From a virus, in IMG/VR virus record IMGVR_UViG_3300028557_000015, positions 1 through 64,000 of that record: a DNA stretch of 64,000 nucleotides; one strand, 5' to 3'. Under the pieces are notes generated by a model. It worked only from the letters and a program-made list of their open reading frames with translations, did not search any database and was not told where the DNA came from. The position numbers and the translations under genes were made by a program. Of this stretch, positions 1 to 64,000 are shown piece by piece (the stretch's first letter is position 1; every line of letters starts with the position of its first letter).

Positions 1-912
1 GTCCCACATAAAGTCAATTACCATTTGTGATTGTTCTTCTGTGAAATCGTAATCACTAAACAAACCACCTTCAGCATCACGATGGACCTGCTTGATACGC
101 AACATTTTGTCACGATCACCGTCAATAGTCAGGTCCAGAAAGTGACAACGTGACTGCAATGCCTCTAAGTGATCCTGCAATTTCTTAGACTTCAAGTTGC
201 CGAATTTCAAGTTAGTGATAAAGATAGCACTACCATTGAAGTTGAAAGTATTCGGGATACCTTCTTCACGCAACAAACGACTATCACTATTCCAGCAAAT
301 TCTACGAGTCTTACCTGAATCTAATGCGGCCTTAAGAATGTTCAATGCCAAGTCATCAGTAAAAACACTATCGCAATCATCGAAAATCAATACGTTTTTA
401 GTGTCAGAATATTTGTACAACTGAGCATACAAACCCAATGCAGTCATCGCACCTTTAACAATGTTAAAGCGAACACGTTTACCTGCAAGTTTGTCAAACA
501 TACTTGCCTTTTCCATTTGTGTCTCAACACCATATGACTTACCGACACCGGGCGGGCCTGATACAATCATAGCACGAATGTCACCATTGATTGCCGCACG
601 TGACATTTCATCGAGGACCTCGAAACGAGCCGCAATACGGTCCATTGCTTCTGTTTCTGTTTCTTTAGCTTGTTCAGCTTTTGCAAATTTTACTGTATTT
701 TCTGTCATAGATTCTCCATTCAAAAATTCAATTTCATTGATACTATCAACAAGCACCTTGACTTCAGGTATGTTGATTGCGAATTGACCGTCATTTTTAA
801 CAGTCACATAACCACCTTTAGCACCGGTCTGAAAACCTTTAACTAATGTAAACTCTGTATTGACTACAGATTGTTTACGATAAGAGCCAGAGAGAATGCG
901 AATAGTAGACAT
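1..912 (-). CDS. AAA+ ATPase, 3' end outside the window
   Basis: An open frame runs from ATG at 912 to the window edge with no stop, about 304 residues visible. It contains a Walker A motif (SGPPGVGKS, near residues 117-125) and a Walker B motif (VLIFDDCD), so it is a P-loop AAA+ ATPase. The start follows a good ribosome site (AAAGGAAAC). A second in-frame ATG at 708, preceded by GGAG, lies 69 codons in and could give a shorter product that still contains the ATPase domain. The N-terminal 69 residues have no motif I recognise. It sits behind a strong sigma70-like promoter that shares a palindrome with the one upstream of the MoxR ATPase at 27820-28920. Substrate and role are unknown. The ATPase call is firm. 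Confidence 0.85.
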   Translation of the reverse strand, partial: MSTIRILSGSYRKQSVVNTEFTLVKGFQTGAKGGYVTVKNDGQFAINIPEVKVLVDSINEIEFLNGESMTENTVKFAKAEQAKETETEAMDRIAARFEVLDEMSRAAINGDIRAMIVSGPPGVGKSYGVETQMEKASMFDKLAGKRVRFNIVKGAMTALGLYAQLYKYSDTKNVLIFDDCDSVFTDDLALNILKAALDSGKTRRICWNSDSRLLREEGIPNTFNFNGSAIFITNLKFGNLKSKKLQDHLEALQSRCHFLDLTIDGDRDKMLRIKQVHRDAEGGLFSDYDFTEEQSQMVIDFMWD

Positions 913-933
913 TTGTTTCCTTTATTTCAGTGT

Positions 934-947
934 CAATACAAGTATTG
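934..947. promoter_or_regulatory. Palindromic operator-like site overlapping a -10 box
   Basis: CAATACAAGTATTG is a near-perfect inverted repeat (CAATAC/GTATTG around AA) that overlaps the -10 box of the promoter at 944-972. The same 14 bases occur in the same position relative to the promoter at 29053-29081, so it is probably a binding site for a repressor or activator rather than chance. Confidence 0.55.
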
Positions 948-972
948 TATCACGTTATCCATTTATTGTCAA
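944..972 (-). promoter_or_regulatory. sigma70-like promoter for the AAA+ ATPase
   Basis: On the minus strand TTGACA (967-972) and TACAAT (944-949) are 17 bases apart, and the -35 continues as TTGACAATAAAT as in six other promoters in this window. It lies 32 bases upstream of the ATPase start at 912. Confidence 0.75.
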
Positions 973-982
973 ATTTTGTGCC

Positions 983-1360
983 TTAAGCGGCCTTACGAAA
1001 ATACCCATAGGGTAAGCTAAGTGTCCAAGCCAAATACTCATCATCACCGTTAGTGTCCTCAGCTTCGTGGATCCAACGCATAGCGGTAGCACGGTCCTTA
1101 GCACCAAGTTGAATCAACGATTGAATCCGTTGCTCAAAAACAACAGTTGCCTCTGTTTCGGCCTCTTTACGGGCCTTATCTTCGGCTTCAATAGCCACAC
1201 CTAGTCCTTCAAACTCAGCTTCAAACTGCTCCAAAGTCCAAGTTGAAGTGTCAACACCACGAGGGCGAACACCATAAGCGTCCTTGTACATATCCCAATA
1301 TATAGATTGGGCTTGTTCCAATTGTGTCAACTCTTCCCAAGATTTGAATTCTGTAGTCAT
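983..1360 (-). CDS. Small conserved phage protein of unknown function
   Basis: This 125-residue protein begins MTTEFKSWEELT and is rich in Glu and Ala, with a predicted helical middle (residues about 45-90) and no membrane segment or catalytic motif. I start it at ATG 1360, which has AAGGA seven bases upstream, rather than the in-frame TTG at 1366. It is transcribed alone from the promoter at 1394-1422 and stops just upstream of the next promoter, at 944-972. It looks like an ordinary phage early gene, but I do not recognise a function. Confidence 0.75.
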   Translation of the reverse strand: MTTEFKSWEELTQLEQAQSIYWDMYKDAYGVRPRGVDTSTWTLEQFEAEFEGLGVAIEAEDKARKEAETEATVVFEQRIQSLIQLGAKDRATAMRWIHEAEDTNGDDEYLAWTLSLPYGYFRKAA

Positions 1361-1393
1361 TTCCAAGTCCTTTTCTTTACTGTCTAAGATTCT

Positions 1394-1422
1394 ATTATAG
1401 CAGAAAGCCCATTTATTGTCAA
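1394..1422 (-). promoter_or_regulatory. sigma70-like promoter
   Basis: TTGACA (1417-1422) and a perfect TATAAT (1394-1399) are separated by 17 bases on the minus strand. It lies 34 bases upstream of the start at 1360 and carries the shared TTGACAATAAAT core. Confidence 0.8.
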
Positions 1423-1490
1423 ATTTTGGCTACTAAATTAGCGTAGCTTTTGTTCGAACCCATGTGCACCTTTCAACTGAATAAGACTCT

Positions 1491-1519
1491 ATTGTATACC
1501 CAAACCGATTTATTGTCAA
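1491..1519 (-). promoter_or_regulatory. Second sigma70-like promoter, tandem to the one at 1394
   Basis: TTGACA (1514-1519) and TACAAT (1491-1496) are 17 bases apart on the minus strand with the same TTGACAATAAAT core. The transcript would cross a 14-codon open frame (1419-1463, MGSNKSYANLVAKI, with AAAGG upstream) before reaching the next promoter. That mini-frame is not supported well enough to call. Confidence 0.7.
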
Positions 1520-1532
1520 CCTTTTGCACAAA

Positions 1533-1540
1533 CATAAATA
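1533..1540 (+). promoter_or_regulatory. T4-like late promoter box for the plus-strand pair
   Basis: CATAAATA matches the T4 late consensus TATAAATA at seven of eight bases and ends six bases before the ATG at 1547. With T4 spacing the transcript would begin at or one base before the start codon, and no ribosome site is visible. Confidence 0.55.
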
Positions 1541-1546
1541 AAATTT

Positions 1547-2842
1547 ATGAATAGAATACTAGTAGCATTTGATTATTGGGGCCCGAATTATCCACTAAGG
1601 AATAATCAAAACTTTAATAAATCATTTTCAGAGTTAATAGTTGACGATACCAGTTGTGAGTTTTTTAATAAGATACCAAGATATGAATGTGTACCATCAT
1701 CCATTTTAAAAGATAAAGATTTATTTATTTACCCTATAATAATAGGATTCGGTCAATATGAATGGCCGTATAATACTGATATTGATATATTATCATCAAC
1801 CTCAATGTCAATTAATGTAGCTAATAGCATACGTAGTAGAAATGGATTTTTATTTTTAGATTTAGGTAACGAGTCGGCAATGACAGATTCTTTATTAGAT
1901 AAGGTGCATTCATATATTTTAAGTAAGGATATTCCATTAAGAAAGGTTATATTTCAAATCGGAAATTGTAATGGAATAGAAATATATAAAAATTATTGTT
2001 TCAGAAAAGGAATTATTTTTGAAAAAGCAATGAATATATCTTGTATTGAATACTTTGAATGGCATACAAGTAAACACTACCATGTAGGTATCAATAATCA
2101 AGGATTTATACCTTTACCAAAAAATGTAGATTATAGTAAAATTGAAAAAACATTCTTATGTTTAAATAACAGACAGCGGCAACATAGAAAAAATCTGTTT
2201 ATACTATGGAATTTAAATGATTTAATTAAAGATAGTTTTTATACAATGCCTAATAAATCCGGATATACGCTTGACACTAAAACATATAGTCTTAATGATT
2301 ATATAGATACTAATTTAATGTGCAGGGTTGGGGCAACACCTGAATACATTGATGAAATAGGAAAAACGTTGCCACTTACACTTGATGACCCTAGACCAGT
2401 AAATTTATTATCTTTGTTTGTATCGATTGGTGCGTATTATCAAAGTAGTTTAATAAGTGTGGTCACTGAAACTAATTTTGAGGGATCTGAGGTGTCTGAT
2501 ATTTTTAATACAGAAAAGATATTTAAACCAATGATTCATAGACACCCATTTATTTTAGTAGGCCCATATAAAACATTAGAACATTTAAAAAATATGGGAT
2601 ATAAAACATTTAGTGAGTTTTGGGATGAGAGTTATGATGATATTGAAGATCCTACTGAACGATTATTAAAAATAGTTGAATTATGTAAATCCATATATGA
2701 ATGGAGTGACACAGAAAAAAAGAAGTTTTTTTATAAATCAATGATTGTTACTAATCATAATCATAAACTCTTAACAGAATGTTATCCCAATAACATGCGT
2801 AAAAACTTTTGGCATGAATTTAAGAATATAAACCATGAATAG
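1547..2842 (+). CDS. Exostosin/glycosyltransferase-like phage protein, copy 1
   Basis: This 431-residue protein is soluble, with no signal or membrane segment. It is paralogous to the next gene over its whole length: both begin MNRILVAFDY and share FLCLN followed by an Arg/His-rich stretch (about residues 205-215). Near the C terminus both have FNTEKIFKP, HPFILVG and a DDIEDP stretch. That C-terminal pattern resembles exostosin-like glycosyltransferases and related phage and giant-virus proteins, which is my best guess but is not proven. It is one of only three plus-strand genes here and is more AT-rich than its neighbours, which suggests an acquired cassette. Its stop overlaps the next start by eight bases. 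Confidence 0.6.
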   Translation: MNRILVAFDYWGPNYPLRNNQNFNKSFSELIVDDTSCEFFNKIPRYECVPSSILKDKDLFIYPIIIGFGQYEWPYNTDIDILSSTSMSINVANSIRSRNGFLFLDLGNESAMTDSLLDKVHSYILSKDIPLRKVIFQIGNCNGIEIYKNYCFRKGIIFEKAMNISCIEYFEWHTSKHYHVGINNQGFIPLPKNVDYSKIEKTFLCLNNRQRQHRKNLFILWNLNDLIKDSFYTMPNKSGYTLDTKTYSLNDYIDTNLMCRVGATPEYIDEIGKTLPLTLDDPRPVNLLSLFVSIGAYYQSSLISVVTETNFEGSEVSDIFNTEKIFKPMIHRHPFILVGPYKTLEHLKNMGYKTFSEFWDESYDDIEDPTERLLKIVELCKSIYEWSDTEKKKFFYKSMIVTNHNHKLLTECYPNNMRKNFWHEFKNINHE

Positions 2843-4145
2843 AATATTAGTAGCCTTCGATTATTTCGCCCCCACTTATCCATTGCTTAATAATCAAAAT
2901 TTTAATCAACCATTAGATAAATTAGAAATAGATAATGGAGTATACGAGTTTTTTAAATCATTGGATGGGTTTGAATGCGTACCGTCATTATCATTAAAAG
3001 AACTTGATTATTTCGTATATCCAATTCGTTTAGGATTAGAGCCTGATGATTGGATAAATCGTCCAGAAATAGATTTATTAGCTACTACTAATATATCGAT
3101 TCATACATTTAATGGAATAAGAGGTAGAAATGGATTTTTACTTCTTGATTTGGGACATGAATCTATATTAAATGATAAAATTATAGATACTATCCATGAG
3201 TATTTAAAACTAAAAGATATTCCTTTAAGAAAGGTAATATTACAAACCGGTAGTGCAAATGGTGAAAAATACTATAAAGAATATTGTTTTAAAAAACAAA
3301 TTAGTAGAGGAATCAATATATGTTGTATAGAATATTTTGAATGGCTGAGTAGTAGATTAGTAACGGAAAATAAAAAAATTAATAATAAAATTCTTCCAAA
3401 AAACGTAGACTATAGTAAAATTGAAAAAACATTTCTATGCCTAAATAGAGTTCATCGATGGCATCGTGTTAATTTATTTGTGTTATGGAATATCAATAAT
3501 CTAATGGAAGATTCTTATTATACAATGAATAATAAATCCAATTTTCCTGTAGGTGAGGATTATGATAATGATATTTGGAGAAGAACTATTGATACTAGAT
3601 TAGTTAATAAATTAGGATTAACTGAAGAAGATATAGATAAAATACAAGTCACATTGCCTTTAAAAATAGATGAGTTTGTGGAACCAGATGTTATGGCTAA
3701 ATTATTTGGTACAGTAGATCCGTATTACCAACGTAGTTTAATTAGTATAGTTACTGAAACCAATTTTCAAAACAACGATATTTTTAATACAGAAAAGATA
3801 TTTAAACCAATGGTTCATAGGCACCCATTTATTCTAGTAGGTTCATATAAAACATTAGAATATCTAAAAGAACTGGGATATAAAACATTCAGTGATTTTT
3901 GGGATGAAACATATGATGATATTGAAGATCCATTTGAAAGATTATTAAAGATAGTAGAAATTTGTAAAGATATACAAAGTTGGAATGATGCTAAAAAGAA
4001 AAAGTTTTTCTATAAGTCAATGGTTATTACTAACCATAATTATGATTTATTAACTTCTCAATACCCTGACAATATGCGTAAAAGCTTTTGGCATAGATTA
4101 AGAGATTATGCTGTATTTCAACGGGATAAAGACAAACCTTTTTAA
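2835..4145 (+). CDS. Exostosin/glycosyltransferase-like phage protein, copy 2
   Basis: A 436-residue paralogue of the preceding gene. The shared blocks are the N-terminal MNRILVAFDY, the FLCLN segment near residue 199, FNTEKIFKP with HPFILVG near 310-330, and the final FWDE and DDIEDP region. Start and stop overlap with copy 1, so the two are translationally coupled. The pair most likely arose by tandem duplication followed by divergence in the middle third. It ends convergently against the radical SAM gene at 4142-5167, overlapping it by four bases. The role is probably transfer or modification of a sugar, inferred only from resemblance of the C-terminal motifs to exostosin-type enzymes. Confidence 0.6.
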   Translation: MNRILVAFDYFAPTYPLLNNQNFNQPLDKLEIDNGVYEFFKSLDGFECVPSLSLKELDYFVYPIRLGLEPDDWINRPEIDLLATTNISIHTFNGIRGRNGFLLLDLGHESILNDKIIDTIHEYLKLKDIPLRKVILQTGSANGEKYYKEYCFKKQISRGINICCIEYFEWLSSRLVTENKKINNKILPKNVDYSKIEKTFLCLNRVHRWHRVNLFVLWNINNLMEDSYYTMNNKSNFPVGEDYDNDIWRRTIDTRLVNKLGLTEEDIDKIQVTLPLKIDEFVEPDVMAKLFGTVDPYYQRSLISIVTETNFQNNDIFNTEKIFKPMVHRHPFILVGSYKTLEYLKELGYKTFSDFWDETYDDIEDPFERLLKIVEICKDIQSWNDAKKKKFFYKSMVITNHNYDLLTSQYPDNMRKSFWHRLRDYAVFQRDKDKPF

Positions 4146-5167
4146 ATAAACCCTTTAATGACCTGACTATAATCATTCATAGCAGATTGTATTTTATTAT
4201 TGGTTGAGTTAGGTCTGCAAGGTTTACAGAAACTTGTTATAAAATTATTATAGATTTCTTTGTGTTTATCACTACACCATATATCTCTAAAATCATCATC
4301 TATCCAAGAACCTAATTTAGTATCTTCTCGGCCTTTATATTCACAGCAAAGATATATATTTCCGTCAGCACAAAAACTAGGGAACAAAAACATCTGATGG
4401 CAACGTTTATATTCTCTTGCATCATATCTACCTAATGATACGTCTGCCTTAATGCCATAAAATTCACTTGCAGTTTTAATCCTACTAGCAACTTCATCAT
4501 TCATAATAAAGCTATGACCATTCAATACCATAGGTCGTAGATGCACTGCACGTGCGTTAACATCTCTTGCGTATTCAAATATACTGTTGATTTCTAATTG
4601 GCTTGTGTTCTCTGGCATTAATAATGCTTTTATATCTAATGGAACACCTTTACTACCTAACTCTTTTGCAGTCTCTTTGACTCTACCAAAAGGGCTATCT
4701 GTCATTTTGCTTTTACGTATTAACTCATAAGTGTCAGGATTACCACTGTCAATATCAAGACCTACATAAGCCATACGCTTTAACTTATCAGTATCAATAG
4801 TTAATATCTTGTGTAGTTTTGTGCCGTTTGTATTCATAGCGGCAACATAACCTTTATCAATCACATCTTCCAATAAATCTTCATAGCCTGGAAGTAGTGT
4901 AGGTTCACCTCCACCACTGAAGATAACATTACTTAATGTTCCAATTACATTACTATCGTGTTGACGCCAAGTATGTAATCTGTCAATTAACTTGATATAT
5001 TGGTCCACAGTTTGATACACCGGCAACTCTGTTCTGAATTGTTCGGTGTTACAGTAATAGCAGGCTTGATTGCAGATATTTGTAGTGTCTAAATCTATCT
5101 GCCATGGTAGTATTTTACCTGGTATATTACCTTGTATCCAACGTGAGATTAATTGATACTGATCCAT
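4142..5167 (-). CDS. Radical SAM protein with C-terminal SPASM domain
   Basis: A 341-residue radical SAM enzyme. The 4Fe-4S binding motif is C32-x3-C36-x2-C39 (CNQACYYC), followed by the GGGEPTL motif typical of the SAM site. Its C terminus has a SPASM-like auxiliary cluster region: a Cys, then FCADGNIYLCC, then a final CKPC. It therefore has the usual order, core first and auxiliary cluster last, unlike most radical SAM proteins in the 38-58 kb island. SPASM enzymes typically modify peptides, proteins or sugars. The substrate here is unknown. It heads away from the replication block and converges on the plus-strand pair. Confidence 0.9.
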   Translation of the reverse strand: MDQYQLISRWIQGNIPGKILPWQIDLDTTNICNQACYYCNTEQFRTELPVYQTVDQYIKLIDRLHTWRQHDSNVIGTLSNVIFSGGGEPTLLPGYEDLLEDVIDKGYVAAMNTNGTKLHKILTIDTDKLKRMAYVGLDIDSGNPDTYELIRKSKMTDSPFGRVKETAKELGSKGVPLDIKALLMPENTSQLEINSIFEYARDVNARAVHLRPMVLNGHSFIMNDEVASRIKTASEFYGIKADVSLGRYDAREYKRCHQMFLFPSFCADGNIYLCCEYKGREDTKLGSWIDDDFRDIWCSDKHKEIYNNFITSFCKPCRPNSTNNKIQSAMNDYSQVIKGFI

Positions 5168-5176
5168 CAGTCACTT

Positions 5177-5638
5177 TTATCCTATTGTAATATCTTCCAT
5201 GCCGGCTGTACGCAATCTTACAATGTGACCCATCTGCCATTGTTTAGCTTCAAGACCTTTCATAATTCCCAACCACTTATTTCTTAGTAATGCCACTTCA
5301 TTGATAAGTGTTTCAAAATCTACAACTTCATCTTCACCATCAACATACTTTTCAGCATCACGACTTGTCAATACTCTATTGTATGCTTCTAAGTATTTTT
5401 GAAAGTGTTTACGGCGAATTTGACGTAGTTTAATATTAAGATAGTTTAATACTGCTTCTATCTCTTGTAGTTGATTAAAACGATGTTCGGTATGTCCCGG
5501 AATAGCGGCAATGTTCTTTTCAACATTACCGTATACCTTTACCTCACTTTTTGCAGATAATAATTCATTCTCAAAATGAATGATAAAATCGGGTATCACA
5601 CTTAAATTTTGTGATACCCTTGTGTACCAATTTGACAT
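5177..5638 (-). CDS. uvsY: UvsY-like recombination mediator
   Basis: This 153-residue, mostly helical protein lies three genes downstream of UvsX. Its C terminus (IMKGLEAKQWQMGHIVRLR) has the same arrangement as the end of T4 UvsY, which in T4 loads UvsX onto gp32-coated single strands. Size and position agree. The rest of the sequence has no catalytic motif, so the call rests on synteny plus the short C-terminal similarity. The symbol is provisional. Confidence 0.55.
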   Translation of the reverse strand: MSNWYTRVSQNLSVIPDFIIHFENELLSAKSEVKVYGNVEKNIAAIPGHTEHRFNQLQEIEAVLNYLNIKLRQIRRKHFQKYLEAYNRVLTSRDAEKYVDGEDEVVDFETLINEVALLRNKWLGIMKGLEAKQWQMGHIVRLRTAGMEDITIG

Positions 5639-5887
5639 TTAATCCCATTCTTCGTGGTCTTCGTCTTCATCATATTCTTCATACTCTTCGGCATCGTGTT
5701 GATCGGTATAACCTTTTAACGCCTTAAGTACCTCTTTGTCATTCTTAAAGGCATCTTTAATTTCGTCTGCTTCATAATTGTTATCAATTAATAAATTGAT
5801 TAATGTGTCGGCAGCATCACCGCGTTCGTTGAAATCAATATGAGTTCGCAATGCGTCCCATACTTCAGTAACAAAATTTAAACTCAT
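5639..5887 (-). CDS. Small acidic protein of unknown function
   Basis: An 82-residue protein whose last 20 residues are almost entirely Asp, Glu, Tyr and His. It overlaps the UvsX stop with an ATGA junction and is followed directly by the UvsY-like gene, so it belongs to the recombination operon. The acidic tail could mimic DNA or bind a basic partner, but this is only suggested by composition. Confidence 0.7.
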   Translation of the reverse strand: MSLNFVTEVWDALRTHIDFNERGDAADTLINLLIDNNYEADEIKDAFKNDKEVLKALKGYTDQHDAEEYEEYDEDEDHEEWD

Positions 5888-6951
5888 TCTGTACCCTCCT
5901 CCTCAGGTGTTACAGTACTTATCTTTGTTGTTGATTTTTGACCATACTCAGTCATAACTTTGTCTAAGCATCCGTCACTATTTGCTTCCCATGCTTTACG
6001 AAACTTTTTAATGATTTCACCATCAAGTGTTGTATAGACTAAACTGTTACCTTCTTTCTTAACAAGTTCAGCCTTCTCAATCATATCTAATAATCCTGAG
6101 TAAGGGCTCATACCTGTTTCGTAAGGAATCTTAACTTGTACAGATTCAAATGGTTTCGCATAACGAGTTTTCATAATTTTACATGCCGCACGAATTCCTC
6201 GCACATCACTAATCTTATTACCATCTTCATCTTCTTTAAGTTTTAGTTTCTTCATAGCAACAACGATACTTGATGCGTAAACGAAACCTTGGCCGCCTGA
6301 GATTTTATCATCTGGATCAAACATATCTTGACTAGCATATGTGTGATTAGTAGCAACTAAGCCAATACCCAATGAACCAAACATATTAACACAGTTACGA
6401 ACAAGTGCTGTTAGTGCTTTAGGCTTACGACCCATGTCACCTTTCATATCACCTGCTTCAAACTGATTAACATCAGTCGGAGTCAATAACATGCCCAAAG
6501 AGTCAATTACAAACAATACCTTAGGACGATCTGTTTCTGGTAGTGTTTTGTAATCTTTAACGAACATAGAAATAGTTTTTCCTACTTCGTCAATCATAGC
6601 CATGTTTAATTTTAATAGTTTATTATCAGCAGTATCCACACCAAGTGCGTGTAGCCATGCTTCGTCAAGGGCATTCTCTGAGTCAACTAAGACTACAAAA
6701 ATTCCTTGTTCTTGTGCGTGTCGGACGAGGTTTCCTGAGCAGATGAACGATTTCCCGGCGCCTGACTCTCCGGCAAAGACAGTAACTTTACCAAGAGGTA
6801 CGCCTTTATTAAAATCACCGCTAATGAGGTAGTTGAGAGCATAATTTCCTGTCGAGATCCAATCAGTAGGATCGTTAAATCCTATTGACAGACCTTCAAT
6901 ACTTTTTGTAATATCCTTACGGAACTTACTTACGTCAAAAGGTTTTGCCAT
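5884..6951 (-). CDS. uvsX: UvsX, RecA-like recombinase
   Basis: A 355-residue RecA/UvsX-family strand-exchange protein. Walker A is GESGAGKS (residues 61-68) and Walker B lies in VLFVIDS (about 145-151). A loop-2 type segment with GGQGFVYASS follows near residue 220. In T4-like phages this protein drives recombination-dependent replication together with UvsY and gp32, both of which appear to be encoded nearby (5177-5638 and 7429-8433). The length is close to T4 UvsX. The gene starts one base upstream of the stop region of the small gene at 6952-7143. Confidence 0.93.
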   Translation of the reverse strand: MAKPFDVSKFRKDITKSIEGLSIGFNDPTDWISTGNYALNYLISGDFNKGVPLGKVTVFAGESGAGKSFICSGNLVRHAQEQGIFVVLVDSENALDEAWLHALGVDTADNKLLKLNMAMIDEVGKTISMFVKDYKTLPETDRPKVLFVIDSLGMLLTPTDVNQFEAGDMKGDMGRKPKALTALVRNCVNMFGSLGIGLVATNHTYASQDMFDPDDKISGGQGFVYASSIVVAMKKLKLKEDEDGNKISDVRGIRAACKIMKTRYAKPFESVQVKIPYETGMSPYSGLLDMIEKAELVKKEGNSLVYTTLDGEIIKKFRKAWEANSDGCLDKVMTEYGQKSTTKISTVTPEEEGTE

Positions 6952-7143
6952 TTAACTATCCACTTCCATTGACAATGCTTCTTTGATTACAGCGAATAAT
7001 TCATCTTCTGTAGTGCAAAGAATCTTGCAGTTTGTCCAATCATTTTCATTATTACGACCGCCGACTTCAATCATAAAGCCATTGTCATATCGGTTAACAG
7101 TAAATGATTCATTTACTTTGTTTAATTTTTCTAAGTATTTCAT
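6952..7143 (-). CDS. Small protein of unknown function
   Basis: A 63-residue protein (MKYLEKLNKVNESFTV at its start) that ends immediately before UvsX. It has a mixed alpha/beta pattern and no recognisable motif. The tight spacing on both sides and normal codon use support it as a real gene in the recombination operon. Confidence 0.65.
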   Translation of the reverse strand: MKYLEKLNKVNESFTVNRYDNGFMIEVGGRNNENDWTNCKILCTTEDELFAVIKEALSMEVDS

Positions 7144-7151
7144 ATTATTCC

Positions 7152-7388
7152 TTATTTGTGTAGTCCATTGCTATATAGTTTATCACTATATGATACTTTA
7201 TCAAAGAGTTCCGGGCACTTATCTGCTAAATTATCAATCTCATAATCTTGTGGAAAATGCCGTAATGCAGTCCTTGCTTTATCTCTTATTAAACTAGGCA
7301 CTCTGGGTGTTTTACCCGGATCGCATAATTCTTCCAACAACCTTTTGCTTTGTTTTAGGGCACGGTATCGTTCATCTGGTAGTGTCAT
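7152..7388 (-). CDS. Small protein resembling the BPSL0761 type
   Basis: A 78-residue protein beginning MTLPDERYRALKQSKRLL, with RHFPQDYEID in the middle. The start (MT-PDER-RA) and the RHFP/RHYP element recall a small family of unknown function found in beta- and gammaproteobacteria (BPSL0761-like). I am only moderately sure of that resemblance. It follows gp32 after a short hairpin and has a strong ribosome site (AAAGGAG). Confidence 0.6.
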   Translation of the reverse strand: MTLPDERYRALKQSKRLLEELCDPGKTPRVPSLIRDKARTALRHFPQDYEIDNLADKCPELFDKVSYSDKLYSNGLHK

Positions 7389-7404
7389 CTAGTTCTCCTT
7401 TGGA

Positions 7405-7420
7405 AGGGGCCGTAGCCCCT
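7405..7420 (-). terminator. Hairpin between gp32 and the next gene
   Basis: AGGGGC and GCCCCT form a six-base-pair stem with a four-base loop directly after the gp32 stop. There is no T run, so it may be an attenuating or RNA-processing hairpin that sets gp32 apart from downstream genes rather than a full terminator. Confidence 0.45.
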
Positions 7421-7428
7421 AGCACCTA

Positions 7429-8433
7429 TTAAGACTTGTTTTGTCTAGCACGAATCATTGCTAGAATATCTTGTGCTTTGTCACTTGATGTGCCAGATGC
7501 CGGTACACTAACTGGTGCAGTTGTTGTTGCGGGTTCATCTTCCCATGGTGCTGAAGTTTCTGCTACGGGTGCTGTTGCGGTTGCTCTAGTTTCAGTAGTA
7601 GCTGTTTGTTTATCCGCTGTCGCTCCTGCAGGTGCTTCTAGTCCCCAAGGACGATAGTAACTACCCCAACGCTCATTGTCAAACGGTTGACCATCTACTG
7701 ATGCTTCAAACATTTCTTTAATGATGCGTAACTCTGCTTCATTAGGCTTCTTAGGTAAGAAGTCTGTTAAGTTGAACAAACCATGTGCTTCAATAGCGGC
7801 TTGTTCTGACTCATTCAATGGTGATTCTTTACGTGCCCAATTACTAGTAGAGTAATCTGCGTAGCCACCTTTACTTGTTTTCTTAATGTTGAAGTCAACA
7901 CCACGCAAGTAATCTGTTGGCAATTCTTCCATTTCAGGATCCATCAAACTAGATTTAATCACATTAAAAATTTGTGAGCTGATAACAAATCTGCGGATTG
8001 GATTTGCTGGTAATTTGTCGTCGCCTAGTGGATTCTGACGAACAAAACCTTGGAAGATGTAACTACGTTTCTTCCAATACTTGTTAGCCATTTCTTTCAA
8101 TGTTTCGTCTTTGTACCAAGGACGAACTTCTGCCAAGATTGGGCAAGTCTCACCTGTACCATACATTTCAATACAAGGTACTTGAACAACTATTTGTTTA
8201 ATGTTTGAATCACCCTTGACACCATTGAACGGCAACTTAATCAGTTGACGCTCTACCCAGAAAAATGTATTACTACTATTTGCATCGGGCAAGAAACGAA
8301 CTGTGGCTGTTGTGCCTTCGTCAATATTCCAATGGGGATAGATAGAGTTATCTGATTGAGTATTAGAACTCTTGTTGTTTGTTTTGTTGTCTTGTGCCGC
8401 GATACGAGCACGAATGTCTGCTAATGATGCCAT
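7429..8433 (-). CDS. 32: gp32-type single-strand DNA binding protein
   Basis: A 334-residue protein with the organisation of T4 gp32. A basic N terminus (residues 1-35) is followed by a core with aromatic and basic residues, including the paired Cys of CIEMYGTGETC near residues 88-98. A low-complexity Ala/Thr/Pro-rich linker and a tail containing WEDE come last. In T4 this protein coats single strands and recruits UvsX and UvsY, consistent with those genes downstream. It has its own promoter and a structured leader (8434-8543). The call rests on domain layout and synteny. Confidence 0.8.
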   Translation of the reverse strand: MASLADIRARIAAQDNKTNNKSSNTQSDNSIYPHWNIDEGTTATVRFLPDANSSNTFFWVERQLIKLPFNGVKGDSNIKQIVVQVPCIEMYGTGETCPILAEVRPWYKDETLKEMANKYWKKRSYIFQGFVRQNPLGDDKLPANPIRRFVISSQIFNVIKSSLMDPEMEELPTDYLRGVDFNIKKTSKGGYADYSTSNWARKESPLNESEQAAIEAHGLFNLTDFLPKKPNEAELRIIKEMFEASVDGQPFDNERWGSYYRPWGLEAPAGATADKQTATTETRATATAPVAETSAPWEDEPATTTAPVSVPASGTSSDKAQDILAMIRARQNKS

Positions 8434-8480
8434 GATAATATTTCCTTATAAAATTGAGATGGTCTCGTTTTTTAATATTC

Positions 8481-8501
8481 GCTACTTCCCTATGAAGTAG
8501 C
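8481..8501 (-). promoter_or_regulatory. Hairpin in the gp32 mRNA leader
   Basis: GCTACTTC and GAAGTAGC form an eight-base-pair stem with a five-base loop in the 5' leader of the gp32 message, followed by an A/T-rich single-stranded stretch up to the ribosome site. T4 gp32 represses its own translation by nucleating on a folded leader. This leader could work the same way, which is inference. Confidence 0.5.
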
Positions 8502-8508
8502 TAACATT

Positions 8509-8543
8509 AGAGATAGTATAGCAGTACTATCTCTCAATGTCAA
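8509..8543 (-). promoter_or_regulatory. sigma70-like promoter of gp32 with a palindrome over the -10
   Basis: TTGACA (8538-8543) and TATACT (8515-8520) are 17 bases apart on the minus strand. A perfect ten-base inverted repeat (AGAGATAGTA at 8509-8518, TACTATCTCT at 8525-8534) spans the -10 and spacer and is a good candidate operator. A late-type box GATAAATA (8547-8554) lies just upstream, so the gene may also be expressed late. Confidence 0.65.
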
Positions 8544-8591
8544 TAGTATTTATCCCGTTTGTGGGTAAACACATTTTTTTCTACGGTTTTT

Positions 8592-9884
8592 TTACCCTTT
8601 TATATAGGGTAGTTCGATTAATTTGTCCAACATACGTGAATATGTTTCAGATAAATTTTTACCTCTCAACACATCATATTGAACTACTTCTTGTTCTAAA
8701 TTAGGTTTAACGTCATTTTCCATCCAGTTAGCGACTTCTTTTGGTGATACTGGTGTAGAATCATCACCCAAGTTATATAACTTAGGTAAATATTTTATTA
8801 ACATATCCTGAATCTGTTTATCCGAATATCCATTTTGTTGAATAAATGAAACATATTTACTCTTAAACATGGTAAATAATCCATATATATGGTCGTCTCT
8901 CCATTCATTGTAATCACTATTGTCCTGAGTTGTTAGAACACCTTGTTTATTAAGAATTTTGGTATCTTCTAGTTGCAGTTCGGGTTGAATAGCTGTAGTC
9001 GGGGAACCGCCGGATGGACGTTTACCTGCTATCCAAGGGATACTTGCTTTTCGTTTTGTGCGGGCAATTAAATCATTTACATTAAGTACTTCTTGCTCAA
9101 TCTGTTTTCGCATACCTATAATAGCATTTTTTTCTTGTTCTATTTCGCTATCAAAATTGTCAATTTGTTTTTGATAACCTTGAACTATATCAGAATACTT
9201 TTTAATTTCTTCAGCAGAATTTTTAGCTATTTGTTGTAGTTCTACATTAGTAGTCTTTTTATAGTTATCTGTTTTATCAATGTAATTTTGAAATCGCATT
9301 TCTTTACTATCCAAATCTTGCTTTGTTTTTTCAAGTTGTGCGGCAACCGCATCATAATTAACATTTGCTTTACTTTGAATATTGTTTACTAGACTTTGTA
9401 ACTTCTTAACATCAGCATCTTCTGCACCATTACTATTAGCCAAACTAGTAATCTGTTGCTCTATCTCTTTGTATTTCTCAGCATCCATACCAGGCTTAGA
9501 TTTTAAATCTTCTAAATCTTTTTGTAGCTTCTCTAACTCATCAGCACTTACTTTAGCCTTCTGTTGTCTATCAGCACTACCAGTAGTTAATGCACCACTT
9601 AGTTGTTTCAATCTTTCAACTTCACGGTCAGTTTCTTGTGCTTGGTCTTCATAATCTTGTAACTCTTGCCCAATAGACTTAATAGCCTTCTGTTGGGTAT
9701 TGATTAAGTTATTTTGTGCATCATCAGTTTTTTGTTGTTTGGCAGCTTTATCAGCTATGTATAAGGACAATGCTTGTTGGCTATCATAGCCAGGAAACCT
9801 CAACATGGCTCTCTGCATCAAATCTTTATCTAAAGATAATGTAGGACCTTTTTGTGCTTCTCTTAACAATGACGATATTTTCAT
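8592..9884 (-). CDS. Long coiled-coil phage protein
   Basis: A 430-residue protein dominated by Lys/Glu/Gln-rich coiled coil from about residue 45 to 285. A proline-rich linker and a compact C-terminal part (about 300-430) follow. It begins MKISSLLREA, a short start similar in style to the MRAxEFIxE starts of the proteins at 15194 and 15565. There is no signal peptide. It follows the 748-residue gene directly (one base gap) and lies between packaging and replication genes. A structural or scaffold role would fit, but nothing in the sequence proves it. Confidence 0.7.
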   Translation of the reverse strand: MKISSLLREAQKGPTLSLDKDLMQRAMLRFPGYDSQQALSLYIADKAAKQQKTDDAQNNLINTQQKAIKSIGQELQDYEDQAQETDREVERLKQLSGALTTGSADRQQKAKVSADELEKLQKDLEDLKSKPGMDAEKYKEIEQQITSLANSNGAEDADVKKLQSLVNNIQSKANVNYDAVAAQLEKTKQDLDSKEMRFQNYIDKTDNYKKTTNVELQQIAKNSAEEIKKYSDIVQGYQKQIDNFDSEIEQEKNAIIGMRKQIEQEVLNVNDLIARTKRKASIPWIAGKRPSGGSPTTAIQPELQLEDTKILNKQGVLTTQDNSDYNEWRDDHIYGLFTMFKSKYVSFIQQNGYSDKQIQDMLIKYLPKLYNLGDDSTPVSPKEVANWMENDVKPNLEQEVVQYDVLRGKNLSETYSRMLDKLIELPYIKG

Positions 9885-9885
9885 A

Positions 9886-12132
9886 TTACTTTTTTAACAA
9901 ACGTCTAATAGTATCTAGGTCTTCTTGACCTTCTGATACAGGTTTTTCTTTATCGCTGTATTCAGCACGAATGTTTTGCATTGTTTTTTCACTAGCATGT
10001 TTTTGACCAGCGGCACGCAGTTTATCCATACCTTTTTTACCGTACTTCTTAATACCAAAAGACGCTTGCAGTGCGCTTTCTTCAATATCATCTTCAACAA
10101 TATCTGAATCATCATTTGGTTTAGCCATACTAGGTTTACCGTGTTGTGATCCTGCCGGGGCACCTACATCTTTTTGTATCTTCTTCAATAGTTCTTCGTC
10201 ACTACCATGACCTAATTTATCTAATACTTTACCACCAACTTTTTTAACTGCATCTTTAACTTTGTCAAACATTCCTTCATCCGTACTCATTAAATCTGAT
10301 TCTTGTAAACCATTACTTTGTAATATGTTAGTAATCTTAAAATATATATTTTTTACTTGGCTTCGTATCTCTGGGCTCATGTCATCTGGAGTAGCATACA
10401 TCATTACTTTTTGTAACATACCTAATTGATTTTTAAGTTCTTGTGCATCATCATATGATACTTTTAAATCAGGTACTCGTTTGATATCATAACCAAATAC
10501 TCTAGCCTCATCCATATCTTCTTCTTTAAAGATACCCAAATCTTTTCCACCCTTCATAAAGTTGCCACCTGGGTCACTAGGATTATTTCTTGCTAATTCT
10601 TTTGCTTTAACATCAAAATCAGGCTTCTTACCTGTCGGTGTTATACCTGCATCTTTTTGTAATTTTGTAATTAGGTCTTCTTCATTGCCGCCACCCAATT
10701 TATCAAATACTTTACTTCCAACCTTTTTAACATTGTCCAATATACCTTCATCCATATTACTCAATGAACGTTCTACTTGTTTTACCCAACCACTTACATC
10801 GCTTGACCCAATTTCTTCAACGTCACCTACAAAATCTGCAACGTCGGCAATAGCAGCCAATACTTTATCAGGACCATGCTTTAATAATTCAGGGTGTTGA
10901 CGTATGATGCGGCGAGTTATTGCACTTACTACTGGATCATCAATATCATCAAAACCTTCATCTATCTCTTTGTCTAATTTGTCAGCAAAGTGTGCAAGTG
11001 CTGGACTCTTGCCTGCCATATATGCATCCACGGCTGCACCTTCATCCATGTCACCCTCTTCCAAATCAAATGCTTTTAAATTCTTAGCGTCTGTTCTAAC
11101 ATTGTGTCCAAGTGTTTCAGCACCAGGTGCCTCTGTTAAACTATCAGCCCACTCACTTAACTCATTGACTTCTTTCATCTCTGCTACTTTCTTTTGTAGT
11201 TTGTTCAATATTGGCATTACACTTTCAATACGTGGGTCTAATGTCTCTTGTACAAACAACTCATTTAAGTTGTTTTCTTCAGTTTCATCTTCCATCAATG
11301 ATGGTGTCCAACTTTCAAAATAACTATTGTAACCACGATGACCAGTCATTCTACTTAATGTTTCACGTAGACCTTGATAGTGATTGATACCTTCATTAAC
11401 TAATCGTTGTGCTGATTCATTGAACTGACCATTACGTGTAGCACGAACGAATGCGCCCATTTTTTGATATTCTTCTACCAAGCTAGTAACGTGATTCCAA
11501 CGTTCACCGTGTGGCTTATCACCTTCAGCAATCAATCGACCATATACACGTGCAATACCTGGCTTGATAGTTGGAGCTAAGAATCTTTCACCTTCACCAT
11601 TCTCTAGGAAGATTTTAGCGATATTACGATAACGTTGTTCACCTTCTTCAATTTGACGAGTGTGTTGTAATACAATTTTTACATTTGGCACAGCATCATT
11701 GTAACTTGCCTTTTTACCCATTGGGTAGTAACCTTCAGATATTCTTTCTTGCTTTTTCATATATTCCCTTTTTGCCATATCGTGTTTCAAATGGTCAATA
11801 TTCTTTAACTCAAAACTCAATTGATATTTTTGTGCGAAACGCTTCAACTGATTTAATACTTTATACCAAGATTCATCTTCTCCGTGACTTTCTTCTTTTT
11901 CACTATTAGCTACTTCATCACTAAAGTATATGCATAATTTATGCAATCCATCAATAGATATAGTTACTTTACCGTAATCTTCTCCGTCTTTGATGAAGTT
12001 GAATTGGAATACTTCTGCTTCTTCTGGGGTAGGAATTTCTTTACCTGAGGTATCTAGCATAGTAGGATCGAACCCTTTACTGTGTAAAAGGTCAAATAAT
12101 GAGCGGTTTAAGGATTCTGAATTTTTTGGCAT
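9886..12132 (-). CDS. Large phage protein with internal repeats, unknown function
   Basis: A 748-residue soluble, acidic protein. Two copies of a unit of about 40 residues are visible, near 461-498 and 618-657. Each starts DEG, has K-V-DKLG with Gly after it, and ends in a K-QKD stretch. Another helical domain (about 545-610) lies between them. The N-terminal third (1-260) looks globular and contains repeated basic patches. It is downstream of the terminase gene and preceded by a late promoter box, so it is probably expressed late and could be a virion or assembly component. The start ATG lacks a ribosome site. Confidence 0.7.
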   Translation of the reverse strand: MPKNSESLNRSLFDLLHSKGFDPTMLDTSGKEIPTPEEAEVFQFNFIKDGEDYGKVTISIDGLHKLCIYFSDEVANSEKEESHGEDESWYKVLNQLKRFAQKYQLSFELKNIDHLKHDMAKREYMKKQERISEGYYPMGKKASYNDAVPNVKIVLQHTRQIEEGEQRYRNIAKIFLENGEGERFLAPTIKPGIARVYGRLIAEGDKPHGERWNHVTSLVEEYQKMGAFVRATRNGQFNESAQRLVNEGINHYQGLRETLSRMTGHRGYNSYFESWTPSLMEDETEENNLNELFVQETLDPRIESVMPILNKLQKKVAEMKEVNELSEWADSLTEAPGAETLGHNVRTDAKNLKAFDLEEGDMDEGAAVDAYMAGKSPALAHFADKLDKEIDEGFDDIDDPVVSAITRRIIRQHPELLKHGPDKVLAAIADVADFVGDVEEIGSSDVSGWVKQVERSLSNMDEGILDNVKKVGSKVFDKLGGGNEEDLITKLQKDAGITPTGKKPDFDVKAKELARNNPSDPGGNFMKGGKDLGIFKEEDMDEARVFGYDIKRVPDLKVSYDDAQELKNQLGMLQKVMMYATPDDMSPEIRSQVKNIYFKITNILQSNGLQESDLMSTDEGMFDKVKDAVKKVGGKVLDKLGHGSDEELLKKIQKDVGAPAGSQHGKPSMAKPNDDSDIVEDDIEESALQASFGIKKYGKKGMDKLRAAGQKHASEKTMQNIRAEYSDKEKPVSEGQEDLDTIRRLLKK

Positions 12133-12136
12133 AATG

Positions 12137-12144
12137 TATTTATC
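12137..12144 (-). promoter_or_regulatory. T4-like late promoter box, leaderless arrangement
   Basis: GATAAATA on the minus strand ends four bases before the ATG at 12132. No Shine-Dalgarno sequence is present. Confidence 0.6.
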
Positions 12145-12153
12145 AAATATTGT

Positions 12154-13701
12154 TTAACCCATGACCGCATAAAACGGTAAAGGCATTATAACTTCGTTGT
12201 GGTCTCTGATTTGATTCTCTAAATCATAATGATAGTCACTTAACTGCTGTAACATACGTGTTACTAATAAACTAGCCATAATCAAGTCATCAGTATCACC
12301 AGTTTTAGCGGCATAACTACCACCGTGTGCTACAAACGCTTTTAATTCACTGATAAGACTACGACTATTTACAGTCATCTTCTTGCTTTCAACTAATGTT
12401 TTAAACTTAGCACAACTAGCTAATTTACTCTTATTAGTTGTATTAAACCCTCTACGTCCTTTACCTACCTCACTGATAAAAATACCCGGAATATTACCTT
12501 CCCCGTATTCGTTTAATGATATAATTGCGGCTTCACCAATTCCATTACATTCGATGCTGTAATAGATATTATTGGGTTCATTGGTACATTCAGCAATATG
12601 TTTGTTAATCTGTGCTAATAGTTTAATCTGACTAGGAATATCAGTTTTGTTATGTTTCCATTCACCTACTTGAGTAGTAGTGTTTGCTTCAAAGATTTGA
12701 ATAGCTGATGGATCGCCACCTGTGCCAAGACTTGGATCTAATCCCACACAATATATATTACCCTTACTTGGTTTCTTATACCAACGAACTTGACCTATAC
12801 GACTTACTGGTTCTATGCCTTCCATTGCAATCAATGTGTTTGGATTGATTAATGTTTCATCGGCAATAATAAACTCGCAACCAATTTCACGATTGAAACG
12901 ATCCTCACCAAGCTGTGATTTCATCTCTGCCGCCCATTTGTCATCTCGACCGGGCTGTTCACTCCAATGTGCCCTATACGCTCTAAATCCATTAACTCCT
13001 ACTTCAGTGGTGTTACCAAATTCATCTTCTGTCTTATTAGCACCCTTCCAAATAAATGCAAACTGATCCTCGTCACTGTTTGGTGTACTTGTAATAATAG
13101 CCTTACCACCAGTTGACAATGTAGGAGTAATAGATGTCCAGAATTCTTTAGCAATGCTTGGTCTAACGAATGCGAACTCGTCTAGGTATAGTAATGTAAT
13201 AGACATACCACGACCAGTATTTTCAGTAGTTGTTGCACTTACAATACGACTTCCATTCTCAAAGTCTAATGAGCCTTTGTTGTATGTTGTTACACCTGCT
13301 TTAATATGATCCGGGCAGTTTTCATATGCGTAACGTATACGTTGCATAATCTCCTGAGCACCTGTATATTTGTGTGCCGCAACTAAGATAGTAGAGTCGG
13401 GAACAAACATTGCGTACCAAAGTAGATAACCAGCCGCTGAAGTTGATTTACCTGATTGTCGTGGCATCAAGCTAATTGAATAACGATAATTGTGATATGT
13501 TTCAATCAATCGTTTTTGATAAGCCCAGGGATGATAGACCATACTACCTTTAGTAGGGTGTTGTATAATAAAGAAGTTATCCATAAAATATAGATAACCT
13601 GTATCCGGGTCACAGCATTTTATAAAATCCTGTAGTTCTTTGTCAGTTTTAAAAACTGTTTTAGTATAAGGATTTTTTACTAGTGATGGTGTATTACTCA
13701 T
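12154..13701 (-). CDS. 17: Terminase large subunit, gp17 type
   Basis: A 515-residue packaging motor. The ATPase half has Walker A RQSGKST (81-87), Walker B LYLDEF (171-176) and the coupling motif ITSTPNS (203-209). The nuclease half has the RNase H-like acidic residues in CVGLDPS (D322), IECNG (E384) and GDTDD (D471/D472). All catalytic motifs are intact. In T4-like phages it docks on the portal and cuts and packages concatemeric DNA by a headful mechanism. No small terminase is recognisable next to it. The gene is preceded by a late box only six bases from the ATG. Confidence 0.95.
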   Translation of the reverse strand: MSNTPSLVKNPYTKTVFKTDKELQDFIKCCDPDTGYLYFMDNFFIIQHPTKGSMVYHPWAYQKRLIETYHNYRYSISLMPRQSGKSTSAAGYLLWYAMFVPDSTILVAAHKYTGAQEIMQRIRYAYENCPDHIKAGVTTYNKGSLDFENGSRIVSATTTENTGRGMSITLLYLDEFAFVRPSIAKEFWTSITPTLSTGGKAIITSTPNSDEDQFAFIWKGANKTEDEFGNTTEVGVNGFRAYRAHWSEQPGRDDKWAAEMKSQLGEDRFNREIGCEFIIADETLINPNTLIAMEGIEPVSRIGQVRWYKKPSKGNIYCVGLDPSLGTGGDPSAIQIFEANTTTQVGEWKHNKTDIPSQIKLLAQINKHIAECTNEPNNIYYSIECNGIGEAAIISLNEYGEGNIPGIFISEVGKGRRGFNTTNKSKLASCAKFKTLVESKKMTVNSRSLISELKAFVAHGGSYAAKTGDTDDLIMASLLVTRMLQQLSDYHYDLENQIRDHNEVIMPLPFYAVMG

Positions 13702-13707
13702 AACAAG

Positions 13708-13715
13708 TATTTAGT
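13708..13715 (-). promoter_or_regulatory. T4-like late promoter box of the terminase gene
   Basis: ACTAAATA on the minus strand ends six bases before the ATG at 13701, again with no ribosome site. The same octamer lies upstream of the tmRNA gene at 31656-31663. Confidence 0.55.
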
Positions 13716-13736
13716 TTGGAACAATATCTATAGTAA

Positions 13737-14456
13737 CTAAATTAATTGTTGTATTAAATTACTTATTGCCAAATGTTCTTCATGTATGTTATGGTGTCTT
13801 AATAAAATTTCTTTAAAATACGGATAGTTGACAGATTCACTTAATCTATTTTGAATAGCTAAGTTAGCTTTGATTCTAGGAATATACGATAATGGAATAG
13901 GTTTTTTGTTAACTTGTTCATAGATATAATTCAAATAATCCATTTTAAACAAATCATCAAAATTAACTATATAATTATATTTATCCTCGTATCCACGATC
14001 TTCATTTTGTATTTTGGGTGTGCTGTATAATGCAGTATTAACTAAATAACTTGTATTTTTTCTTATTTCTTCTGTATGATTTTCTATATCTCTTTTATCA
14101 ACAGTTATATGTGGTCTAGTTCTATCAATGCCATAATACAAACTTTTTAACCACCCAAAATATGCTACATCTAATCTTTCTTCCTCAGTAGTGGCAATTA
14201 TTTTTATTTTGATTAGATTATGCTCATCTGCTAATCTAAACATATCATCATAATTTGTTATTGCTTCTGGAAAAGAGTCAATTGTTGAAACGGCTCCATC
14301 TTTCATACTATGAACTTTTACTGTTCTACCATTTACCGGTGGTAAAGAATAGAAAGTTCCATTAATATTACTTTTTCTATCACATAATAAATTACATAAA
14401 AAATCTCCACGGGCGCCAATGCAATATCGCATTAGAAATCTTTTTGGTTCTATCAT
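13737..14456 (-). CDS. Unknown protein, possibly sulfotransferase-like
   Basis: A 239-residue protein starting MIEPKRFLMRYCIGARGDF. I use ATG 14456, which overlaps the methyltransferase stop as ATGA, instead of the in-frame start at 14495. The N-terminal GARGDFLCNLLC could be the phosphate-binding loop of a sulfotransferase-like fold, and the C-terminal region is helical. The match is weak. Coupling to a methyltransferase suggests a small-molecule or surface modification role. Confidence 0.55.
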   Translation of the reverse strand: MIEPKRFLMRYCIGARGDFLCNLLCDRKSNINGTFYSLPPVNGRTVKVHSMKDGAVSTIDSFPEAITNYDDMFRLADEHNLIKIKIIATTEEERLDVAYFGWLKSLYYGIDRTRPHITVDKRDIENHTEEIRKNTSYLVNTALYSTPKIQNEDRGYEDKYNYIVNFDDLFKMDYLNYIYEQVNKKPIPLSYIPRIKANLAIQNRLSESVNYPYFKEILLRHHNIHEEHLAISNLIQQLI

Positions 14457-15142
14457 TTGATGTCTAAAGGTCTTGCTTTTGTAGCAAGGATACAATAATA
14501 TTTTTCTTTAGATGTTACTAGTTCACCGTTTTCACCTGGTGCTTGAATATCAAATTCTAAATTGTTAAAGTAATCAATATTGAATCCACAACGTGTTAAT
14601 AGTGCTGCCAATTGCTGTTCACCTAAAATACTATAATGATTTAAATTCCATTCATGTCTGCGGTCACAGTTTGGCGAGGGGACTTCGATGTAAATCTTAC
14701 CACCTTGTTTTAAGACACGATTGTATTCCATTATACTAAAGATAGGATATGGACTATGTTCTAATGCATGACGTAAGAAAATAAAGTCTACACTTTCATC
14801 AAAGTATCCGTCTTTTTGTGGTAAGAAACTTAAATCATATTTTGCAATAGTATGACCCTTATCTTCACAAATTTTAATATCGCCGGGGCTTAATGTAATT
14901 CCGGTAACATCTGTATAGTTACGAGTTTTCATTTCATCCAAAAAATAGCCCGGGCCACATCCCAAATCTAATATTTTACTATTTTTTGATAAGTTGATCG
15001 GGTCTATGTATTTTAGAACTACTTCTTTGGTAAGATTTTCGTGCATTGGGCTGTTACCCTCGTCATAGATATGCGCTGTGTACAGCCATTCGTTGTAAAA
15101 TTTTAACTTGATTAAGTCTAGTGTGTTGTTGATATCAATCAT
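14453..15142 (-). CDS. Class I SAM-dependent methyltransferase
   Basis: A 229-residue Rossmann-fold methyltransferase. The SAM-binding glycine motif is ILDLGCGPGYF (57-67). An RHALEHSP segment (about 125-132), typical of the Methyltransf_11/23 group, follows, and the last strands end near the C terminus. The acceptor cannot be read from the sequence. These enzymes are common next to glycosyltransferases in surface-glycan clusters. It is translationally coupled to the next gene. Confidence 0.85.
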   Translation of the reverse strand: MIDINNTLDLIKLKFYNEWLYTAHIYDEGNSPMHENLTKEVVLKYIDPINLSKNSKILDLGCGPGYFLDEMKTRNYTDVTGITLSPGDIKICEDKGHTIAKYDLSFLPQKDGYFDESVDFIFLRHALEHSPYPIFSIMEYNRVLKQGGKIYIEVPSPNCDRRHEWNLNHYSILGEQQLAALLTRCGFNIDYFNNLEFDIQAPGENGELVTSKEKYYCILATKARPLDIK

Positions 15143-15193
15143 TGAGAATCCTATAAATTATACATTTACTTATTCTCAAAACTGATGGTGAAA

Positions 15194-15568
15194 TTATTTT
15201 TTATAGCCCTTGAAGGGTTTTGCAATACTTTGGGTATTTGTATCGGGTAATTCTTCACTATCTAAATCACCATTATTTAAATCTTTGTATTCTAAACCGG
15301 CAGCTTTATATGCTAATTTAAGCATAGCCTGTTCTTCTTTAGTGTAGGGGTGTGTTGTGTTGTGTTTACCTACCCAACTTTCAGCATCCATTACAATTGG
15401 GTTTACCCCGTCGCTACTTGCTACAGCCATCATTAAGCGATTTAAATCGTATAGTCTATCGTAACTATCTATTTTCTTTGAAAAAATATTTAAACCGCGG
15501 GTAGCGTGTTGTTGTTGTTTAGATATTTTACCAACCTTAGCTTCGGATATAAATTCATTTGCTCTCAT
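15194..15568 (-). CDS. Small phage protein with MRAxEFIxE start, copy A
   Basis: A 124-residue protein starting MRANEFISEA and ending in a basic KPFKGYKK. It is a relative of the next gene: both have the same nine-residue start, an E-S-W-G or S-V-W-G element near the middle, Ser/Glu/Asp-rich late segments and a KGYK ending. The shared start may be a targeting or assembly tag, for example for capsid inclusion, which is inference. ATGA overlap joins the two genes. Confidence 0.65.
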   Translation of the reverse strand: MRANEFISEAKVGKISKQQQHATRGLNIFSKKIDSYDRLYDLNRLMMAVASSDGVNPIVMDAESWVGKHNTTHPYTKEEQAMLKLAYKAAGLEYKDLNNGDLDSEELPDTNTQSIAKPFKGYKK

Positions 15569-15942
15569 CTTCTCTTATAACCCTTAAATCCCTTTATTGG
15601 GCTATCTATACCAGTATCAGATGTTTCTTCGCTATCTTTACTTGTAACTAATACTTTACTACCCTTAAGACCCATTTCACCCAAAGCAAAATCAATATCA
15701 TCTGCTACATCTGGATTCATATATCCGGAAACTAGTTGATTTTCTCCCCAAACAGACTCTCTATCCATTTTAGGTATATCACCATTACGTGCAGCCTTTG
15801 CACCTGCCAGTGCTACAGCAAATCTATATTGCAAATATGCATTTTGATTCTGTAATTCTGGTATTACCCAAGTCGCAGGTAATGGTTTAGTAATCCTATC
15901 AGGCAAATTATTTTCCTCGGTTATAAATTCTTTTGCTCTCAT
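15565..15942 (-). CDS. Small phage protein with MRAxEFIxE start, copy B
   Basis: A 125-residue protein starting MRAKEFITEE and ending FKGFKGYKRR. It has a helical alanine-rich centre (about 38-55) and a short DRESVWGENQ element that matches the ESWVGK element of copy A in position. It sits directly after a tail-fibre-like gene and before copy A, so a virion role is likely, but no domain is recognised. Confidence 0.65.
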   Translation of the reverse strand: MRAKEFITEENNLPDRITKPLPATWVIPELQNQNAYLQYRFAVALAGAKAARNGDIPKMDRESVWGENQLVSGYMNPDVADDIDFALGEMGLKGSKVLVTSKDSEETSDTGIDSPIKGFKGYKRR

Positions 15943-15943
15943 C

Positions 15944-16765
15944 TTAATTCTCAGTTGTTAAGATATCATTATTCTCTGTGCCTAACACTGAATCAACATA
16001 TCCATTAAGAGCAATATCAACACCCGGGGTGATTTCACCAATGAACGTAACTTGAGATGCTATAAAGTGTAGTATGAATGTGTTTGCAATAGGATTAGCA
16101 AGAATTCTAACATTACCACCACTTACATCCATATCGTATCTAGTCAATGCATTACCTGCAAAGGTCATAGCATAACCAGTGAATTTCACTGCGTTATTGT
16201 TATTTGTAAGTTGTGCTGAAATTGTGATATCTTGGCTATCAGGAGTTCCCGGATCACTTGAACGAATTTGAAACATACCCTGGGTGAATGCATTTGCCGG
16301 GTATTCATATATAACTTGCCCTGCAGTTAATCCACTTGTGTAAACATTACTTGTATTAACAGTAGTAAAGAATAAATTACTAAAGTTATTGTTAATTTTA
16401 CCAAACGCAACTCGTAAGGGATCACCTAAACCATCATTGGGTGTTACACCAATGTTAATATATTCTTGTGCTCCGTAAGGTCCTTCACTGGTAGTGAATG
16501 ATAGTAACTGTGGTTCAGTATAAGTAGATTCAACAATTTGTGTCGTGTTGAATATAACCTGACCAATATTTAAAATATTCTGTGTGCCACTATTGTTGGA
16601 CACATTGCCTTCAGGAAATTGTGAGGAATCAATTAACTCTACATTGGCACCTATTGTGGTGAATAAGTTAGCAAAATTGTTGTTAATTTTATCAAATGCT
16701 AAACGAAGTGGATCACCAGAACCGTCGTTGGGTAACTCACCTGTTTCAATAACTTCTTGTGTCAT
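15944..16765 (-). CDS. Tail-fibre or baseplate-associated structural protein
   Basis: A 273-residue protein with two copies of the motif NDG-x-GDPLR-x-AF-x-KINNNF (residues 13-31 and 110-128). This motif is widespread in tail-fibre and baseplate proteins of T4-like and related phages. The rest is Thr/Asn/Ser-rich beta structure, as expected for a trimeric fibre. The first repeat is followed by a leader-like spacer and the second by the distal part. It has a late box 22 bases upstream and an AGGAAT ribosome site. Confidence 0.75.
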   Translation of the reverse strand: MTQEVIETGELPNDGSGDPLRLAFDKINNNFANLFTTIGANVELIDSSQFPEGNVSNNSGTQNILNIGQVIFNTTQIVESTYTEPQLLSFTTSEGPYGAQEYINIGVTPNDGLGDPLRVAFGKINNNFSNLFFTTVNTSNVYTSGLTAGQVIYEYPANAFTQGMFQIRSSDPGTPDSQDITISAQLTNNNNAVKFTGYAMTFAGNALTRYDMDVSGGNVRILANPIANTFILHFIASQVTFIGEITPGVDIALNGYVDSVLGTENNDILTTEN

Positions 16766-16786
16766 TATAATTCCTAGACTATAATG

Positions 16787-16794
16787 TATTTATC
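16787..16794 (-). promoter_or_regulatory. T4-like late promoter box with a normal leader
   Basis: GATAAATA on the minus strand is 21 bases upstream of the ATG at 16765, with AGGAAT in between. It overlaps the stop of the preceding lipoprotein gene. Confidence 0.6.
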
Positions 16795-17065
16795 AGTTTC
16801 CAAACATACCTTTGGGTTGTTGGATGATAACTTGACGCTTACTACGTTGGATTTCTTGTAGTGCTTTGATAGCTTGTATCTTTACTTCGTTGTCTGAACT
16901 TTTAACCATTTCAGTTAAGGCTGCTATACGTGCGGCTTCTGCTACGGTAGCATCTCTGCTCAATGACTTTTGTGCTTCTACATATACTGGATAGTTATCT
17001 ACTGTTGCACAACCCGTCATTAAACACAATGCTAATAATATGCTACTATTTTGCAATGTTATCAT
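16793..17065 (-). CDS. Small lipoprotein, second in the lysis cluster
   Basis: A 90-residue protein with a classic lipoprotein signal: MITLQNSSILLALCLMTGC, cysteine at residue 19. I start it at ATG 17065; the longer in-frame start lacks this logic. The mature part is short, charged and helical. It begins inside the end of the preceding lipoprotein gene in another frame. Position after an o-spanin-like gene suggests a role in lysis or envelope disruption. Confidence 0.6.
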   Translation of the reverse strand: MITLQNSSILLALCLMTGCATVDNYPVYVEAQKSLSRDATVAEAARIAALTEMVKSSDNEVKIQAIKALQEIQRSKRQVIIQQPKGMFGN

Positions 17066-17309
17066 AGATTTTCTTCTGTGCGTTGTACCAATCTTGCCAA
17101 CCATCTACTTTTGCACTACATTCCCAATACAATGAATAGTTGTGTACGATAACTTTCATCATTTCAGTAATAGCTACTTTGTCACCCTCAATCTTTTTAA
17201 GGTCTTCGCATTTCTTCATAAGTTCAGGGGTAGCATTAGGGAATTTCTGAGTTACAGGAACTGTAGTTGAACATCCTGCAAGCAATAGAGCAACTAATAG
17301 ATATTTCAT
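17046..17309 (-). CDS. o-spanin-like outer-membrane lipoprotein
   Basis: An 87-residue lipoprotein with signal MKYLLVALLLAGC, cysteine at residue 13. The mature part has P-V-T-Q-K-FP and a conserved WY ending (WQDWYNAQKK), as in Rz1-like lipoproteins paired with coiled-coil inner-membrane proteins. It overlaps the preceding gene by four bases, the usual arrangement for a spanin pair. The pair would fuse or disrupt the outer membrane at the end of infection. Confidence 0.6.
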   Translation of the reverse strand: MKYLLVALLLAGCSTTVPVTQKFPNATPELMKKCEDLKKIEGDKVAITEMMKVIVHNYSLYWECSAKVDGWQDWYNAQKKIYDNIAK

Positions 17310-17764
17310 TTTGATGCTCCTTTATTCAACTCAGCGGCTTGATTATGCAAGTCTATGAATTCTTTAGGAACAGGGCAGTTTTCAATGTACTTGATAACTT
17401 CCTCTTTTTTAATGACTTCTTTATCAATGTATTTGATAATGTCACGGCCCTTTTCACGGATAACTTTAGTCTTTTCTACAACTTTTTCCTGTATTTCAGC
17501 ATTCTTGTTTGCAGATTGTGCCTCAGCTTTTGCTACTTTAGCTTCCATCTCTTTAACTCTAAGTTCCCATTCTTTATAGTCGGCTAGGCCGCCCTCTAGA
17601 TATACACCCAATACTAATACAATCAAGCTAATGACTTGTATTGCTAGTTTATAGGTTTTAACAAAAGGAATAAATCCTAGGACGAATCCTGCTATTGTGC
17701 CCAAAATACCCAATCCAAAGATTGTATGTATTGCGGCTTCGGGTAGTATTGATAGTATCCACAT
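17306..17764 (-). CDS. i-spanin-like inner-membrane coiled-coil protein
   Basis: A 152-residue protein with two hydrophobic segments (about residues 8-30 and 40-57). A long Lys/Glu/Ala coiled coil (about 65-120) and an ending with CPVPKEFIDLHN follow. That layout, followed by an overlapping lipoprotein gene, fits a spanin (Rz-like) inner-membrane subunit. The start is ATG 17764 because a late promoter box ends five bases upstream; the frame extends to a TTG at 17779. No endolysin or holin is obvious nearby. Confidence 0.6.
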   Translation of the reverse strand: MWILSILPEAAIHTIFGLGILGTIAGFVLGFIPFVKTYKLAIQVISLIVLVLGVYLEGGLADYKEWELRVKEMEAKVAKAEAQSANKNAEIQEKVVEKTKVIREKGRDIIKYIDKEVIKKEEVIKYIENCPVPKEFIDLHNQAAELNKGASK

Positions 17765-17768
17765 AAAG

Positions 17769-18827
17769 TTATTTATCAAAAAATAATTTTAATTTATCCG
17801 AAATATAGCTTACTTCTTCGTCTGTTAATTCAGGGTACATGGGCAGACTTATTACTCCCCTAGAAAGCATTACACTAGTGCTTAATAAATCCGGCTTTGT
17901 TAATCTTTGGCCAGTGGGTAAATCACCTAGTACATATTCATAATGAACTTTGCTATCTATTCCGTGTTCTTTTAAATATGATTGTAATCTATTTCTATCA
18001 TCCATGTACATTACAAACTTTTGATGTGCGTGAGGATCTTTGGTATCTGATAGGCAACGTAAAGGTAGTTCTTTAAACTTCTCGCACCAGTACTTTGCTA
18101 TCTCACCTCTACGGTTTTGCCACTCATCAATGTACTTTGCACGAACCATAATCTGAGCACAATCTTGTTCACTCATCTTGCTATTAGTTCCTACATCGTG
18201 GAATGCAGGTTTGTTATTATCTCTATGTGTTGCGGCATATAGGTATAGTTGTTCATCATTCGTGACAATCGCACCACCATTACCTGAGCTAGGTAAGTTC
18301 TTTGTGGGGTCAAAACTGATAGACATACCACTACCAACATCACCGTCACAAACTAACCAATGCTGTGCCCCATCTACAATCACTGCATTTGCACTAGCAT
18401 ATCCTGCAATAGGCCAGGGCTTGCGACCTGCATAACCCATTACACAAGTATATCCCTTAAGACTATTCTCTACATCAATAACACCATTCTTATCTGTGTC
18501 AACTAACTCTACATCCCATCCTGCAGTCAGTAATGAGTTTAGTGTTGCCGGGTATGTTAAATTAGGAATACGAATCTTAGGAGTATTTTTAAATGTTTCT
18601 AAGTGTTTCTTTTTCTTATATCTTGCGATAATTTCAAGTGCTTGTGTGCCGCTATGAACTGTTACTACATACTTTGTTTTAGTACGATGTTTCAGCCATT
18701 CTTCAAACGATCGGGTATAATGACCACCTACAAGTTGACCATCTTTGAGGGCACGGTGAGTTGCATCAAGCAACTCTTCACCTATATTCTTATATTGTCT
18801 TGCTAGACCAAAGTGAGGGATTTGCAT
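17769..18827 (-). CDS. DegT/DnrJ/EryC1-type sugar aminotransferase
   Basis: A 352-residue PLP enzyme. The cofactor-binding Lys is K176 within SFDPTKNLPSSGNGG, the family signature, and D152 in VDGAQH would contact the pyridine nitrogen. Such enzymes transaminate keto-sugar nucleotides or, in some antibiotic pathways, other ketones. An NAD-dependent epimerase is two genes upstream, so a nucleotide-sugar route is likely. The stop overlaps the start of the spanin gene region. Confidence 0.88.
   Translation of the reverse strand: MQIPHFGLARQYKNIGEELLDATHRALKDGQLVGGHYTRSFEEWLKHRTKTKYVVTVHSGTQALEIIARYKKKKHLETFKNTPKIRIPNLTYPATLNSLLTAGWDVELVDTDKNGVIDVENSLKGYTCVMGYAGRKPWPIAGYASANAVIVDGAQHWLVCDGDVGSGMSISFDPTKNLPSSGNGGAIVTNDEQLYLYAATHRDNNKPAFHDVGTNSKMSEQDCAQIMVRAKYIDEWQNRRGEIAKYWCEKFKELPLRCLSDTKDPHAHQKFVMYMDDRNRLQSYLKEHGIDSKVHYEYVLGDLPTGQRLTKPDLLSTSVMLSRGVISLPMYPELTDEEVSYISDKLKLFFDK
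17770..17777 (-). promoter_or_regulatory. T4-like late promoter box of the spanin genes
   Basis: GATAAATA on the minus strand, five bases before the ATG at 17764, so the T4 start point would fall on the A of the start codon. Confidence 0.6.
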
Positions 18828-18999
18828 TTTTTGCCCAAGCTATATATCCACCATTAGTAACAGACCATGGGCAATACTGTTCCCACAATGCCTTTGATTG
18901 GTCAGGATGTTCTTTCATCAACTTGTCTATATTGATTCTAGATTTATATCCAGCTAGAGTCCAATCATGTGTTTTTAGTGCAGTTTCTAATTCATTCAT
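18790..18999 (-). CDS. Small unknown protein between epimerase and aminotransferase
   Basis: A 69-residue protein, Trp-rich (six Trp), starting MNELETALKTHDW. It overlaps the epimerase stop as ATGA and runs into the aminotransferase gene by 38 bases in another frame. Continuous overlaps in an operon support translation, but I recognise no domain. Confidence 0.55.
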   Translation of the reverse strand: MNELETALKTHDWTLAGYKSRINIDKLMKEHPDQSKALWEQYCPWSVTNGGYIAWAKNANPSLWSSKTI

Positions 19000-19964
19000 T
19001 TTATTTTATCTTGCCAAAAACTTGATGTACTAAGCCAATCATAATATTTTTGAAAGCCTTCTTCTACATCTACTTTAGGATCATATCCAAAGTCTCTACG
19101 GGCGGCATCAATGTTTAATGCACCACGACTAGGGAAGTCAGCGTCTTTATCTCTAACATTGATGGTACCTTTACCTGCACACTTTACTGCTAAGTTTGCG
19201 GCATCAAGTAATGTTCTGCTATGTGACTTAGTGATGTTATACGTTTTGTTCATTGTATTCTCGCTTAGTGCGGCTCCAACAATGCCATCTGCGGCATCTT
19301 CAACATAAGTAAAGTCTAATGTTTCATTCGCACCATTAACATTCAATACTCCATCACGCATCGCAGTCAACATAAACTTTGCAATAACACGATCCTCAAC
19401 ATCTAGTTCACCATACACAGCACTAGGACGAATGATAGTGTGACTGAAACAATTACGACGGCTATAGTCTTTAACAATATGCTCACCTGATAGTTTCATA
19501 ATGCCATACTGTCCCTGTGGCTTACAGTTATAATCTTCTGTTACATCATCTTTAAAGTCACCATATACCATTGAACTACTGATATAAACAAATTTCTTTA
19601 TTTTATGTTTCTTGCTTACTTCACACAAATTCAATAGACCTTCCATCATTGTTTTTGCTCCCATAGTTGGATTAGCATTAACAACTTTTTGTCTCGGAAA
19701 GCTAGCCATATGAATTACAATATCAAAGTTATATTTACCAAATAACCAATCAATACTTTCACTAGAAATGTCAATCGCATGGATACTACCGGGTTGAATT
19801 TTCTTCAACCTTTCTGTCATTAGATAGTCAATTTCATCTTGCGGGATGATACCATAGTTAGTTCGTATATCAGTAATAGCAACACGGTGCCCCATACGTT
19901 GTAATCTATCTACTACGTTATGTCCTATAAGTCCTAGACCTCCTGTGACCAAAATGCGTGTCAT
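18996..19964 (-). CDS. NAD-dependent epimerase/dehydratase (nucleotide sugar)
   Basis: A 322-residue extended short-chain dehydrogenase. The dinucleotide motif GGLGLIG is at residues 8-14 and the catalytic pair is Y153 and K157 (YGIMK). The SSSMVYG motif lies upstream of it. The start is ATG 19964, forming ATGA with the endonuclease stop. Such enzymes make UDP- or dTDP-sugar intermediates, which would feed the aminotransferase two genes downstream. Confidence 0.88.
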   Translation of the reverse strand: MTRILVTGGLGLIGHNVVDRLQRMGHRVAITDIRTNYGIIPQDEIDYLMTERLKKIQPGSIHAIDISSESIDWLFGKYNFDIVIHMASFPRQKVVNANPTMGAKTMMEGLLNLCEVSKKHKIKKFVYISSSMVYGDFKDDVTEDYNCKPQGQYGIMKLSGEHIVKDYSRRNCFSHTIIRPSAVYGELDVEDRVIAKFMLTAMRDGVLNVNGANETLDFTYVEDAADGIVGAALSENTMNKTYNITKSHSRTLLDAANLAVKCAGKGTINVRDKDADFPSRGALNIDAARRDFGYDPKVDVEEGFQKYYDWLSTSSFWQDKIK

Positions 19965-20767
19965 AATTTCTTCCATCCTTTTATAGAGTTTGCTTTACCG
20001 GTAATAACTTTTGATAAGTGTGCTCTGTTTAAATTATATCTATCAACTAATTCTTTTCTCGTTGATTTAATTTTTTCACCAGTTTTAATATTTTCAAAAG
20101 TGTATATAGTTTGGTCTGTCATTCTATCAATTCTAGTTTTTCTAATATTCTCATCACCCCAGTTTTTGATGGCCGCCGCCCTTTTCTTTTCCTTGACTGA
20201 TTCTCTATTTTGAACTTCGGATTGAATTACGCTATGTTTTTCTCGCAATACGGGGTCACTCCAAGTTTTTTTACTTGATGCTTTTAATTTTGCTTTAGTC
20301 ACTGGATCAGCAAGTGTTCTTTTACTTGTTTCACCAATTTTAGCTTTAACTTCAGGTTTATTAAGTGATTCTTTTATAGACAATATTCGTTTTTCTCTTG
20401 ATTGGTCATTAGCCCATGCTATCTTTGATTTATCACTAATTTTTTTCCTATCTTCTTCCGAGAAAATATACCCAGCACCACCGTCACCTTCTTCAATTCT
20501 TAAATTTGCCCATATCTTATTTCCTGCCTCATCTTTGGCATTAACAACATCCCATAAATTACTATAATACCTTCCCATACTTTTTATTTCTTCTTTGTTG
20601 GTTGTCTGTAAAAGTATCTCAGTCTTGTGGGTTGACCCGTGAATTTTTAGGTGTCTTAACCAATATTTTCCGGATCCGCTATACTTTGTTATATCATTTT
20701 TAGTATAGCCTAGATATTTTAATCCTGTTATAGTATGTTCTTTCAAATACAATGTGTAAATAATCAT
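19961..20767 (-). CDS. GIY-YIG type homing endonuclease with NUMOD-like repeats
   Basis: A 268-residue protein. The N-terminal IIYTLYLKEHTITGLKYLGY is a variant GIY-YIG nuclease start. Then come several short basic repeats (SKIAWAN, SKRTLADP, SKKTWSDP) and a C-terminal helix-turn-helix-like segment. That is the pattern of T4 Seg-like and other free-standing homing endonucleases with NUMOD DNA-binding units. It is inserted at the head of a sugar operon with a four-base overlap to the next gene, as if it had entered between genes. It has its own late box and an AAGGAAA ribosome site. Confidence 0.8.
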   Translation of the reverse strand: MIIYTLYLKEHTITGLKYLGYTKNDITKYSGSGKYWLRHLKIHGSTHKTEILLQTTNKEEIKSMGRYYSNLWDVVNAKDEAGNKIWANLRIEEGDGGAGYIFSEEDRKKISDKSKIAWANDQSREKRILSIKESLNKPEVKAKIGETSKRTLADPVTKAKLKASSKKTWSDPVLREKHSVIQSEVQNRESVKEKKRAAAIKNWGDENIRKTRIDRMTDQTIYTFENIKTGEKIKSTRKELVDRYNLNRAHLSKVITGKANSIKGWKKL

Positions 20768-20786
20768 AACAATTTCCTTGTTACTT

Positions 20787-20794
20787 TATTTATC
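20787..20794 (-). promoter_or_regulatory. T4-like late promoter box for the homing endonuclease and sugar operon
   Basis: GATAAATA on the minus strand with a 19-base leader that includes AAGGAAA before the ATG at 20767. Confidence 0.6.
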
Positions 20795-20820
20795 TTACCA
20801 ATCCGCCTGTAACTAATATA

Positions 20821-21153
20821 TTACTCATATTTTAATTTCCAAAATGTTAATTGTTTGTGTGTTAGATATGCTCTAATCTGATATACATAACTATAATCGT
20901 ATAGGTCATTGTTACGATGCCAACTGGGTGCGGGATTAGAGTTTTCCATTATCCACTTACCTTCTTCTGTTTGTTGCCACTCGTATATAGGGTGTGCTAC
21001 AAACAAATCAGGATCTTCAACATCACCCATTCTAATAGTATGTACTACTTGAGTAATAGATACTGATTCTCCCCTGATATCAGATACTTGTACCTGATAT
21101 TTGGGTCTAGTGAATTCTTCTTTAGATTGCCATTGTTGCTTTGATAGGGCCAT
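20821..21153 (-). CDS. Unknown small phage protein downstream of thyA
   Basis: A 110-residue protein with aromatic-rich C-terminal region (YDYSYVYQIRAYL and FWKLKYE). It overlaps the thymidylate synthase end by 32 bases in a different frame. It is probably soluble, and no family is recognised. Coupling to thyA suggests co-expression only. Confidence 0.65.
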   Translation of the reverse strand: MALSKQQWQSKEEFTRPKYQVQVSDIRGESVSITQVVHTIRMGDVEDPDLFVAHPIYEWQQTEEGKWIMENSNPAPSWHRNNDLYDYSYVYQIRAYLTHKQLTFWKLKYE

Positions 21154-22021
21154 GACTTTGATAGTTCTCTAAATGTATGTCTTCCATTGAGATTTCAAAG
21201 ATATTAGTCTTTGACGCATTTAACATCAATGTAGGTAATGGATAAGATTCACGTGTTAATTGTTCTTTAACTTGTTCAATGTGATCCTTGTAGATATGTG
21301 TATCACCTGTACTAATTACAAGTTCACCTACTTTTAGATTACAGTGATGTGCCAATAGATGTGTAAGTAATGCATAACTAGCAATGTTAAAAGGTAAACC
21401 CAAGAAAACATCAACACTACGCTGATACATATGGCAAGAAAGTTCACGATTTTTGTTAACATAGAATTGACTCATAACGTGACAAGGGGGCAAAGCCATT
21501 TCGTCTAACTCGCTCACGTTCCAGGCACTTAGTATATGCCTGCGCCCATTAGGATCTTCAGTTAACCCTTTAATGAGATTTGCCAATTGGTCGACTTCAA
21601 TCTTGTCAACTGCGAGGCGTGTACCACCTTTGTGTGCTTTGCCCATGTCTTTCTCTGTGCGATACTTGTTCCAGTGACGCCATTGTACCCCGTAGACACG
21701 ACCGAGATCACCTTCGAATTTTGCTTTGTGTTTCCAATACGGTGCAAGCGCATTTGGTGTCCAGATAGTAACTTTTCCTTCACTACTACCGTGGGTAAGT
21801 TCTGCCAATCTACGTTCATCACTAGATCCCTCAATAAACCAGAGAAGCTCACCGACGCAAGCTTTCCAAGCAAGTTTTTTAGTAGTGACTGCGGGAAAGC
21901 CCCTACGCAAATCAAAGCGAATATGACGTCCAAAAACACTATAGGTGCCAACACCAGTTCTGTCATCTTTAATCTCTCCGTCATCTAGTATATCTTGTAA
22001 TAATTCTTTGTATTGTTTCAT
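21122..22021 (-). CDS. thyA: Thymidylate synthase ThyA
   Basis: A 299-residue folate-dependent thymidylate synthase: dUMP plus methylene-tetrahydrofolate gives dTMP. The catalytic Cys is C180 in PPCHVMSQFYV. N212 in PFNIASYA is the residue that selects dUMP over dCMP, so this is not the dCMP hydroxymethylase variant found in some T4-like phages. R161/H162 and the SGDTHIY motif near the end are also present. It makes precursors for phage DNA synthesis. Its stop overlaps the next gene and its start overlaps the FkbM-like gene by ATGA. Confidence 0.96.
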   Translation of the reverse strand: MKQYKELLQDILDDGEIKDDRTGVGTYSVFGRHIRFDLRRGFPAVTTKKLAWKACVGELLWFIEGSSDERRLAELTHGSSEGKVTIWTPNALAPYWKHKAKFEGDLGRVYGVQWRHWNKYRTEKDMGKAHKGGTRLAVDKIEVDQLANLIKGLTEDPNGRRHILSAWNVSELDEMALPPCHVMSQFYVNKNRELSCHMYQRSVDVFLGLPFNIASYALLTHLLAHHCNLKVGELVISTGDTHIYKDHIEQVKEQLTRESYPLPTLMLNASKTNIFEISMEDIHLENYQSHGPIKATMAI

Positions 22022-22623
22022 ATTAATGTCAATTCTACATCCATTAAATGGTTAGTTCGTGTATAATTTAATTCAGTAAATTGTGTAAATAATTTTTCTA
22101 TTTTTATTGTATCCGAGTTGTTATTGTTCTCAACAAACAATGATTGTACTTTCATGCCATTTTTTATTTTTTGAATCACTGATGGAAGTATCTGACATTC
22201 GTATCCTTCTGTATCAATCTGTAATCTACCTATAGAGGTTATATCAAATTCATTGCATAAAGTATCGAATGTTATTTTTTTAATTTCTTGTTGATGAATA
22301 ACACTCGGGTCTATTGATAACTGTTGTAATTCTGATAATACCAGTTGATGCGGCTCATCTAATTTATTACATCCTTTTAACCAAAATTTATCTGGCATGG
22401 GGAACGTTTTTTCAATATATTCTTCAGGTAAAAAATATATAATTGATGTTCCTTCAATATCACTTATTGCACAATTACACAATTTAACATTATTTCCTTT
22501 AAGAGAATTTAAATAAAAGTCTAATGGTTCAACAAGTAATACATTAATTGAAGGATCAGATTTAGCAAACTCCGCGCTTGTATCAAAATTACTGGTACCT
22601 ATATCAACATAGTGGTAGTGCAT
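22018..22623 (-). CDS. FkbM-like methyltransferase
   Basis: A 201-residue SAM-dependent methyltransferase. It opens with VDIGTSNFDTSAEFAK, the SAM motif I seen in FkbM proteins. VEPLDFYL follows (acidic end of strand two), and IDTEGYE lies near residue 137. FkbM-type enzymes usually O-methylate sugars or polyketides. The enzyme is coupled to thymidylate synthase only by overlap, so co-transcription does not imply a shared pathway. Confidence 0.8.
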   Translation of the reverse strand: MHYHYVDIGTSNFDTSAEFAKSDPSINVLLVEPLDFYLNSLKGNNVKLCNCAISDIEGTSIIYFLPEEYIEKTFPMPDKFWLKGCNKLDEPHQLVLSELQQLSIDPSVIHQQEIKKITFDTLCNEFDITSIGRLQIDTEGYECQILPSVIQKIKNGMKVQSLFVENNNNSDTIKIEKLFTQFTELNYTRTNHLMDVELTLI

Positions 22624-22625
22624 AG

Positions 22626-22922
22626 TTAAAGCTTACCTAATAGTCTGTCTGTCTCTGGTTGTACGGTGTCAGCAATACTTTGAACATTGAGAACAAATTC
22701 TACACTCACTATTAGTTCATCAAGTTCATCAAGTTTGCGACTGACTGCTTCTTCTATTTGGTCTGGATTCAATCCTTGTTGTAGAAACTTTTGAATATTG
22801 ATAGTCTGTTGTTTTTTACCTTGAAGCTTAATAACTAACTTCTTAATAAACTCTACAGGTATCTTATTTTTTTCTACATCTTCAAGGATATGTTCCCATT
22901 TTGAAATGAATTCTGGTGACAT
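22626..22922 (-). CDS. Unknown helical phage protein
   Basis: A 98-residue, probably all-helical protein with a Lys-rich first half and an acidic C-terminal third (about residues 55-70). It shares an overlap with the next gene (ATG over the stop). No known fold is recognised. Confidence 0.65.
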   Translation of the reverse strand: MSPEFISKWEHILEDVEKNKIPVEFIKKLVIKLQGKKQQTINIQKFLQQGLNPDQIEEAVSRKLDELDELIVSVEFVLNVQSIADTVQPETDRLLGKL

Positions 22923-23587
22923 TAGACACTAACTTTTGCTCTTGGTTTTTTAACTTTAACTGGTTTTGTTTCTATAACTGCAGGTTCTGCAATAGTAGGA
23001 TCTAAACTTTTTGCCTCATCGGTCAAACGCTTTGCTTCTGCTAGTAAGCCTTTTGCTTCACGTTCCATTTTTTGTGCTTGTTCAAGTCTTTGTTTTGCAA
23101 GTGACGCATCTCCTAATAAATCACCTGTCGGTGTTACTGGGTTTTGATTACCACGCATTCTACGAACTACATCAGCTGGATCTTGTAATCCACGACTGTC
23201 ATCTAATTCTTGCAAACGCTTAACTGCACTTTCACCCTGTTGCATTTCATCTAGTATCTTATTCAATTCATCTAAGCGAATTGTTTGATTTGGTGAAGGT
23301 GTCATAACAATTGCCGATGTTTGAACCTTCTTTAATTGACCTTCCAAATGCAATACCTGTAGAATTGGTCTACCATCTTTAGCATATGTTCTGTTTAGTG
23401 CATCTGCTAAATGTTCGCTATTTTGTCCAATATCACTTTCAATGCATTTGATTAGTGGGTCGTGAACGTGCTGATTTAATGTCTCTGTATATGTGACTAA
23501 GCACATATGAACTTCATTAGGCACTTCCCGAAATACTATTGCAACTTTTCTATCACCGTGTTTACCAACGTGTCGTGTAAAACTCAT
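22922..23587 (-). CDS. Unknown phage protein with a C-terminal coiled coil
   Basis: A 221-residue protein. The N-terminal 95 residues look globular. Residues about 105-200 are a Glu/Lys/Ala coiled coil and the end is a basic Pro/Lys tail (KPVKVKKPRAKVSV). It starts with a strong ribosome site (AGAGGAG). Pairing with the next gene suggests a small complex. The function is unknown. Confidence 0.65.
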   Translation of the reverse strand: MSFTRHVGKHGDRKVAIVFREVPNEVHMCLVTYTETLNQHVHDPLIKCIESDIGQNSEHLADALNRTYAKDGRPILQVLHLEGQLKKVQTSAIVMTPSPNQTIRLDELNKILDEMQQGESAVKRLQELDDSRGLQDPADVVRRMRGNQNPVTPTGDLLGDASLAKQRLEQAQKMEREAKGLLAEAKRLTDEAKSLDPTIAEPAVIETKPVKVKKPRAKVSV

Positions 23588-23649
23588 AGTTGTGTTCTCC
23601 TCTTATATAAGCTTAAGATATTTAACTGATATTCATCAATCAAATATTT

Positions 23650-24942
23650 TTATTGGTTAGTATGATGGCCCCATTGTTTGCTAAAATATGAATTAATAGT
23701 TTTTTGGGCATCTGTGTTATTAGTTAAATCAACTCCACAACAATAGTAATGATATATTCCGGTACCTTGTTTACTAAAATTCACATGCTGTAACCAGGGA
23801 TTAAATCCTCCAAAACCTACACCATCGGTAACATCTATTAAATGTTTGTTTACTGCTTCCATAAATGCAGTAATTTTTAATAATTGCATTCGTTTATCAG
23901 TATGGGGTGTAAATACATTTGACCAAACATTATTAATTACATTTTCCCAAAAAGTAGAAGGTACATAACCCACACCCATGTCCGTAATAACTGGGTGCGT
24001 TATTAGAATAAATTTCTTACCATACACCATGTGAAAATTCTTAATCAATTGAATTTGATTTTTATTGGATGCATCATTAAAATATAAATTTACAATTGTT
24101 TTTAAATCATAAATCGGAGTTTTAGATAAAGTTTCATTTAAATTAACACTAGCATAGTCAACATGATTCCAAATTGATGTTGGCATCATTAAGTAGGTAG
24201 TATATGATAATTTACCCGAATACACTTTCCTAATTTCAGAAATTAACTGTTGCCAATAAAATAAATGTTCATATGATTCTAAGTTATAGTTACCTTCACT
24301 GATAAAAATACCTTGTACTTTGTATTGTTCGGCAGTTATTGCAAGTTTTCGTTGATATTCAATGATGTTGTTAAACATTGATTGTTCGGTATATTTATTA
24401 AAATCCGGCGTCAATAATGAATCGGTATCACTATCTACAATTTGTAGTGACAACCATACTTGTAATCCTTGAGATTTTATATACTCAACTAATTTCCAAG
24501 TATCTTTTGGAATTGTTTTATCAGTGTTTGCTGTATCATAAAGACTAATACGTCCGGTATGTTTGTTAATGGGTGTTTGCAATTGCACAATAATCCCATT
24601 AAATCCTATTTGTTTAATTTTATCAATTGCTGGTTTTACTGATTCAAATGAAGTAGTATGATATCCATTAATATCAAATTGAGTTTTTGGTGTATCATAT
24701 CTATAATCAAGCTGTGCCAATCTAAATTTATCCACTGATATAGCAGTAGGAGTTTCAAATTGAGAAATAGATTTTATTACTGGTGTAGAGACATTATTTA
24801 CCGATATATTAGCAGGAGTTTCAATCTGCGAACTGGATGTTATTACTGGTGTAGTGTCTAATTCTGTTTGGCTAGATCCACCTCCACCGCAACCAGACAG
24901 AATAACACTTAACGTTAATAAACTTACAATAATTTTTATCAT
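23650..24942 (-). CDS. Lipoprotein with a glycosidase-like TIM barrel
   Basis: A 430-residue lipoprotein starting MIKIIVSLLTLSVILSGC (lipid cysteine at 18 from ATG 24942, which overlaps the previous stop as ATGA). A Gly/Ser linker and two short repeats (TPVI-TSSSQIETP and TPVI-KSISQFETP) lead into a domain of about 350 residues. That domain's strand pattern (IGFNGIIVQLQTP, QVWLSLQIVD, GIFISEGNYN, FILITHPV) resembles a glycoside hydrolase TIM barrel of the GH113 or related type. The ISEGN glutamate could be catalytic. A phage lipoprotein with such a domain might sit on the outer membrane of infected cells. Enzyme class is inference. Confidence 0.6.
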   Translation of the reverse strand: MIKIIVSLLTLSVILSGCGGGGSSQTELDTTPVITSSSQIETPANISVNNVSTPVIKSISQFETPTAISVDKFRLAQLDYRYDTPKTQFDINGYHTTSFESVKPAIDKIKQIGFNGIIVQLQTPINKHTGRISLYDTANTDKTIPKDTWKLVEYIKSQGLQVWLSLQIVDSDTDSLLTPDFNKYTEQSMFNNIIEYQRKLAITAEQYKVQGIFISEGNYNLESYEHLFYWQQLISEIRKVYSGKLSYTTYLMMPTSIWNHVDYASVNLNETLSKTPIYDLKTIVNLYFNDASNKNQIQLIKNFHMVYGKKFILITHPVITDMGVGYVPSTFWENVINNVWSNVFTPHTDKRMQLLKITAFMEAVNKHLIDVTDGVGFGGFNPWLQHVNFSKQGTGIYHYYCCGVDLTNNTDAQKTINSYFSKQWGHHTNQ

Positions 24943-25184
24943 GACCATTTCAATTCATAAAATGTAGCATCTTTGGAATCCTCAAATGCTATGTTACCTA
25001 AATAATATTCTACCAAAAACAATTGACTGGTTTGAATAATGCAAAATCTACCTTTGAGATTATCTAATACCCATTGTTTAGAATCAATTGTCAATGGTGT
25101 AGCGGTTAATATAAAATGTTTTGGACAAAAGTCTACCTGTCTTTTACCAAACCAAATATAAGGATCAATTTTATATTCAGTCAT
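24939..25184 (-). CDS. Small unknown protein
   Basis: An 81-residue protein with strong beta character and several aromatic residues. It overlaps both neighbours by about four bases, so it is probably translated. No motif is recognised. Confidence 0.6.
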   Translation of the reverse strand: MTEYKIDPYIWFGKRQVDFCPKHFILTATPLTIDSKQWVLDNLKGRFCIIQTSQLFLVEYYLGNIAFEDSKDATFYELKWS

Positions 25185-25612
25185 TTTGTTAAATTATCTA
25201 ACATCTTATATTTTTCCCAAGCTTCAACTACTGAAGGTGTTGAGTTATCGTTAGTTGGTACCACTTGCATCCACAATCCATGACCTAGCTTTGCTGGATG
25301 ATTATAATCAGAATAATGTCCGGCGGTTCTACCTTCACTGTCAAATACTCTAGGTTGGTGTATCCTACCTGAGAAATATAATCTAGTAGCCAATTCTTTT
25401 ACTTTGGTTAAATCATACTCACTAAGTGCATATGAGTAGGTAGAACGTGTAATTGAAGTACCTTCTACATAATATTGTTCTACTACCTGCATAAAGGTTT
25501 CATAGTTAGGGCACATTGTTCGGGTTACAATAAACATAACATTATCCTCGGACACTTCGTTTGCCATCAAACTATTCAAGCATCCACCAAGGCTAGTACC
25601 GATATACATCAT
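25181..25612 (-). CDS. Unknown phage protein
   Basis: A 143-residue soluble protein with a block NHPAKLGHGLWMQVVP near residue 103. It sits in a run of small overlapping genes. The segment around residue 84 (RIHQPRVFDSEG) could bind a ligand, but I have no family for it. The first two codons are both ATG, so the start is uncertain by three bases. Confidence 0.6.
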   Translation of the reverse strand: MMYIGTSLGGCLNSLMANEVSEDNVMFIVTRTMCPNYETFMQVVEQYYVEGTSITRSTYSYALSEYDLTKVKELATRLYFSGRIHQPRVFDSEGRTAGHYSDYNHPAKLGHGLWMQVVPTNDNSTPSVVEAWEKYKMLDNLTK

Positions 25613-25983
25613 ACAATCATCTTTCTATTTTGTTTAACATAATCACTATAAACCTTTTTGCCGTTCTCTCTAATCCATTCAACAACAGGTTGCGGATCAA
25701 CTTCAAATGCTGTTTTAAGTTCATCATAAGCCATTGTGCTATTAAACTCATAAATCTCATACGCACGTTGACTGTTTACTCTTGCACGGAGTAACATCAT
25801 TTGTAATGGGATGCCTGATGGCTGGTCGGGGGTTCGTTGTTCTTTAAGAATAGCAACAACTTTTTGTTTTTCCCATTCGTTGTACTTACTCATATGTAAG
25901 TCAACATCATATAAACATTCAAGACCTAACATATCCCACATTGCAAGATAGTGTTTAGTTTTCTTCTTTCTTAAGGATGACAT
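25609..25983 (-). CDS. Unknown phage protein
   Basis: A 124-residue basic, helical protein (SLRKKKTKHYLAMWDML at its start). It has no catalytic motif. It overlaps the preceding and following genes by a few bases, typical of phage accessory operons. Confidence 0.6.
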   Translation of the reverse strand: MSSLRKKKTKHYLAMWDMLGLECLYDVDLHMSKYNEWEKQKVVAILKEQRTPDQPSGIPLQMMLLRARVNSQRAYEIYEFNSTMAYDELKTAFEVDPQPVVEWIRENGKKVYSDYVKQNRKMIV

Positions 25984-26203
25984 ATAACATTTCTGCTTTG
26001 TTAATTGCGTTTGCTAATGAAGGTTCTGTTTCTGCTAGTTTAAGAATTTCTTTCCACTCATACCATTTTGTAATGTAACGTTGGGAAGTATCTTCTTTAA
26101 CCATTGTTCGGTCCGACGATCCACTCTTACGTGAATAGACCGTCTTGCCGCCATCTGGGCTTTCGTAAATAATTATTTCCTCACTAGACTTAATCATCGA
26201 CAT
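25955..26203 (-). CDS. Small unknown protein
   Basis: An 82-residue protein with a helical C terminus (ILKLAETEPSLANAINKAEM). It starts inside the preceding small membrane gene, whose frame it overlaps by 14 bases. The function is unknown. Confidence 0.6.
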   Translation of the reverse strand: MSMIKSSEEIIIYESPDGGKTVYSRKSGSSDRTMVKEDTSQRYITKWYEWKEILKLAETEPSLANAINKAEMLYVILKKEEN

Positions 26204-26300
26204 CTTTTATCATTCCCAAGAATCTAACTAAGGCAATAACAAAAAGCCAACATAAGCCCAATATAAGTATTGAAATTATAATATAGTCAAGCCAACTCAT
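26190..26300 (-). CDS. 36-residue single-pass membrane peptide
   Basis: A short frame beginning MSWLDYIIISILILGLCW and ending with a charged tail (MIKDVDD) encodes one transmembrane helix (about residues 5-29). It sits exactly between the VWA gene (stop/start TAATG) and the next gene (overlap), so the reading frame is unlikely to be random. Confidence 0.55.
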   Translation of the reverse strand: MSWLDYIIISILILGLCWLFVIALVRFLGMIKDVDD

Positions 26301-27571
26301 TATTTTTCATCATAGATAGCATACGTACCGAATGGGGGATTCGGATTCTTATCACCATGAATGATCCAAGTTGTATCACAATAGTCTGGGTCACCCCAAC
26401 TACCACAAGGGTATCCATCAGTGAATACAATCAATCGTTTTGGATCAATAGCATTCTCTTTCAAGTATGTAAAGATACAATCAAAGTCAGTTCCACCACC
26501 GCCCATTGGCTGATATTCTTCAATGCTTTCCATATTCTCACTAGAGAAATCTTGTGGGTTATATGTATCAGTATCAAAGCAGAATACGTGGACCTTGTAA
26601 CCATCAAACGCATCCATCATACCACCAATTTCACCTAAGAATTGTTGTGCTTGTTTGTTGCTGATACTACCTGACATATCGATTGATACGACAACATCAA
26701 TTTCTTCTCCCGGTGTCATGCCGGGCATGATAGCATCCATGTGCCAACCTCTGCGTGAGGGACGCATCCAACTGTAATCTGTACGAATAGCACTTGTCAA
26801 GTTAGTTTGAATCAGTTCACGCCAGGGCATAACTGGGTTAGTATGCTGACGGATCAATCGTTCGACACCTAAGGGCAACTGACCTGCTTCTGCACTACTT
26901 GCGGCATTGATAATAGCTTGTTTAACTTCCTGACGTACACGTTCACGTTCTTCGGGACTCATTGAGGGACGTTTACCTTTACCCTCTTTATCCCCATCAC
27001 CTTCGCCATCTCCGTCACCATCCATATGGTCATCAATCATTTGATCCAGCAAATCTTCAATAGAAATTTTCTGAACATTTTTTATCAAATCATCATAGAT
27101 AGCTTCTGCGGCTTTACCATCATATTTTGATTCATATAAGCAAGGCACTGATGTAATAAACTGGCCAACTTTGTGACGTTTCAAATCTGCATTGACAGCA
27201 TAGTCATCAGCAATATTCCAGATTTCAGGATCACGATTATCACGGCGACCCATATGATCGTACACCACGTGCAATACTTCGTGACCAACTAAAAATTCAA
27301 CTTCTTTCGGCTTCAACATCATAATGAAGCGACTATTGTAATAAAACTTCTGACCATCAGTTGCCGCAGTACTACACCATAGATCGGCATTGATAAGTTG
27401 CATACGTGTAGCAAGATTGCCAAAGAATGAATGACGTAATAGTAAACCAATACGTGCGGTGACTAACCTTTCACGTGCTAATGCATCAATTTTGCTATCT
27501 GTAGGTCCTACTAGATTTTCAAATTTCTTACTACGACTACGTTTTTTAGTGGGATTAAGTACTTCGCTCAT
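26300..27571 (-). CDS. VWA protein with HExxH metallopeptidase-like domain
   Basis: A 423-residue protein in two parts. The N-terminal region has HEVLH (97-101), as in DUF2201-type putative metallopeptidase domains. After an acidic low-complexity linker (DGDGDGEGDGDK) the C-terminal VWA domain carries the MIDAS motif DMSGS (298-302). Such proteins are encoded next to MoxR-type AAA+ ATPases and are thought to form chaperone or chelatase-like complexes; here the MoxR gene is the next upstream. It is transcribed from the promoter at 27598-27626. The substrate is not known. Confidence 0.85.
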   Translation of the reverse strand: MSEVLNPTKKRSRSKKFENLVGPTDSKIDALARERLVTARIGLLLRHSFFGNLATRMQLINADLWCSTAATDGQKFYYNSRFIMMLKPKEVEFLVGHEVLHVVYDHMGRRDNRDPEIWNIADDYAVNADLKRHKVGQFITSVPCLYESKYDGKAAEAIYDDLIKNVQKISIEDLLDQMIDDHMDGDGDGEGDGDKEGKGKRPSMSPEERERVRQEVKQAIINAASSAEAGQLPLGVERLIRQHTNPVMPWRELIQTNLTSAIRTDYSWMRPSRRGWHMDAIMPGMTPGEEIDVVVSIDMSGSISNKQAQQFLGEIGGMMDAFDGYKVHVFCFDTDTYNPQDFSSENMESIEEYQPMGGGGTDFDCIFTYLKENAIDPKRLIVFTDGYPCGSWGDPDYCDTTWIIHGDKNPNPPFGTYAIYDEK

Positions 27572-27597
27572 ATTGGTCCTTTACTGTTTATGTGTCT

Positions 27598-27626
27598 ATT
27601 ATAGCAGAATTTCTATTTATTGTCAA
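27598..27626 (-). promoter_or_regulatory. sigma70-like promoter of the VWA gene
   Basis: TTGACA (27621-27626) and TATAAT (27598-27603), 17 bases apart, with the TTGACAATAAAT core, 27 bases upstream of the VWA start. Confidence 0.75.
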
Positions 27627-27775
27627 ATAGACAAGCCTCGATATCCTGCATCAAATGCAATACGTGCGTAATCCTGTGCGGACTCAATAGCATACAAGGC
27701 CATTCCTTGGTCCTTTGTCATTCCTTTTGACCGGGCACTTTGCCCCAATGCGTAAAAATATTTCTTACCTGACAT
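27623..27775 (-). CDS. 50-residue unknown protein
   Basis: A short frame (MSGKKYFYALGQSARSKG at its start) fills the gap between the MoxR terminator and the VWA promoter. It is basic at the N terminus and its stop lies inside the -35 of the promoter at 27598. Coding-like composition and the lack of alternative content support it; the ribosome site is weak. Confidence 0.45.
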   Translation of the reverse strand: MSGKKYFYALGQSARSKGMTKDQGMALYAIESAQDYARIAFDAGYRGLSI

Positions 27776-27784
27776 TATATTTCT

Positions 27785-27813
27785 TTAAAAAAGGGTGAGC
27801 ATTACACTCACCC
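27785..27813 (-). terminator. Rho-independent terminator after the MoxR gene
   Basis: GGGTGAG and CTCACCC form a seven-base-pair stem followed on the minus strand by six T residues, right after the MoxR stop at 27820. Confidence 0.85.
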
Positions 27814-27819
27814 ATTAAA

Positions 27820-28920
27820 TCACTCACCAGCTTGCACAATGTACTTGCCGTATTTCTTATGAAACTCATCAAAGTTTTTCAATTGACTTGGCTCAATCGG
27901 CAACTTGTATGTTTTCAATGCAATCTTCGCACCCATTACAACCAACTCAGTCTCAAAGTTTGCCATAATGTAGTTAAAGAAGTTATCAGCCATTTCGTGG
28001 AACTTCTTACTGTCCACTTTCTTATTCTCAAGTGCATCACGCAATTCATAGCACATTGAAATAGTCAATGAATACATTGCCGAGATTTCTTTAACTGCAA
28101 GGTCCTTCACTTTGCCTGACAAAATATCTGAGGGCTCGGGCATACGACCTGCAACTTTGCGGTGTGCCGCAAACTTAACAGCAAGACCTTCACCAACAGC
28201 TCCACTAATCAAATTGAACAATGTATCGGCATCAGTGTCATCCTCATCATTCAACAAGTCACTAACGAAACACCAGCTACGTGGAGTAGCGAATGCACGG
28301 CTTGATGATTTACTATCAAACTCATACAGGTCCTGTTTAGCGAATGATAGATAACCTACAACGTCTTTGTGAATAGCTTTATTCACAGCCCAAGTCTGCC
28401 AAGCAGTAAAATCGGCTCGCATTTCTAAGTGTAAGAAACGATTAGCAAGGGGCATCGGCATACGATATGTAACACCTTTGTCAGAGTCACGATTACCTGC
28501 CGCAACAATAACAACGTTATCGGGCAAGACATACTTACCTACACGACGGTTAAGAATCAACTGATAGCCTGCAGCCTGTACTGCGGGACTTGCTGAATTC
28601 ATTTCATCTAAGAATAGAACAACAATCGGGTATTGACTTGCTAATTCATCATCGGGCAAATCAACTGGTGCCGCCCAATCCATCTTATTGATATCACGAT
28701 TGAAGTATGGAATACCACGAATATCTGTAGGCTCCATTTGTGCCATACGCAAGTCAATCATATGACCGCCTAGTTCTGCCGTAACTTCTGCTACAACTTC
28801 ACTCTTGCCAATACCGGGCGGACCCCATAAGAATAAGGGACGTTTTGCCTTGAAAGCTTTAAGAATAGCTTTGCGGGCTTGAACTGACGTAATCGTCAGA
28901 TTATCTGATACTGATGCCAT
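27820..28920 (-). CDS. MoxR-like AAA+ ATPase
   Basis: A 366-residue AAA+ ATPase with Walker A GPPGIGKS (33-40) and Walker B VLFLDEMN (101-108). The sensor 1 AAGNRDS and an arginine-rich segment (MPMPLANRF) follow. MoxR proteins act as ATP-driven remodelling factors with a partner VWA protein, and such a partner follows on the same strand at 26300-27571. It has two tandem promoters and a strong terminator, so it is its own transcription unit. Confidence 0.88.
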   Translation of the reverse strand: MASVSDNLTITSVQARKAILKAFKAKRPLFLWGPPGIGKSEVVAEVTAELGGHMIDLRMAQMEPTDIRGIPYFNRDINKMDWAAPVDLPDDELASQYPIVVLFLDEMNSASPAVQAAGYQLILNRRVGKYVLPDNVVIVAAGNRDSDKGVTYRMPMPLANRFLHLEMRADFTAWQTWAVNKAIHKDVVGYLSFAKQDLYEFDSKSSSRAFATPRSWCFVSDLLNDEDDTDADTLFNLISGAVGEGLAVKFAAHRKVAGRMPEPSDILSGKVKDLAVKEISAMYSLTISMCYELRDALENKKVDSKKFHEMADNFFNYIMANFETELVVMGAKIALKTYKLPIEPSQLKNFDEFHKKYGKYIVQAGE

Positions 28921-28951
28921 TAGATGCTCCTGTTGAAAATTTGATATATGA

Positions 28952-28980
28952 AGTATAGTCTAAAACTGATTTATTGTCAA
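28952..28980 (-). promoter_or_regulatory. Proximal MoxR promoter
   Basis: TTGACA (28975-28980) and TATACT (28952-28957), 17 bases apart, with the TTGACAATAAAT core, 31 bases upstream of the MoxR ATG. Confidence 0.7.
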
Positions 28981-29042
28981 ATTTTGAGTTGTTGTTTATT
29001 TACAACATCTGCCCACTTGATTAACTAGTCAGTTTCTAGCTT

Positions 29043-29081
29043 CAATACAAGTATTGTATCACCGATTCGATTTATTGTCAA
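29043..29081 (-). promoter_or_regulatory. Distal MoxR promoter with the shared palindrome
   Basis: TTGACA (29076-29081) and TACAAT (29053-29058) are 17 bases apart. The -10 is overlapped by CAATACAAGTATTG (29043-29056), identical to the palindrome at 934-947. It is the second of two promoters for the MoxR gene. Confidence 0.7.
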
Positions 29082-29082
29082 A

Positions 29083-29379
29083 TTACGGCAGTTTTGTGTA
29101 TGCTCTACTCAGCATAGTTTGCAATAGAGTACTGGCCCTACTTACGTTAAAGTTTTCTTGACGATAGTGCCATTTTTTCTTACGTTCTGCAATTTCTAGT
29201 AGGTCCATTAGTTGATATTTGTCTTTTAAATCACTTGTGCCCATAAGCATTTTCTGCATATCTACAATATCTAAACTGTACTCTACCCATTTCATCGTGC
29301 TATCAATCTTTTTCTTAGGGATCATTAGTGGCCCATCGATTGATTTTGTGTACTTCAATACATAATTTGCTATCTTCAT
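29083..29379 (-). CDS. Unknown small helical protein
   Basis: A 98-residue basic, helical protein that ends two bases upstream of the -35 of the distal MoxR promoter. It is transcribed from its own promoter at 29407-29435. No family is recognised. Confidence 0.65.
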   Translation of the reverse strand: MKIANYVLKYTKSIDGPLMIPKKKIDSTMKWVEYSLDIVDMQKMLMGTSDLKDKYQLMDLLEIAERKKKWHYRQENFNVSRASTLLQTMLSRAYTKLP

Positions 29380-29406
29380 AATAGGTCCTTAGTTAAGTGA
29401 AAGACT

Positions 29407-29435
29407 ATTATAGACCCAAAATGATTTATTGTCAA
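29407..29435 (-). promoter_or_regulatory. sigma70-like promoter
   Basis: TTGACA (29430-29435) and TATAAT (29407-29412), 17 bases apart, with the TTGACAATAAAT core, upstream of the gene starting at 29379. It lies over the end of the methyltransferase gene. Confidence 0.75.
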
Positions 29436-30037
29436 CTTTTAGGCAATGTGAAATACCAAATTGAGGTTGAAGGAATAATTGTAACCTTTTGTTTAAGCAA
29501 ATCTTCCATATATTCTACATTTAAATTTACATCAGGGAAACCTTTATTATGGTGATCACCTTCATACCAATCATGACCCAAAAACATACCGCCTGGCTTA
29601 ATTTTAGGTAACCAAAAATCAATGTTGTCTCTATCATTTGGATTTTTATGTGATGCATCTAAAAATATAAAATCTATGGGTCTTGTCCAATCCTTTACTA
29701 CTTCGGGACTAGAACCTTGTATGGCAACAATATTTTTTCGATTCTCTGTATTTTTTAAGAAAGTCTCTTTTGTGTTATAACTTCCTTTAGATGGCAAATT
29801 ATTTTTGGCAATTACCTCATCACTAAATTGAGGATCATACGAATCTCTACCATTCCAAAGATCAATACAATATAATGTGCCCTTATTGATTGCTATAGAT
29901 ATTGCATAACTACTTTTACCATGCAGGCACCCTACTTCTACACCAACACAGTCTGGTTGATTGTATTTCCATAATAATTTAATTGTTTCTGTTTGATGTG
30001 AGCCAGAAAACCAACCCAAGATATTGTTCATTTTCAT
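29432..30037 (-). CDS. Class I methyltransferase, Methyltransf_24-like
   Basis: A 201-residue SAM-dependent methyltransferase. Its N-terminal half has GVEVGCLHGKSSYA (SAM motif I) and later DFIFLDASH and GGMFLGHDW, the pattern of the Methyltransf_24 group that often modifies sugars or cephalosporin-like products. The substrate is unknown. The first ATG overlaps the previous stop as ATGA. A second ATG two codons in is possible. Confidence 0.8.
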   Translation of the reverse strand: MKMNNILGWFSGSHQTETIKLLWKYNQPDCVGVEVGCLHGKSSYAISIAINKGTLYCIDLWNGRDSYDPQFSDEVIAKNNLPSKGSYNTKETFLKNTENRKNIVAIQGSSPEVVKDWTRPIDFIFLDASHKNPNDRDNIDFWLPKIKPGGMFLGHDWYEGDHHNKGFPDVNLNVEYMEDLLKQKVTIIPSTSIWYFTLPKS

Positions 30038-30288
30038 TTCATTAAATTCGCCATTAGTACTAGTTTTTCTAAGTGATTGATTGCTGTATTGATTTCTTTT
30101 ACTTTATCATCAAGCATAGAGTATTTGCCTGTTCTACGTAGATTGACTTCTAGTTTGCTTAATTCACTTACCATTTTGTCAATGTTTTTGTGCATACGAT
30201 GTAAGTCTGGATTGTAGCCAATGCCATTCATTTGACTACTTAAGTCAATGCTAACTTGATTCCAATCAATTGCATGTTGAATTTTCAT
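30034..30288 (-). CDS. Small helical protein of unknown function
   Basis: An 84-residue helical, charged protein with no known motif, tightly coupled to the methyltransferase gene (ATGA). It may be a partner or regulator of that enzyme, but the evidence is only spacing. Confidence 0.6.
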   Translation of the reverse strand: MKIQHAIDWNQVSIDLSSQMNGIGYNPDLHRMHKNIDKMVSELSKLEVNLRRTGKYSMLDDKVKEINTAINHLEKLVLMANLMK

Positions 30289-30311
30289 ATCGTTAATGTA
30301 ACACAGTATGC

Positions 30312-30319
30312 TATTTATG
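30312..30319 (-). promoter_or_regulatory. T4-like late promoter box
   Basis: CATAAATA on the minus strand is 23 bases upstream of the ATG at 30288, without a clear ribosome site. An overlapping TTGACA/TACATT pair also exists (30295-30323) but would start the transcript at the start codon. Confidence 0.4.
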
Positions 30320-30320
30320 T

Positions 30321-30347
30321 CAATAAAAAAGGCTCCTAAGAGCCTTT
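30321..30347 (-). terminator. Rho-independent terminator
   Basis: AAAGGCTC and GAGCCTTT form an eight-base-pair stem with a four-base loop, followed on the minus strand by a T run (TTTTTT). It closes the gene at 30370-30771. Confidence 0.85.
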
Positions 30348-30369
30348 CTAGAGTTTCTGTTACGAGGTC

Positions 30370-30771
30370 TTATCTAGCAAAGTCATTAATTTCAGATGGT
30401 TTGAGTTTTGCAAATGACGCTAATATTCTGGCTGCTTGTGTAGGATCTACTCCCGCACAAGTTAATGCATTTTTTAAGTCAATTGTCGTTGTAGCCCAAG
30501 CAAGAGTAACGGATTTATTATATGCCCTCACATCCGTATTATATTGTTTTACAGAATAGTCTTTACTAAACGTAGGTTTCTTTGGTTTTTTTCTAATACC
30601 ACTTGTTGACGCTGTATATGAACTGAACAATGCCATATTAAGTTTATATACACTTTCTACATCAGGTAATGTTGTTCGTAGCCAAGTATTAAAATAATTG
30701 GGAATAATAACTAAATCTGCTATAAAAGTGCCATAACAGTTGGCGAATTCTTGTGGGGTAGTTGGTCTCAT
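30370..30771 (-). CDS. Small phage protein of unknown function
   Basis: A 133-residue protein beginning MRPTTPQEFANCYGT. I start it at ATG 30771, because the longer frame would run back through the intergenic region. A central KKPKKP segment and an Ala-rich helical end (about residues 95-125) are visible. It has a late box five bases upstream and a clear terminator, so it is a single-gene unit. No domain is recognised. Confidence 0.6.
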   Translation of the reverse strand: MRPTTPQEFANCYGTFIADLVIIPNYFNTWLRTTLPDVESVYKLNMALFSSYTASTSGIRKKPKKPTFSKDYSVKQYNTDVRAYNKSVTLAWATTTIDLKNALTCAGVDPTQAARILASFAKLKPSEINDFAR

Positions 30772-30776
30772 AGTAT

Positions 30777-30784
30777 TATTTATC
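30777..30784 (-). promoter_or_regulatory. T4-like late promoter box, leaderless arrangement
   Basis: GATAAATA on the minus strand, five bases before the ATG at 30771, with no ribosome site. Confidence 0.6.
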
Positions 30785-30819
30785 TTTAACCAATAAAGAA
30801 AGTAATAAAATAGGCTACT

Positions 30820-30842
30820 AATGCGTGATTTTTTCACGCATT
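30820..30842. repeat. Nine-base inverted repeat in the divergent spacer
   Basis: AATGCGTGA (30820-30828) and TCACGCATT (30834-30842) flank a T-rich five-base loop between two divergent genes. Each gene has its own late box, and the repeat abuts the one at 30843. It could be an operator or an RNA hairpin. Without a T run after it, termination is unlikely. Confidence 0.4.
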
Positions 30843-30850
30843 GATAAATA
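30843..30850 (+). promoter_or_regulatory. T4-like late promoter box for the GIY-YIG gene
   Basis: GATAAATA is followed by a leader with a perfect AAAGGAG ribosome site before ATG 30868. Confidence 0.65.
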
Positions 30851-30867
30851 ATAGAAAGGAGAAGTAT

Positions 30868-31356
30868 ATGGGTTTTATTTATATTTGGAGAGACAAAATA
30901 CGCAAAATGTATTACGTGGGTTCGCACGACGGGTCTCCTAATGACGGATACATTTCATCCTCACATTGGTTAACAAGTGAAGTTAGATATAGACCACACG
31001 ATTTTAAAAGACGCATTATAAAAATGATTGAAGTAACTGATATGAAAACTGAAGAATATCGCCTATTGAATATGATTAAAGAAGATGAGTTTGGTAAAAA
31101 ATATTATAACTTAAAGCACGGCAAACCACGTGGCTCAGCACCGTGGAACAAAGGTAAAGTTAATATATACTCTGATGCAACTCTATCTAAAATGTCAGCC
31201 GCAAGAGTAGGAAAACCAACAACTAAAGGTAAGGCAAATCCACAGGCTATTATTAATGGCAAAAAAGGAGCAAGTAAGTTATCATCTACTGTTACTGGTA
31301 GGAGAAAGAAAGTATTACCTGACGGATCATGGACTTGGGAATATCCAAACAAATAG
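30868..31356 (+). CDS. GIY-YIG homing endonuclease-like protein
   Basis: A 162-residue protein. The N-terminal FIYIWRDKIRKMYYVGSHDG is a GIY-YIG nuclease motif pair, and RRIIKMIE and EYRLLN follow as in the catalytic domain. The C-terminal part has SAPWNKGK, the NUMOD3-type DNA-binding element. I start at ATG 30868 because of the strong ribosome site; the frame reads back to a TTG at 30841. It lies against the tmRNA gene, whose terminator it shares, so it may home near this RNA gene. It is one of three plus-strand genes in the window. Confidence 0.82.
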   Translation: MGFIYIWRDKIRKMYYVGSHDGSPNDGYISSSHWLTSEVRYRPHDFKRRIIKMIEVTDMKTEEYRLLNMIKEDEFGKKYYNLKHGKPRGSAPWNKGKVNIYSDATLSKMSAARVGKPTTKGKANPQAIINGKKGASKLSSTVTGRRKKVLPDGSWTWEYPNK

Positions 31357-31380
31357 GAGCCGAAGCTCCTATTGTGGTTT
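31355..31380. terminator. Bidirectional terminator between endonuclease and tmRNA genes
   Basis: AGGAGC and GCTCCT form a six-base-pair stem with a CGAA loop on the plus strand, followed by a T run for the endonuclease transcript. On the minus strand it reads GGAGC-TTCG-GCTCC, a stable UUCG hairpin followed by ATTTGTTT, and would end the tmRNA transcript. Confidence 0.8.
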
Positions 31381-31621
31381 TTTATTTAATACAGTAAGTC
31401 CTACTGCACCTTAACCTCACGCGGCTAAAGAATAAACGCTATCGTTTGCATTTATGGTTTTTGCTTCTTCGACCGGGTCACCCCAATCCTAACGGCTTCT
31501 GCTTTGCCGAGCTGTCCACTCTGTTACTCTTTGCCCAATCGATCCTGTGTCATCCCCACCTAAATACACAACATACACTTAGGTGGAGATGGCCGGCACT
31601 GCCCCGGCGTCTTGAACTTAT
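31380..31621 (-). ncRNA. ssrA: Circularly permuted (two-piece) tmRNA gene
   Basis: Reading the minus strand, the acceptor piece comes first. It has a T arm with five base pairs and a seven-base loop (31592-31608), then CATCTCC (31585-31591), then discriminator A and CC. A spacer of about 24 bases (31558-31581) follows, extending the acceptor stem as a hairpin. The coding piece comes next and opens with GGGGATGACACAGGAT (from 31557). GGGGATG pairs with CATCTCC to give a seven-base-pair acceptor stem with G-U at the third pair, the alanine identity element. Downstream lie a GGGTGACCC pseudoknot-type hairpin and the tag frame (31417-31449). The order acceptor, spacer, coding is the permuted arrangement, in which the spacer is removed to give two RNAs. 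tmRNA rescues stalled ribosomes. The sequence encodes CCT where CCA is needed, so CCA addition is required. Confidence 0.93.
31417..31449 (-). other. tmRNA proteolysis tag frame (ANDSVYSLAA)
   Basis: Ten sense codons, GCA through GCG, encode ANDSVYSLAA followed by TGA. The resume codon is alanine and the end is LAA, as in bacterial SsrA tags recognised by ClpXP. The tag is inside the coding piece of the permuted tmRNA. Confidence 0.9.
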
Positions 31622-31648
31622 TTTACATCGTTTCATACAGCAATAACT

Positions 31649-34600
31649 TCAATTGTATTTAGTATTAAAATACTCTTGTAACCAAGGCCAATCATAACTT
31701 AAACGTAATTTGTCTAACTCACCGTTGACTGATTCATAGTATTCTACAGCATGTTGAGCACCTTCGCAACTATATTGGGCAAAGTCTCCTTCACCGATAT
31801 TTAACCATGCTTCAAGTCTATCTTTACTTGCTTGGCTATCATCGGCTCTTAACTTCAATGCTTCTCTAAAACTAGTACGCCATGTACTCCAAGCATCAGT
31901 ATTATATATTGCTACACCACTATTTAACTCTACAACTTCGTGTTCATTGTCAAGTGTGAAGTCAAGCCCCGTTCCACTGTTAGCAAGTGTAATCTTCTTA
32001 TTATAAGCAATCATAGCTTGGTGACCATACTCTAATCCATTAACAGGGTTTGTAGCGTGAAAGATATAATGCTTAGGTACTTGTAGCCTATCAGGTTGCC
32101 ATGAGAAATCAAATTTATTGTTGACTTTTAATTTAGCAAATACAGTAAACATCCACGGTGTTTCACTTGCTTTCGCTGCCGCATGATACGCCTGTACACG
32201 ACCGTTAACACCATCAACTCTAACAACTCTATTATTTAATCCCTTAGTCACTTTTAGTAAGTGTTCGTAGTTCTCGTCAGCACCGGTTTCACCGTTACTT
32301 AGGAAGACTATATCCAGCGGTTGAGATTTAGCTAGAGACTTACTACGACTGATGTATGGATAATCATACAACTCATTCTCTATATAATCTTTTGCTTCTT
32401 TAGGAACAATTATTCGTGTTGCACCTGTACTCGTAATCAGTATGTTCTTAGTGTCCGGTGTCCACAAACTAATAGGTTCACTATCAAGTACATCTAATCC
32501 TTTGTTATCTTCCGTGACAAACGTAGCATAAGGCCAATCAAAATCAGTATGAATATTAGTGACATGTGTATCTTCTTTCGTAATAATAATAGGGGCGGGT
32601 AAGCGTTTTACTCTTTGATGTTGATTGTAGTTGACCTTTTCATAGTCTTCCATCATAATCATGTCATCAATCAATGACTTAAATTTGTTTACATCAATTA
32701 AAAATGTGTCTCCAAATTTCTGTTTATCGCTAGGAAACACATGTAATTGCTCCCTAGCATATGGATCGCATATATAACTAAAATCAAAATTTTCATAGTC
32801 ACATATACTTGAACATATCCAAAGATAGTGTTCTTTTCTAGTGTCTAATTTCTTTAATATCTCTTTGAATGTTTTTAGGTAGCTATGCTTATAGTCAACC
32901 GTAATTGTAGATTTATTACCAATCTTAGATTTGATAACTTCATTTACATTTGACTTGTTTCCATGATTAATTAATATCACATCATACAATGAGCCTTCTG
33001 CTTTGGCTCTCTTATCTTTAACAAAATTAAGCATACTTAAATGTTCTATGATTTTAACATATTTGGTATCTTCGTTAAATGTGTTCTTGTTTACAAGGTA
33101 TGTATTACCCCAATGAGTCCACTGACTACCAAACACATGAATCATTCGTTTTTGCCACGGGTTAGGGTTATAGTCAAAGTTAAACTCAGTATAGTCTAAT
33201 TCACTAGACAATACCCAAAATAGTTCAGTTGTGCTTTTTGACGTACAGCGTGAAATAGTTTCCACCCATGAATTTAAATATCTAGTTTTCTGAATAGATG
33301 GAAATTGTAATTTTAATTTTTCAAATCTATAACTGCTTTCACTGTTGCCCTTATCAACAAAGAACATATCACGGTGAATTATCTTTTGAATAACTTCATC
33401 GGTTATTTCTACAACAACGTTTTCTCTTATAGATTCATCATAATCTAATGTGATTGTTGACTTAAAGTCTGGTACAATATAAACAGGTCCGTCTGTTCCC
33501 CATTCATATCGTGCAGGATCTTTGTTAGGATTAGGTCTCCATGAAAAATCAAATGCTTTCAAGTCTAATTCATTACGAACTAACCAGTTAGTCATATTCA
33601 CTTTGGGAGTAGCAATGATAGAGTCTAAGAATTTGTATTCAGTTGCACCTTCAACACGATACATCACAGTAGGTTCTGTCTCAGCATCATTCCACTTGTT
33701 ACCAAACACATAAATGAAGGGTGGCTCTAATGGGTCGGGTCTCCAACTAAAATCAAACTTAGAAATAGACAACAGTATTTCCCACTGAGGTTCTTTCTCA
33801 GTAGATTTTACCATAGCAACATTATCTTCTATATACTTGTATTCAGTTGCCCCTGGCACAATATAAGATACTGTGGGTTCGATGAAGCAGTTGTTCCATT
33901 GATTGCCCCATACGTATATGTACGGTGGGCTATCAGGGTGTGGTCTCCAGCTATAGTCAAAACTATCTACTGGTATTAATGTTTCCCAGTTTTCTACAGT
34001 AGGTGCAACATTAGCAGACACATCATTAATATATTTCTTTTGTGTTGCGCCAGGTACAGTATAGATAACAGTAGGTTCAGTAACAGCATCGAACCATTGA
34101 TTACCAAACACATAAATGAATGGTTCTTCTGTAGTATCAGGGTGCCAACTATAATCAAAATCTTTTACAGGAATTAATGTTTCCCAGTTATCTTTGTTTG
34201 ATAATGCTTTTGCCTTTGTCACATTAACATATTGTATGTCGCTATCTTCTGTACATCCTACTGCATAGAATCTAGGTCCACCTGTTCGTTGCCATTGAGT
34301 ACCAAATTGATATATCAACGGTGCATGGTCTATATCAGGATGCCAACTAAAATCAAAATCAGTTGTATCAATTCCTTCAGGTATTGTCCAATGCATCTTA
34401 TCTTGTTTAGCTGTTGCTATCTGTGCATCGATATATTTTATCTCTGTTGCGCCCGGGGCAACATACCTAGGTCCTCCGGTGCGTGTCCATTGGTCGGGAA
34501 ATTGATAGATGAATGGTTCTTCCGTCGAATCAGGATGCCAACTAAAATCAAATTTAGATTGGTCTATATTTTTAGGTACTTGCCAATTTTCAAATTCTGT

Positions 34601-35722
34601 ACAAACAACTTCTGCTTTTAATGTATCAATATATTTTATATCCGTTGCGCCTGGCACTACATATCTTGGTCCACCTGTTTTTTGCCATTGTGTTCCAAAT
34701 TGATATATGAATGGAGGATCATATTTTGATAAGTCTGGTTCCCAACTAAAATCAAATTTATTCTGGAACATGTTAGTAGGTATGATCCAGTTATCCATGC
34801 ATGGATTACGCTTGACACGTTCTTCCATGTACTTGTATTCTGTGGCACCTTCTACTTTACGTATGACACTAATTTTGAATTCAGGTTTATTCCATTGATT
34901 ACCCCAAGCATAGATGTATGGTGGCGCAGTTGGATCAGGTACCCATGTCATATCAAATGAAGTTGGATCTATATCTTCAAGTGCTTCAAAGTCTGCGGGT
35001 CTAGCTGCCAACTTAGGCGCAATATTCTCAATAAACTTACGTTCAGTTGCACCTTCTACATGGTACTCTATAGTTGGCATCACACTTGCTGGGTATTGAC
35101 TGTTACCAAATACATAAATGTAGGGAGGTGCAGTTGGATCCGGTCTCCACGTATAATCAAAATTTGCCGGCTCGTATATAATATTAAACAAACGAGGCAT
35201 TGATAATAATGTAGCTAAGGTATCTGTTATGTATTTTTTATCCGTAGCACCCGGTACATGGTATTCAACCGTTGGCATGATAGTACCGGGATACCATTTA
35301 TTGCCCCATACATAAATATAGGGAGGGTCACTTGGATCTGGGTGCCATTTGAAATCAAATTTATCTTTTTCAATATATTCAATTATTTTCCAATTAGTTG
35401 TTACTTCTTCTTTGAGTGGGATAGGATCAACATCAGCACGATATATTGTTACCGCATCTGTGTTAGTTGAACAAAGCCAAGTTCCGCTGTCTTTCTGGTA
35501 AGGGCTTGGCCATACATTATTGTGTTCTTCAGCCCATACATCTTCGTCAGGAAGGAAATCAAAGTCCCAATCCCAATCAAAATCTTTATAATTGCAGTGT
35601 TCGTTGATTACCCAAAAGTGTTCAGTAGTGCATTGATGTTTGGCATCAGATAAATCTGTTGCAAATCTTTCTCTGGGGTGAACGTTGGGTTTTTCTCCGA
35701 AATAAAATACATCTCTTAGCAT
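31649..35722 (-). CDS. 1,357-residue Trp/Tyr-rich repeat protein with a GT-like C terminus
   Basis: A giant soluble protein. An N-terminal Trp/Asp-rich block (residues 35-75) is followed by about thirteen copies of a unit of roughly 65 residues. The clearest cores read FD[FY]SWxPD, PP[FY]IY, [FW]GNQW, then PGATEYKYI. Ten copies are strong (about residues 120-790) and three are divergent (later). The C-terminal 230 residues contain DIVFLSNGETG, AYHAAAKASETPWMFTVF and a further repeat, which matches the layout of a GT-A type glycosyltransferase-like domain and resembles the protein at 58476-59429. The repeats could be a substrate array or a binding scaffold. It lies at the end of the radical SAM operon and before the tmRNA. 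No signal peptide. Confidence 0.8.
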   Translation of the reverse strand: MLRDVFYFGEKPNVHPRERFATDLSDAKHQCTTEHFWVINEHCNYKDFDWDWDFDFLPDEDVWAEEHNNVWPSPYQKDSGTWLCSTNTDAVTIYRADVDPIPLKEEVTTNWKIIEYIEKDKFDFKWHPDPSDPPYIYVWGNKWYPGTIMPTVEYHVPGATDKKYITDTLATLLSMPRLFNIIYEPANFDYTWRPDPTAPPYIYVFGNSQYPASVMPTIEYHVEGATERKFIENIAPKLAARPADFEALEDIDPTSFDMTWVPDPTAPPYIYAWGNQWNKPEFKISVIRKVEGATEYKYMEERVKRNPCMDNWIIPTNMFQNKFDFSWEPDLSKYDPPFIYQFGTQWQKTGGPRYVVPGATDIKYIDTLKAEVVCTEFENWQVPKNIDQSKFDFSWHPDSTEEPFIYQFPDQWTRTGGPRYVAPGATEIKYIDAQIATAKQDKMHWTIPEGIDTTDFDFSWHPDIDHAPLIYQFGTQWQRTGGPRFYAVGCTEDSDIQYVNVTKAKALSNKDNWETLIPVKDFDYSWHPDTTEEPFIYVFGNQWFDAVTEPTVIYTVPGATQKKYINDVSANVAPTVENWETLIPVDSFDYSWRPHPDSPPYIYVWGNQWNNCFIEPTVSYIVPGATEYKYIEDNVAMVKSTEKEPQWEILLSISKFDFSWRPDPLEPPFIYVFGNKWNDAETEPTVMYRVEGATEYKFLDSIIATPKVNMTNWLVRNELDLKAFDFSWRPNPNKDPARYEWGTDGPVYIVPDFKSTITLDYDESIRENVVVEITDEVIQKIIHRDMFFVDKGNSESSYRFEKLKLQFPSIQKTRYLNSWVETISRCTSKSTTELFWVLSSELDYTEFNFDYNPNPWQKRMIHVFGSQWTHWGNTYLVNKNTFNEDTKYVKIIEHLSMLNFVKDKRAKAEGSLYDVILINHGNKSNVNEVIKSKIGNKSTITVDYKHSYLKTFKEILKKLDTRKEHYLWICSSICDYENFDFSYICDPYAREQLHVFPSDKQKFGDTFLIDVNKFKSLIDDMIMMEDYEKVNYNQHQRVKRLPAPIIITKEDTHVTNIHTDFDWPYATFVTEDNKGLDVLDSEPISLWTPDTKNILITSTGATRIIVPKEAKDYIENELYDYPYISRSKSLAKSQPLDIVFLSNGETGADENYEHLLKVTKGLNNRVVRVDGVNGRVQAYHAAAKASETPWMFTVFAKLKVNNKFDFSWQPDRLQVPKHYIFHATNPVNGLEYGHQAMIAYNKKITLANSGTGLDFTLDNEHEVVELNSGVAIYNTDAWSTWRTSFREALKLRADDSQASKDRLEAWLNIGEGDFAQYSCEGAQHAVEYYESVNGELDKLRLSYDWPWLQEYFNTKYN
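31656..31663 (-). promoter_or_regulatory. Probable T4-like late promoter for the tmRNA
   Basis: ACTAAATA on the minus strand, about 35 bases upstream of the acceptor piece, is identical to the terminase box. It overlaps the end of the large repeat gene. No convincing sigma70-like promoter was seen upstream of the RNA. Confidence 0.45.
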
Positions 35723-35732
35723 AGATACTTAC

Positions 35733-37217
35733 TTATGATATAACTTTTACATTATATAGTTTTTCAAATCTATCTGCGTCTTCCCTATTATTAACCATTG
35801 GTTCGCCTCTGATGTTCAATGATGTGTTTAATAACATAGGGCAACCTGTTAATATATACCATTTCTCTAACAGTTCTCTTATTCCAGTGCCATCCTTTGG
35901 CACAGTTTGTACACGACTAGTCCCGTCATGATGAACGATAGCAGGAAATAACTGAGGATGCCTGCAACGAGCGATGACTTGCATATACCTACTGTTACTG
36001 AAGCCACGAGGCATATCAAAGTACATATCAGCATACTCCTCCAGAATGACTGGAGCAAAGGGTCTAAACTTCTGTCTGCGTTTAATTTCATTTACTTTGT
36101 CCTTGATTTCATTTCCTCTTGGGTCTGCAAGTAAGCTTCTATTTCCCAAGGCCCTTGGCCCAAACTCTGCTCGTCCACTAGCGACTCCCACAATTTTGTC
36201 AGTAAGTAAACTATCAAGAATGCGATTAGTAGGATAAGGCCCACTAATATCATAACCGAGAAAAGCGTTAGTCCAGTTAACACGTTTACCATAACCAAGA
36301 CAGGCCGCTCCAAGACTAGAACCAGCATCGCCAGGATTAGGAATAATCCAAATGTTGTCATAATATTCTCCTAATAATCTATTTGCCGAACAGTTTAATG
36401 CTACACCGCCACCATATACTAAGTTTTTACTACCACCTAACATTTTTGCTTTTGATATGACTGATTTAATTAATATTTCTACTACATTTTGTGTTGAACT
36501 AGCAATATCCATTTCATTTTTATCAATTAAAAATTTATCAGGTATTCCTATGTGTAAATTTTCAGCGAAACGAATATCCTCTATGTCTGTAATTAATCCT
36601 GACATTATATCTGTGTGTTTAGGATTACCGTATGCAGCCATACCCATAAGAATATATTCTTCATCTAATGGACGTAAGCCTACGTGCTGTGTCATTGCTG
36701 AATAGAATAACCCAATACTATGTGGATACTTTTGTCCCCATAGTTTTTTGTATTGTGCTACACCGTTCTTATCATACCGTGCATTGTAAATACTAATAGT
36801 ATCAAACTCACCGATAGCGTCAATGACAACTACAGTAGCATCATCGTAGGGACTTGTTTGAAAACCTGCGGCTGCATGACTTAAGTGATGGTTATGCGTA
36901 TATACTTTACCGCCTTGCAATTTATCAATCAATTCTTGACCAATAATATTTTTAACAAACAAATTAGATAATGCAGGCTTTTCACCTGAACGAACTTGCC
37001 TTAGAAACTTCATCCAAGGACGTTCATAATAATGAATCTCAATATCACTTGATGTTGTATAAGATAGTGCATCTTTAACTATGTCATAGCATAAATCTTT
37101 TGTGTGCTTTTCTTTATTATAACGTTCGCTATGTCCGGCAAACAGTATGTTGCCATTATCATCTATAACAGTTAGTGCGGCATCATGAAAGCCACTAGAT
37201 ATACCTACATAGTTCAT
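35733..37217 (-). CDS. Carbamoyltransferase of the NodU/CmcH family
   Basis: A 494-residue enzyme with the family landmarks. The N-terminal GISSGFHDAALTVIDD comes first and NHHLSHAAAGF (about 109-119) provides the metal-binding histidines. VVVIDAIGEFD and GRAEFGPRALGNRSLLADPR, the nucleotide-binding part, are also present. These proteins make carbamoyl-adenylate from carbamoyl phosphate and ATP and transfer the carbamoyl group to a hydroxyl of a sugar or antibiotic. The acceptor in the phage is unknown. Both domains appear intact and the length is only slightly below typical family members. It overlaps the SGNH hydrolase gene downstream of the radical SAM genes. Confidence 0.92.
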   Translation of the reverse strand: MNYVGISSGFHDAALTVIDDNGNILFAGHSERYNKEKHTKDLCYDIVKDALSYTTSSDIEIHYYERPWMKFLRQVRSGEKPALSNLFVKNIIGQELIDKLQGGKVYTHNHHLSHAAAGFQTSPYDDATVVVIDAIGEFDTISIYNARYDKNGVAQYKKLWGQKYPHSIGLFYSAMTQHVGLRPLDEEYILMGMAAYGNPKHTDIMSGLITDIEDIRFAENLHIGIPDKFLIDKNEMDIASSTQNVVEILIKSVISKAKMLGGSKNLVYGGGVALNCSANRLLGEYYDNIWIIPNPGDAGSSLGAACLGYGKRVNWTNAFLGYDISGPYPTNRILDSLLTDKIVGVASGRAEFGPRALGNRSLLADPRGNEIKDKVNEIKRRQKFRPFAPVILEEYADMYFDMPRGFSNSRYMQVIARCRHPQLFPAIVHHDGTSRVQTVPKDGTGIRELLEKWYILTGCPMLLNTSLNIRGEPMVNNREDADRFEKLYNVKVIS

Positions 37218-38050
37218 TTTATAATATCTTTAATATTATTAAACCAATATTCCTGATGTTTTGGACCAGGGTGCATTTGATCCCTTGCTAAATCACCCAC
37301 ACATTCTGCTGGAGTGTGCCATTGTGGCAATTTAGTTCCATATTTTAAATTCATAATTTCTAAAAAATTAGCAGATTCTTCTTCCCAAGCACCAAAATAT
37401 GTTTCTATGCCCCTGTTATTGGCAACATATTCTGCTAAATATATTTCATTTTTTACAATTTTGTATAGTTCTTCATTGGGTAATGCTTTAAATAGAACAT
37501 GCGTATCAATTCCATATGACACACATAATTGTGATTCATGCCCTGGGATTGCTGATAAATTTTGAACTCTGTTGGATATTTCATTATGTTTTGCTATCTG
37601 CATTCTTGTAAATGTTGGTAATAAAAATATTGCCTTTTTAATTTTAATATGTTTAGAAACAATTAAAAATATGTCAATAATTGTTTTAGCAGATGCCCCC
37701 GCAACTCCAAAATTTGCACAAGACATATTTAACTCTTTAGCTAGTAAATTATGCCATAACATTTCAGTAGGTAGACCCAATCCAAAGGTAAAACTGCAAC
37801 CAAATACTGCTATATCAACTTCGTTGGGAACTTCTTCCATTCTAAAACCCAAATAATTCATTTTGTAATCAAATGGTTGATGTTGCCACTTATCAGCATA
37901 ATTTAGGTCATCCATACTAAAGAAGTCAAATATAGTCACTCCATCTTTTTTGATAGACTGTACTCTTATTTCATTGGCAGTAAAATACCTAACATCTAAA
38001 ATGTCAGTGGAATCTAATAAATTAAGTTGAGCAAAACTATCGAGAATCAT
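37214..38050 (-). CDS. SGNH-type hydrolase, copy 1
   Basis: A 278-residue protein with VAVFG-type GCSFTFGLGLP (block I, catalytic Ser in CSF), an internal GASA block and HPGPKHQEYW near the end (block V His). SGNH enzymes are usually O-acetyl esterases or acyl transferases on carbohydrates. It is coupled to the carbamoyltransferase by ATGA and to a 34-residue gene at its start, so it belongs to the same modification operon. The substrate is unknown. Confidence 0.75.
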   Translation of the reverse strand: MILDSFAQLNLLDSTDILDVRYFTANEIRVQSIKKDGVTIFDFFSMDDLNYADKWQHQPFDYKMNYLGFRMEEVPNEVDIAVFGCSFTFGLGLPTEMLWHNLLAKELNMSCANFGVAGASAKTIIDIFLIVSKHIKIKKAIFLLPTFTRMQIAKHNEISNRVQNLSAIPGHESQLCVSYGIDTHVLFKALPNEELYKIVKNEIYLAEYVANNRGIETYFGAWEEESANFLEIMNLKYGTKLPQWHTPAECVGDLARDQMHPGPKHQEYWFNNIKDIIK

Positions 38051-38151
38051 TTGTAAATAAACGGATCTCTTTTGCGTAATTCTTTAATACGCTTGCGATA
38101 GCGTATTTCTGCTCTAATAGTATGATATAAATTTTTAATCCACTTGAACAT
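38047..38151 (-). CDS. 34-residue basic conserved-looking small protein
   Basis: A short frame starting MFKWIKNLYHTI and ending KRDPFIYK has a GAGGAG ribosome site. It overlaps the next gene start as ATGA and starts inside the end of the radical SAM gene. It is a strongly basic amphipathic helix (RYRKRIKELRKR). The junctions make chance unlikely. Its role is unknown. Confidence 0.65.
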   Translation of the reverse strand: MFKWIKNLYHTIRAEIRYRKRIKELRKRDPFIYK

Positions 38152-39442
38152 AATCTGGCTCCTCTTTGTTAATAGTATTTATTATGTCCACAATCTGTGG
38201 AAATATTGCTTTCCAGTCTCTATTCCTACGTTTGTCTATGTCAGCTAAGAAGTTAGCAAAATCATTAACTTCCTTCTTGTTTGCAGGAGTAGTTAATAGT
38301 TGTTGCTGTATACCCATTAAATGAGTTTGTAATTTTTCTCTTTCAATAGGATCGCTATAATTTTCTAATGCTTTAATTGGTGCATCAATAGAGTGTGCTA
38401 GATATTTTCCAAAGTTGTATGGATTAAATGTTGAGGGTCTAACTACAGTATTCCAATTAATACCAACAGTAGGTTTAATTTTGCGCCATTCATTTGTTTT
38501 CTCTATCAATTGATGCAATGTAGGTAATGTTAATGCAGTAAGCGTTGCATGTATTAATACACCTACACCCGGAGCATTTAACAACGTATTCATATTTTGT
38601 TCCCACTCTGTTAATATCAATCCATCACGTACATATTCAATTTCAGGACCCCAGCAATCAATACTACATACAAACTCCATGCTCTTTAATTTACCCTGGT
38701 CTATTAAGTTTTGCACACGTTGAATCTTTGCTTTAAACTTTTCAGGATCATGTTTTAAATTACTAAATGAGCGATATACTAAATTTGGTCTAGGATGCTT
38801 GTCAAAGAAATCTAAACATTGTTCAAATTCTTTTTGATACAGCGGTTCTCCACCTAATACTTGTAGGATTTGTACATGCTCACTGTTCTTTTCCATCCAT
38901 TCCCAAAACTTTTCTTTGTATAATTCATACTTACTATCGGGACGCCATGTACTATAATCTTCGTTAAACTCGCTAGGTCCAAATTTACGAACCTCTTGTT
39001 CAATCTGACTACTAAAACCCGGGGTACAGTACACACATGATTGATTACAAACGTTGTTGAAATAAACTTCAAGTAGTGTGGGGCTAACTTTTAATGGAAT
39101 ATTTTCAAACTCATATGCACGTTGCACATATCCTTCAAACTCGGGCGGTAATAATTCGATAGATTCGTTAACAAATCCTGTTCTATCACTCTTACCACCA
39201 GTCTTTTCAATATCCCTGCAGTATTCACATCCGTTACCTGGCCATTCCCCGCTAGCCATTTTTTCTCTATCAGCAAGTTTACCATGATGGTTGTGAAAAT
39301 CCATAAAGTTATCTTCAGTTAATCTCCAATGACGGCCTCGGTGACAGCTTGATGTAGTACCTCTACTTAAAAATAATGTACTCCACGACCATTTGTATAA
39401 GCAAGCGGCATCATTTTGTATAGGGAATGTTTTTTTTATCAT
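38135..39442 (-). CDS. N-terminal twitch radical SAM protein B
   Basis: A 435-residue radical SAM protein. The core motif is C132-x3-C136-x2-C139 (CNQSCVYC), with GGEPL as the SAM loop. The N-terminal part carries C14-x18-C33 (as CHRG) and C72-x2-C75, the type-2 pattern (CH) of this cluster, so an auxiliary iron-sulphur cluster is expected in front of the core. The substrate is unknown. A late box lies five bases before the ATG, and it is separated from the other radical SAM genes by two SGNH genes. Confidence 0.88.
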   Translation of the reverse strand: MIKKTFPIQNDAACLYKWSWSTLFLSRGTTSSCHRGRHWRLTEDNFMDFHNHHGKLADREKMASGEWPGNGCEYCRDIEKTGGKSDRTGFVNESIELLPPEFEGYVQRAYEFENIPLKVSPTLLEVYFNNVCNQSCVYCTPGFSSQIEQEVRKFGPSEFNEDYSTWRPDSKYELYKEKFWEWMEKNSEHVQILQVLGGEPLYQKEFEQCLDFFDKHPRPNLVYRSFSNLKHDPEKFKAKIQRVQNLIDQGKLKSMEFVCSIDCWGPEIEYVRDGLILTEWEQNMNTLLNAPGVGVLIHATLTALTLPTLHQLIEKTNEWRKIKPTVGINWNTVVRPSTFNPYNFGKYLAHSIDAPIKALENYSDPIEREKLQTHLMGIQQQLLTTPANKKEVNDFANFLADIDKRRNRDWKAIFPQIVDIINTINKEEPDYVQVD

Positions 39443-39447
39443 ACAGC

Positions 39448-39455
39448 TATTTATA
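39448..39455 (-). promoter_or_regulatory. Perfect T4-like late promoter box, leaderless arrangement
   Basis: TATAAATA on the minus strand, five bases before ATG 39442, overlapping the stop of the preceding SGNH gene. The T4 start point would fall on the A of the start codon. Confidence 0.65.
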
Positions 39456-40197
39456 GAAGGCGTTGCATCAGGGGGATTATTTCTTTTTCAAAATAAATTA
39501 AATGGCCCTTATCATTTACATGATGATCGGGTGCGTAACAAGTTTTATTAATATCATAATCTTCACATCCAGAAAAATCATATTTAGAAATATGTGGTAT
39601 TTGTAATTTACTAATACATACAAGTTTTTGTAAAAATGTATTCGGGTAGGCTTGAATTGGAAGATTCCATATAAATTTTAAATTATGTATTGTTGCAAAT
39701 CCATATGTTGCTAATAATGAAGTTAATGAAAGATTATACCCAATATCATCGTTAAACAAATGTGTTATATACATTTTTTTAGCCATATTATATGGTATTT
39801 TATTTTCCATTTGAGAATGATGGTCCCATCCCATTGCCCACGGTGTTGCAACCTCAGGCCTAGATCCTGAGGCAATTTCTATTCTATCAAAGAAAGTGCC
39901 ATTATATATAATAATATCATTTTCACTTAGTGGATGTTCATTATGGTATTCTATTAAATTACGAAATAGTCCTTGACTACAATTTGCAGGTTTTCCTAAA
40001 TTTGTTACTTCTATATCACTAAATTGATGTTGTAACAAAGATGCCCAGCAATGTGAGCTAGGAATATTTTTTTTAAAAGGAGTCTCGTTACCTATAAAAG
40101 TTTTAGTAGAATTGTCATATTGAAATTCTCGGTCTGAACAACCGTGACCAAAAGTATAACTATCTCCTAAAACAATCACTCTATTAATTGTATTCAT
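39451..40197 (-). CDS. SGNH-type hydrolase, copy 2
   Basis: A 248-residue protein with VIVLGDSYTFGHGC (block I, Ser in GDSY), an Asn-containing block III (YNGTFFDR) and a DHHVNDKGH catalytic Asp-His pair near the end. It is closer to the classical GDSL form than copy 1. It overlaps the next SGNH gene by ATGA. The enzyme could remove or transfer an acyl group on a glycan. Confidence 0.78.
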   Translation of the reverse strand: MNTINRVIVLGDSYTFGHGCSDREFQYDNSTKTFIGNETPFKKNIPSSHCWASLLQHQFSDIEVTNLGKPANCSQGLFRNLIEYHNEHPLSENDIIIYNGTFFDRIEIASGSRPEVATPWAMGWDHHSQMENKIPYNMAKKMYITHLFNDDIGYNLSLTSLLATYGFATIHNLKFIWNLPIQAYPNTFLQKLVCISKLQIPHISKYDFSGCEDYDINKTCYAPDHHVNDKGHLIYFEKEIIPLMQRLL

Positions 40198-40925
40198 TCA
40201 TATCTCTCAGTAATTTCTTTGTTATACTGAAATTCAGTGTGTTTATACAAATCAATAATATTTTTATCTTTACTAAGTAATGATTTAAATATAACCCCGG
40301 ACAATATTGAATTGTTTTCTTTGGAAAGATGGCACCATCTATTATCTACATCACCCATTGTTGGTAATTCTTTTTTACTTACATTGAACAAATTATACAA
40401 ACAATCTCCCTGTCTTGACTCTAACGATATGGTAGTATTTTTATCTTTTCTATCATCAAATGTAAGTAAATTGACAAGTTTGATATTATTACCGTAACAC
40501 ATCATGTTTACGTCATTGAATATTTGTTGTTTTACCCAAACATCAAAAGGTATTGAAATATTGGGTATATGTCCGGTTAATATTCTAACCATTTCTAATT
40601 CTTGTTGCCTAGATAAATTTTTATTCCTTCTTAATGCATACAATTCATCCGGTGTTGTTAAAAAACTCAAATCCTCAAGTCCCTCAGGCAAATGATGTAT
40701 TCTATGCAATGATGAGTAGCAAAATATAATATGGTCAAACTGTTCTCGGTGAGCTAAAAATTGCTGAAAAGAGTACCAGGTAGAGGATCCTGTTTTTCCA
40801 TACGTAACTACTTTATGTCCAGCGTTTTCCATATCTGCAATCCAAGATTCATCTTCCTTAAAGGGACTTTCTGGATTGTAGGGATTTCTATCTGCAAAAC
40901 TATCTCCGAATATACCTATTTTCAT
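40194..40925 (-). CDS. SGNH-type protein, copy 3
   Basis: A 243-residue protein starting MKIGIFGDSFADRNPYN, with the catalytic-type Ser in GDSF. The C terminus is divergent: I do not see a clear DxxH pair, so catalysis is not assured. It overlaps copy 2 and the SPASM radical SAM gene by ATGA. A role on the same substrate as its neighbours is likely but not shown. Confidence 0.65.
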   Translation of the reverse strand: MKIGIFGDSFADRNPYNPESPFKEDESWIADMENAGHKVVTYGKTGSSTWYSFQQFLAHREQFDHIIFCYSSLHRIHHLPEGLEDLSFLTTPDELYALRRNKNLSRQQELEMVRILTGHIPNISIPFDVWVKQQIFNDVNMMCYGNNIKLVNLLTFDDRKDKNTTISLESRQGDCLYNLFNVSKKELPTMGDVDNRWCHLSKENNSILSGVIFKSLLSKDKNIIDLYKHTEFQYNKEITERYE

Positions 40926-42094
40926 TTGTTTACCTCTATCATTTTTGTGCTGTATAGTTTATCCATAGCAGACTTGTGTCCACATGTTTCTAAACAATAT
41001 AATAATTTACCATTCTCAATCGTATCTGCTTTCCATCCATCTAAGAAAAACTTACTAAAGTCAGGACCTTGAATAATATCAAGCATTGATTGATTCTTTA
41101 AATTGAATACTTCTAATCCATAATCATTAATCATTTTGTTAAATTGATAACGTGAGTATGAACTATGAAATTGACCAAACACACCACCCAAGAAACAACA
41201 CGGGAGCATATATCCATTTGCTGAAATGTATATTTCTTTTGACTCAGAGTGTTCGATAGATTTACAAACTATCTTAGAATTCTTTTCTAACTCTTTACTG
41301 AATTCAGGTAAGATAGGAATAGTTAGTCTGTTCATATAACTAAAATCAACTTTTTTACCAAACAAAGGTTCTTTTCTGTGTCCGGTATACTTAGTAGGCC
41401 AAATTGTGTATTCATAGTCACCGTCTTTACCATAGACGTTCATACCACTTAGTGAATCTTCATACTCTCCGAATCCTAACGGGTTCTTAACAATGAATTC
41501 AAATCCTAACTCTTTTGCAATTGTTCTTGCTTCTTCAACTTGATGCTCATTGTGTTCAAATAATAACCATTCCCATACAGCAAATGCACCGGTCGCACTG
41601 TATGCCCTCATATTTCTGATTAGTTTATCCCATATAACACCTCTTCGGTATATGTGATTAGTATCTTCTAATCCATCTACACTAAACACAACTCCGGCTT
41701 TACTAAACAAATGATTGTCCCTAGGCGGAGGTTGTTTCACAAAGAATTCACCTAATGTTGTCCAAAACTTTTCATTACGCATACCACTATTAGTTCTAAG
41801 TTGCTGTACTATCTTAGGTGAATGTTCTCTAAAATATTCTAATATAGGAATTAAGTCTGGTGCCATGCCTGGATCACCGACGTTTCCACAAAAGTTAATG
41901 CCTATTAAATTCTTTGCTATTTCCACTGGAACCATACGTTTAATATCACTCAATGACAAGTCAGTTAGTTCCAAACCATCTGCAATAGGACCGCCTGAAT
42001 AGTTTCTACTACATGCAGGACAACTAGCATTGCATCTACTAGACAATTCTATGTGCAATCTTTTAACGTTTTTAACTTCGTACATTCGTTCCAT
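40922..42094 (-). CDS. Radical SAM protein C, SPASM type
   Basis: A 390-residue radical SAM enzyme with the core at the very start: C21-x3-C25-x2-C28 (CNASCPAC). It has no N-terminal cysteine set. A C-terminal SPASM-like region is present (GYMLPCC and later CLETCGH). This is the usual order and resembles the gene at 4142-5167 more than its neighbours. The substrate is unknown. It is coupled to both neighbours by overlaps. Confidence 0.88.
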   Translation of the reverse strand: MERMYEVKNVKRLHIELSSRCNASCPACSRNYSGGPIADGLELTDLSLSDIKRMVPVEIAKNLIGINFCGNVGDPGMAPDLIPILEYFREHSPKIVQQLRTNSGMRNEKFWTTLGEFFVKQPPPRDNHLFSKAGVVFSVDGLEDTNHIYRRGVIWDKLIRNMRAYSATGAFAVWEWLLFEHNEHQVEEARTIAKELGFEFIVKNPLGFGEYEDSLSGMNVYGKDGDYEYTIWPTKYTGHRKEPLFGKKVDFSYMNRLTIPILPEFSKELEKNSKIVCKSIEHSESKEIYISANGYMLPCCFLGGVFGQFHSSYSRYQFNKMINDYGLEVFNLKNQSMLDIIQGPDFSKFFLDGWKADTIENGKLLYCLETCGHKSAMDKLYSTKMIEVNK

Positions 42095-43347
42095 TATCTT
42101 AATCCTATATATTTTGCTAAATTGTCTGGTTTGTTTCTACGCTGTGTATATTGTTCAAAGAATATATCACTGTCTTTACGTAGTTGCGGTTGGGTTTCTT
42201 TAATGAAGCCCTCGTCTAAAAACTTAAGTAATCTAGCACAATGTTCATGTTCTACTGGTAACAACTCATCTTTAATTGACTCGTAAAACTTTGTATACTT
42301 CTTAATGTAAAAGTCACGTTCTTCACGTGTTAGACAAGCAAAGCCTTGGAAGTCTGGCTTATCAACCATGTTGATTGAGATGTAAGGTTTTACTTTAGAA
42401 CGATTGCGTATAGCAATGATGTCCAAATACATTTGGTCAAGTGATTGTAACGCAATTGCACTTACTGTTGTACTTACACTAAACTCTCTGACCGTACTGT
42501 TTGCTAATCGTTCGATATTCTCTAACCACTCAGTGTATAGCATACCCTCACGAATGAATTCTGCTGTCTCACCGGCACTTTCATTACTGATGTTCATCCG
42601 CAAGTTAGTTAATCCACTAATCTTGTCAAAGAATCTATCCATGATTACTGGCTTCTGGCAGAGGTTGCTGTGTATCACGCATTCAATGTTCGGGTTTATC
42701 TCTGTCATCATTTCAAATACACGAAAGACTTCTTCGTGCATCAGTGGTTCTCCACCAGAGACACGGATAGATTCTAAACTAGTAGCAACACTCTCAAACC
42801 ATTCCCAGAACAATGTCATGTCAGGTGGGTCTATCATCTCATTGAGTTCGTTGATATCTTTTTGATAATGTCTGCGGTCATCAGTAATGATGCCTTTATA
42901 AACACCATTTACTCTGATATCATTAGTCCAGCTTGTACTAAACTGTGGACTACAATAGCTACATGCCAAGTTGCATGTATTCTGAAAAGCTAACTCTAAT
43001 GCTTTGGGCTTGAATACATAGTTAGGGTTCTTATAATCTTCTGCTGATAAGTGATCCTTAAAGCTTAGACTCTTACGTGTTCTGTCGCTACGTAATCCTA
43101 GATTCTCATAACGCCAGCAACTATCACATGCAGGTGGTTGTTCTCCTGCTAACATTTTCTTTTGTTGTTCACGTTTTTCCGCAGGATTATAGAATGTATC
43201 TACTGTATTGCCTACTTGAATAAAAGGAGTGTAATGGCAACTGGCAATCTTACCGGAGTAAACCCAGATACTTGCCTCATGAAATTTTGCAAGACAAAAC
43301 GTATCGCTTGTCTCATCTCTTATCTTAAATAGTTTCTTCTCGTCCAT
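42094..43347 (-). CDS. N-terminal twitch radical SAM protein D
   Basis: A 417-residue radical SAM protein. Core motif C125-x3-C129-x2-C132 (CNLACSYC), with the SAM loop GGEPL. The N-terminal cysteines are C18-x18-C37 (CHYT, type 2) and C74-x2-C77. A one-base overlap (TAATG) links it to protein E. Function is unknown; the fold suggests peptide, protein or sugar modification. Confidence 0.88.
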   Translation of the reverse strand: MDEKKLFKIRDETSDTFCLAKFHEASIWVYSGKIASCHYTPFIQVGNTVDTFYNPAEKREQQKKMLAGEQPPACDSCWRYENLGLRSDRTRKSLSFKDHLSAEDYKNPNYVFKPKALELAFQNTCNLACSYCSPQFSTSWTNDIRVNGVYKGIITDDRRHYQKDINELNEMIDPPDMTLFWEWFESVATSLESIRVSGGEPLMHEEVFRVFEMMTEINPNIECVIHSNLCQKPVIMDRFFDKISGLTNLRMNISNESAGETAEFIREGMLYTEWLENIERLANSTVREFSVSTTVSAIALQSLDQMYLDIIAIRNRSKVKPYISINMVDKPDFQGFACLTREERDFYIKKYTKFYESIKDELLPVEHEHCARLLKFLDEGFIKETQPQLRKDSDIFFEQYTQRRNKPDNLAKYIGLR

Positions 43348-44675
43348 TATTTTTTGGATTTGCTATAATCAAATTCAACATTCAATTCATTGTGTATCAA
43401 ATAATTCTTTATGTTTATGTGTTCTGGATACACCTTAAAGAAATTTTGGTCACGAATTTCATCTAGCTTAGTAGTAATTTTACTAAATTCTTTCAAACTC
43501 TCATCAATTCCATTATAATATTGACCATTTTCATCCCACATGAATTTAATTGCAGTTTCATACATACTTATGATTCCGAACGTCGGGTCTAAAGATTTTA
43601 ACCAGTCAATGTTTTTTTGCAATGCTACTTCAATCTCAGTTTTCTTCCAGTTTGGGATATTTTTTAAACAATAGTATGGTGGAGTATCTAATGGATTGAC
43701 CATCATATGTTCAGGTTTTAGATAACCTAAGTCTGACCATTCTCTATGAAACTCTACCAAGTTAAAAGCATTAGGCCAACTTAGTGTGTATGAAATCATA
43801 AAATGTACGTGCGGACATTCTTCCATCATTTGTTTACGGTTCTCTACAACTTGTTTCCAATCTATACCATTACGCCAGTACTCACCCTTTTCGTGGCTAC
43901 CATCTAAGCTAGCATATACGTGTACGTTGCTGAACTTTTTCCAATACTCTAATACATTGTCGTATTTTTTTAGTTTAAAATTACTGAAGTTTGTATTGTA
44001 GCGAATCTCTAAATCGGTGTTTCCAAATTCAATTAATTTTTCAAGAACTTCATAATGTTCTTTTTGCATCAATGGCTCACCACCTGCAAAGTAAATCATC
44101 TTTGCTGTTGCAAGGTGAGGAATAATTTCTTCTAATGCTTGACCTTCAGTTTTACCCGGGAACTGATAACCGTCATCTTTATCTCGTCTTTCAGCTAAGT
44201 TGTATAACTTACGATGATCCATTACCCAACTTGTACTAAAATGAGGGGCACAACTGCGGCAACTTAAATTACATAGATTATTATACCTAACATCAATATA
44301 GTATAGTTTGTGTTCGTCTAGTGATCCGTCTATATTAGTGCTTGCTACAATTTTTTGAATTTCTTCATCAGTGTCAAAGAACATTCTATTATATTCATTC
44401 TTATGTGCATGTCCTAATTCTGCACGACGGTTACATATACTACAACTTGGTTCTTCTATTCCATTTAAGAAATTTAGTCGCATTTGCTTTGTTTTATCGT
44501 TATTCCAAATCTCTGCTAATGTGTTTTCTTTAAGACTACCAATTTCGTCTTTGTTATCATAAACACAGCAAGGTTTAACGTCACCGGGAGGGCCTACGTA
44601 TTGTTGTATCCACGGAAAGATGCAAAACGTTTTACTACTCTTTGCCATTTCAACTGGGTTAAAGTTATTACTCAT
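43347..44675 (-). CDS. N-terminal twitch radical SAM protein E
   Basis: A 442-residue protein. Core C135-x3-C139-x2-C142 (CNLSCRSC); N-terminal C18-x17-C36 followed by C37 (PCC, type 1) and C78-x2-C81. The block FCIFPWIQQY and a W-N-D segment complete the family signature. It is closely related to protein H at 47179-48480 (same length class and same PW, CC and C-x2-C order), so the two are duplicates. It overlaps the next gene by eight bases. Confidence 0.9.
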   Translation of the reverse strand: MSNNFNPVEMAKSSKTFCIFPWIQQYVGPPGDVKPCCVYDNKDEIGSLKENTLAEIWNNDKTKQMRLNFLNGIEEPSCSICNRRAELGHAHKNEYNRMFFDTDEEIQKIVASTNIDGSLDEHKLYYIDVRYNNLCNLSCRSCAPHFSTSWVMDHRKLYNLAERRDKDDGYQFPGKTEGQALEEIIPHLATAKMIYFAGGEPLMQKEHYEVLEKLIEFGNTDLEIRYNTNFSNFKLKKYDNVLEYWKKFSNVHVYASLDGSHEKGEYWRNGIDWKQVVENRKQMMEECPHVHFMISYTLSWPNAFNLVEFHREWSDLGYLKPEHMMVNPLDTPPYYCLKNIPNWKKTEIEVALQKNIDWLKSLDPTFGIISMYETAIKFMWDENGQYYNGIDESLKEFSKITTKLDEIRDQNFFKVYPEHINIKNYLIHNELNVEFDYSKSKK

Positions 44676-45984
44676 TTGTTAAATATTCTTTAAATTTTGA
44701 ATCTAAGTAAGGAAATACCTCACCAAATTGTTCTTTTCTTATATCATCAAGTAAGTTTGTCTCTACATAAAATTTTGATAGGTGGTTACTCTCATCTTCG
44801 CTGTTCATAAACAGTATTGCATCTTTCCAATGTGCGATAGTAACATCATAATTAAAATCATGTTCTTGCGTTTCTGCTAACCATTCCATGTGTTTATTAA
44901 TCTTTTCAGTAACTTCTAATTTTACGTTTGGTGGCAAAATTTTAGTTCGTAATTGAGGTGGGGAATGCAACGTGTTTAAATAAAATCCAAAAGTTTTACC
45001 ATCTGGTCTTTTAAATACATCACTTTCACACATGTATCTATGTAAATCAACTGATCCGTAACAATTTAACAAACTGAATACTGCACTAATACCATAGTCA
45101 GCCTTGGGTAAATATTTTTTAGCAGTTTCTATCCATTTTTTAGCAAGTTCCCAGTCAAAGCCTTTACGTATATATTCTCCTTCAGTACCCATAGCATCAA
45201 TACTACCCACAATAAACACATTATCAAAATGCTGTAGCATTTCAAACGCATTATAGTCTTTTAAAGTGTACACTGTAAGATTAGTGTTATATCGTATTTT
45301 TGTCTGTGTTTTGCCACGTTCAACCAATAATTTTAAAAACAAATAATGTTCTTCTTGCATCATTGGTTCACCACCACTGAAATGTATTTCTGTGTAGGGA
45401 TCAATCATATCAATAAGATAGTCTAAATCATCCTGCATGTGTAATACACCATCATTGGTTATCAATGATGTTGGATTAATCTGATATCTACCTAACTTAA
45501 TTTGATCCGGTATCCAGCCCGTGCTCAATCCGGGACCACATGACCTGCATTTCAAATTACATAGATTATTAAAAATCAAGTCAATAGTAGCTAGTTTAAT
45601 ATTGTCAACTGACCCATCATCGTTAGTATAGGTAATAATATCTTTTAGCTTATTATAGCCATTTTGATTTGTATAGTCAGGGAAGTCAGAGTATCGCTCG
45701 TTAAATCTTTGTCGCATACTAGTCGATCCTGAATCTTCTTCTTTCCAACAACGGGTACAAGCCTCTGGCTTTTTACCATCTAAAAAATCTTTTCTAAGTT
45801 GATTCCATTTTTTACTATTAAATATGTCAACCAGTTTTTCTTTATTCCAATTGCCTAAATCATGCTTTGCATCAAAGCTGTAATAACAGCAAGGAAACAC
45901 TTTACCATTTGGCTCAGTGTGAATTTGTAACCAGGGTACACTACAAAAATGTTCCGATAAATCTTCAATTTTTTTATCTAACAT
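44668..45984 (-). CDS. N-terminal twitch radical SAM protein F
   Basis: A 438-residue protein. Core C142-x3-C146-x2-C149 (CNLKCRSC); N-terminal C14-x17-C32 with C33 (PCC, type 1) and C76-x2-C79. It shares the W-x-x-E/S-D and SMRQ block after the second pair with proteins L and K. The radical SAM half ends in an aspartate- and lysine-rich tail. The substrate is unknown. Confidence 0.9.
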   Translation of the reverse strand: MLDKKIEDLSEHFCSVPWLQIHTEPNGKVFPCCYYSFDAKHDLGNWNKEKLVDIFNSKKWNQLRKDFLDGKKPEACTRCWKEEDSGSTSMRQRFNERYSDFPDYTNQNGYNKLKDIITYTNDDGSVDNIKLATIDLIFNNLCNLKCRSCGPGLSTGWIPDQIKLGRYQINPTSLITNDGVLHMQDDLDYLIDMIDPYTEIHFSGGEPMMQEEHYLFLKLLVERGKTQTKIRYNTNLTVYTLKDYNAFEMLQHFDNVFIVGSIDAMGTEGEYIRKGFDWELAKKWIETAKKYLPKADYGISAVFSLLNCYGSVDLHRYMCESDVFKRPDGKTFGFYLNTLHSPPQLRTKILPPNVKLEVTEKINKHMEWLAETQEHDFNYDVTIAHWKDAILFMNSEDESNHLSKFYVETNLLDDIRKEQFGEVFPYLDSKFKEYLTNE

Positions 45985-45994
45985 TATTATCCCA

Positions 45995-47176
45995 TTAAAC
46001 CGGTTTAGTATCCGTCACATAATTAAACCAAATATTTTTCTTAGATAGTGATAGAAAATTTACAAAGTTTTTTATTATTTTTCTATGGTCTGCATTACGT
46101 CTATAATCAATTACGTTCAATGTGGACATTCCATGCTGTAATAATTTTTCATTATATTCATCGTATGCAGTAGATAGCATATGTTCTTTATACAAAAATA
46201 ATGCCTTTTCATAATGTTTATTAATCGGAGTTGCTATCTTCTTCATTGTTTCATCAAATATTTTTTCTCTCATTTCTAATGATAATAGTTCAATAGAATA
46301 ATGATCGGGACTTTGTAATTTGCTAACATATATTTCTAACTCAGGGTAATTAGATTGTGACCAATTAAAATATTCGGCAAATGTCAAACAATTCATCCAA
46401 GAAAGTGTGTAATGTGCCCCTATTCCAAAATTAGAATATTTAGTTTTTAATGCATAAAAACTATTAGACACCTGTTCTAAATTTTCAAATGATGATCCGT
46501 AGCGTAAATATTCGAACTCTTCACCAATACCATCTATACTAAGCTGAACGCCTACTCTAAGAAACTTGTCTAAATATTTTGTTAGCTTATCTGTATAAGT
46601 CGTGCCGTTTGTAGTGAGAGCTACCGTAGTTTGTTTAGCATACGGTTGTTCAGATAACCAATCCATAAATTCAAAAATTGCCGGATTAATTAGTGGTTCT
46701 CCACCTAATATATCAAAACGTAATCTATTAAATGTAGCATTAGCTAAAGTAGTTTTTATAAAATCTATTTTTTTTGGAGCTTGTTTAGCTACTACTTCCG
46801 TAATATATTTTCTAGTATATTCAGCATCAACCTTCTCATCAAATTTAAATCTCTCTGCAAGAATTTGAGTGCTATTATTAGGCGTACAAGTAACACATTT
46901 TAAATTACAAATATTGTCGAATGATGCGGTTATAACCATTTCATTTGGATCTTTAAACATTTGTCTATAACTATAACTTCCGCCTTGGTCTTGTTTAATA
47001 CAATAATCACAATTGTATTCTAAATCCATTTCAGAAAGTTGTTGTTTATAATCATTAATGTCTGTGGCATCTATGTATGTTTTGAACCAACAACAGGGTC
47101 TATATGGTTTTTCTTCGTTAGCAATAAAAATACTATTTTTTAATGCTAAACAATTTTTATAGGGAGTTAAATCCAT
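45995..47176 (-). CDS. N-terminal twitch radical SAM protein G
   Basis: A 393-residue protein that starts MDLTPYKNC. Core C90-x3-C94-x2-C97 (CNLKCVTC); N-terminal C9-x18-C28 with C29 (PCCW) and C56-x2-C59. The N-terminal part is shorter than in the others. It forms a pair with protein I (48477-49631), which has the same start and spacing, and alternates with H, E and F. Confidence 0.9.
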   Translation of the reverse strand: MDLTPYKNCLALKNSIFIANEEKPYRPCCWFKTYIDATDINDYKQQLSEMDLEYNCDYCIKQDQGGSYSYRQMFKDPNEMVITASFDNICNLKCVTCTPNNSTQILAERFKFDEKVDAEYTRKYITEVVAKQAPKKIDFIKTTLANATFNRLRFDILGGEPLINPAIFEFMDWLSEQPYAKQTTVALTTNGTTYTDKLTKYLDKFLRVGVQLSIDGIGEEFEYLRYGSSFENLEQVSNSFYALKTKYSNFGIGAHYTLSWMNCLTFAEYFNWSQSNYPELEIYVSKLQSPDHYSIELLSLEMREKIFDETMKKIATPINKHYEKALFLYKEHMLSTAYDEYNEKLLQHGMSTLNVIDYRRNADHRKIIKNFVNFLSLSKKNIWFNYVTDTKPV

Positions 47177-47178
47177 TA

Positions 47179-48480
47179 TTATTTCTCTTGTATAAATTCT
47201 ATCATATCTGTATGCTCAGTAAACACTTTTAAAAAATCTTCATTACGAACTCGATCATATTTATTGTTTACTTCTTTAAAAGTGTCTTTGTATATAAAAT
47301 CATCGCCGGAATCAAAACTATTCATAAAACTAATGGCATCAGTAAATTGTTTTATGGTACTATCATATACTTTAAAAAATTTATTATTATCACTTGATTT
47401 TATACTACGTAACCAGTCAATATGTTCTAAAAACTTTTGTTCAATTTGTTTCTTTTTCCATGTAGGTATGCCTTTTAATGAGTACCTATCAGGATCATCT
47501 AAACAACCGACATTAATTTTATTTGGATTTATGTAACCCAACATTACCCATTCTTTATGCAAGTCAGGTAAATTAAATGCATTAACCCAAGACAATGTGT
47601 AATTAATAGAAATCCGAGCACGAGGATTGTCATTTATTACTGTTTTTAAATTATCAACTATATCATTCCACTTTGTTCCCTTGCGCCAATATTCAGCTCG
47701 TTCGTAACTACCGTCAAGGCTTAAATTTAAAACAACCTTTGGAAATTGTCTCCATAAATCAATAGCAAAACGATTACCTAATTTCAATGAACTAAAATTA
47801 GTACTATAGACAATCATGGGAAGTTTATTAATTACACCTGTATTTTTTAAATTAATTAAATTTTCTAATATCAAATAATGTTCTACTTGCATCATAGGCT
47901 CGCCACCTGCAAAATAAATACGTTCTACATATGGCAACTGCTCTATAATTTCTTCTAAAAGATGTTCTTTTGTATTACCAGGATACAACAGTGTTTTGGG
48001 GAATTCATTGTATGCGTTTTCATCCCTTGTATTTTGATAATCATCGTACCAACTTGTACTAAATCTAGGACCACATGTTCTACATTTAAAATTGCATAAA
48101 TTGTTAAATCTTGCGTCTATGTATTTTAATTCATGTGTTGGCAACGAACCATCAACATTAGTCTGCTCAACCAAATTTTGTATTTGGTTATTCCAAATTA
48201 TATTGACCTCATCTCGGTGAGTAGTACTTATACCTTCTCTACCATTGCATTTTGAACAACCCTGTATGGTAACACCATTAAGCATATCTAAACGCATTTG
48301 TTTGGTAAGGTCATTGTTCCAAAGTTCTTTAAGACTATTATCTTTAAGATTTCCTATACCTTCTTTGTTAGGATTATATATACAGCAGGGTTTTACGTCT
48401 CCGGTCGTATCTACATATTGGTGTATCCATGGATATATGCAAAATGTTTTACTGGTTGCCGCTTTTTCTATAGAGTTCAT
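47179..48480 (-). CDS. N-terminal twitch radical SAM protein H
   Basis: A 433-residue protein. Core C129-x3-C133-x2-C136 (CNFKCRTC); N-terminal C14-x17-C32 with C33 (PCC) and C75-x2-C78. The FCIYPWIHQYVDTTG start matches protein E almost position by position. It shares an ATGA with protein I, and together they form a two-gene unit that resembles G plus E. Confidence 0.9.
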   Translation of the reverse strand: MNSIEKAATSKTFCIYPWIHQYVDTTGDVKPCCIYNPNKEGIGNLKDNSLKELWNNDLTKQMRLDMLNGVTIQGCSKCNGREGISTTHRDEVNIIWNNQIQNLVEQTNVDGSLPTHELKYIDARFNNLCNFKCRTCGPRFSTSWYDDYQNTRDENAYNEFPKTLLYPGNTKEHLLEEIIEQLPYVERIYFAGGEPMMQVEHYLILENLINLKNTGVINKLPMIVYSTNFSSLKLGNRFAIDLWRQFPKVVLNLSLDGSYERAEYWRKGTKWNDIVDNLKTVINDNPRARISINYTLSWVNAFNLPDLHKEWVMLGYINPNKINVGCLDDPDRYSLKGIPTWKKKQIEQKFLEHIDWLRSIKSSDNNKFFKVYDSTIKQFTDAISFMNSFDSGDDFIYKDTFKEVNNKYDRVRNEDFLKVFTEHTDMIEFIQEK

Positions 48481-49631
48481 ATAATGTTGTTTGTTTTTAG
48501 TAAATCTATCATTGGTTTAAAAGTTTTATTGAAATCTGAATTTCTATTTATAAGTTTGTCATTTCTATTTAAAGTATTAATACCGGTTTGTATAGTATAT
48601 CTTAATCTTGTATTATCAGGGGTATTAAGCATATGTTGTTTGTAATATTTAAGTCCAGATTGTACACCTCTACTGTTAGAATCAGTGGTAAGTTTTGATA
48701 CTTCTTCAACTATTTGTTTACGTAATTCTATTGGTAAAATGTTAATAGCGTATTCAAATGGCCACTCAAGTTTTGTAACCAATATATGATTTATTTTAGG
48801 ATAATTAATATTGACCCAATTAAAAAATTCTTTAATGTGTAATGAGTTCATCCAAGTCAACGTGTAGTTCATTGATATTGCAAATTTTTCAGGGTATAAT
48901 GTGAGTAACTCATAAAATTTACTGGTTACCTGTTCAAGGGTAGAAAACTTTGCGCCAAAACGTACATATTCAAATGTATTTTCTATACCATCAATGCTAA
49001 GTTGCAATAAAAATTTTCGAAAATATTTTATGTATTTTAAAATTCTATCATCAAATGTAGTACCATTAGTAGTAAGATTTACCTGTGCCATTGGAGCATA
49101 CGGTTGTTCTATTAACCAATCTAAAAAATCATACACTACGGGATTTATTAACGGTTCACCTCCTAATATTTCTAGGTTTATTGTTCGATGAGTAACGCTA
49201 TTAGCGTCGGATAGCATTTTTTTTAAAAATTCAGCTTTTATCGGTCGCTTTTTGTGAATTGAAGTATATATTTTTTTCTGTGTAGAATTTTTAATTTCAG
49301 TAGCCAATTGAGAACTATTTGTAGGTGAGCAAGTAATACATTTTAAATTACATAAATTATCAAAAGAAATAGATACTGTAATAAAGTTTTCATTTTCGAG
49401 ATCCATGTAATTCATTCGGTGACTCCATGTGCCACCATTAGACTCTGTTTCAATACAATATCTACAATTTTCTTCAACGTCTAATTGTGATAATTTCTGT
49501 TGATATTCTTCATATGAATTAGCATCAATAGGATTTTTAAACCAACAACAAGGTCTAAACGGTGGTTCTTCATTACCTATGAAGATTGCATTTTTATGTG
49601 CCCTACATTCTTTAAATGGAGTTAGATCCAT
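48477..49631 (-). CDS. N-terminal twitch radical SAM protein I
   Basis: A 384-residue protein starting MDLTPFKEC. Core C94-x3-C98-x2-C101 (CNLKCITC); N-terminal C9-x18-C28 with C29 (PCCW) and C56-x2-C59. It is a close paralogue of protein G in start, spacing and length. The SAM-loop GGEPL and later NLTTNG-type strand are conserved. The substrate is unknown. Confidence 0.9.
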   Translation of the reverse strand: MDLTPFKECRAHKNAIFIGNEEPPFRPCCWFKNPIDANSYEEYQQKLSQLDVEENCRYCIETESNGGTWSHRMNYMDLENENFITVSISFDNLCNLKCITCSPTNSSQLATEIKNSTQKKIYTSIHKKRPIKAEFLKKMLSDANSVTHRTINLEILGGEPLINPVVYDFLDWLIEQPYAPMAQVNLTTNGTTFDDRILKYIKYFRKFLLQLSIDGIENTFEYVRFGAKFSTLEQVTSKFYELLTLYPEKFAISMNYTLTWMNSLHIKEFFNWVNINYPKINHILVTKLEWPFEYAINILPIELRKQIVEEVSKLTTDSNSRGVQSGLKYYKQHMLNTPDNTRLRYTIQTGINTLNRNDKLINRNSDFNKTFKPMIDLLKTNNII

Positions 49632-50908
49632 GCAGATAACTCCGGAAAGTTTTCTTCAAAGTTCTTATCGCGGCGTTTGTCATATTCACTAATGAATTTT
49701 GCAAACTGTTGCCTACGCCATTCACGGTCATCAGTTGTCATTGTGTCATGTCTTGCTTTCCAAAAATCATAGACCATCTGCCATGTTTCACGTTCTACAT
49801 TTGCAATCTGACCATTATCAACTATAAACGTATTCATTTTGGTAAAATACTTGTCACAATAATCTGGAAGTATTCTTAAATCAAACTGTTTAGGGTCAAC
49901 TAATCTTGCACAGTTAAACATAATATCAACACCTTCACTACGCATTTGAATGATTTTCTCAGCAAACGTTTGAAAGTTGAAGATACTCATTAGTCCAAAT
50001 GTAACCATTACACGAATAGGTACACGGAATGTTGTGCTGACTTTGCGTACAGTTTGTTCCCAACGTGCAATATCTAAACCATCACGTATGTACTCAGCCT
50101 GAGGCCCCCATGTATCCATACTAGTGTAAACTTCTAAACCTTTGATAGTTTTAGCGTTTAATAGTGTTGTTGCTTTTTCAAAGAACATATTTAAATTTTT
50201 ATCAGGCACACATAGGTTTGTATTAACGACTAATGTTAAGTTTGGATTATGATTTTGTGATACAAAGTCTAACAACTTCATAAAGTTTCGTGTTGCCAAT
50301 GGTTCACCACCTGTGATACGCAAATACTTCAAGTCTTTGTATGCGTCAGGCAACCATTTCCAGAATGCGTCAATATATGGATTGTTATCTTCTGGGAGCA
50401 TGTCATGTAATTTATCAGCATGAACAGTGGGATCCTCTACTGGATAGCTTCCATACTTGCGTACCTCGTTCTCCCACTTACTTGATTGCCCCGGACTGCA
50501 ATAACTACAACCAAAGTTACATACATTACTAAAACTTAATTCCAAGTAGCTTGGGTTCACGTGTCTATCAAACGGTGCATCAATCAGTTCTTGTCTACGT
50601 TCAATAGCATATGCTTCATTAGTGAAACGTTTGCGGTCACTGATAACATCAGGATTGATTGATTCCATGTCAAAGCAATAATAACATTCTTTTGGCTTCT
50701 CGCCATTCATCATCTGTCTACGCTGTTCAATCTTGTGTGCGGTGTTATGTAACATACTAGGATCACGCTGTACATCTTCTAAGTTCCAACGATGAATAGG
50801 TGGGTGATAGCATGAGTGATTCTCACCCATACCAAAATGCATAGTGGCCATCAACCATTTAGCTGAACAGAATGAATCTTTAATTTTATCGGGTATAATT
50901 GGTATCAT
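49622..50908 (-). CDS. N-terminal twitch radical SAM protein J
   Basis: A 428-residue protein. Core C130-x3-C134-x2-C137 (CNFGCSYC). N-terminal C14-x18-C33 (CYHP, type 2) and C75-x2-C78. It resembles O, N and D in the CAKW or SAKW start, the CH-type second cysteine (here CY-H) and the Asp-Arg-Arg block near the end. It overlaps protein I by ten bases and protein K by ATGA. Confidence 0.9.
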   Translation of the reverse strand: MIPIIPDKIKDSFCSAKWLMATMHFGMGENHSCYHPPIHRWNLEDVQRDPSMLHNTAHKIEQRRQMMNGEKPKECYYCFDMESINPDVISDRKRFTNEAYAIERRQELIDAPFDRHVNPSYLELSFSNVCNFGCSYCSPGQSSKWENEVRKYGSYPVEDPTVHADKLHDMLPEDNNPYIDAFWKWLPDAYKDLKYLRITGGEPLATRNFMKLLDFVSQNHNPNLTLVVNTNLCVPDKNLNMFFEKATTLLNAKTIKGLEVYTSMDTWGPQAEYIRDGLDIARWEQTVRKVSTTFRVPIRVMVTFGLMSIFNFQTFAEKIIQMRSEGVDIMFNCARLVDPKQFDLRILPDYCDKYFTKMNTFIVDNGQIANVERETWQMVYDFWKARHDTMTTDDREWRRQQFAKFISEYDKRRDKNFEENFPELSAWI

Positions 50909-52083
50909 AGTATATCTTTTAATTCTGGTATATAGTTATTATAATCTAAACCACGTGCGTTGTCAACTGCTATTATAAATTCTTTTGCTTTCTTTAACAA
51001 GTCGGGCTGGTACGGTTCATGTAATTTATTTAATAAATCTTTGCGTTGCCATTCATGTAATCTGTTTGCATAATGACTACGCAATTCTTCTTTATAAAAA
51101 TCGGGTAATGCCGCAATACTTAGATAGTCCGGGTATAATACATAGTTGTGATGCGGTGTTTTGTTATAGTTTGTTTCCAACCAATTACCAAACTCTGCTA
51201 GATGGTAGATATTTAAAATGCTAACAGTCTGTGTTACATGCCAATTTAAGTTTGGCAACTTAGTTAGTTTCTCAATACTCGCTATTGTTTCTTCCCACTG
51301 AGTAGGATAACGTATGTAATAGTTACGATTACCCAAATCGTCAATGCTTGCATTGACTGTGACTTGCTTAAATTCTTTCCATAACTCAATTAGTCTGTCA
51401 GGTATATCCATCATGTTCAAACTATAAACTAGATGAACGTTTTGTGCTGTACCCAATGTAATCAAGTGCTTTAAGTATTCAAAGTGAGCCTTAATCAATG
51501 TAGGTTCACCACCATTGATATAGATTTCTTCTACATTTTGACTTTTGTTTGCTAAATCCCAATAGAAATCTTCATTCTCAAACCATTTGAAATTCTCCAT
51601 TGCACGTAGTTTAAACCAAGGTAATACGTTAGCAATCTTCTTCTCATCAGGGTACCACTTAGTACTGCTATAACTATTACATGTTAAGCAGGCATTGTTG
51701 CACACATTACCCAAACGTAGCTCTACATATATTAAATTAATGTCTTTTAGTTTTGCTGATTTTTCAAGTTTAGGGATAATGTGTGCCCAACGCTCATTCT
51801 CATACTGGCGTTTACTTTTAATGCCAGCATCTTCATCTTTCCAGCAACCTTCACATTCAATAGGTCGTTTGCCGTCAATCATTGCTTGTCTAACTTCAAC
51901 AAACTTTTCACTGTTCATTATATCTTCCACGCTATCATCGTCTAGCATGACAAGATTTTGTGTATTAGATTTCTTTGCCCAACTTACCGCATCAGTATGA
52001 TTGCTACGGCAACAGAGGCTTGCGCCTCCGTTTGGATGTGTGGCTAAATGCATCCAAGGTAATACGCATAGAGTGTTACTCAT
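50905..52083 (-). CDS. N-terminal twitch radical SAM protein K
   Basis: A 392-residue protein. Core C128-x3-C132-x2-C135 (CNNACLTC); N-terminal C6-x17-C24 with C25 (LCC) and C77-x2-C80. It starts very close to the first cysteine (MSNTLCVLPW). The SAM loop is the slightly degenerate GGEPTL. It overlaps its neighbours by ATGA at both ends. Confidence 0.9.
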   Translation of the reverse strand: MSNTLCVLPWMHLATHPNGGASLCCRSNHTDAVSWAKKSNTQNLVMLDDDSVEDIMNSEKFVEVRQAMIDGKRPIECEGCWKDEDAGIKSKRQYENERWAHIIPKLEKSAKLKDINLIYVELRLGNVCNNACLTCNSYSSTKWYPDEKKIANVLPWFKLRAMENFKWFENEDFYWDLANKSQNVEEIYINGGEPTLIKAHFEYLKHLITLGTAQNVHLVYSLNMMDIPDRLIELWKEFKQVTVNASIDDLGNRNYYIRYPTQWEETIASIEKLTKLPNLNWHVTQTVSILNIYHLAEFGNWLETNYNKTPHHNYVLYPDYLSIAALPDFYKEELRSHYANRLHEWQRKDLLNKLHEPYQPDLLKKAKEFIIAVDNARGLDYNNYIPELKDIL

Positions 52084-53300
52084 TGTATATATTCTCTCAT
52101 ATTTTCGTGTTCAGGGAAGTATTCAAAAAAATCTTTATTTCTTATACTATCTAGTATGAAGTGTTTTTCAAATTTTTCTTTGTTTATTGGTATTGATTCA
52201 GAAAACATAAACATTTTAATATTTTCTATATTTGTTTTTATTGCAGATCCACCTAAAAATCTGCCAAATTTACCCCCATCTAAATCTATGATAAACGTAT
52301 CTAACATAGTTGCTATTTCTTGTTTTTTAAAGTCAGGTAATTCTTGTAGATTAAATTCATGGCTTTCGTCTAAGCACCATATGGTAAAATTATACCTTAA
52401 TGATAATTTTTCTTGTAATAACGTTTTAATTAATTCCACGTAACTATAAACATTAACCCAAGAAATTACACTGTGTATAGACCATTGAACGTTACTTTCT
52501 TTAATAAGTTTTATATTAGCAAGTATGTCTCCCCAAACAGTTCCGTCTCTCCAATATTCTGCTCTTTTACCTTCGGCATCAATGCTTGTTTGTACATGTA
52601 CACTTTTAAAATGTTTCCAATAATCAAACACTGAATTATTTTTATATGTCAATCTACTAGTATTTGTAGAATATACTAACTCGACATTTTTAGCAGTATC
52701 ATTATCAACATAATATTTTAAAATGTTCCAATGTTCTTCTTGCATCATTGGTTCACCACCTGCAAAATATATCCTAGTAACATTAGGATATTGATTTTCT
52801 ATTTCCGATATTATATTTTTATTTTGAGTAATACCACGTTCCGGTGTTTTGTGAAATCTGTTCAATGAAGTATTTTGTATGTGCTCGACTGCAATAGAAC
52901 TACTAAACAATGGATTACATGTCCTACATTTAAAATTACAAAGATTGTTAAATCGTAAATCTAAATAATACAATTTAAATTCATCAATTGATCCATCACT
53001 ATTCGTTGTTGTCCTAACTATGTCCGCAACATCTTTCATTGTGCGATTAGAATTTTGTCTCATTGACTTAAATCCCATATCTTCTTTTTTATAACATGAT
53101 GAACATATATCATTTTTTATGCCATTTGTCATGTCTACACGTAATTGTTTCATGGCATCACTGTTCCATGCTTCTGCTAACTTTGCATCCCCGTACTGAT
53201 TTAATGGTTTTCCTACACAACAAGGTGCAATTTTACCATCAGGACCTACATATAAATGTGACCATGGCAATACGCACCATACGTCATCATTGTTTTGCAT
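52080..53300 (-). CDS. N-terminal twitch radical SAM protein L
   Basis: A 406-residue protein. Core C121-x3-C125-x2-C128 (CNFKCRTC); N-terminal C9-x17-C27 with C28 (PCC, type 1) and C66-x2-C69. The N-terminal WSHLYVGPDGK block shows the Gly turn before the paired cysteines. The gene lies next to the dehydrogenase-like gene, with which it overlaps by 14 bases. Confidence 0.9.
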   Translation of the reverse strand: MQNNDDVWCVLPWSHLYVGPDGKIAPCCVGKPLNQYGDAKLAEAWNSDAMKQLRVDMTNGIKNDICSSCYKKEDMGFKSMRQNSNRTMKDVADIVRTTTNSDGSIDEFKLYYLDLRFNNLCNFKCRTCNPLFSSSIAVEHIQNTSLNRFHKTPERGITQNKNIISEIENQYPNVTRIYFAGGEPMMQEEHWNILKYYVDNDTAKNVELVYSTNTSRLTYKNNSVFDYWKHFKSVHVQTSIDAEGKRAEYWRDGTVWGDILANIKLIKESNVQWSIHSVISWVNVYSYVELIKTLLQEKLSLRYNFTIWCLDESHEFNLQELPDFKKQEIATMLDTFIIDLDGGKFGRFLGGSAIKTNIENIKMFMFSESIPINKEKFEKHFILDSIRNKDFFEYFPEHENMREYIQ

Positions 53301-53982
53301 AAACTACTTTACCCGGTACGTATGGATTTTCAAATCCATTAAATTGATTTACTATCTTTCCGTTAAAACTATCATCGTGTGTTAAAATATAACTGTAAGT
53401 TTGGTCAAAAATGTGTGAGTACAATTCTGGTTTATCATATAAGAAATAAGGACACATACAACTAAAGGTAATTTCCTTTGTTCTACATCTTGCCATGGTT
53501 GATATTAAATGCATAGCAAATGATTTGGCGCTAGGATATCCCACTCCTTCTGGATAATTTTCACGTTCATATTGAAATGACATTGTGGAACCCATATATA
53601 CTACTTTACTGCCGACAATTAAATTGTCATACAATGATGCAATAATTTGATGAGGAATAGTTACTGCTCTGTTTATTGTTTGAACATACTCAATAGGATT
53701 TGGTTCTTTAAATAGTTGATTTGCTAATCCTGGATAACCTGATCCATTTTGATTAAACAATATAATATCAATTACGGATAGTTCACTGGACAATTCTAAA
53801 CATTTACTTTTAACTTGTTTAGTATCACTATAGTTGATATATCTATCATCTATGTGATTAGTATTGTGATCCTTATATGAAAAATTTATTACACGATTAC
53901 CATCATCTCTGGCTTTTTTCACAAATTGATTTCCAAATTTATCAGGTGTTCCTCCACCCACTACTAAAATATTTTTACTCAT
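53287..53982 (-). CDS. Short-chain dehydrogenase-like protein
   Basis: A 231-residue protein starting MSKNILVVGGGTPDKFGNQF, a Rossmann-type nucleotide start. The rest has alternating strands and helices, with YMGSTMSFQYERENYPEG near residue 140 and a possible catalytic Tyr, but the usual YxxxK is not evident. It is inserted between two radical SAM genes with overlaps on both sides. It probably binds NAD(P) or a nucleotide sugar; an oxidoreductase or an inactive binding role are both possible. Confidence 0.55.
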   Translation of the reverse strand: MSKNILVVGGGTPDKFGNQFVKKARDDGNRVINFSYKDHNTNHIDDRYINYSDTKQVKSKCLELSSELSVIDIILFNQNGSGYPGLANQLFKEPNPIEYVQTINRAVTIPHQIIASLYDNLIVGSKVVYMGSTMSFQYERENYPEGVGYPSAKSFAMHLISTMARCRTKEITFSCMCPYFLYDKPELYSHIFDQTYSYILTHDDSFNGKIVNQFNGFENPYVPGKVVYAKQ

Positions 53983-55379
53983 TGTATGCTATCCCACCAT
54001 GTTAATAATTTAGGGTTTCGACTATATATGTTACGCATTGTGACTTTCTCATCACCTCGTATCTTTTCTAAGTGTTCAACCCAACGTTTGCCATTCAATC
54101 TTGCAGTTTTATACTTATCAGGCCATTCTTCTTCATGCGTTTTGCGGCTGTCTTTTAATGCCTGTAAATTGCCAATAAAACTACGTTGTTTCCAAGTAGC
54201 ACGTGATTCGCAATATAAAAGTATGTCATCTACCATTTCATTTAATATTTCACGTGGCCAACTAGTTGGACTCCACATAATATCTGGATGAAATGCAAAT
54301 GTAATCTTTGTAATAATTTCAACATCTAATTCAATGCTTAAATCAAACAACTCTTTTAACGAGAACATTCCGGGTGCGGTAATAGTCAAATCTAACTTCA
54401 TCTTGTCTTTACCACCGGGCAATGCTAAACCTTGTTTAAAATTTTCTAACCATTTGTCCCATTTGATTCCAGTACGGATGTATTCTACAATATCACCTGT
54501 ACCATCAATGCTAGCACACATCATCCAATCCTTGTAATGTGGTAGGTAGTCATATAAGTTTTTCTGACCAAATTGAACACGACTTAAATTACTATTATAG
54601 CGCATATAGCAATTCTTGGCAGAGCCATTTTTTAACATTTCTTCTAATGTCCACCAATGAACATCATACATCAATGGTTCGCCACCAACCCAATACATTT
54701 CTTCTACGATACCACGACTTACTGCATCACGAAATTCAGGTTCAACCACATTTTGTTGAAAGTCTTGCATTGCTGATTTAATTTCAGGAACCATAAAGGG
54801 TTGATTTTTAGGAGTCCACATATTATGAATCTTCTTTTCAGTTTCCCATGTTGAACTTAATTGTTCACCACACATGCGACACTTAAAATTACATAGATTA
54901 CTAAAACGATAATCAAAACTTATTGGCTCCATTGAAGTGAATCCAGTATCGTCTGTAGTATCAAATGCTTGTTGAATTTTATCTTTAAACAATACGCCAG
55001 TGAACCATCCACGATAGCTTTCACCCTCCATCAATAAGTTTTTATTGCACACATCACATTGAGGTATCTCTTCACCTCGCATTAGTTTTACACGAATATC
55101 TTTCATGTAGTCACTATTCCAGTGTTCTTTTAAACTTACTGGTTGGTAATCATCCAATGCAGTTTTACTTTCAGTTACAGCGCCATACTTTGAATCGTTA
55201 CTACTATCAATATATTGCTTTTGAAATGAATGTTCTTCTCTGCTAGCACAACACATCCTACGTTCGCTTTGTGGACTGATATAGGTATGTGTCCAGGGTG
55301 CCATACAAAATACTTTATTGGGGCTATCTGGATGCGGTTTAGCATCTGTTCCCCATATTGGCATTATTTTATTTGTCAT
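53979..55379 (-). CDS. N-terminal twitch radical SAM protein M
   Basis: A 466-residue protein. Core C163-x3-C167-x2-C170 (CNFKCRMC); N-terminal C25-x17-C43 with C44 (MCC) and C108-x2-C111. It has a longer N terminus and a longer spacer between the two N-terminal pairs (63 residues against about 40 in most others). The radical SAM core is otherwise standard. The substrate is unknown. Confidence 0.9.
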   Translation of the reverse strand: MTNKIMPIWGTDAKPHPDSPNKVFCMAPWTHTYISPQSERRMCCASREEHSFQKQYIDSSNDSKYGAVTESKTALDDYQPVSLKEHWNSDYMKDIRVKLMRGEEIPQCDVCNKNLLMEGESYRGWFTGVLFKDKIQQAFDTTDDTGFTSMEPISFDYRFSNLCNFKCRMCGEQLSSTWETEKKIHNMWTPKNQPFMVPEIKSAMQDFQQNVVEPEFRDAVSRGIVEEMYWVGGEPLMYDVHWWTLEEMLKNGSAKNCYMRYNSNLSRVQFGQKNLYDYLPHYKDWMMCASIDGTGDIVEYIRTGIKWDKWLENFKQGLALPGGKDKMKLDLTITAPGMFSLKELFDLSIELDVEIITKITFAFHPDIMWSPTSWPREILNEMVDDILLYCESRATWKQRSFIGNLQALKDSRKTHEEEWPDKYKTARLNGKRWVEHLEKIRGDEKVTMRNIYSRNPKLLTWWDSIQ

Positions 55380-56902
55380 TGTAAATCTGGATTAACAAAC
55401 ACATCTTTACTTGGATCTTCAGGCGGATGATCCGGTATTAAATCAACACCTTGACGATAATTTTGTGTGTTAATTTCCTCTGCAGTGGGCAACTCTGTTT
55501 GAATACTATCATAGAAAGCAACAAACTCTGGCGGGAATGTTGCACGGAAGTTCTTACCACGACGGACATCATACTGAGCATAGAACTGTTTAAAGTCTCT
55601 ACGATTCTGTTCAATGTCTTTAACATTCTTATGAGGAGTCTTAATAACGTCAAGGTAATCAATCAATCGTTGAGTCTGTTCACGTTCAATGCTCATAAGC
55701 ATTTGTTTACCATCACTTGTACGGAAATCCATAGCAATCTGATTATCTAACCATACTTGCAATTGGTCTTTATACTTCTGACGAATCTCTGTTGGCAACA
55801 TAGCACAAGATTGGAAGCTAGGGAAGCGCAAGATGTTCAAGCTCATCGTAGGATAAACTGTGTTATGAATCTTTTTGAATTCCATCATCTGATCCATGAA
55901 CTGAACAATACTAGACAAACATAAGCTATTGATAGTCATCATCATGTGTGTCTTTTTGATGTTACCTTCAGTGTGCAATCTACCTAAGTTATGAATCCAT
56001 TTGTTCCAATCAAAGCCATCACGTATATATTCAGCGTGAGAACCAAATGCTTCACAGCTTGTATAGACTTCCATGTAGGGGACAAAGTGACTATACTCAA
56101 TTAACTTGTCCATAATATCATCTTTGGGAACTAAGTTACTATTGATAGCATAACGTAATACTTTACCATCTGGACGATTTGTGGCACGTTCTTGATTATT
56201 ACGGAACCATTCAAAAAGCTTCCATACACCAGGAGCCATAAGTGGTTCACCACCTGTAATTCGAATTTCTTCTAAGTTGTCAGCAAGTCCTTCTTCCCAC
56301 CAACGCCAGAACGCTTGAATGTATGGGTTAATGTCATCTGGTAATGGCTTAGCATGGTCAGCTTCATTAATAAAGTGACTACGTGCATCACCGTCGATAT
56401 TACGATAAGGACCAAACTTGTGAATATCTTTAACCCATGTTGTGCTGAAACTTGGATTGCAATAACTACAGGCAAAGTTACATGTACGGTCAAAAGAAAT
56501 CTCTAATGTTTTCAACATTGTATTCTCTTGCCAATCAGCTTTAGCAGTTTTAAGAATGTCTGATTCTTCAAATACAGCAGTTTTGTAAACACGGTCACTC
56601 ATGTTATCACGACCAATATCTTCAATCTTCCAACAGTATTCACACTCTTGTGGGCGTTTACCTTCTTGCATCAACTTACGCATATACTTCTTATGTGGAG
56701 TATTGTGAATTGCTGATGGATTAGTGAGTAACTCTGCCGCATCAATTTGATGCCCCAATGGGTGGTGACAACTAGTTGTTTGTCCGTTACCCAACCATAT
56801 TGTAGCGTTTAGCCACTTAGCGGCACAATAGCTATCGCTAATAGGGTCAATAAGTCTTGCTTTGTATTGTGCGAATGATTCTTCGTGTTTCTTGCCTGCC
56901 AT
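55376..56902 (-). CDS. N-terminal twitch radical SAM protein N
   Basis: A 508-residue protein. Core C141-x3-C145-x2-C148 (CNFACSYC); N-terminal C26-x18-C45 (CHHP, type 2) and C87-x2-C90. The C terminus carries an extra Asp/Pro/Glu-rich tail of about 40 residues (LIPDHPPEDPSK), unlike most others. It overlaps protein M by ATGA. Together with O it has the longest N-terminal twitch-type regions. Confidence 0.9.
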   Translation of the reverse strand: MAGKKHEESFAQYKARLIDPISDSYCAAKWLNATIWLGNGQTTSCHHPLGHQIDAAELLTNPSAIHNTPHKKYMRKLMQEGKRPQECEYCWKIEDIGRDNMSDRVYKTAVFEESDILKTAKADWQENTMLKTLEISFDRTCNFACSYCNPSFSTTWVKDIHKFGPYRNIDGDARSHFINEADHAKPLPDDINPYIQAFWRWWEEGLADNLEEIRITGGEPLMAPGVWKLFEWFRNNQERATNRPDGKVLRYAINSNLVPKDDIMDKLIEYSHFVPYMEVYTSCEAFGSHAEYIRDGFDWNKWIHNLGRLHTEGNIKKTHMMMTINSLCLSSIVQFMDQMMEFKKIHNTVYPTMSLNILRFPSFQSCAMLPTEIRQKYKDQLQVWLDNQIAMDFRTSDGKQMLMSIEREQTQRLIDYLDVIKTPHKNVKDIEQNRRDFKQFYAQYDVRRGKNFRATFPPEFVAFYDSIQTELPTAEEINTQNYRQGVDLIPDHPPEDPSKDVFVNPDLQ

Positions 56903-56910
56903 TTTATTCC

Positions 56911-58476
56911 TTAATGTTTAGTGTGCGCTTTGATACATTCTCTCCAGTAACTCTTTAGTTCTGGAAATGTTTCTATAAAATTCGTTTGCCTGCGTCTATC
57001 ATATTCTGTGATGAACAGGTAGAAGTTCTTTTTATTTAGTAGTAATTGATCCTGGGGTAGAGATTCTTTCATTATAGCAAGGTCTCGCTTGATTTTCAAT
57101 AGCTCATATGGTTTAAAGCCTTCGAATGTTTCCAAATAGTCGTCACCTTGTACATTATCTTCCATGTACTTTAAGCAACGTTCTACTTCATCGATACCAT
57201 ATTGTCCTGCATTTTGAATACTGAACCAGGGAGGGTATCTTAGTATTGGAATATCAAAGAATACACGTTGATATTTCTTCTGGGTATAAACTTTGTGTAC
57301 AATGTCGTTCTCTTTTTCTACCTCAGTTTGTTCGGGTGCAATTTCAAATTCAACTTGACTTCTTCCACCAAACTCTGCTCTTAACTCTAGTACCATCTCC
57401 AAGAACTTATGTAAGCTAGGAATGGACATGATATTAAATGTATTGATAAAGCTAACAGTACTGTACTTTGTCTCACGCAAGAAGGTTCTAACGTTATCCA
57501 ACATGCGTTCAAACTCTAACCCAGTACGCATATATTCTGCTTGCTCGCCAAACCCATCAAGTGATACAAACAACCAAAAGTGTTTAAATCCTTTATCTAC
57601 GTACCAGTTATTACCACTATGTACGTTGAAGTTTTCTTTATCCTCGTATGTGCGTAGTTCTTCTAATGCTTTAACTTTCTCGACAAACTTGTCAAATAAC
57701 TTTTGATCCGGAGGACACATGTTACTTGTTATAGATAACTCAAGTTGACCATGTGGATTCTCATTCACATAGTCTAAGACTTTGAAAGTGTTCTTATCCA
57801 TAAGTGGCTCACCACCTGTCATTCTGAACACACGTAGTTTACGATAGATTTCAGGGAACCATTGCCAAAATGCTTCAACATAAGGATTGTCTTTATTAGA
57901 CACTTTGAGTGGCATCATTCCTTTTTGTTCTAATGCTTCTAAGTTATTATGTGTCATTCCGGTTAATTGATAACCACCGTGCTTCTTAACTTCTTCTTCC
58001 CAACTACTGGAAAGATGTGGACTACAATACATACATTTAAAGTTACATGCTTGATTGAAATTGACTTCTATATATCGAGGGACAACATCATAGTCAAACT
58101 TGTTTTCAGTGACTTCTTCAAATGTAGGTGCATTCCACCATTCACTACTGCGATAATGTCTGTCACTCATATGACCTTTGGGATCATCACTTTTAGCATC
58201 TTCTACTTTCCAACAATAGCTACAACCTTCAGGACGTTTACCCTCAAGCATTTGTTTACGTTCGTGTATTTTGGTAGGAGTATTGTGTAGTACACTGGGC
58301 TTATCTTTCAATAACTCCAATGGTATCTTGTGGGTGGGTGGGTGATAACAACTTTGAGTCAATCCACTAGGCAAGTGAATAGATACTTGTTGCCATTTAG
58401 CAAGACATAGTGATGGACTGACCGCATTTAAGCGGTCACGCATGTCTCTAGCAAACTGGTCGTACTCACCGCTCAT
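56911..58476 (-). CDS. N-terminal twitch radical SAM protein O
   Basis: A 521-residue protein, the first radical SAM gene of the operon. Core C144-x3-C148-x2-C151 (CNFKCMYC); N-terminal C24-x18-C43 (CYHP, type 2) and C85-x2-C88. The extra length is a long mid-region (about 250-310) between the GGEPL loop and the C-terminal part. It meets the glycosyltransferase-like gene at TAATG. No substrate is known. Confidence 0.9.
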   Translation of the reverse strand: MSGEYDQFARDMRDRLNAVSPSLCLAKWQQVSIHLPSGLTQSCYHPPTHKIPLELLKDKPSVLHNTPTKIHERKQMLEGKRPEGCSYCWKVEDAKSDDPKGHMSDRHYRSSEWWNAPTFEEVTENKFDYDVVPRYIEVNFNQACNFKCMYCSPHLSSSWEEEVKKHGGYQLTGMTHNNLEALEQKGMMPLKVSNKDNPYVEAFWQWFPEIYRKLRVFRMTGGEPLMDKNTFKVLDYVNENPHGQLELSITSNMCPPDQKLFDKFVEKVKALEELRTYEDKENFNVHSGNNWYVDKGFKHFWLFVSLDGFGEQAEYMRTGLEFERMLDNVRTFLRETKYSTVSFINTFNIMSIPSLHKFLEMVLELRAEFGGRSQVEFEIAPEQTEVEKENDIVHKVYTQKKYQRVFFDIPILRYPPWFSIQNAGQYGIDEVERCLKYMEDNVQGDDYLETFEGFKPYELLKIKRDLAIMKESLPQDQLLLNKKNFYLFITEYDRRRQTNFIETFPELKSYWRECIKAHTKH

Positions 58477-59429
58477 TACCAGCCCTGAATCTGACGAATA
58501 ACTTCCATCTCTGTTACCAGTGGGCCACGATTGTATTTGTCTGCCCCATAATGACGTTTAAAGAATTTACTTTGTAAGCCATCTAATGTAGCCATAGGTA
58601 GTCCTAGTTTATCATGTAGTGCGGCTCCTAACAATGCTGATTCACGCACAGGATCTCTATTCACATGTTCTTCCCACAATGTGATATAGTTGTCAAACCA
58701 TTGAACATTAGTGTGATCCCATTCTGTAAGCATAGTCATATATGTACCAAGACGAGCACCATATATAGCCCATTCACCATTCTCAACATCCATACCAACA
58801 TTATGCCATATGGTCAGATTGTCTAAGTTACGACTTGCCACCGTTTCTTTAAATTGGTCTACAGTAGGGCGTGCACCTCTATCCAAACTCATCTTAACAC
58901 CTTCACGGAAACCTGCACGCCAAGCTTGGAATGGTGTCATGTTTGGATATGTAGTTGAATAACAATCCCACATAGCCCAATACAAGTTGTCATCACCTCC
59001 CATACAGAAGTCAGCAATACGTGAAACATCTCCGTCTTTCTGATGTTCATGGGTTTTCATGTTAGCCACATATTCTTTAGTCCATGAACTCATGCCACCA
59101 TTACCATAACGCAATCCGTTGATGTTATTGATAGCTTTCCAACGAAACTGCGCTTGTCTAAACTTTTCGTCTTTGCCTGTAAAGTCTAATTGAATGTTGA
59201 AAAAACTTTCTTCTGGCATGTTGTCGCCATCAATTAGAATGAAGCGTTCTGTATCACTTGCCTCACCTGCGGCTTTGTGTGCGGCATCACTACCTTTAAC
59301 ATTGTCAACACGTTTTGCCCAAGGCACCATGTGTTTGACTTTAAGCCAAAATTCTTCTTTTTGTGGTTCATCATAGCTAAGATAAATGCAATCTAAGTCT
59401 GCTACATCAATAATATCATTCGAGTTCAT
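58476..59429 (-). CDS. Glycosyltransferase-like protein (GT-A type)
   Basis: A 317-residue protein with DLDCIYLSYDEP near residue 12, a HKAAGEASDTERFILIDGDNMP segment that includes a candidate D-x-D (DGD), and later TNVQWF. The layout is that of a GT-A type fold. The mid-region resembles the C-terminal domain of the 1,357-residue repeat protein (AYHAAAKASETPWMFTVF). It directly precedes the first radical SAM gene, so it may handle the same substrate. Confidence 0.6.
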   Translation of the reverse strand: MNSNDIIDVADLDCIYLSYDEPQKEEFWLKVKHMVPWAKRVDNVKGSDAAHKAAGEASDTERFILIDGDNMPEESFFNIQLDFTGKDEKFRQAQFRWKAINNINGLRYGNGGMSSWTKEYVANMKTHEHQKDGDVSRIADFCMGGDDNLYWAMWDCYSTTYPNMTPFQAWRAGFREGVKMSLDRGARPTVDQFKETVASRNLDNLTIWHNVGMDVENGEWAIYGARLGTYMTMLTEWDHTNVQWFDNYITLWEEHVNRDPVRESALLGAALHDKLGLPMATLDGLQSKFFKRHYGADKYNRGPLVTEMEVIRQIQGW

Positions 59430-59751
59430 AAGTTGTTAATTTCCAATTAATAGTTTTACCTTTGTAGTTTTTATCTACTACAATACTAATATCTTCTTCG
59501 GCACAAATAATACCATCTTCCTTATTGGGCATAAGCTTTGATACAACTGCACTTGTAACTACAGTAGATATTTTCCCGTCAATAATCCTAACGTCCGGTC
59601 TACCTATTGCATATGTTGTTGCATCGATAACAATGTAATTACCTTCTGGTTTTTCACAGGTATAAAATAATACATTACCTTTATCATCATAATATAACCT
59701 GAATTCAGGTTTAGTGATAGTTGGTGCTTCCCAAAGTATTACGTGTTCCAT
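59416..59751 (-). CDS. Small beta-rich unknown protein
   Basis: A 111-residue beta-rich protein with no signal. It overlaps the glycosyltransferase-like gene by 14 bases and the next gene by 13. It starts with EHVILWEAPTITKPEFRLYY and may be a virion or binding protein. No family is recognised. Confidence 0.6.
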   Translation of the reverse strand: MEHVILWEAPTITKPEFRLYYDDKGNVLFYTCEKPEGNYIVIDATTYAIGRPDVRIIDGKISTVVTSAVVSKLMPNKEDGIICAEEDISIVVDKNYKGKTINWKLTTYELE

Positions 59752-60512
59752 TTGTATTTCTCTATAATTTTATCACTAAAAGACTTTATATGATAGTGAA
59801 ATGGATATTCTTGTACATAAGTATTCACCTTAATTGCGTCAGGTGTACATTCATATACCAAAGTATCAGTCCAATTTTCAGTAAATGTTCCGGTGACAAA
59901 CTGTTTCATATGTATCATACAAAATTCGTTAAAATTGGGTAGTGTGGTTTTTTCTACTCCAATTATATGACTTGCAATTGCATAAACCCAATCAGTTGTT
60001 GCTTCTTCTGTGGGATTACATTTTAGTATTGCTTTGTATTCTTCCCAATTTTCAAACACATCTCTAACTATTCTGTAAAACTTTTCTGCTGTATCTGATT
60101 TTTTAAAATATGTAATAGCATTATAGATATCAGGTAAATTGTTATCATCAATAAACTTTCTATAAACTCTTATATCAGAAATTTCACCTTTGTAGTTACG
60201 TATCTTTGTACATAATGTCACATCATTGATTGATAAGATATCAAACCAATGTTCAATACTACGGGGTAAAAATATGTCAGCTTCTAATTTAATTGTTTCA
60301 TCATATGGGCTTGCTTCATATACTTGCCAATCATTTATAAGTTTCCAATCACTGTCTGGTGCTTGATCGCCGTACGGTAACATATCAGTTGTAATGATGG
60401 TTACATTGGCATCAGGCATAACTCGCTTGATACTTATTTCTAATGCTTTGGCACACTTAACATAGTCAGTTTTTTCTGTGTTCTGCGCCATGATTACAAA
60501 ACCTCTAGTCAT
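59739..60512 (-). CDS. Glycosyltransferase-like protein, D-x-D replaced
   Basis: A 257-residue paralogue of the next gene. Both begin [MT/S]RG, share YEASPYDET or YELSPYDET before the active-site region, and end with a His/Met-rich stretch. Here the usual D-x-D position reads E77-A-D79 (LEAD), so metal and sugar-nucleotide binding may be altered. It probably has a glycosyltransferase-type fold, but activity is doubtful. The function is inferred from the paralogue. Confidence 0.55.
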   Translation of the reverse strand: MTRGFVIMAQNTEKTDYVKCAKALEISIKRVMPDANVTIITTDMLPYGDQAPDSDWKLINDWQVYEASPYDETIKLEADIFLPRSIEHWFDILSINDVTLCTKIRNYKGEISDIRVYRKFIDDNNLPDIYNAITYFKKSDTAEKFYRIVRDVFENWEEYKAILKCNPTEEATTDWVYAIASHIIGVEKTTLPNFNEFCMIHMKQFVTGTFTENWTDTLVYECTPDAIKVNTYVQEYPFHYHIKSFSDKIIEKYKWNT

Positions 60513-61312
60513 TCTATTAATTCCATAAAGTTAAGTTTATTCATCACATGAAAATCCATGTCTTTGATTGTTGTATATTCTTTTTTGACTTTACCTCGTT
60601 GCCAATTATCATATATTATAGTATATTGATTATTAAATTCATTGTCATTATTTCTATAGATATGTACATTCTTTTGACCTAAATGAACTAAATTCCACGG
60701 GATAAAATCTTGGTCAACTGAGGTATGTCCATTAACTATTCTAAGTGCAAGAGTTAATGCATAATCATTTCTAAATGTTCCAGCAACGAATCCATGTAAA
60801 TTACTGTAATGTTCAAAGTTTTTCTGAACCATTTCTAAACATTCAAATATTTGTTTAGTACGATTTGATTTTTTAAATGCAACAACAGTAGCCCATAATG
60901 TTTCAAAACTATAAACACTAAGAACTTCTTGTACTAAGCCAGGTTGCATCAAATAACTTGTTTTATTGTGACAACAGAAATCATCATAATAATTAAATAT
61001 GTCTAGTATCTTATTTGAGTTGACCATATAGTCAGTATCAAGCAACAATGTTTCATCGTATGGACTTAGTTCATACGCCTGATAGCGACCTTTATTGATC
61101 CAAATTCCCCAGTCTCTGTTATTGCTTTTGTCAGGTTCAACTAATATTGTGTTATCAAATTTGTAAGGATCGTTAGAAACTGAAGATTCATCTGTCACAA
61201 CTGTTACAGGCATATCTAAAAAGTGATTGATTCGTTTTGCAGTAGCAACTGCCATTTTATAGTAATCAAACTTTGGCGAGTTGAATGCAAATAATATTGC
61301 CCCTCTACTCAT
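60509..61312 (-). CDS. Glycosyltransferase-like protein with D-x-D motif
   Basis: A 267-residue protein with a nucleotide-diphospho-sugar transferase layout. SPYDETLLLDTDYMV contains D92-T-D94 as the metal/nucleotide-sugar site, followed by a helical region and a C-terminal strand. It is soluble and coupled to the next gene by ATGA. A role in adding a sugar to a phage or host surface molecule fits the surrounding genes, but no donor or acceptor can be read. Confidence 0.65.
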   Translation of the reverse strand: MSRGAILFAFNSPKFDYYKMAVATAKRINHFLDMPVTVVTDESSVSNDPYKFDNTILVEPDKSNNRDWGIWINKGRYQAYELSPYDETLLLDTDYMVNSNKILDIFNYYDDFCCHNKTSYLMQPGLVQEVLSVYSFETLWATVVAFKKSNRTKQIFECLEMVQKNFEHYSNLHGFVAGTFRNDYALTLALRIVNGHTSVDQDFIPWNLVHLGQKNVHIYRNNDNEFNNQYTIIYDNWQRGKVKKEYTTIKDMDFHVMNKLNFMELIE

Positions 61313-61614
61313 CTCTTGTTCTCTATTTCTTTATAATCGTTATACCATGCTAGCATAATAGATGTACGGGTTTCTTTAAGTTTGGTTAAAAGAGTGATTC
61401 TATTAACGTTAACTGGATTATTAAAATTGTCAATTAAAATCATCTCCTCATCATCTGAAGAATTTAAAAAATTAATTGTTTCCGGGTCGGCTTTCCAAAG
61501 CCCACCTTGATCGGCTAGTATTAGTTTTCCATCGTATTTGTCTTTTAATTGCGCTTTGGCAGTATTGAGATTGAAGCGGGCTTTAGCCTCGCTGATTAAG
61601 GTTTTGGTATCCAT
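61309..61614 (-). CDS. Small unknown protein at the head of the modification operon
   Basis: A 101-residue soluble protein (MDTKTLISEAKARF at its start) with a central YDGKLILADQGGLWK. It has a good ribosome site (AGGAG) and a late box upstream, and is the first gene of the 30-kb operon. It may be related to fibre or assembly genes since the next upstream genes are tail-fibre-like. Function unknown. Confidence 0.65.
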   Translation of the reverse strand: MDTKTLISEAKARFNLNTAKAQLKDKYDGKLILADQGGLWKADPETINFLNSSDDEEMILIDNFNNPVNVNRITLLTKLKETRTSIMLAWYNDYKEIENKR

Positions 61615-61635
61615 CTATAACTCCTGACTTAAGAG

Positions 61636-61643
61636 TATTTAGA
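61636..61643 (-). promoter_or_regulatory. T4-like late promoter box at the head of the operon
   Basis: TCTAAATA on the minus strand with a 21-base leader containing AGGAG before ATG 61614. No terminator was seen between this box and 39451, so it may drive the whole radical SAM run. Confidence 0.55.
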
Positions 61644-61665
61644 TAGATACCAATCTATTGAAAAA

Positions 61666-62619
61666 TTAAGATACTGAAACTGAACCAGCCAATGAGATTG
61701 TACCCCATGTATTGGCTAAATTAGTAACTTCTGGTGGACGAACTGTTAATACTGTTGTTGAACCTGTACCAACTGTTAAGCCGTTTGGAATTTCATCCCA
61801 AACTGTAGTGATTGTAATAACGTTACCAACGTCACCATTACTACCAACTGTACCATTTGTCTTAACAAAGATGTTGATGTTAGTTGATAGATAACCTGCT
61901 GGGCCGGTTGATGCTGTTTGATAGTAAACATTAGCATTACTTGTTGTTAGTGCATAGTAACCGCTGTTAGCACTGATAGTTGGTGAATTTCCACCACCAC
62001 CTATACGTGTGACACCGCTATATGGTGTTCCAGCAATAGTTACTGTACCTGATGTAGGAGCAGACAATACAACTGTACCAACATTAGAACACAAGTTATT
62101 TAATAATAAATTGATACCGGCAGTATTATTAGCATGTGATACAGTCATTGCTAATTGACCACCTGAATTAAAGAAGTAACGTGCCGCATCTCCGTTTGCA
62201 AAAGTAACTGTTTGCGTAAAGGTTGCAATACTTGTCCAAGTGGCACCGGCTACTACAGTATTTGATGTAGTAGAGCTTTGCGTTGCCGCATTCAATCTAC
62301 TTGTATAAATGGTTGTTAGATTAGTAGGAATAGCAGAAAGATATGTAATTGTTCCACCTGTTGCTGGGGCAGTTACGCTGGTGATAGAAGTACCCTGATG
62401 TGTGGCTGCATTTGCAGTTCTATTTACTAAATTAGCCCAACTTGATGCTAAAATAGTATCACCGGTTGCAACGTTTGCTAATGCAGGTTGACCATAACCA
62501 GCTGTGGTACCACCGGTAGCCCAAACAGTATTCAATGTTCCTGATGCTGTAGCCGGGTTTCCTCCAACTAAAGCATTGTAATCTGCGGCTGCAATTGTTT
62601 GATATTGTGCGTAACTCAT
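61666..62619 (-). CDS. Tail-fibre-like structural protein
   Basis: A 317-residue protein rich in Thr, Ser, Asn, Ala and Gly, starting MSYAQYQTIAAADYNALVG. The alternating pattern suggests a beta-helical or fibrous virion protein. No catalytic motif or signal peptide. It is flanked by another fibre-like gene, with a good ribosome site (AAGGATAA). The exact part of the tail cannot be said. Confidence 0.65.
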   Translation of the reverse strand: MSYAQYQTIAAADYNALVGGNPATASGTLNTVWATGGTTAGYGQPALANVATGDTILASSWANLVNRTANAATHQGTSITSVTAPATGGTITYLSAIPTNLTTIYTSRLNAATQSSTTSNTVVAGATWTSIATFTQTVTFANGDAARYFFNSGGQLAMTVSHANNTAGINLLLNNLCSNVGTVVLSAPTSGTVTIAGTPYSGVTRIGGGGNSPTISANSGYYALTTSNANVYYQTASTGPAGYLSTNINIFVKTNGTVGSNGDVGNVITITTVWDEIPNGLTVGTGSTTVLTVRPPEVTNLANTWGTISLAGSVSVS

Positions 62620-62628
62620 TGTTTATCC

Positions 62629-63861
62629 TTAATTTATTTTAACGAAGGCTTCTACGGCCCCTATTTCATCTGTCAGTTTATCTTCCAATGAACGACCGAT
62701 AGTGTTGAATGCAGTTGCCTCACCCTTTTGTGCGGCACGTGCCATACCATTGCCTGCGCTTACTAAACGCTGGCCTTTTTTAACTTTACCTATAACCTTA
62801 ACTTGAACTCGTCCACCAACTGCAATTGCAGGATGGGTGTCATCATTACCTGCCATAGCGTTCATCAAGTAACCCGCAGTTGACGATACAACACCAAATA
62901 CATCTTCTGATAATTCGTATTGCACCGCAGTAATTTCTTTGTCTCCGCCCATCTCAACAACAGTACCTGCATCATAGAAAGCATCAGCTTCAAAGCGTTC
63001 TGCCAAGTCAGCATAAGTTGACTGTAGTCGTGATCCTGCACTTAGTGTGAAATTACCTGTCATTGTACCGGCTGTTGTATTTGATCCAGTTGTTAATGTT
63101 GTTAATGTAACAGTTGTTGCAAGAATTGCGCCGTTGTATACTGGTAGAAGTGCTTGTACATTACTATTTGAGTAAGTGCCTCCAAAATTGATATTGGCGC
63201 CATTGGCATAATAATAACCATCTGTTCTAATACCTAAGGGACTACCTACTCCGCCTACCACTAAGTTACCACCAGTAACCCACATACTTGTACCAGCAAT
63301 GCTATTAGCAGTACCTGCACCGTTCTGAGTTAATACACCTGTTAATGTTACTGCGGTTGACTGTGATCCTGCATTGATAGATTGAGTAAACAATGAACCA
63401 ATATTACCAGTACCAATGTTTGCTGTACCTGAACTAATATTTGCTGTAGAACTTACAGAAATATTTGTAAAAATTCCATTTGCGCCTTGAACATTATTAA
63501 CAGCAGTAACATTATTTGCTGATAAATTACCGGTAACTTGAACTGAACCAAAAGTAGTTGTGGAGTTTGCTGAACTTACAGCTAATGACACCCACGCATT
63601 TGCGTTTGATAATCCATCTGTAGGGCAAACATACAATGTGTTTGCATTAGTGTTATACCATAATTGACCAGTTAACGGATTAGCTGGTGGTGTTGTATCT
63701 GCAAAATTTTCTAGTTGGTGAACAAAGTTTGTGTCTAGTGTTTGACCATAACCAGCAAAGTTTCTTCCAGGAAGTCCTACGGAAGTGCTAGTGGTATTTA
63801 TGGTACCGTCAGCGATGGTCGTTAGAACAGTTCCATCACTTTTTACAATTGTATATGCCAT
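62629..63861 (-). CDS. Tail fibre-like protein with conserved C-terminal domain
   Basis: A 410-residue protein. The N-terminal part (about 1-90) has GYGQTLDTNFVHQLENFA and TGQLWYNT, motifs frequent in long-tail-fibre-like proteins of large phages. The middle is a beta-rich Asn/Thr repeat region. The C-terminal 140 residues (from YADLAERFEADAFYD) include ALAVGGRVQVKV-like strands and resemble a Peptidase_G2-like or chaperone-type end domain, which could trim or fold the fibre. The specific class is uncertain. It has a late box and a GGAG ribosome site. Confidence 0.7.
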   Translation of the reverse strand: MAYTIVKSDGTVLTTIADGTINTTSTSVGLPGRNFAGYGQTLDTNFVHQLENFADTTPPANPLTGQLWYNTNANTLYVCPTDGLSNANAWVSLAVSSANSTTTFGSVQVTGNLSANNVTAVNNVQGANGIFTNISVSSTANISSGTANIGTGNIGSLFTQSINAGSQSTAVTLTGVLTQNGAGTANSIAGTSMWVTGGNLVVGGVGSPLGIRTDGYYYANGANINFGGTYSNSNVQALLPVYNGAILATTVTLTTLTTGSNTTAGTMTGNFTLSAGSRLQSTYADLAERFEADAFYDAGTVVEMGGDKEITAVQYELSEDVFGVVSSTAGYLMNAMAGNDDTHPAIAVGGRVQVKVIGKVKKGQRLVSAGNGMARAAQKGEATAFNTIGRSLEDKLTDEIGAVEAFVKIN

Positions 63862-63885
63862 TTATATTACTCCGGTGTTCTCTTT

Positions 63886-63893
63886 TATTTATC
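63886..63893 (-). promoter_or_regulatory. T4-like late promoter box of the fibre genes
   Basis: GATAAATA on the minus strand with a 24-base leader and GGAG before ATG 63861. Confidence 0.6.
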
Positions 63894-63954
63894 TTATATC
63901 GTCACTAAGTTCGTTAGTGCTTGGATTCTGACAGTATAATCTATCTGAATTTGT

Positions 63955-64000
63955 CTATTTAAACTCTTTTGGACTGGGTGAAAAATAACGTGCGTCAATA
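63955..64000 (-). CDS. C-terminal end of an upstream gene
   Basis: The minus strand reads a frame ending IDARYFSPSPKEFK followed by TAG at 63955-63957, and runs off the window edge. It is probably the end of a further virion gene. Only 14 residues are visible. Confidence 0.4.
   Translation of the reverse strand, partial: IDARYFSPSPKEFK

Follow-up and report, generated by a model that had tools for sequence, protein, structure and literature searches.

A putative two-piece tmRNA encoded in permuted order by a jumbo phage, with a CCU-bearing spacer hairpin and a recombinant make-up suggested by sequence comparison

tmRNA is an RNA that releases stalled ribosomes and marks incomplete proteins for destruction. 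A gene for such an RNA in permuted form was predicted on the minus strand of a viral DNA stretch of 64,000 nucleotides (the window), and the question raised by this locus is whether a phage carries a genuine two-piece tmRNA here and what, if anything, is new about it. The window is part of record G000, itself a fragment of 116,205 bp. The covariance search of Rfam models (cmscan) that the original prediction had called for gave a strong match to the permuted model RF04321 (tmRNA_permuted), which was matched over its full length at 31417-31642 on the minus strand (111.3 bits, E 7.1e-21; curated cut-off 47 bits). The alphaproteobacterial model RF01849 (alpha_tmRNA) was also above its cut-off (64 bits against 50, positions 40-271 of 355). 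A match to RF01850 (beta_tmRNA, cut-off 84) was absent for the window at the gathering threshold, with overlapping clan matches reduced to the best, and the one-piece model RF00023 had no match across the record. The predicted order of acceptor half, spacer and tag half can be read directly on the minus strand. The predicted interval, 31380-31621, lies at the right locus and errs in extent, being some 20 nt too short at the 5' side. The features of the gene are as follows.

31417-31642, minus strand: permuted tmRNA gene (extent of the RF04321 match; 5' side possibly to about 31651)
31612-31617, minus strand: GUUCAA, the strand that the first piece contributes to the long-range helix below the tRNA-like domain, pairing with 31533-31538
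31592-31608, minus strand: T arm GCCGG-GGCAGTG-CCGGC with an alpha-type loop, read from the sequence
31585-31591, minus strand: 3' strand of the acceptor stem (CATCTCC), pairing with 31551-31557 and including G3-U70
31581-31584, minus strand: discriminator A73 followed by CCU in place of CCA, read from the sequence and the same in 84/84 loci of the class
31558-31584, minus strand: spacer hairpin ACCUAAGUGUAU-GUU-GUGUAUUUAGGU, 27 nt, perfectly paired, lengthening the acceptor helix by 12 pairs
31551-31557, minus strand: 5' strand of the acceptor stem (GGGGATG), with RNase P cleavage expected before 31557
31533-31538, minus strand: UUGGGC, the strand that the second piece contributes to this long-range helix, which shows compensatory changes among 67 relatives
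31494-31509, minus strand: hairpin CGGC/GCCG at the PK1 position of the RF04321 alignment
31471-31488, minus strand: hairpin GATTGGG-GTGA-CCCGGTC with a GNRA loop, recurring in relatives
31417-31449, minus strand: tag frame ANDSVYSLAA and stop codon TGA, from the sequence and codon-position statistics

The tRNA-like domain is complete, with a 7-bp acceptor stem, G3-U70, a T arm and a reduced D arm. As predicted, the third of the seven acceptor pairs (GGGGATG, 31557..31551, against CATCTCC, 31591..31585) is G-U. A G-U third acceptor pair is the identity element for alanine. Among 67 relatives of less than 93% identity the acceptor stem is kept and both the T stem and the long-range helix show compensatory changes; in the T arm, four aligned stem pairs are kept with covariation in 67/67. 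The fold is more stable than that of 200 shuffles (z -3.2), and a chance origin is excluded by this value together with the Rfam E-value and the helices kept in relatives. Ahead of the tag, no PK1 pseudoknot pairing could be demonstrated; two hairpins are found there, one of which (GATTGGG-GTGA-CCCGGTC) is conserved with varied pairs, occurring in 68 of the 99 tmRNAs that bear the flanking motif (3.5% in shuffles). ARAGORN missed the gene, and its score of 111 bits compares with mostly 115-176 for bacterial permuted tmRNAs, as might be expected of a decaying remnant of a host-derived bacterial tmRNA. With all tRNA-like helices and the tag intact, compensatory changes among relatives and the same class present in 84 distinct viral loci, such decay is very improbable, and the gene is in all likelihood a genuine permuted two-piece tmRNA of a jumbo phage that would work with host factors. 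The missing CCA was considered as the cause of the ARAGORN miss and rejected: ARAGORN detects the CCU-encoding bacterial gene L701 and misses the CCA-encoding phage gene L241. No nucleotide relatives of the gene were found in isolate phages or plasmids.

The predicted tag ANDSVYSLAA stands in frame at 31449..31417, closes with a hydrophobic degron and is followed by a stop codon. Among 143 ten-residue phage tags the mean entropies at the three codon positions are 0.50, 0.44 and 1.15, the third positions varying most. The tag ANDSQFALAA occurs in 14 different codings, all three stop codons are used among phage tags, and the ending LAA is found in 142/175 of them. The parser sought the resume motif GCNAAYGAN, and the first three tag residues were thus set by the search. 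Selection of this kind suggests that the tag is translated. Long tags of 26-29 aa occur at L389, L492, L494, L502 and L044, one of which resembles a duplicated tag (ANDNAFDFTAMSFTGNTVANDSKFALAA).

Permuted tmRNA had been described in the original prediction as unusual in a phage, a view that the following counts refute. Two-piece tmRNA has been described in Melnitz and other marine phages, a 2021 tally of public phage genomes, reported in 2022, having reached 53 (PMC9004378), and passages of the 2025 tmRNA database paper, the source of the RF04321 model, give 79 phage tmRNAs of all forms (PMC11915505). Seven isolate phages (Marzo, Rb1, QDWS359, X1, QDWS595, XacN1 and Phosso) were found to carry a permuted tmRNA above the cut-off, as was a Bohxovirus record from a clinical sample. 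From pattern scans and parsing in Python, 233 distinct permuted tmRNA genes were collected, nearly all on viral contigs; they form a non-random set, the parser having required exact acceptor pairing except in the CCU cassette set described below. Published counts of phage tmRNAs are probably low, because ARAGORN misses several such genes. The two-piece tmRNA of phages is thus an established kind, of which the window gene alone is no surprise; it is a real member, and very probably a functional one. Like those of Melnitz and the pelagimyophages (PMC9004378), it is a phage-encoded permuted tmRNA akin to alphaproteobacterial ones; it differs from them in belonging to a jumbo-phage clade, in its CCU spacer hairpin and recombinant structure, and in that no riboswitch was matched in the window. 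With the tmRNAs of Stenotrophomonas phage Marzo, Sinorhizobium phage Phosso, Xanthomonas phages XacN1, Rb1 and X1 and Alcaligenes phage QDWS595 it shares the permuted order, G3-U70 and an RF04321 score above the cut-off, whereas these phages encode ACCA and have spacers of 61-414 nt in which no spacer-filling ORF was seen. Within this kind the window gene stands apart by its CCU hairpin cassette and its recombinant make-up. In Stenotrophomonas phage vB_Sm_QDWS359 (L788:1493-2071) the annotation places a hypothetical protein on the antisense strand of the permuted tmRNA, probably in error, and the annotations of Phosso (PV764938, 349596-350198) and XacN1 hold no feature at the tmRNA.

The T loop GGCAGTG, thought aberrant at first, is nothing of the kind: the RF01849 consensus is GGCgGUA, and this type is near-universal among the alphaproteobacterial controls and occurs in 68 of the 233 phage tmRNAs. 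The alpha-type T loop is accompanied by its own D-loop type in 65/68 cases, against 0/165 of the other tmRNAs (p ~1e-54); both loops therefore change together. The window gene resembles alphaproteobacterial tmRNA (RF01849) in its T loop, its D loop (AGGATCGA) and its 64-bit score; unlike it, most alphaproteobacterial genes have an encoded CCA, and in many the spacer forms no long helix. Nearly all of the alphaproteobacterial controls encode ACCA, one Microvirga copy having ACCT. Microvirga genomes G157 and G167 hold additional permuted tmRNAs (L722, L723 and L726) with a canonical T loop and 95-nt spacers beside the normal alpha gene; these extra copies are perhaps located on mobile elements.

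The spacer was correctly predicted to extend the stem, its hairpin adding 12 pairs to the acceptor helix; its length of 27 nt is counted from A73 to U-1. A pattern made from the spacer alone (CACCTAAGTRTATN{0,10}RTATTTAGGTG) matched 107 viral contigs, with 0 matches in 84,980 prokaryote species. All 84 distinct cassette loci proved to be permuted tmRNAs with G3-U70 and CCU, and all seven acceptor pairs are present in each of the 83 loci not cut by a contig end. Five acceptor stems occur among them (GGGGATG, GGGGGTG, GGGGCAT, GGGCCTG and GGGGGAG), and this pairing is independent evidence because the search pattern contained no acceptor stem. The spacer stem itself is near-invariant in sequence, partly since the search pattern left little of it free to vary. 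The cassette is found with both types of T loop (22 alpha, 57 canonical). Absence of an encoded CCA was considered as a phage-only oddity and dropped, since it is normal in the betaproteobacterial genes used as a bacterial control: in three of the four, ACCC or ACCT is encoded and the helix continues through the spacer. According to the figure 1 legend of the tmRNA database paper, an encoded CCA is no requirement for tmRNA (PMC11915505). The window gene thus resembles betaproteobacterial tmRNA (RF01850) in not encoding CCA and in an acceptor helix extended via the spacer (in Dechloromonas, for example, ACCTAAGCCC..GGCTTAGGT); unlike that class, it is not reported by RF01850 at the cut-off, and its exact hairpin is absent from prokaryote genomes. 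The cassette thus follows a betaproteobacterial design and the tRNA-like loops an alphaproteobacterial one, and the exact hairpin has been seen in viruses only. A Dechloromonas agitata record (G153) holds two permuted matches, L701 and L724, about 150 bp apart on opposite strands (158.8 and 98.6 bits).

The CCU lies inside a perfectly paired helix, and this could impede both RNase P and the processing of the 3' end. An RNA without CCA and closed by such a hairpin might stay uncut and uncharged, bind SmpB and inhibit host trans-translation, a role that has been proposed for the tmRNA-like RNA of mycobacteriophage DS6A; an RNA of the DS6A type inhibits tmRNA (PMC4131195). A decoy of this sort is unlikely, given that the tag frame, stop codon and degron are under selection across many phages, that G3-U70 is retained in all loci and that betaproteobacterial tmRNAs share both the absence of an encoded CCA and the extended helix. 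A tmRNA working in trans-translation is the reading followed here.

Comparison with other phage tmRNAs bears on the origin of the gene. Ahead of the acceptor strand, 75 nt agree with L495, another cassette tmRNA, at every position, whereas similarity in the tag part is only 64%. The reverse is seen with L020, from a phage with a 96% identical terminase: the tag part and beyond are 98% identical and the acceptor side 65% alike, and the L020 spacer has 386 nt and bears an ORF. What the window and L020 have in common is the tag end together with the endonuclease gene downstream (protein 87% identical); the acceptor end is not shared. On this comparison, the window tmRNA is a recombinant of two lineages, with its acceptor side from one and its tag end from the other, which is new evidence that phage tmRNAs swap modules (acceptor side, spacer and tag side). 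The neighbouring features are as follows.

30841-31356, plus strand: homing endonuclease gene (phrog_314; PHROGs 5.8e-10), convergent with the tmRNA gene
31352-31373, no strand assigned: hairpin lying between the 3' end of the tmRNA and the convergent endonuclease gene and shared by both, resembling a terminator on the plus strand
31649-35722, minus strand: upstream gene of 1357 aa, with no PHROGs or Pfam match

A homologue of the endonuclease lies in the same convergent place by the tmRNA in ten loci (the window and nine others), which makes endonuclease-driven exchange a plausible, if unproven, cause of the recombinant structure. The same ten loci and the clear recombinant structure would also fit a tmRNA gene that profits the phage little and is kept mainly as a place for the adjoining endonuclease to home or drive exchange. 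In most of the 233 loci no such neighbour is seen (a count limited by short flanks), and selection acts on structure and tag just as it does in working tmRNAs, so that this selfish role is considered quite unlikely. Four relatives of the 1357-aa upstream gene were found, three of which have a tmRNA downstream in the same locus, and no conspicuous promoter-like site lies immediately upstream of the tmRNA gene; co-transcription of the two genes is likely. Elsewhere in the window, 35733-37217 is a carbamoyltransferase, a DUF2201 metallopeptidase/VWA-like gene adjoins a MoxR-like AAA ATPase gene (26300-28920), and three adjacent genes with weak radical SAM matches (53979-58476) lie in a run of large minus-strand genes.

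The predicted phage origin is confirmed by the terminase large subunit gene in the window and by contigs of its clade, close terminase relatives (83-98% identity, among 80 kept) being found on contigs of up to 524 kb. The nearest isolate terminases, about 49-50% identical, are those of PA5oct-like Pseudomonas phages and of Sinorhizobium phage Phosso (469 kb). By terminase relationship, the window gene belongs to a jumbo-phage clade. Eight of 49 records reached via the terminase or the upstream gene have an RF04321 match above the cut-off in a genome-wide search; two further loci (L245 and L246/L247) exceed it when scanned whole, and G019 gives weaker paired hits. ARAGORN found no tRNA genes within the 64-kb window, despite the tmRNA. 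SmpB was absent from record G000 and from 35 large related records, and a CCA-adding enzyme from 29 records, all of them possibly fragments. Because the phage records examined lack both, the host would supply them; SmpB may lie elsewhere in this phage genome, the contig being a 116-kb fragment.

The anatomy of the gene, its conservation and covariation, the selection on the tag and the recombinant origin are observed in the sequences compared. Expression and use of the RNA would take the following course. The gene would be transcribed jointly with the upstream gene and the transcript would fold as one hairpin, the acceptor helix continuing through the spacer. RNase P would cleave before G31557 and a 3' nuclease would release the acceptor piece, whose 3' end would have to be repaired by the host CCA-adding enzyme because the gene encodes CCU. 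Alanyl-tRNA synthetase would charge the acceptor piece via G3-U70. With host SmpB and EF-Tu, the tmRNA would then enter stalled ribosomes and append ANDSVYSLAA, and the tagged product would be cleared by host proteases of the ClpXP type. The presumed benefit to the phage is that ribosomes are kept free during mRNA cutting in infection. Rescue of ribosomes on late mRNAs and tagging of host proteins, both raised in the original prediction, are possible roles, and tagging of host proteins by a phage tmRNA has already been proposed (PMC9004378).

The most surprising result is located in relatives of the window gene and not in the window. The CCA-encoding class comprises 152 distinct spacers, and in 53 of them an ORF takes up at least 70% of the length. 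Core shuffles, 50 in number, gave 11.3 such spacers on average and never more than 19, and the opposite strand gave 5. Where spacers are at least 130 nt long, 34/43 hold a filling ORF in sense and 1 in antisense. An AAGG-type (Shine-Dalgarno-like) site starts 5 nt past A73 in 22 of the 38 ORFs of at least 30 aa, and in 32/53 the stop codon is the UGA of the conserved leader UGAU directly ahead of G1. Spacers filled by ORFs, which reach 124 aa, include L234, L258, L382, L020, L303, L431, L235, L266, L297, L359, L360, L016 and others. The cargo differs between spacers, since the 38 ORFs form 27 sequence clusters; two ORFs are above the Pfam cut-off (DUF2061, 3.7e-21; CxxCxxCC, 1e-5). dN/dS-like ratios are 0.18-0.27 in the best homologous pairs (L234/L258/L382, L266/L297 and L292/L389) and reach 0.6 in divergent pairs. 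Judged by these ratios, the spacer ORFs are under purifying selection. The 414-nt spacer of Phosso has no ORF filling it.

In most CCA-class genes the acceptor helix continues past a constant C74-A mismatch into the spacer, and the ribosome site would therefore pair with the 3' end of the ORF. tmRNA processing would free a short mRNA whose ribosome site had previously been held in the acceptor helix, and from this arrangement we infer control of the nested gene by tmRNA processing. That the spacer in relatives is a gene slot for unrelated small genes, with expression tied to tmRNA maturation, and that the window has its closed form, a 27-nt hairpin, is a proposal to which we give an even chance. 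Passages of the tmRNA database paper report a tRNA gene in one intervening sequence and a repetitive element in another, and make no mention of a protein gene in such a sequence (PMC11915505); full-text literature searches, in which subscription journals are thinly covered, returned no prior report of protein genes in tmRNA spacers. If confirmed, this would be a stable RNA gene that encloses, and maybe controls, an mRNA, and would allow a direct test of why phages carry a ribosome-rescue RNA. The spacer at L241:1570-1660 seems to hold two tRNA T-arm-like pieces, TGGTTCAATTCCACT and AGGTTCGAATCCTCA.
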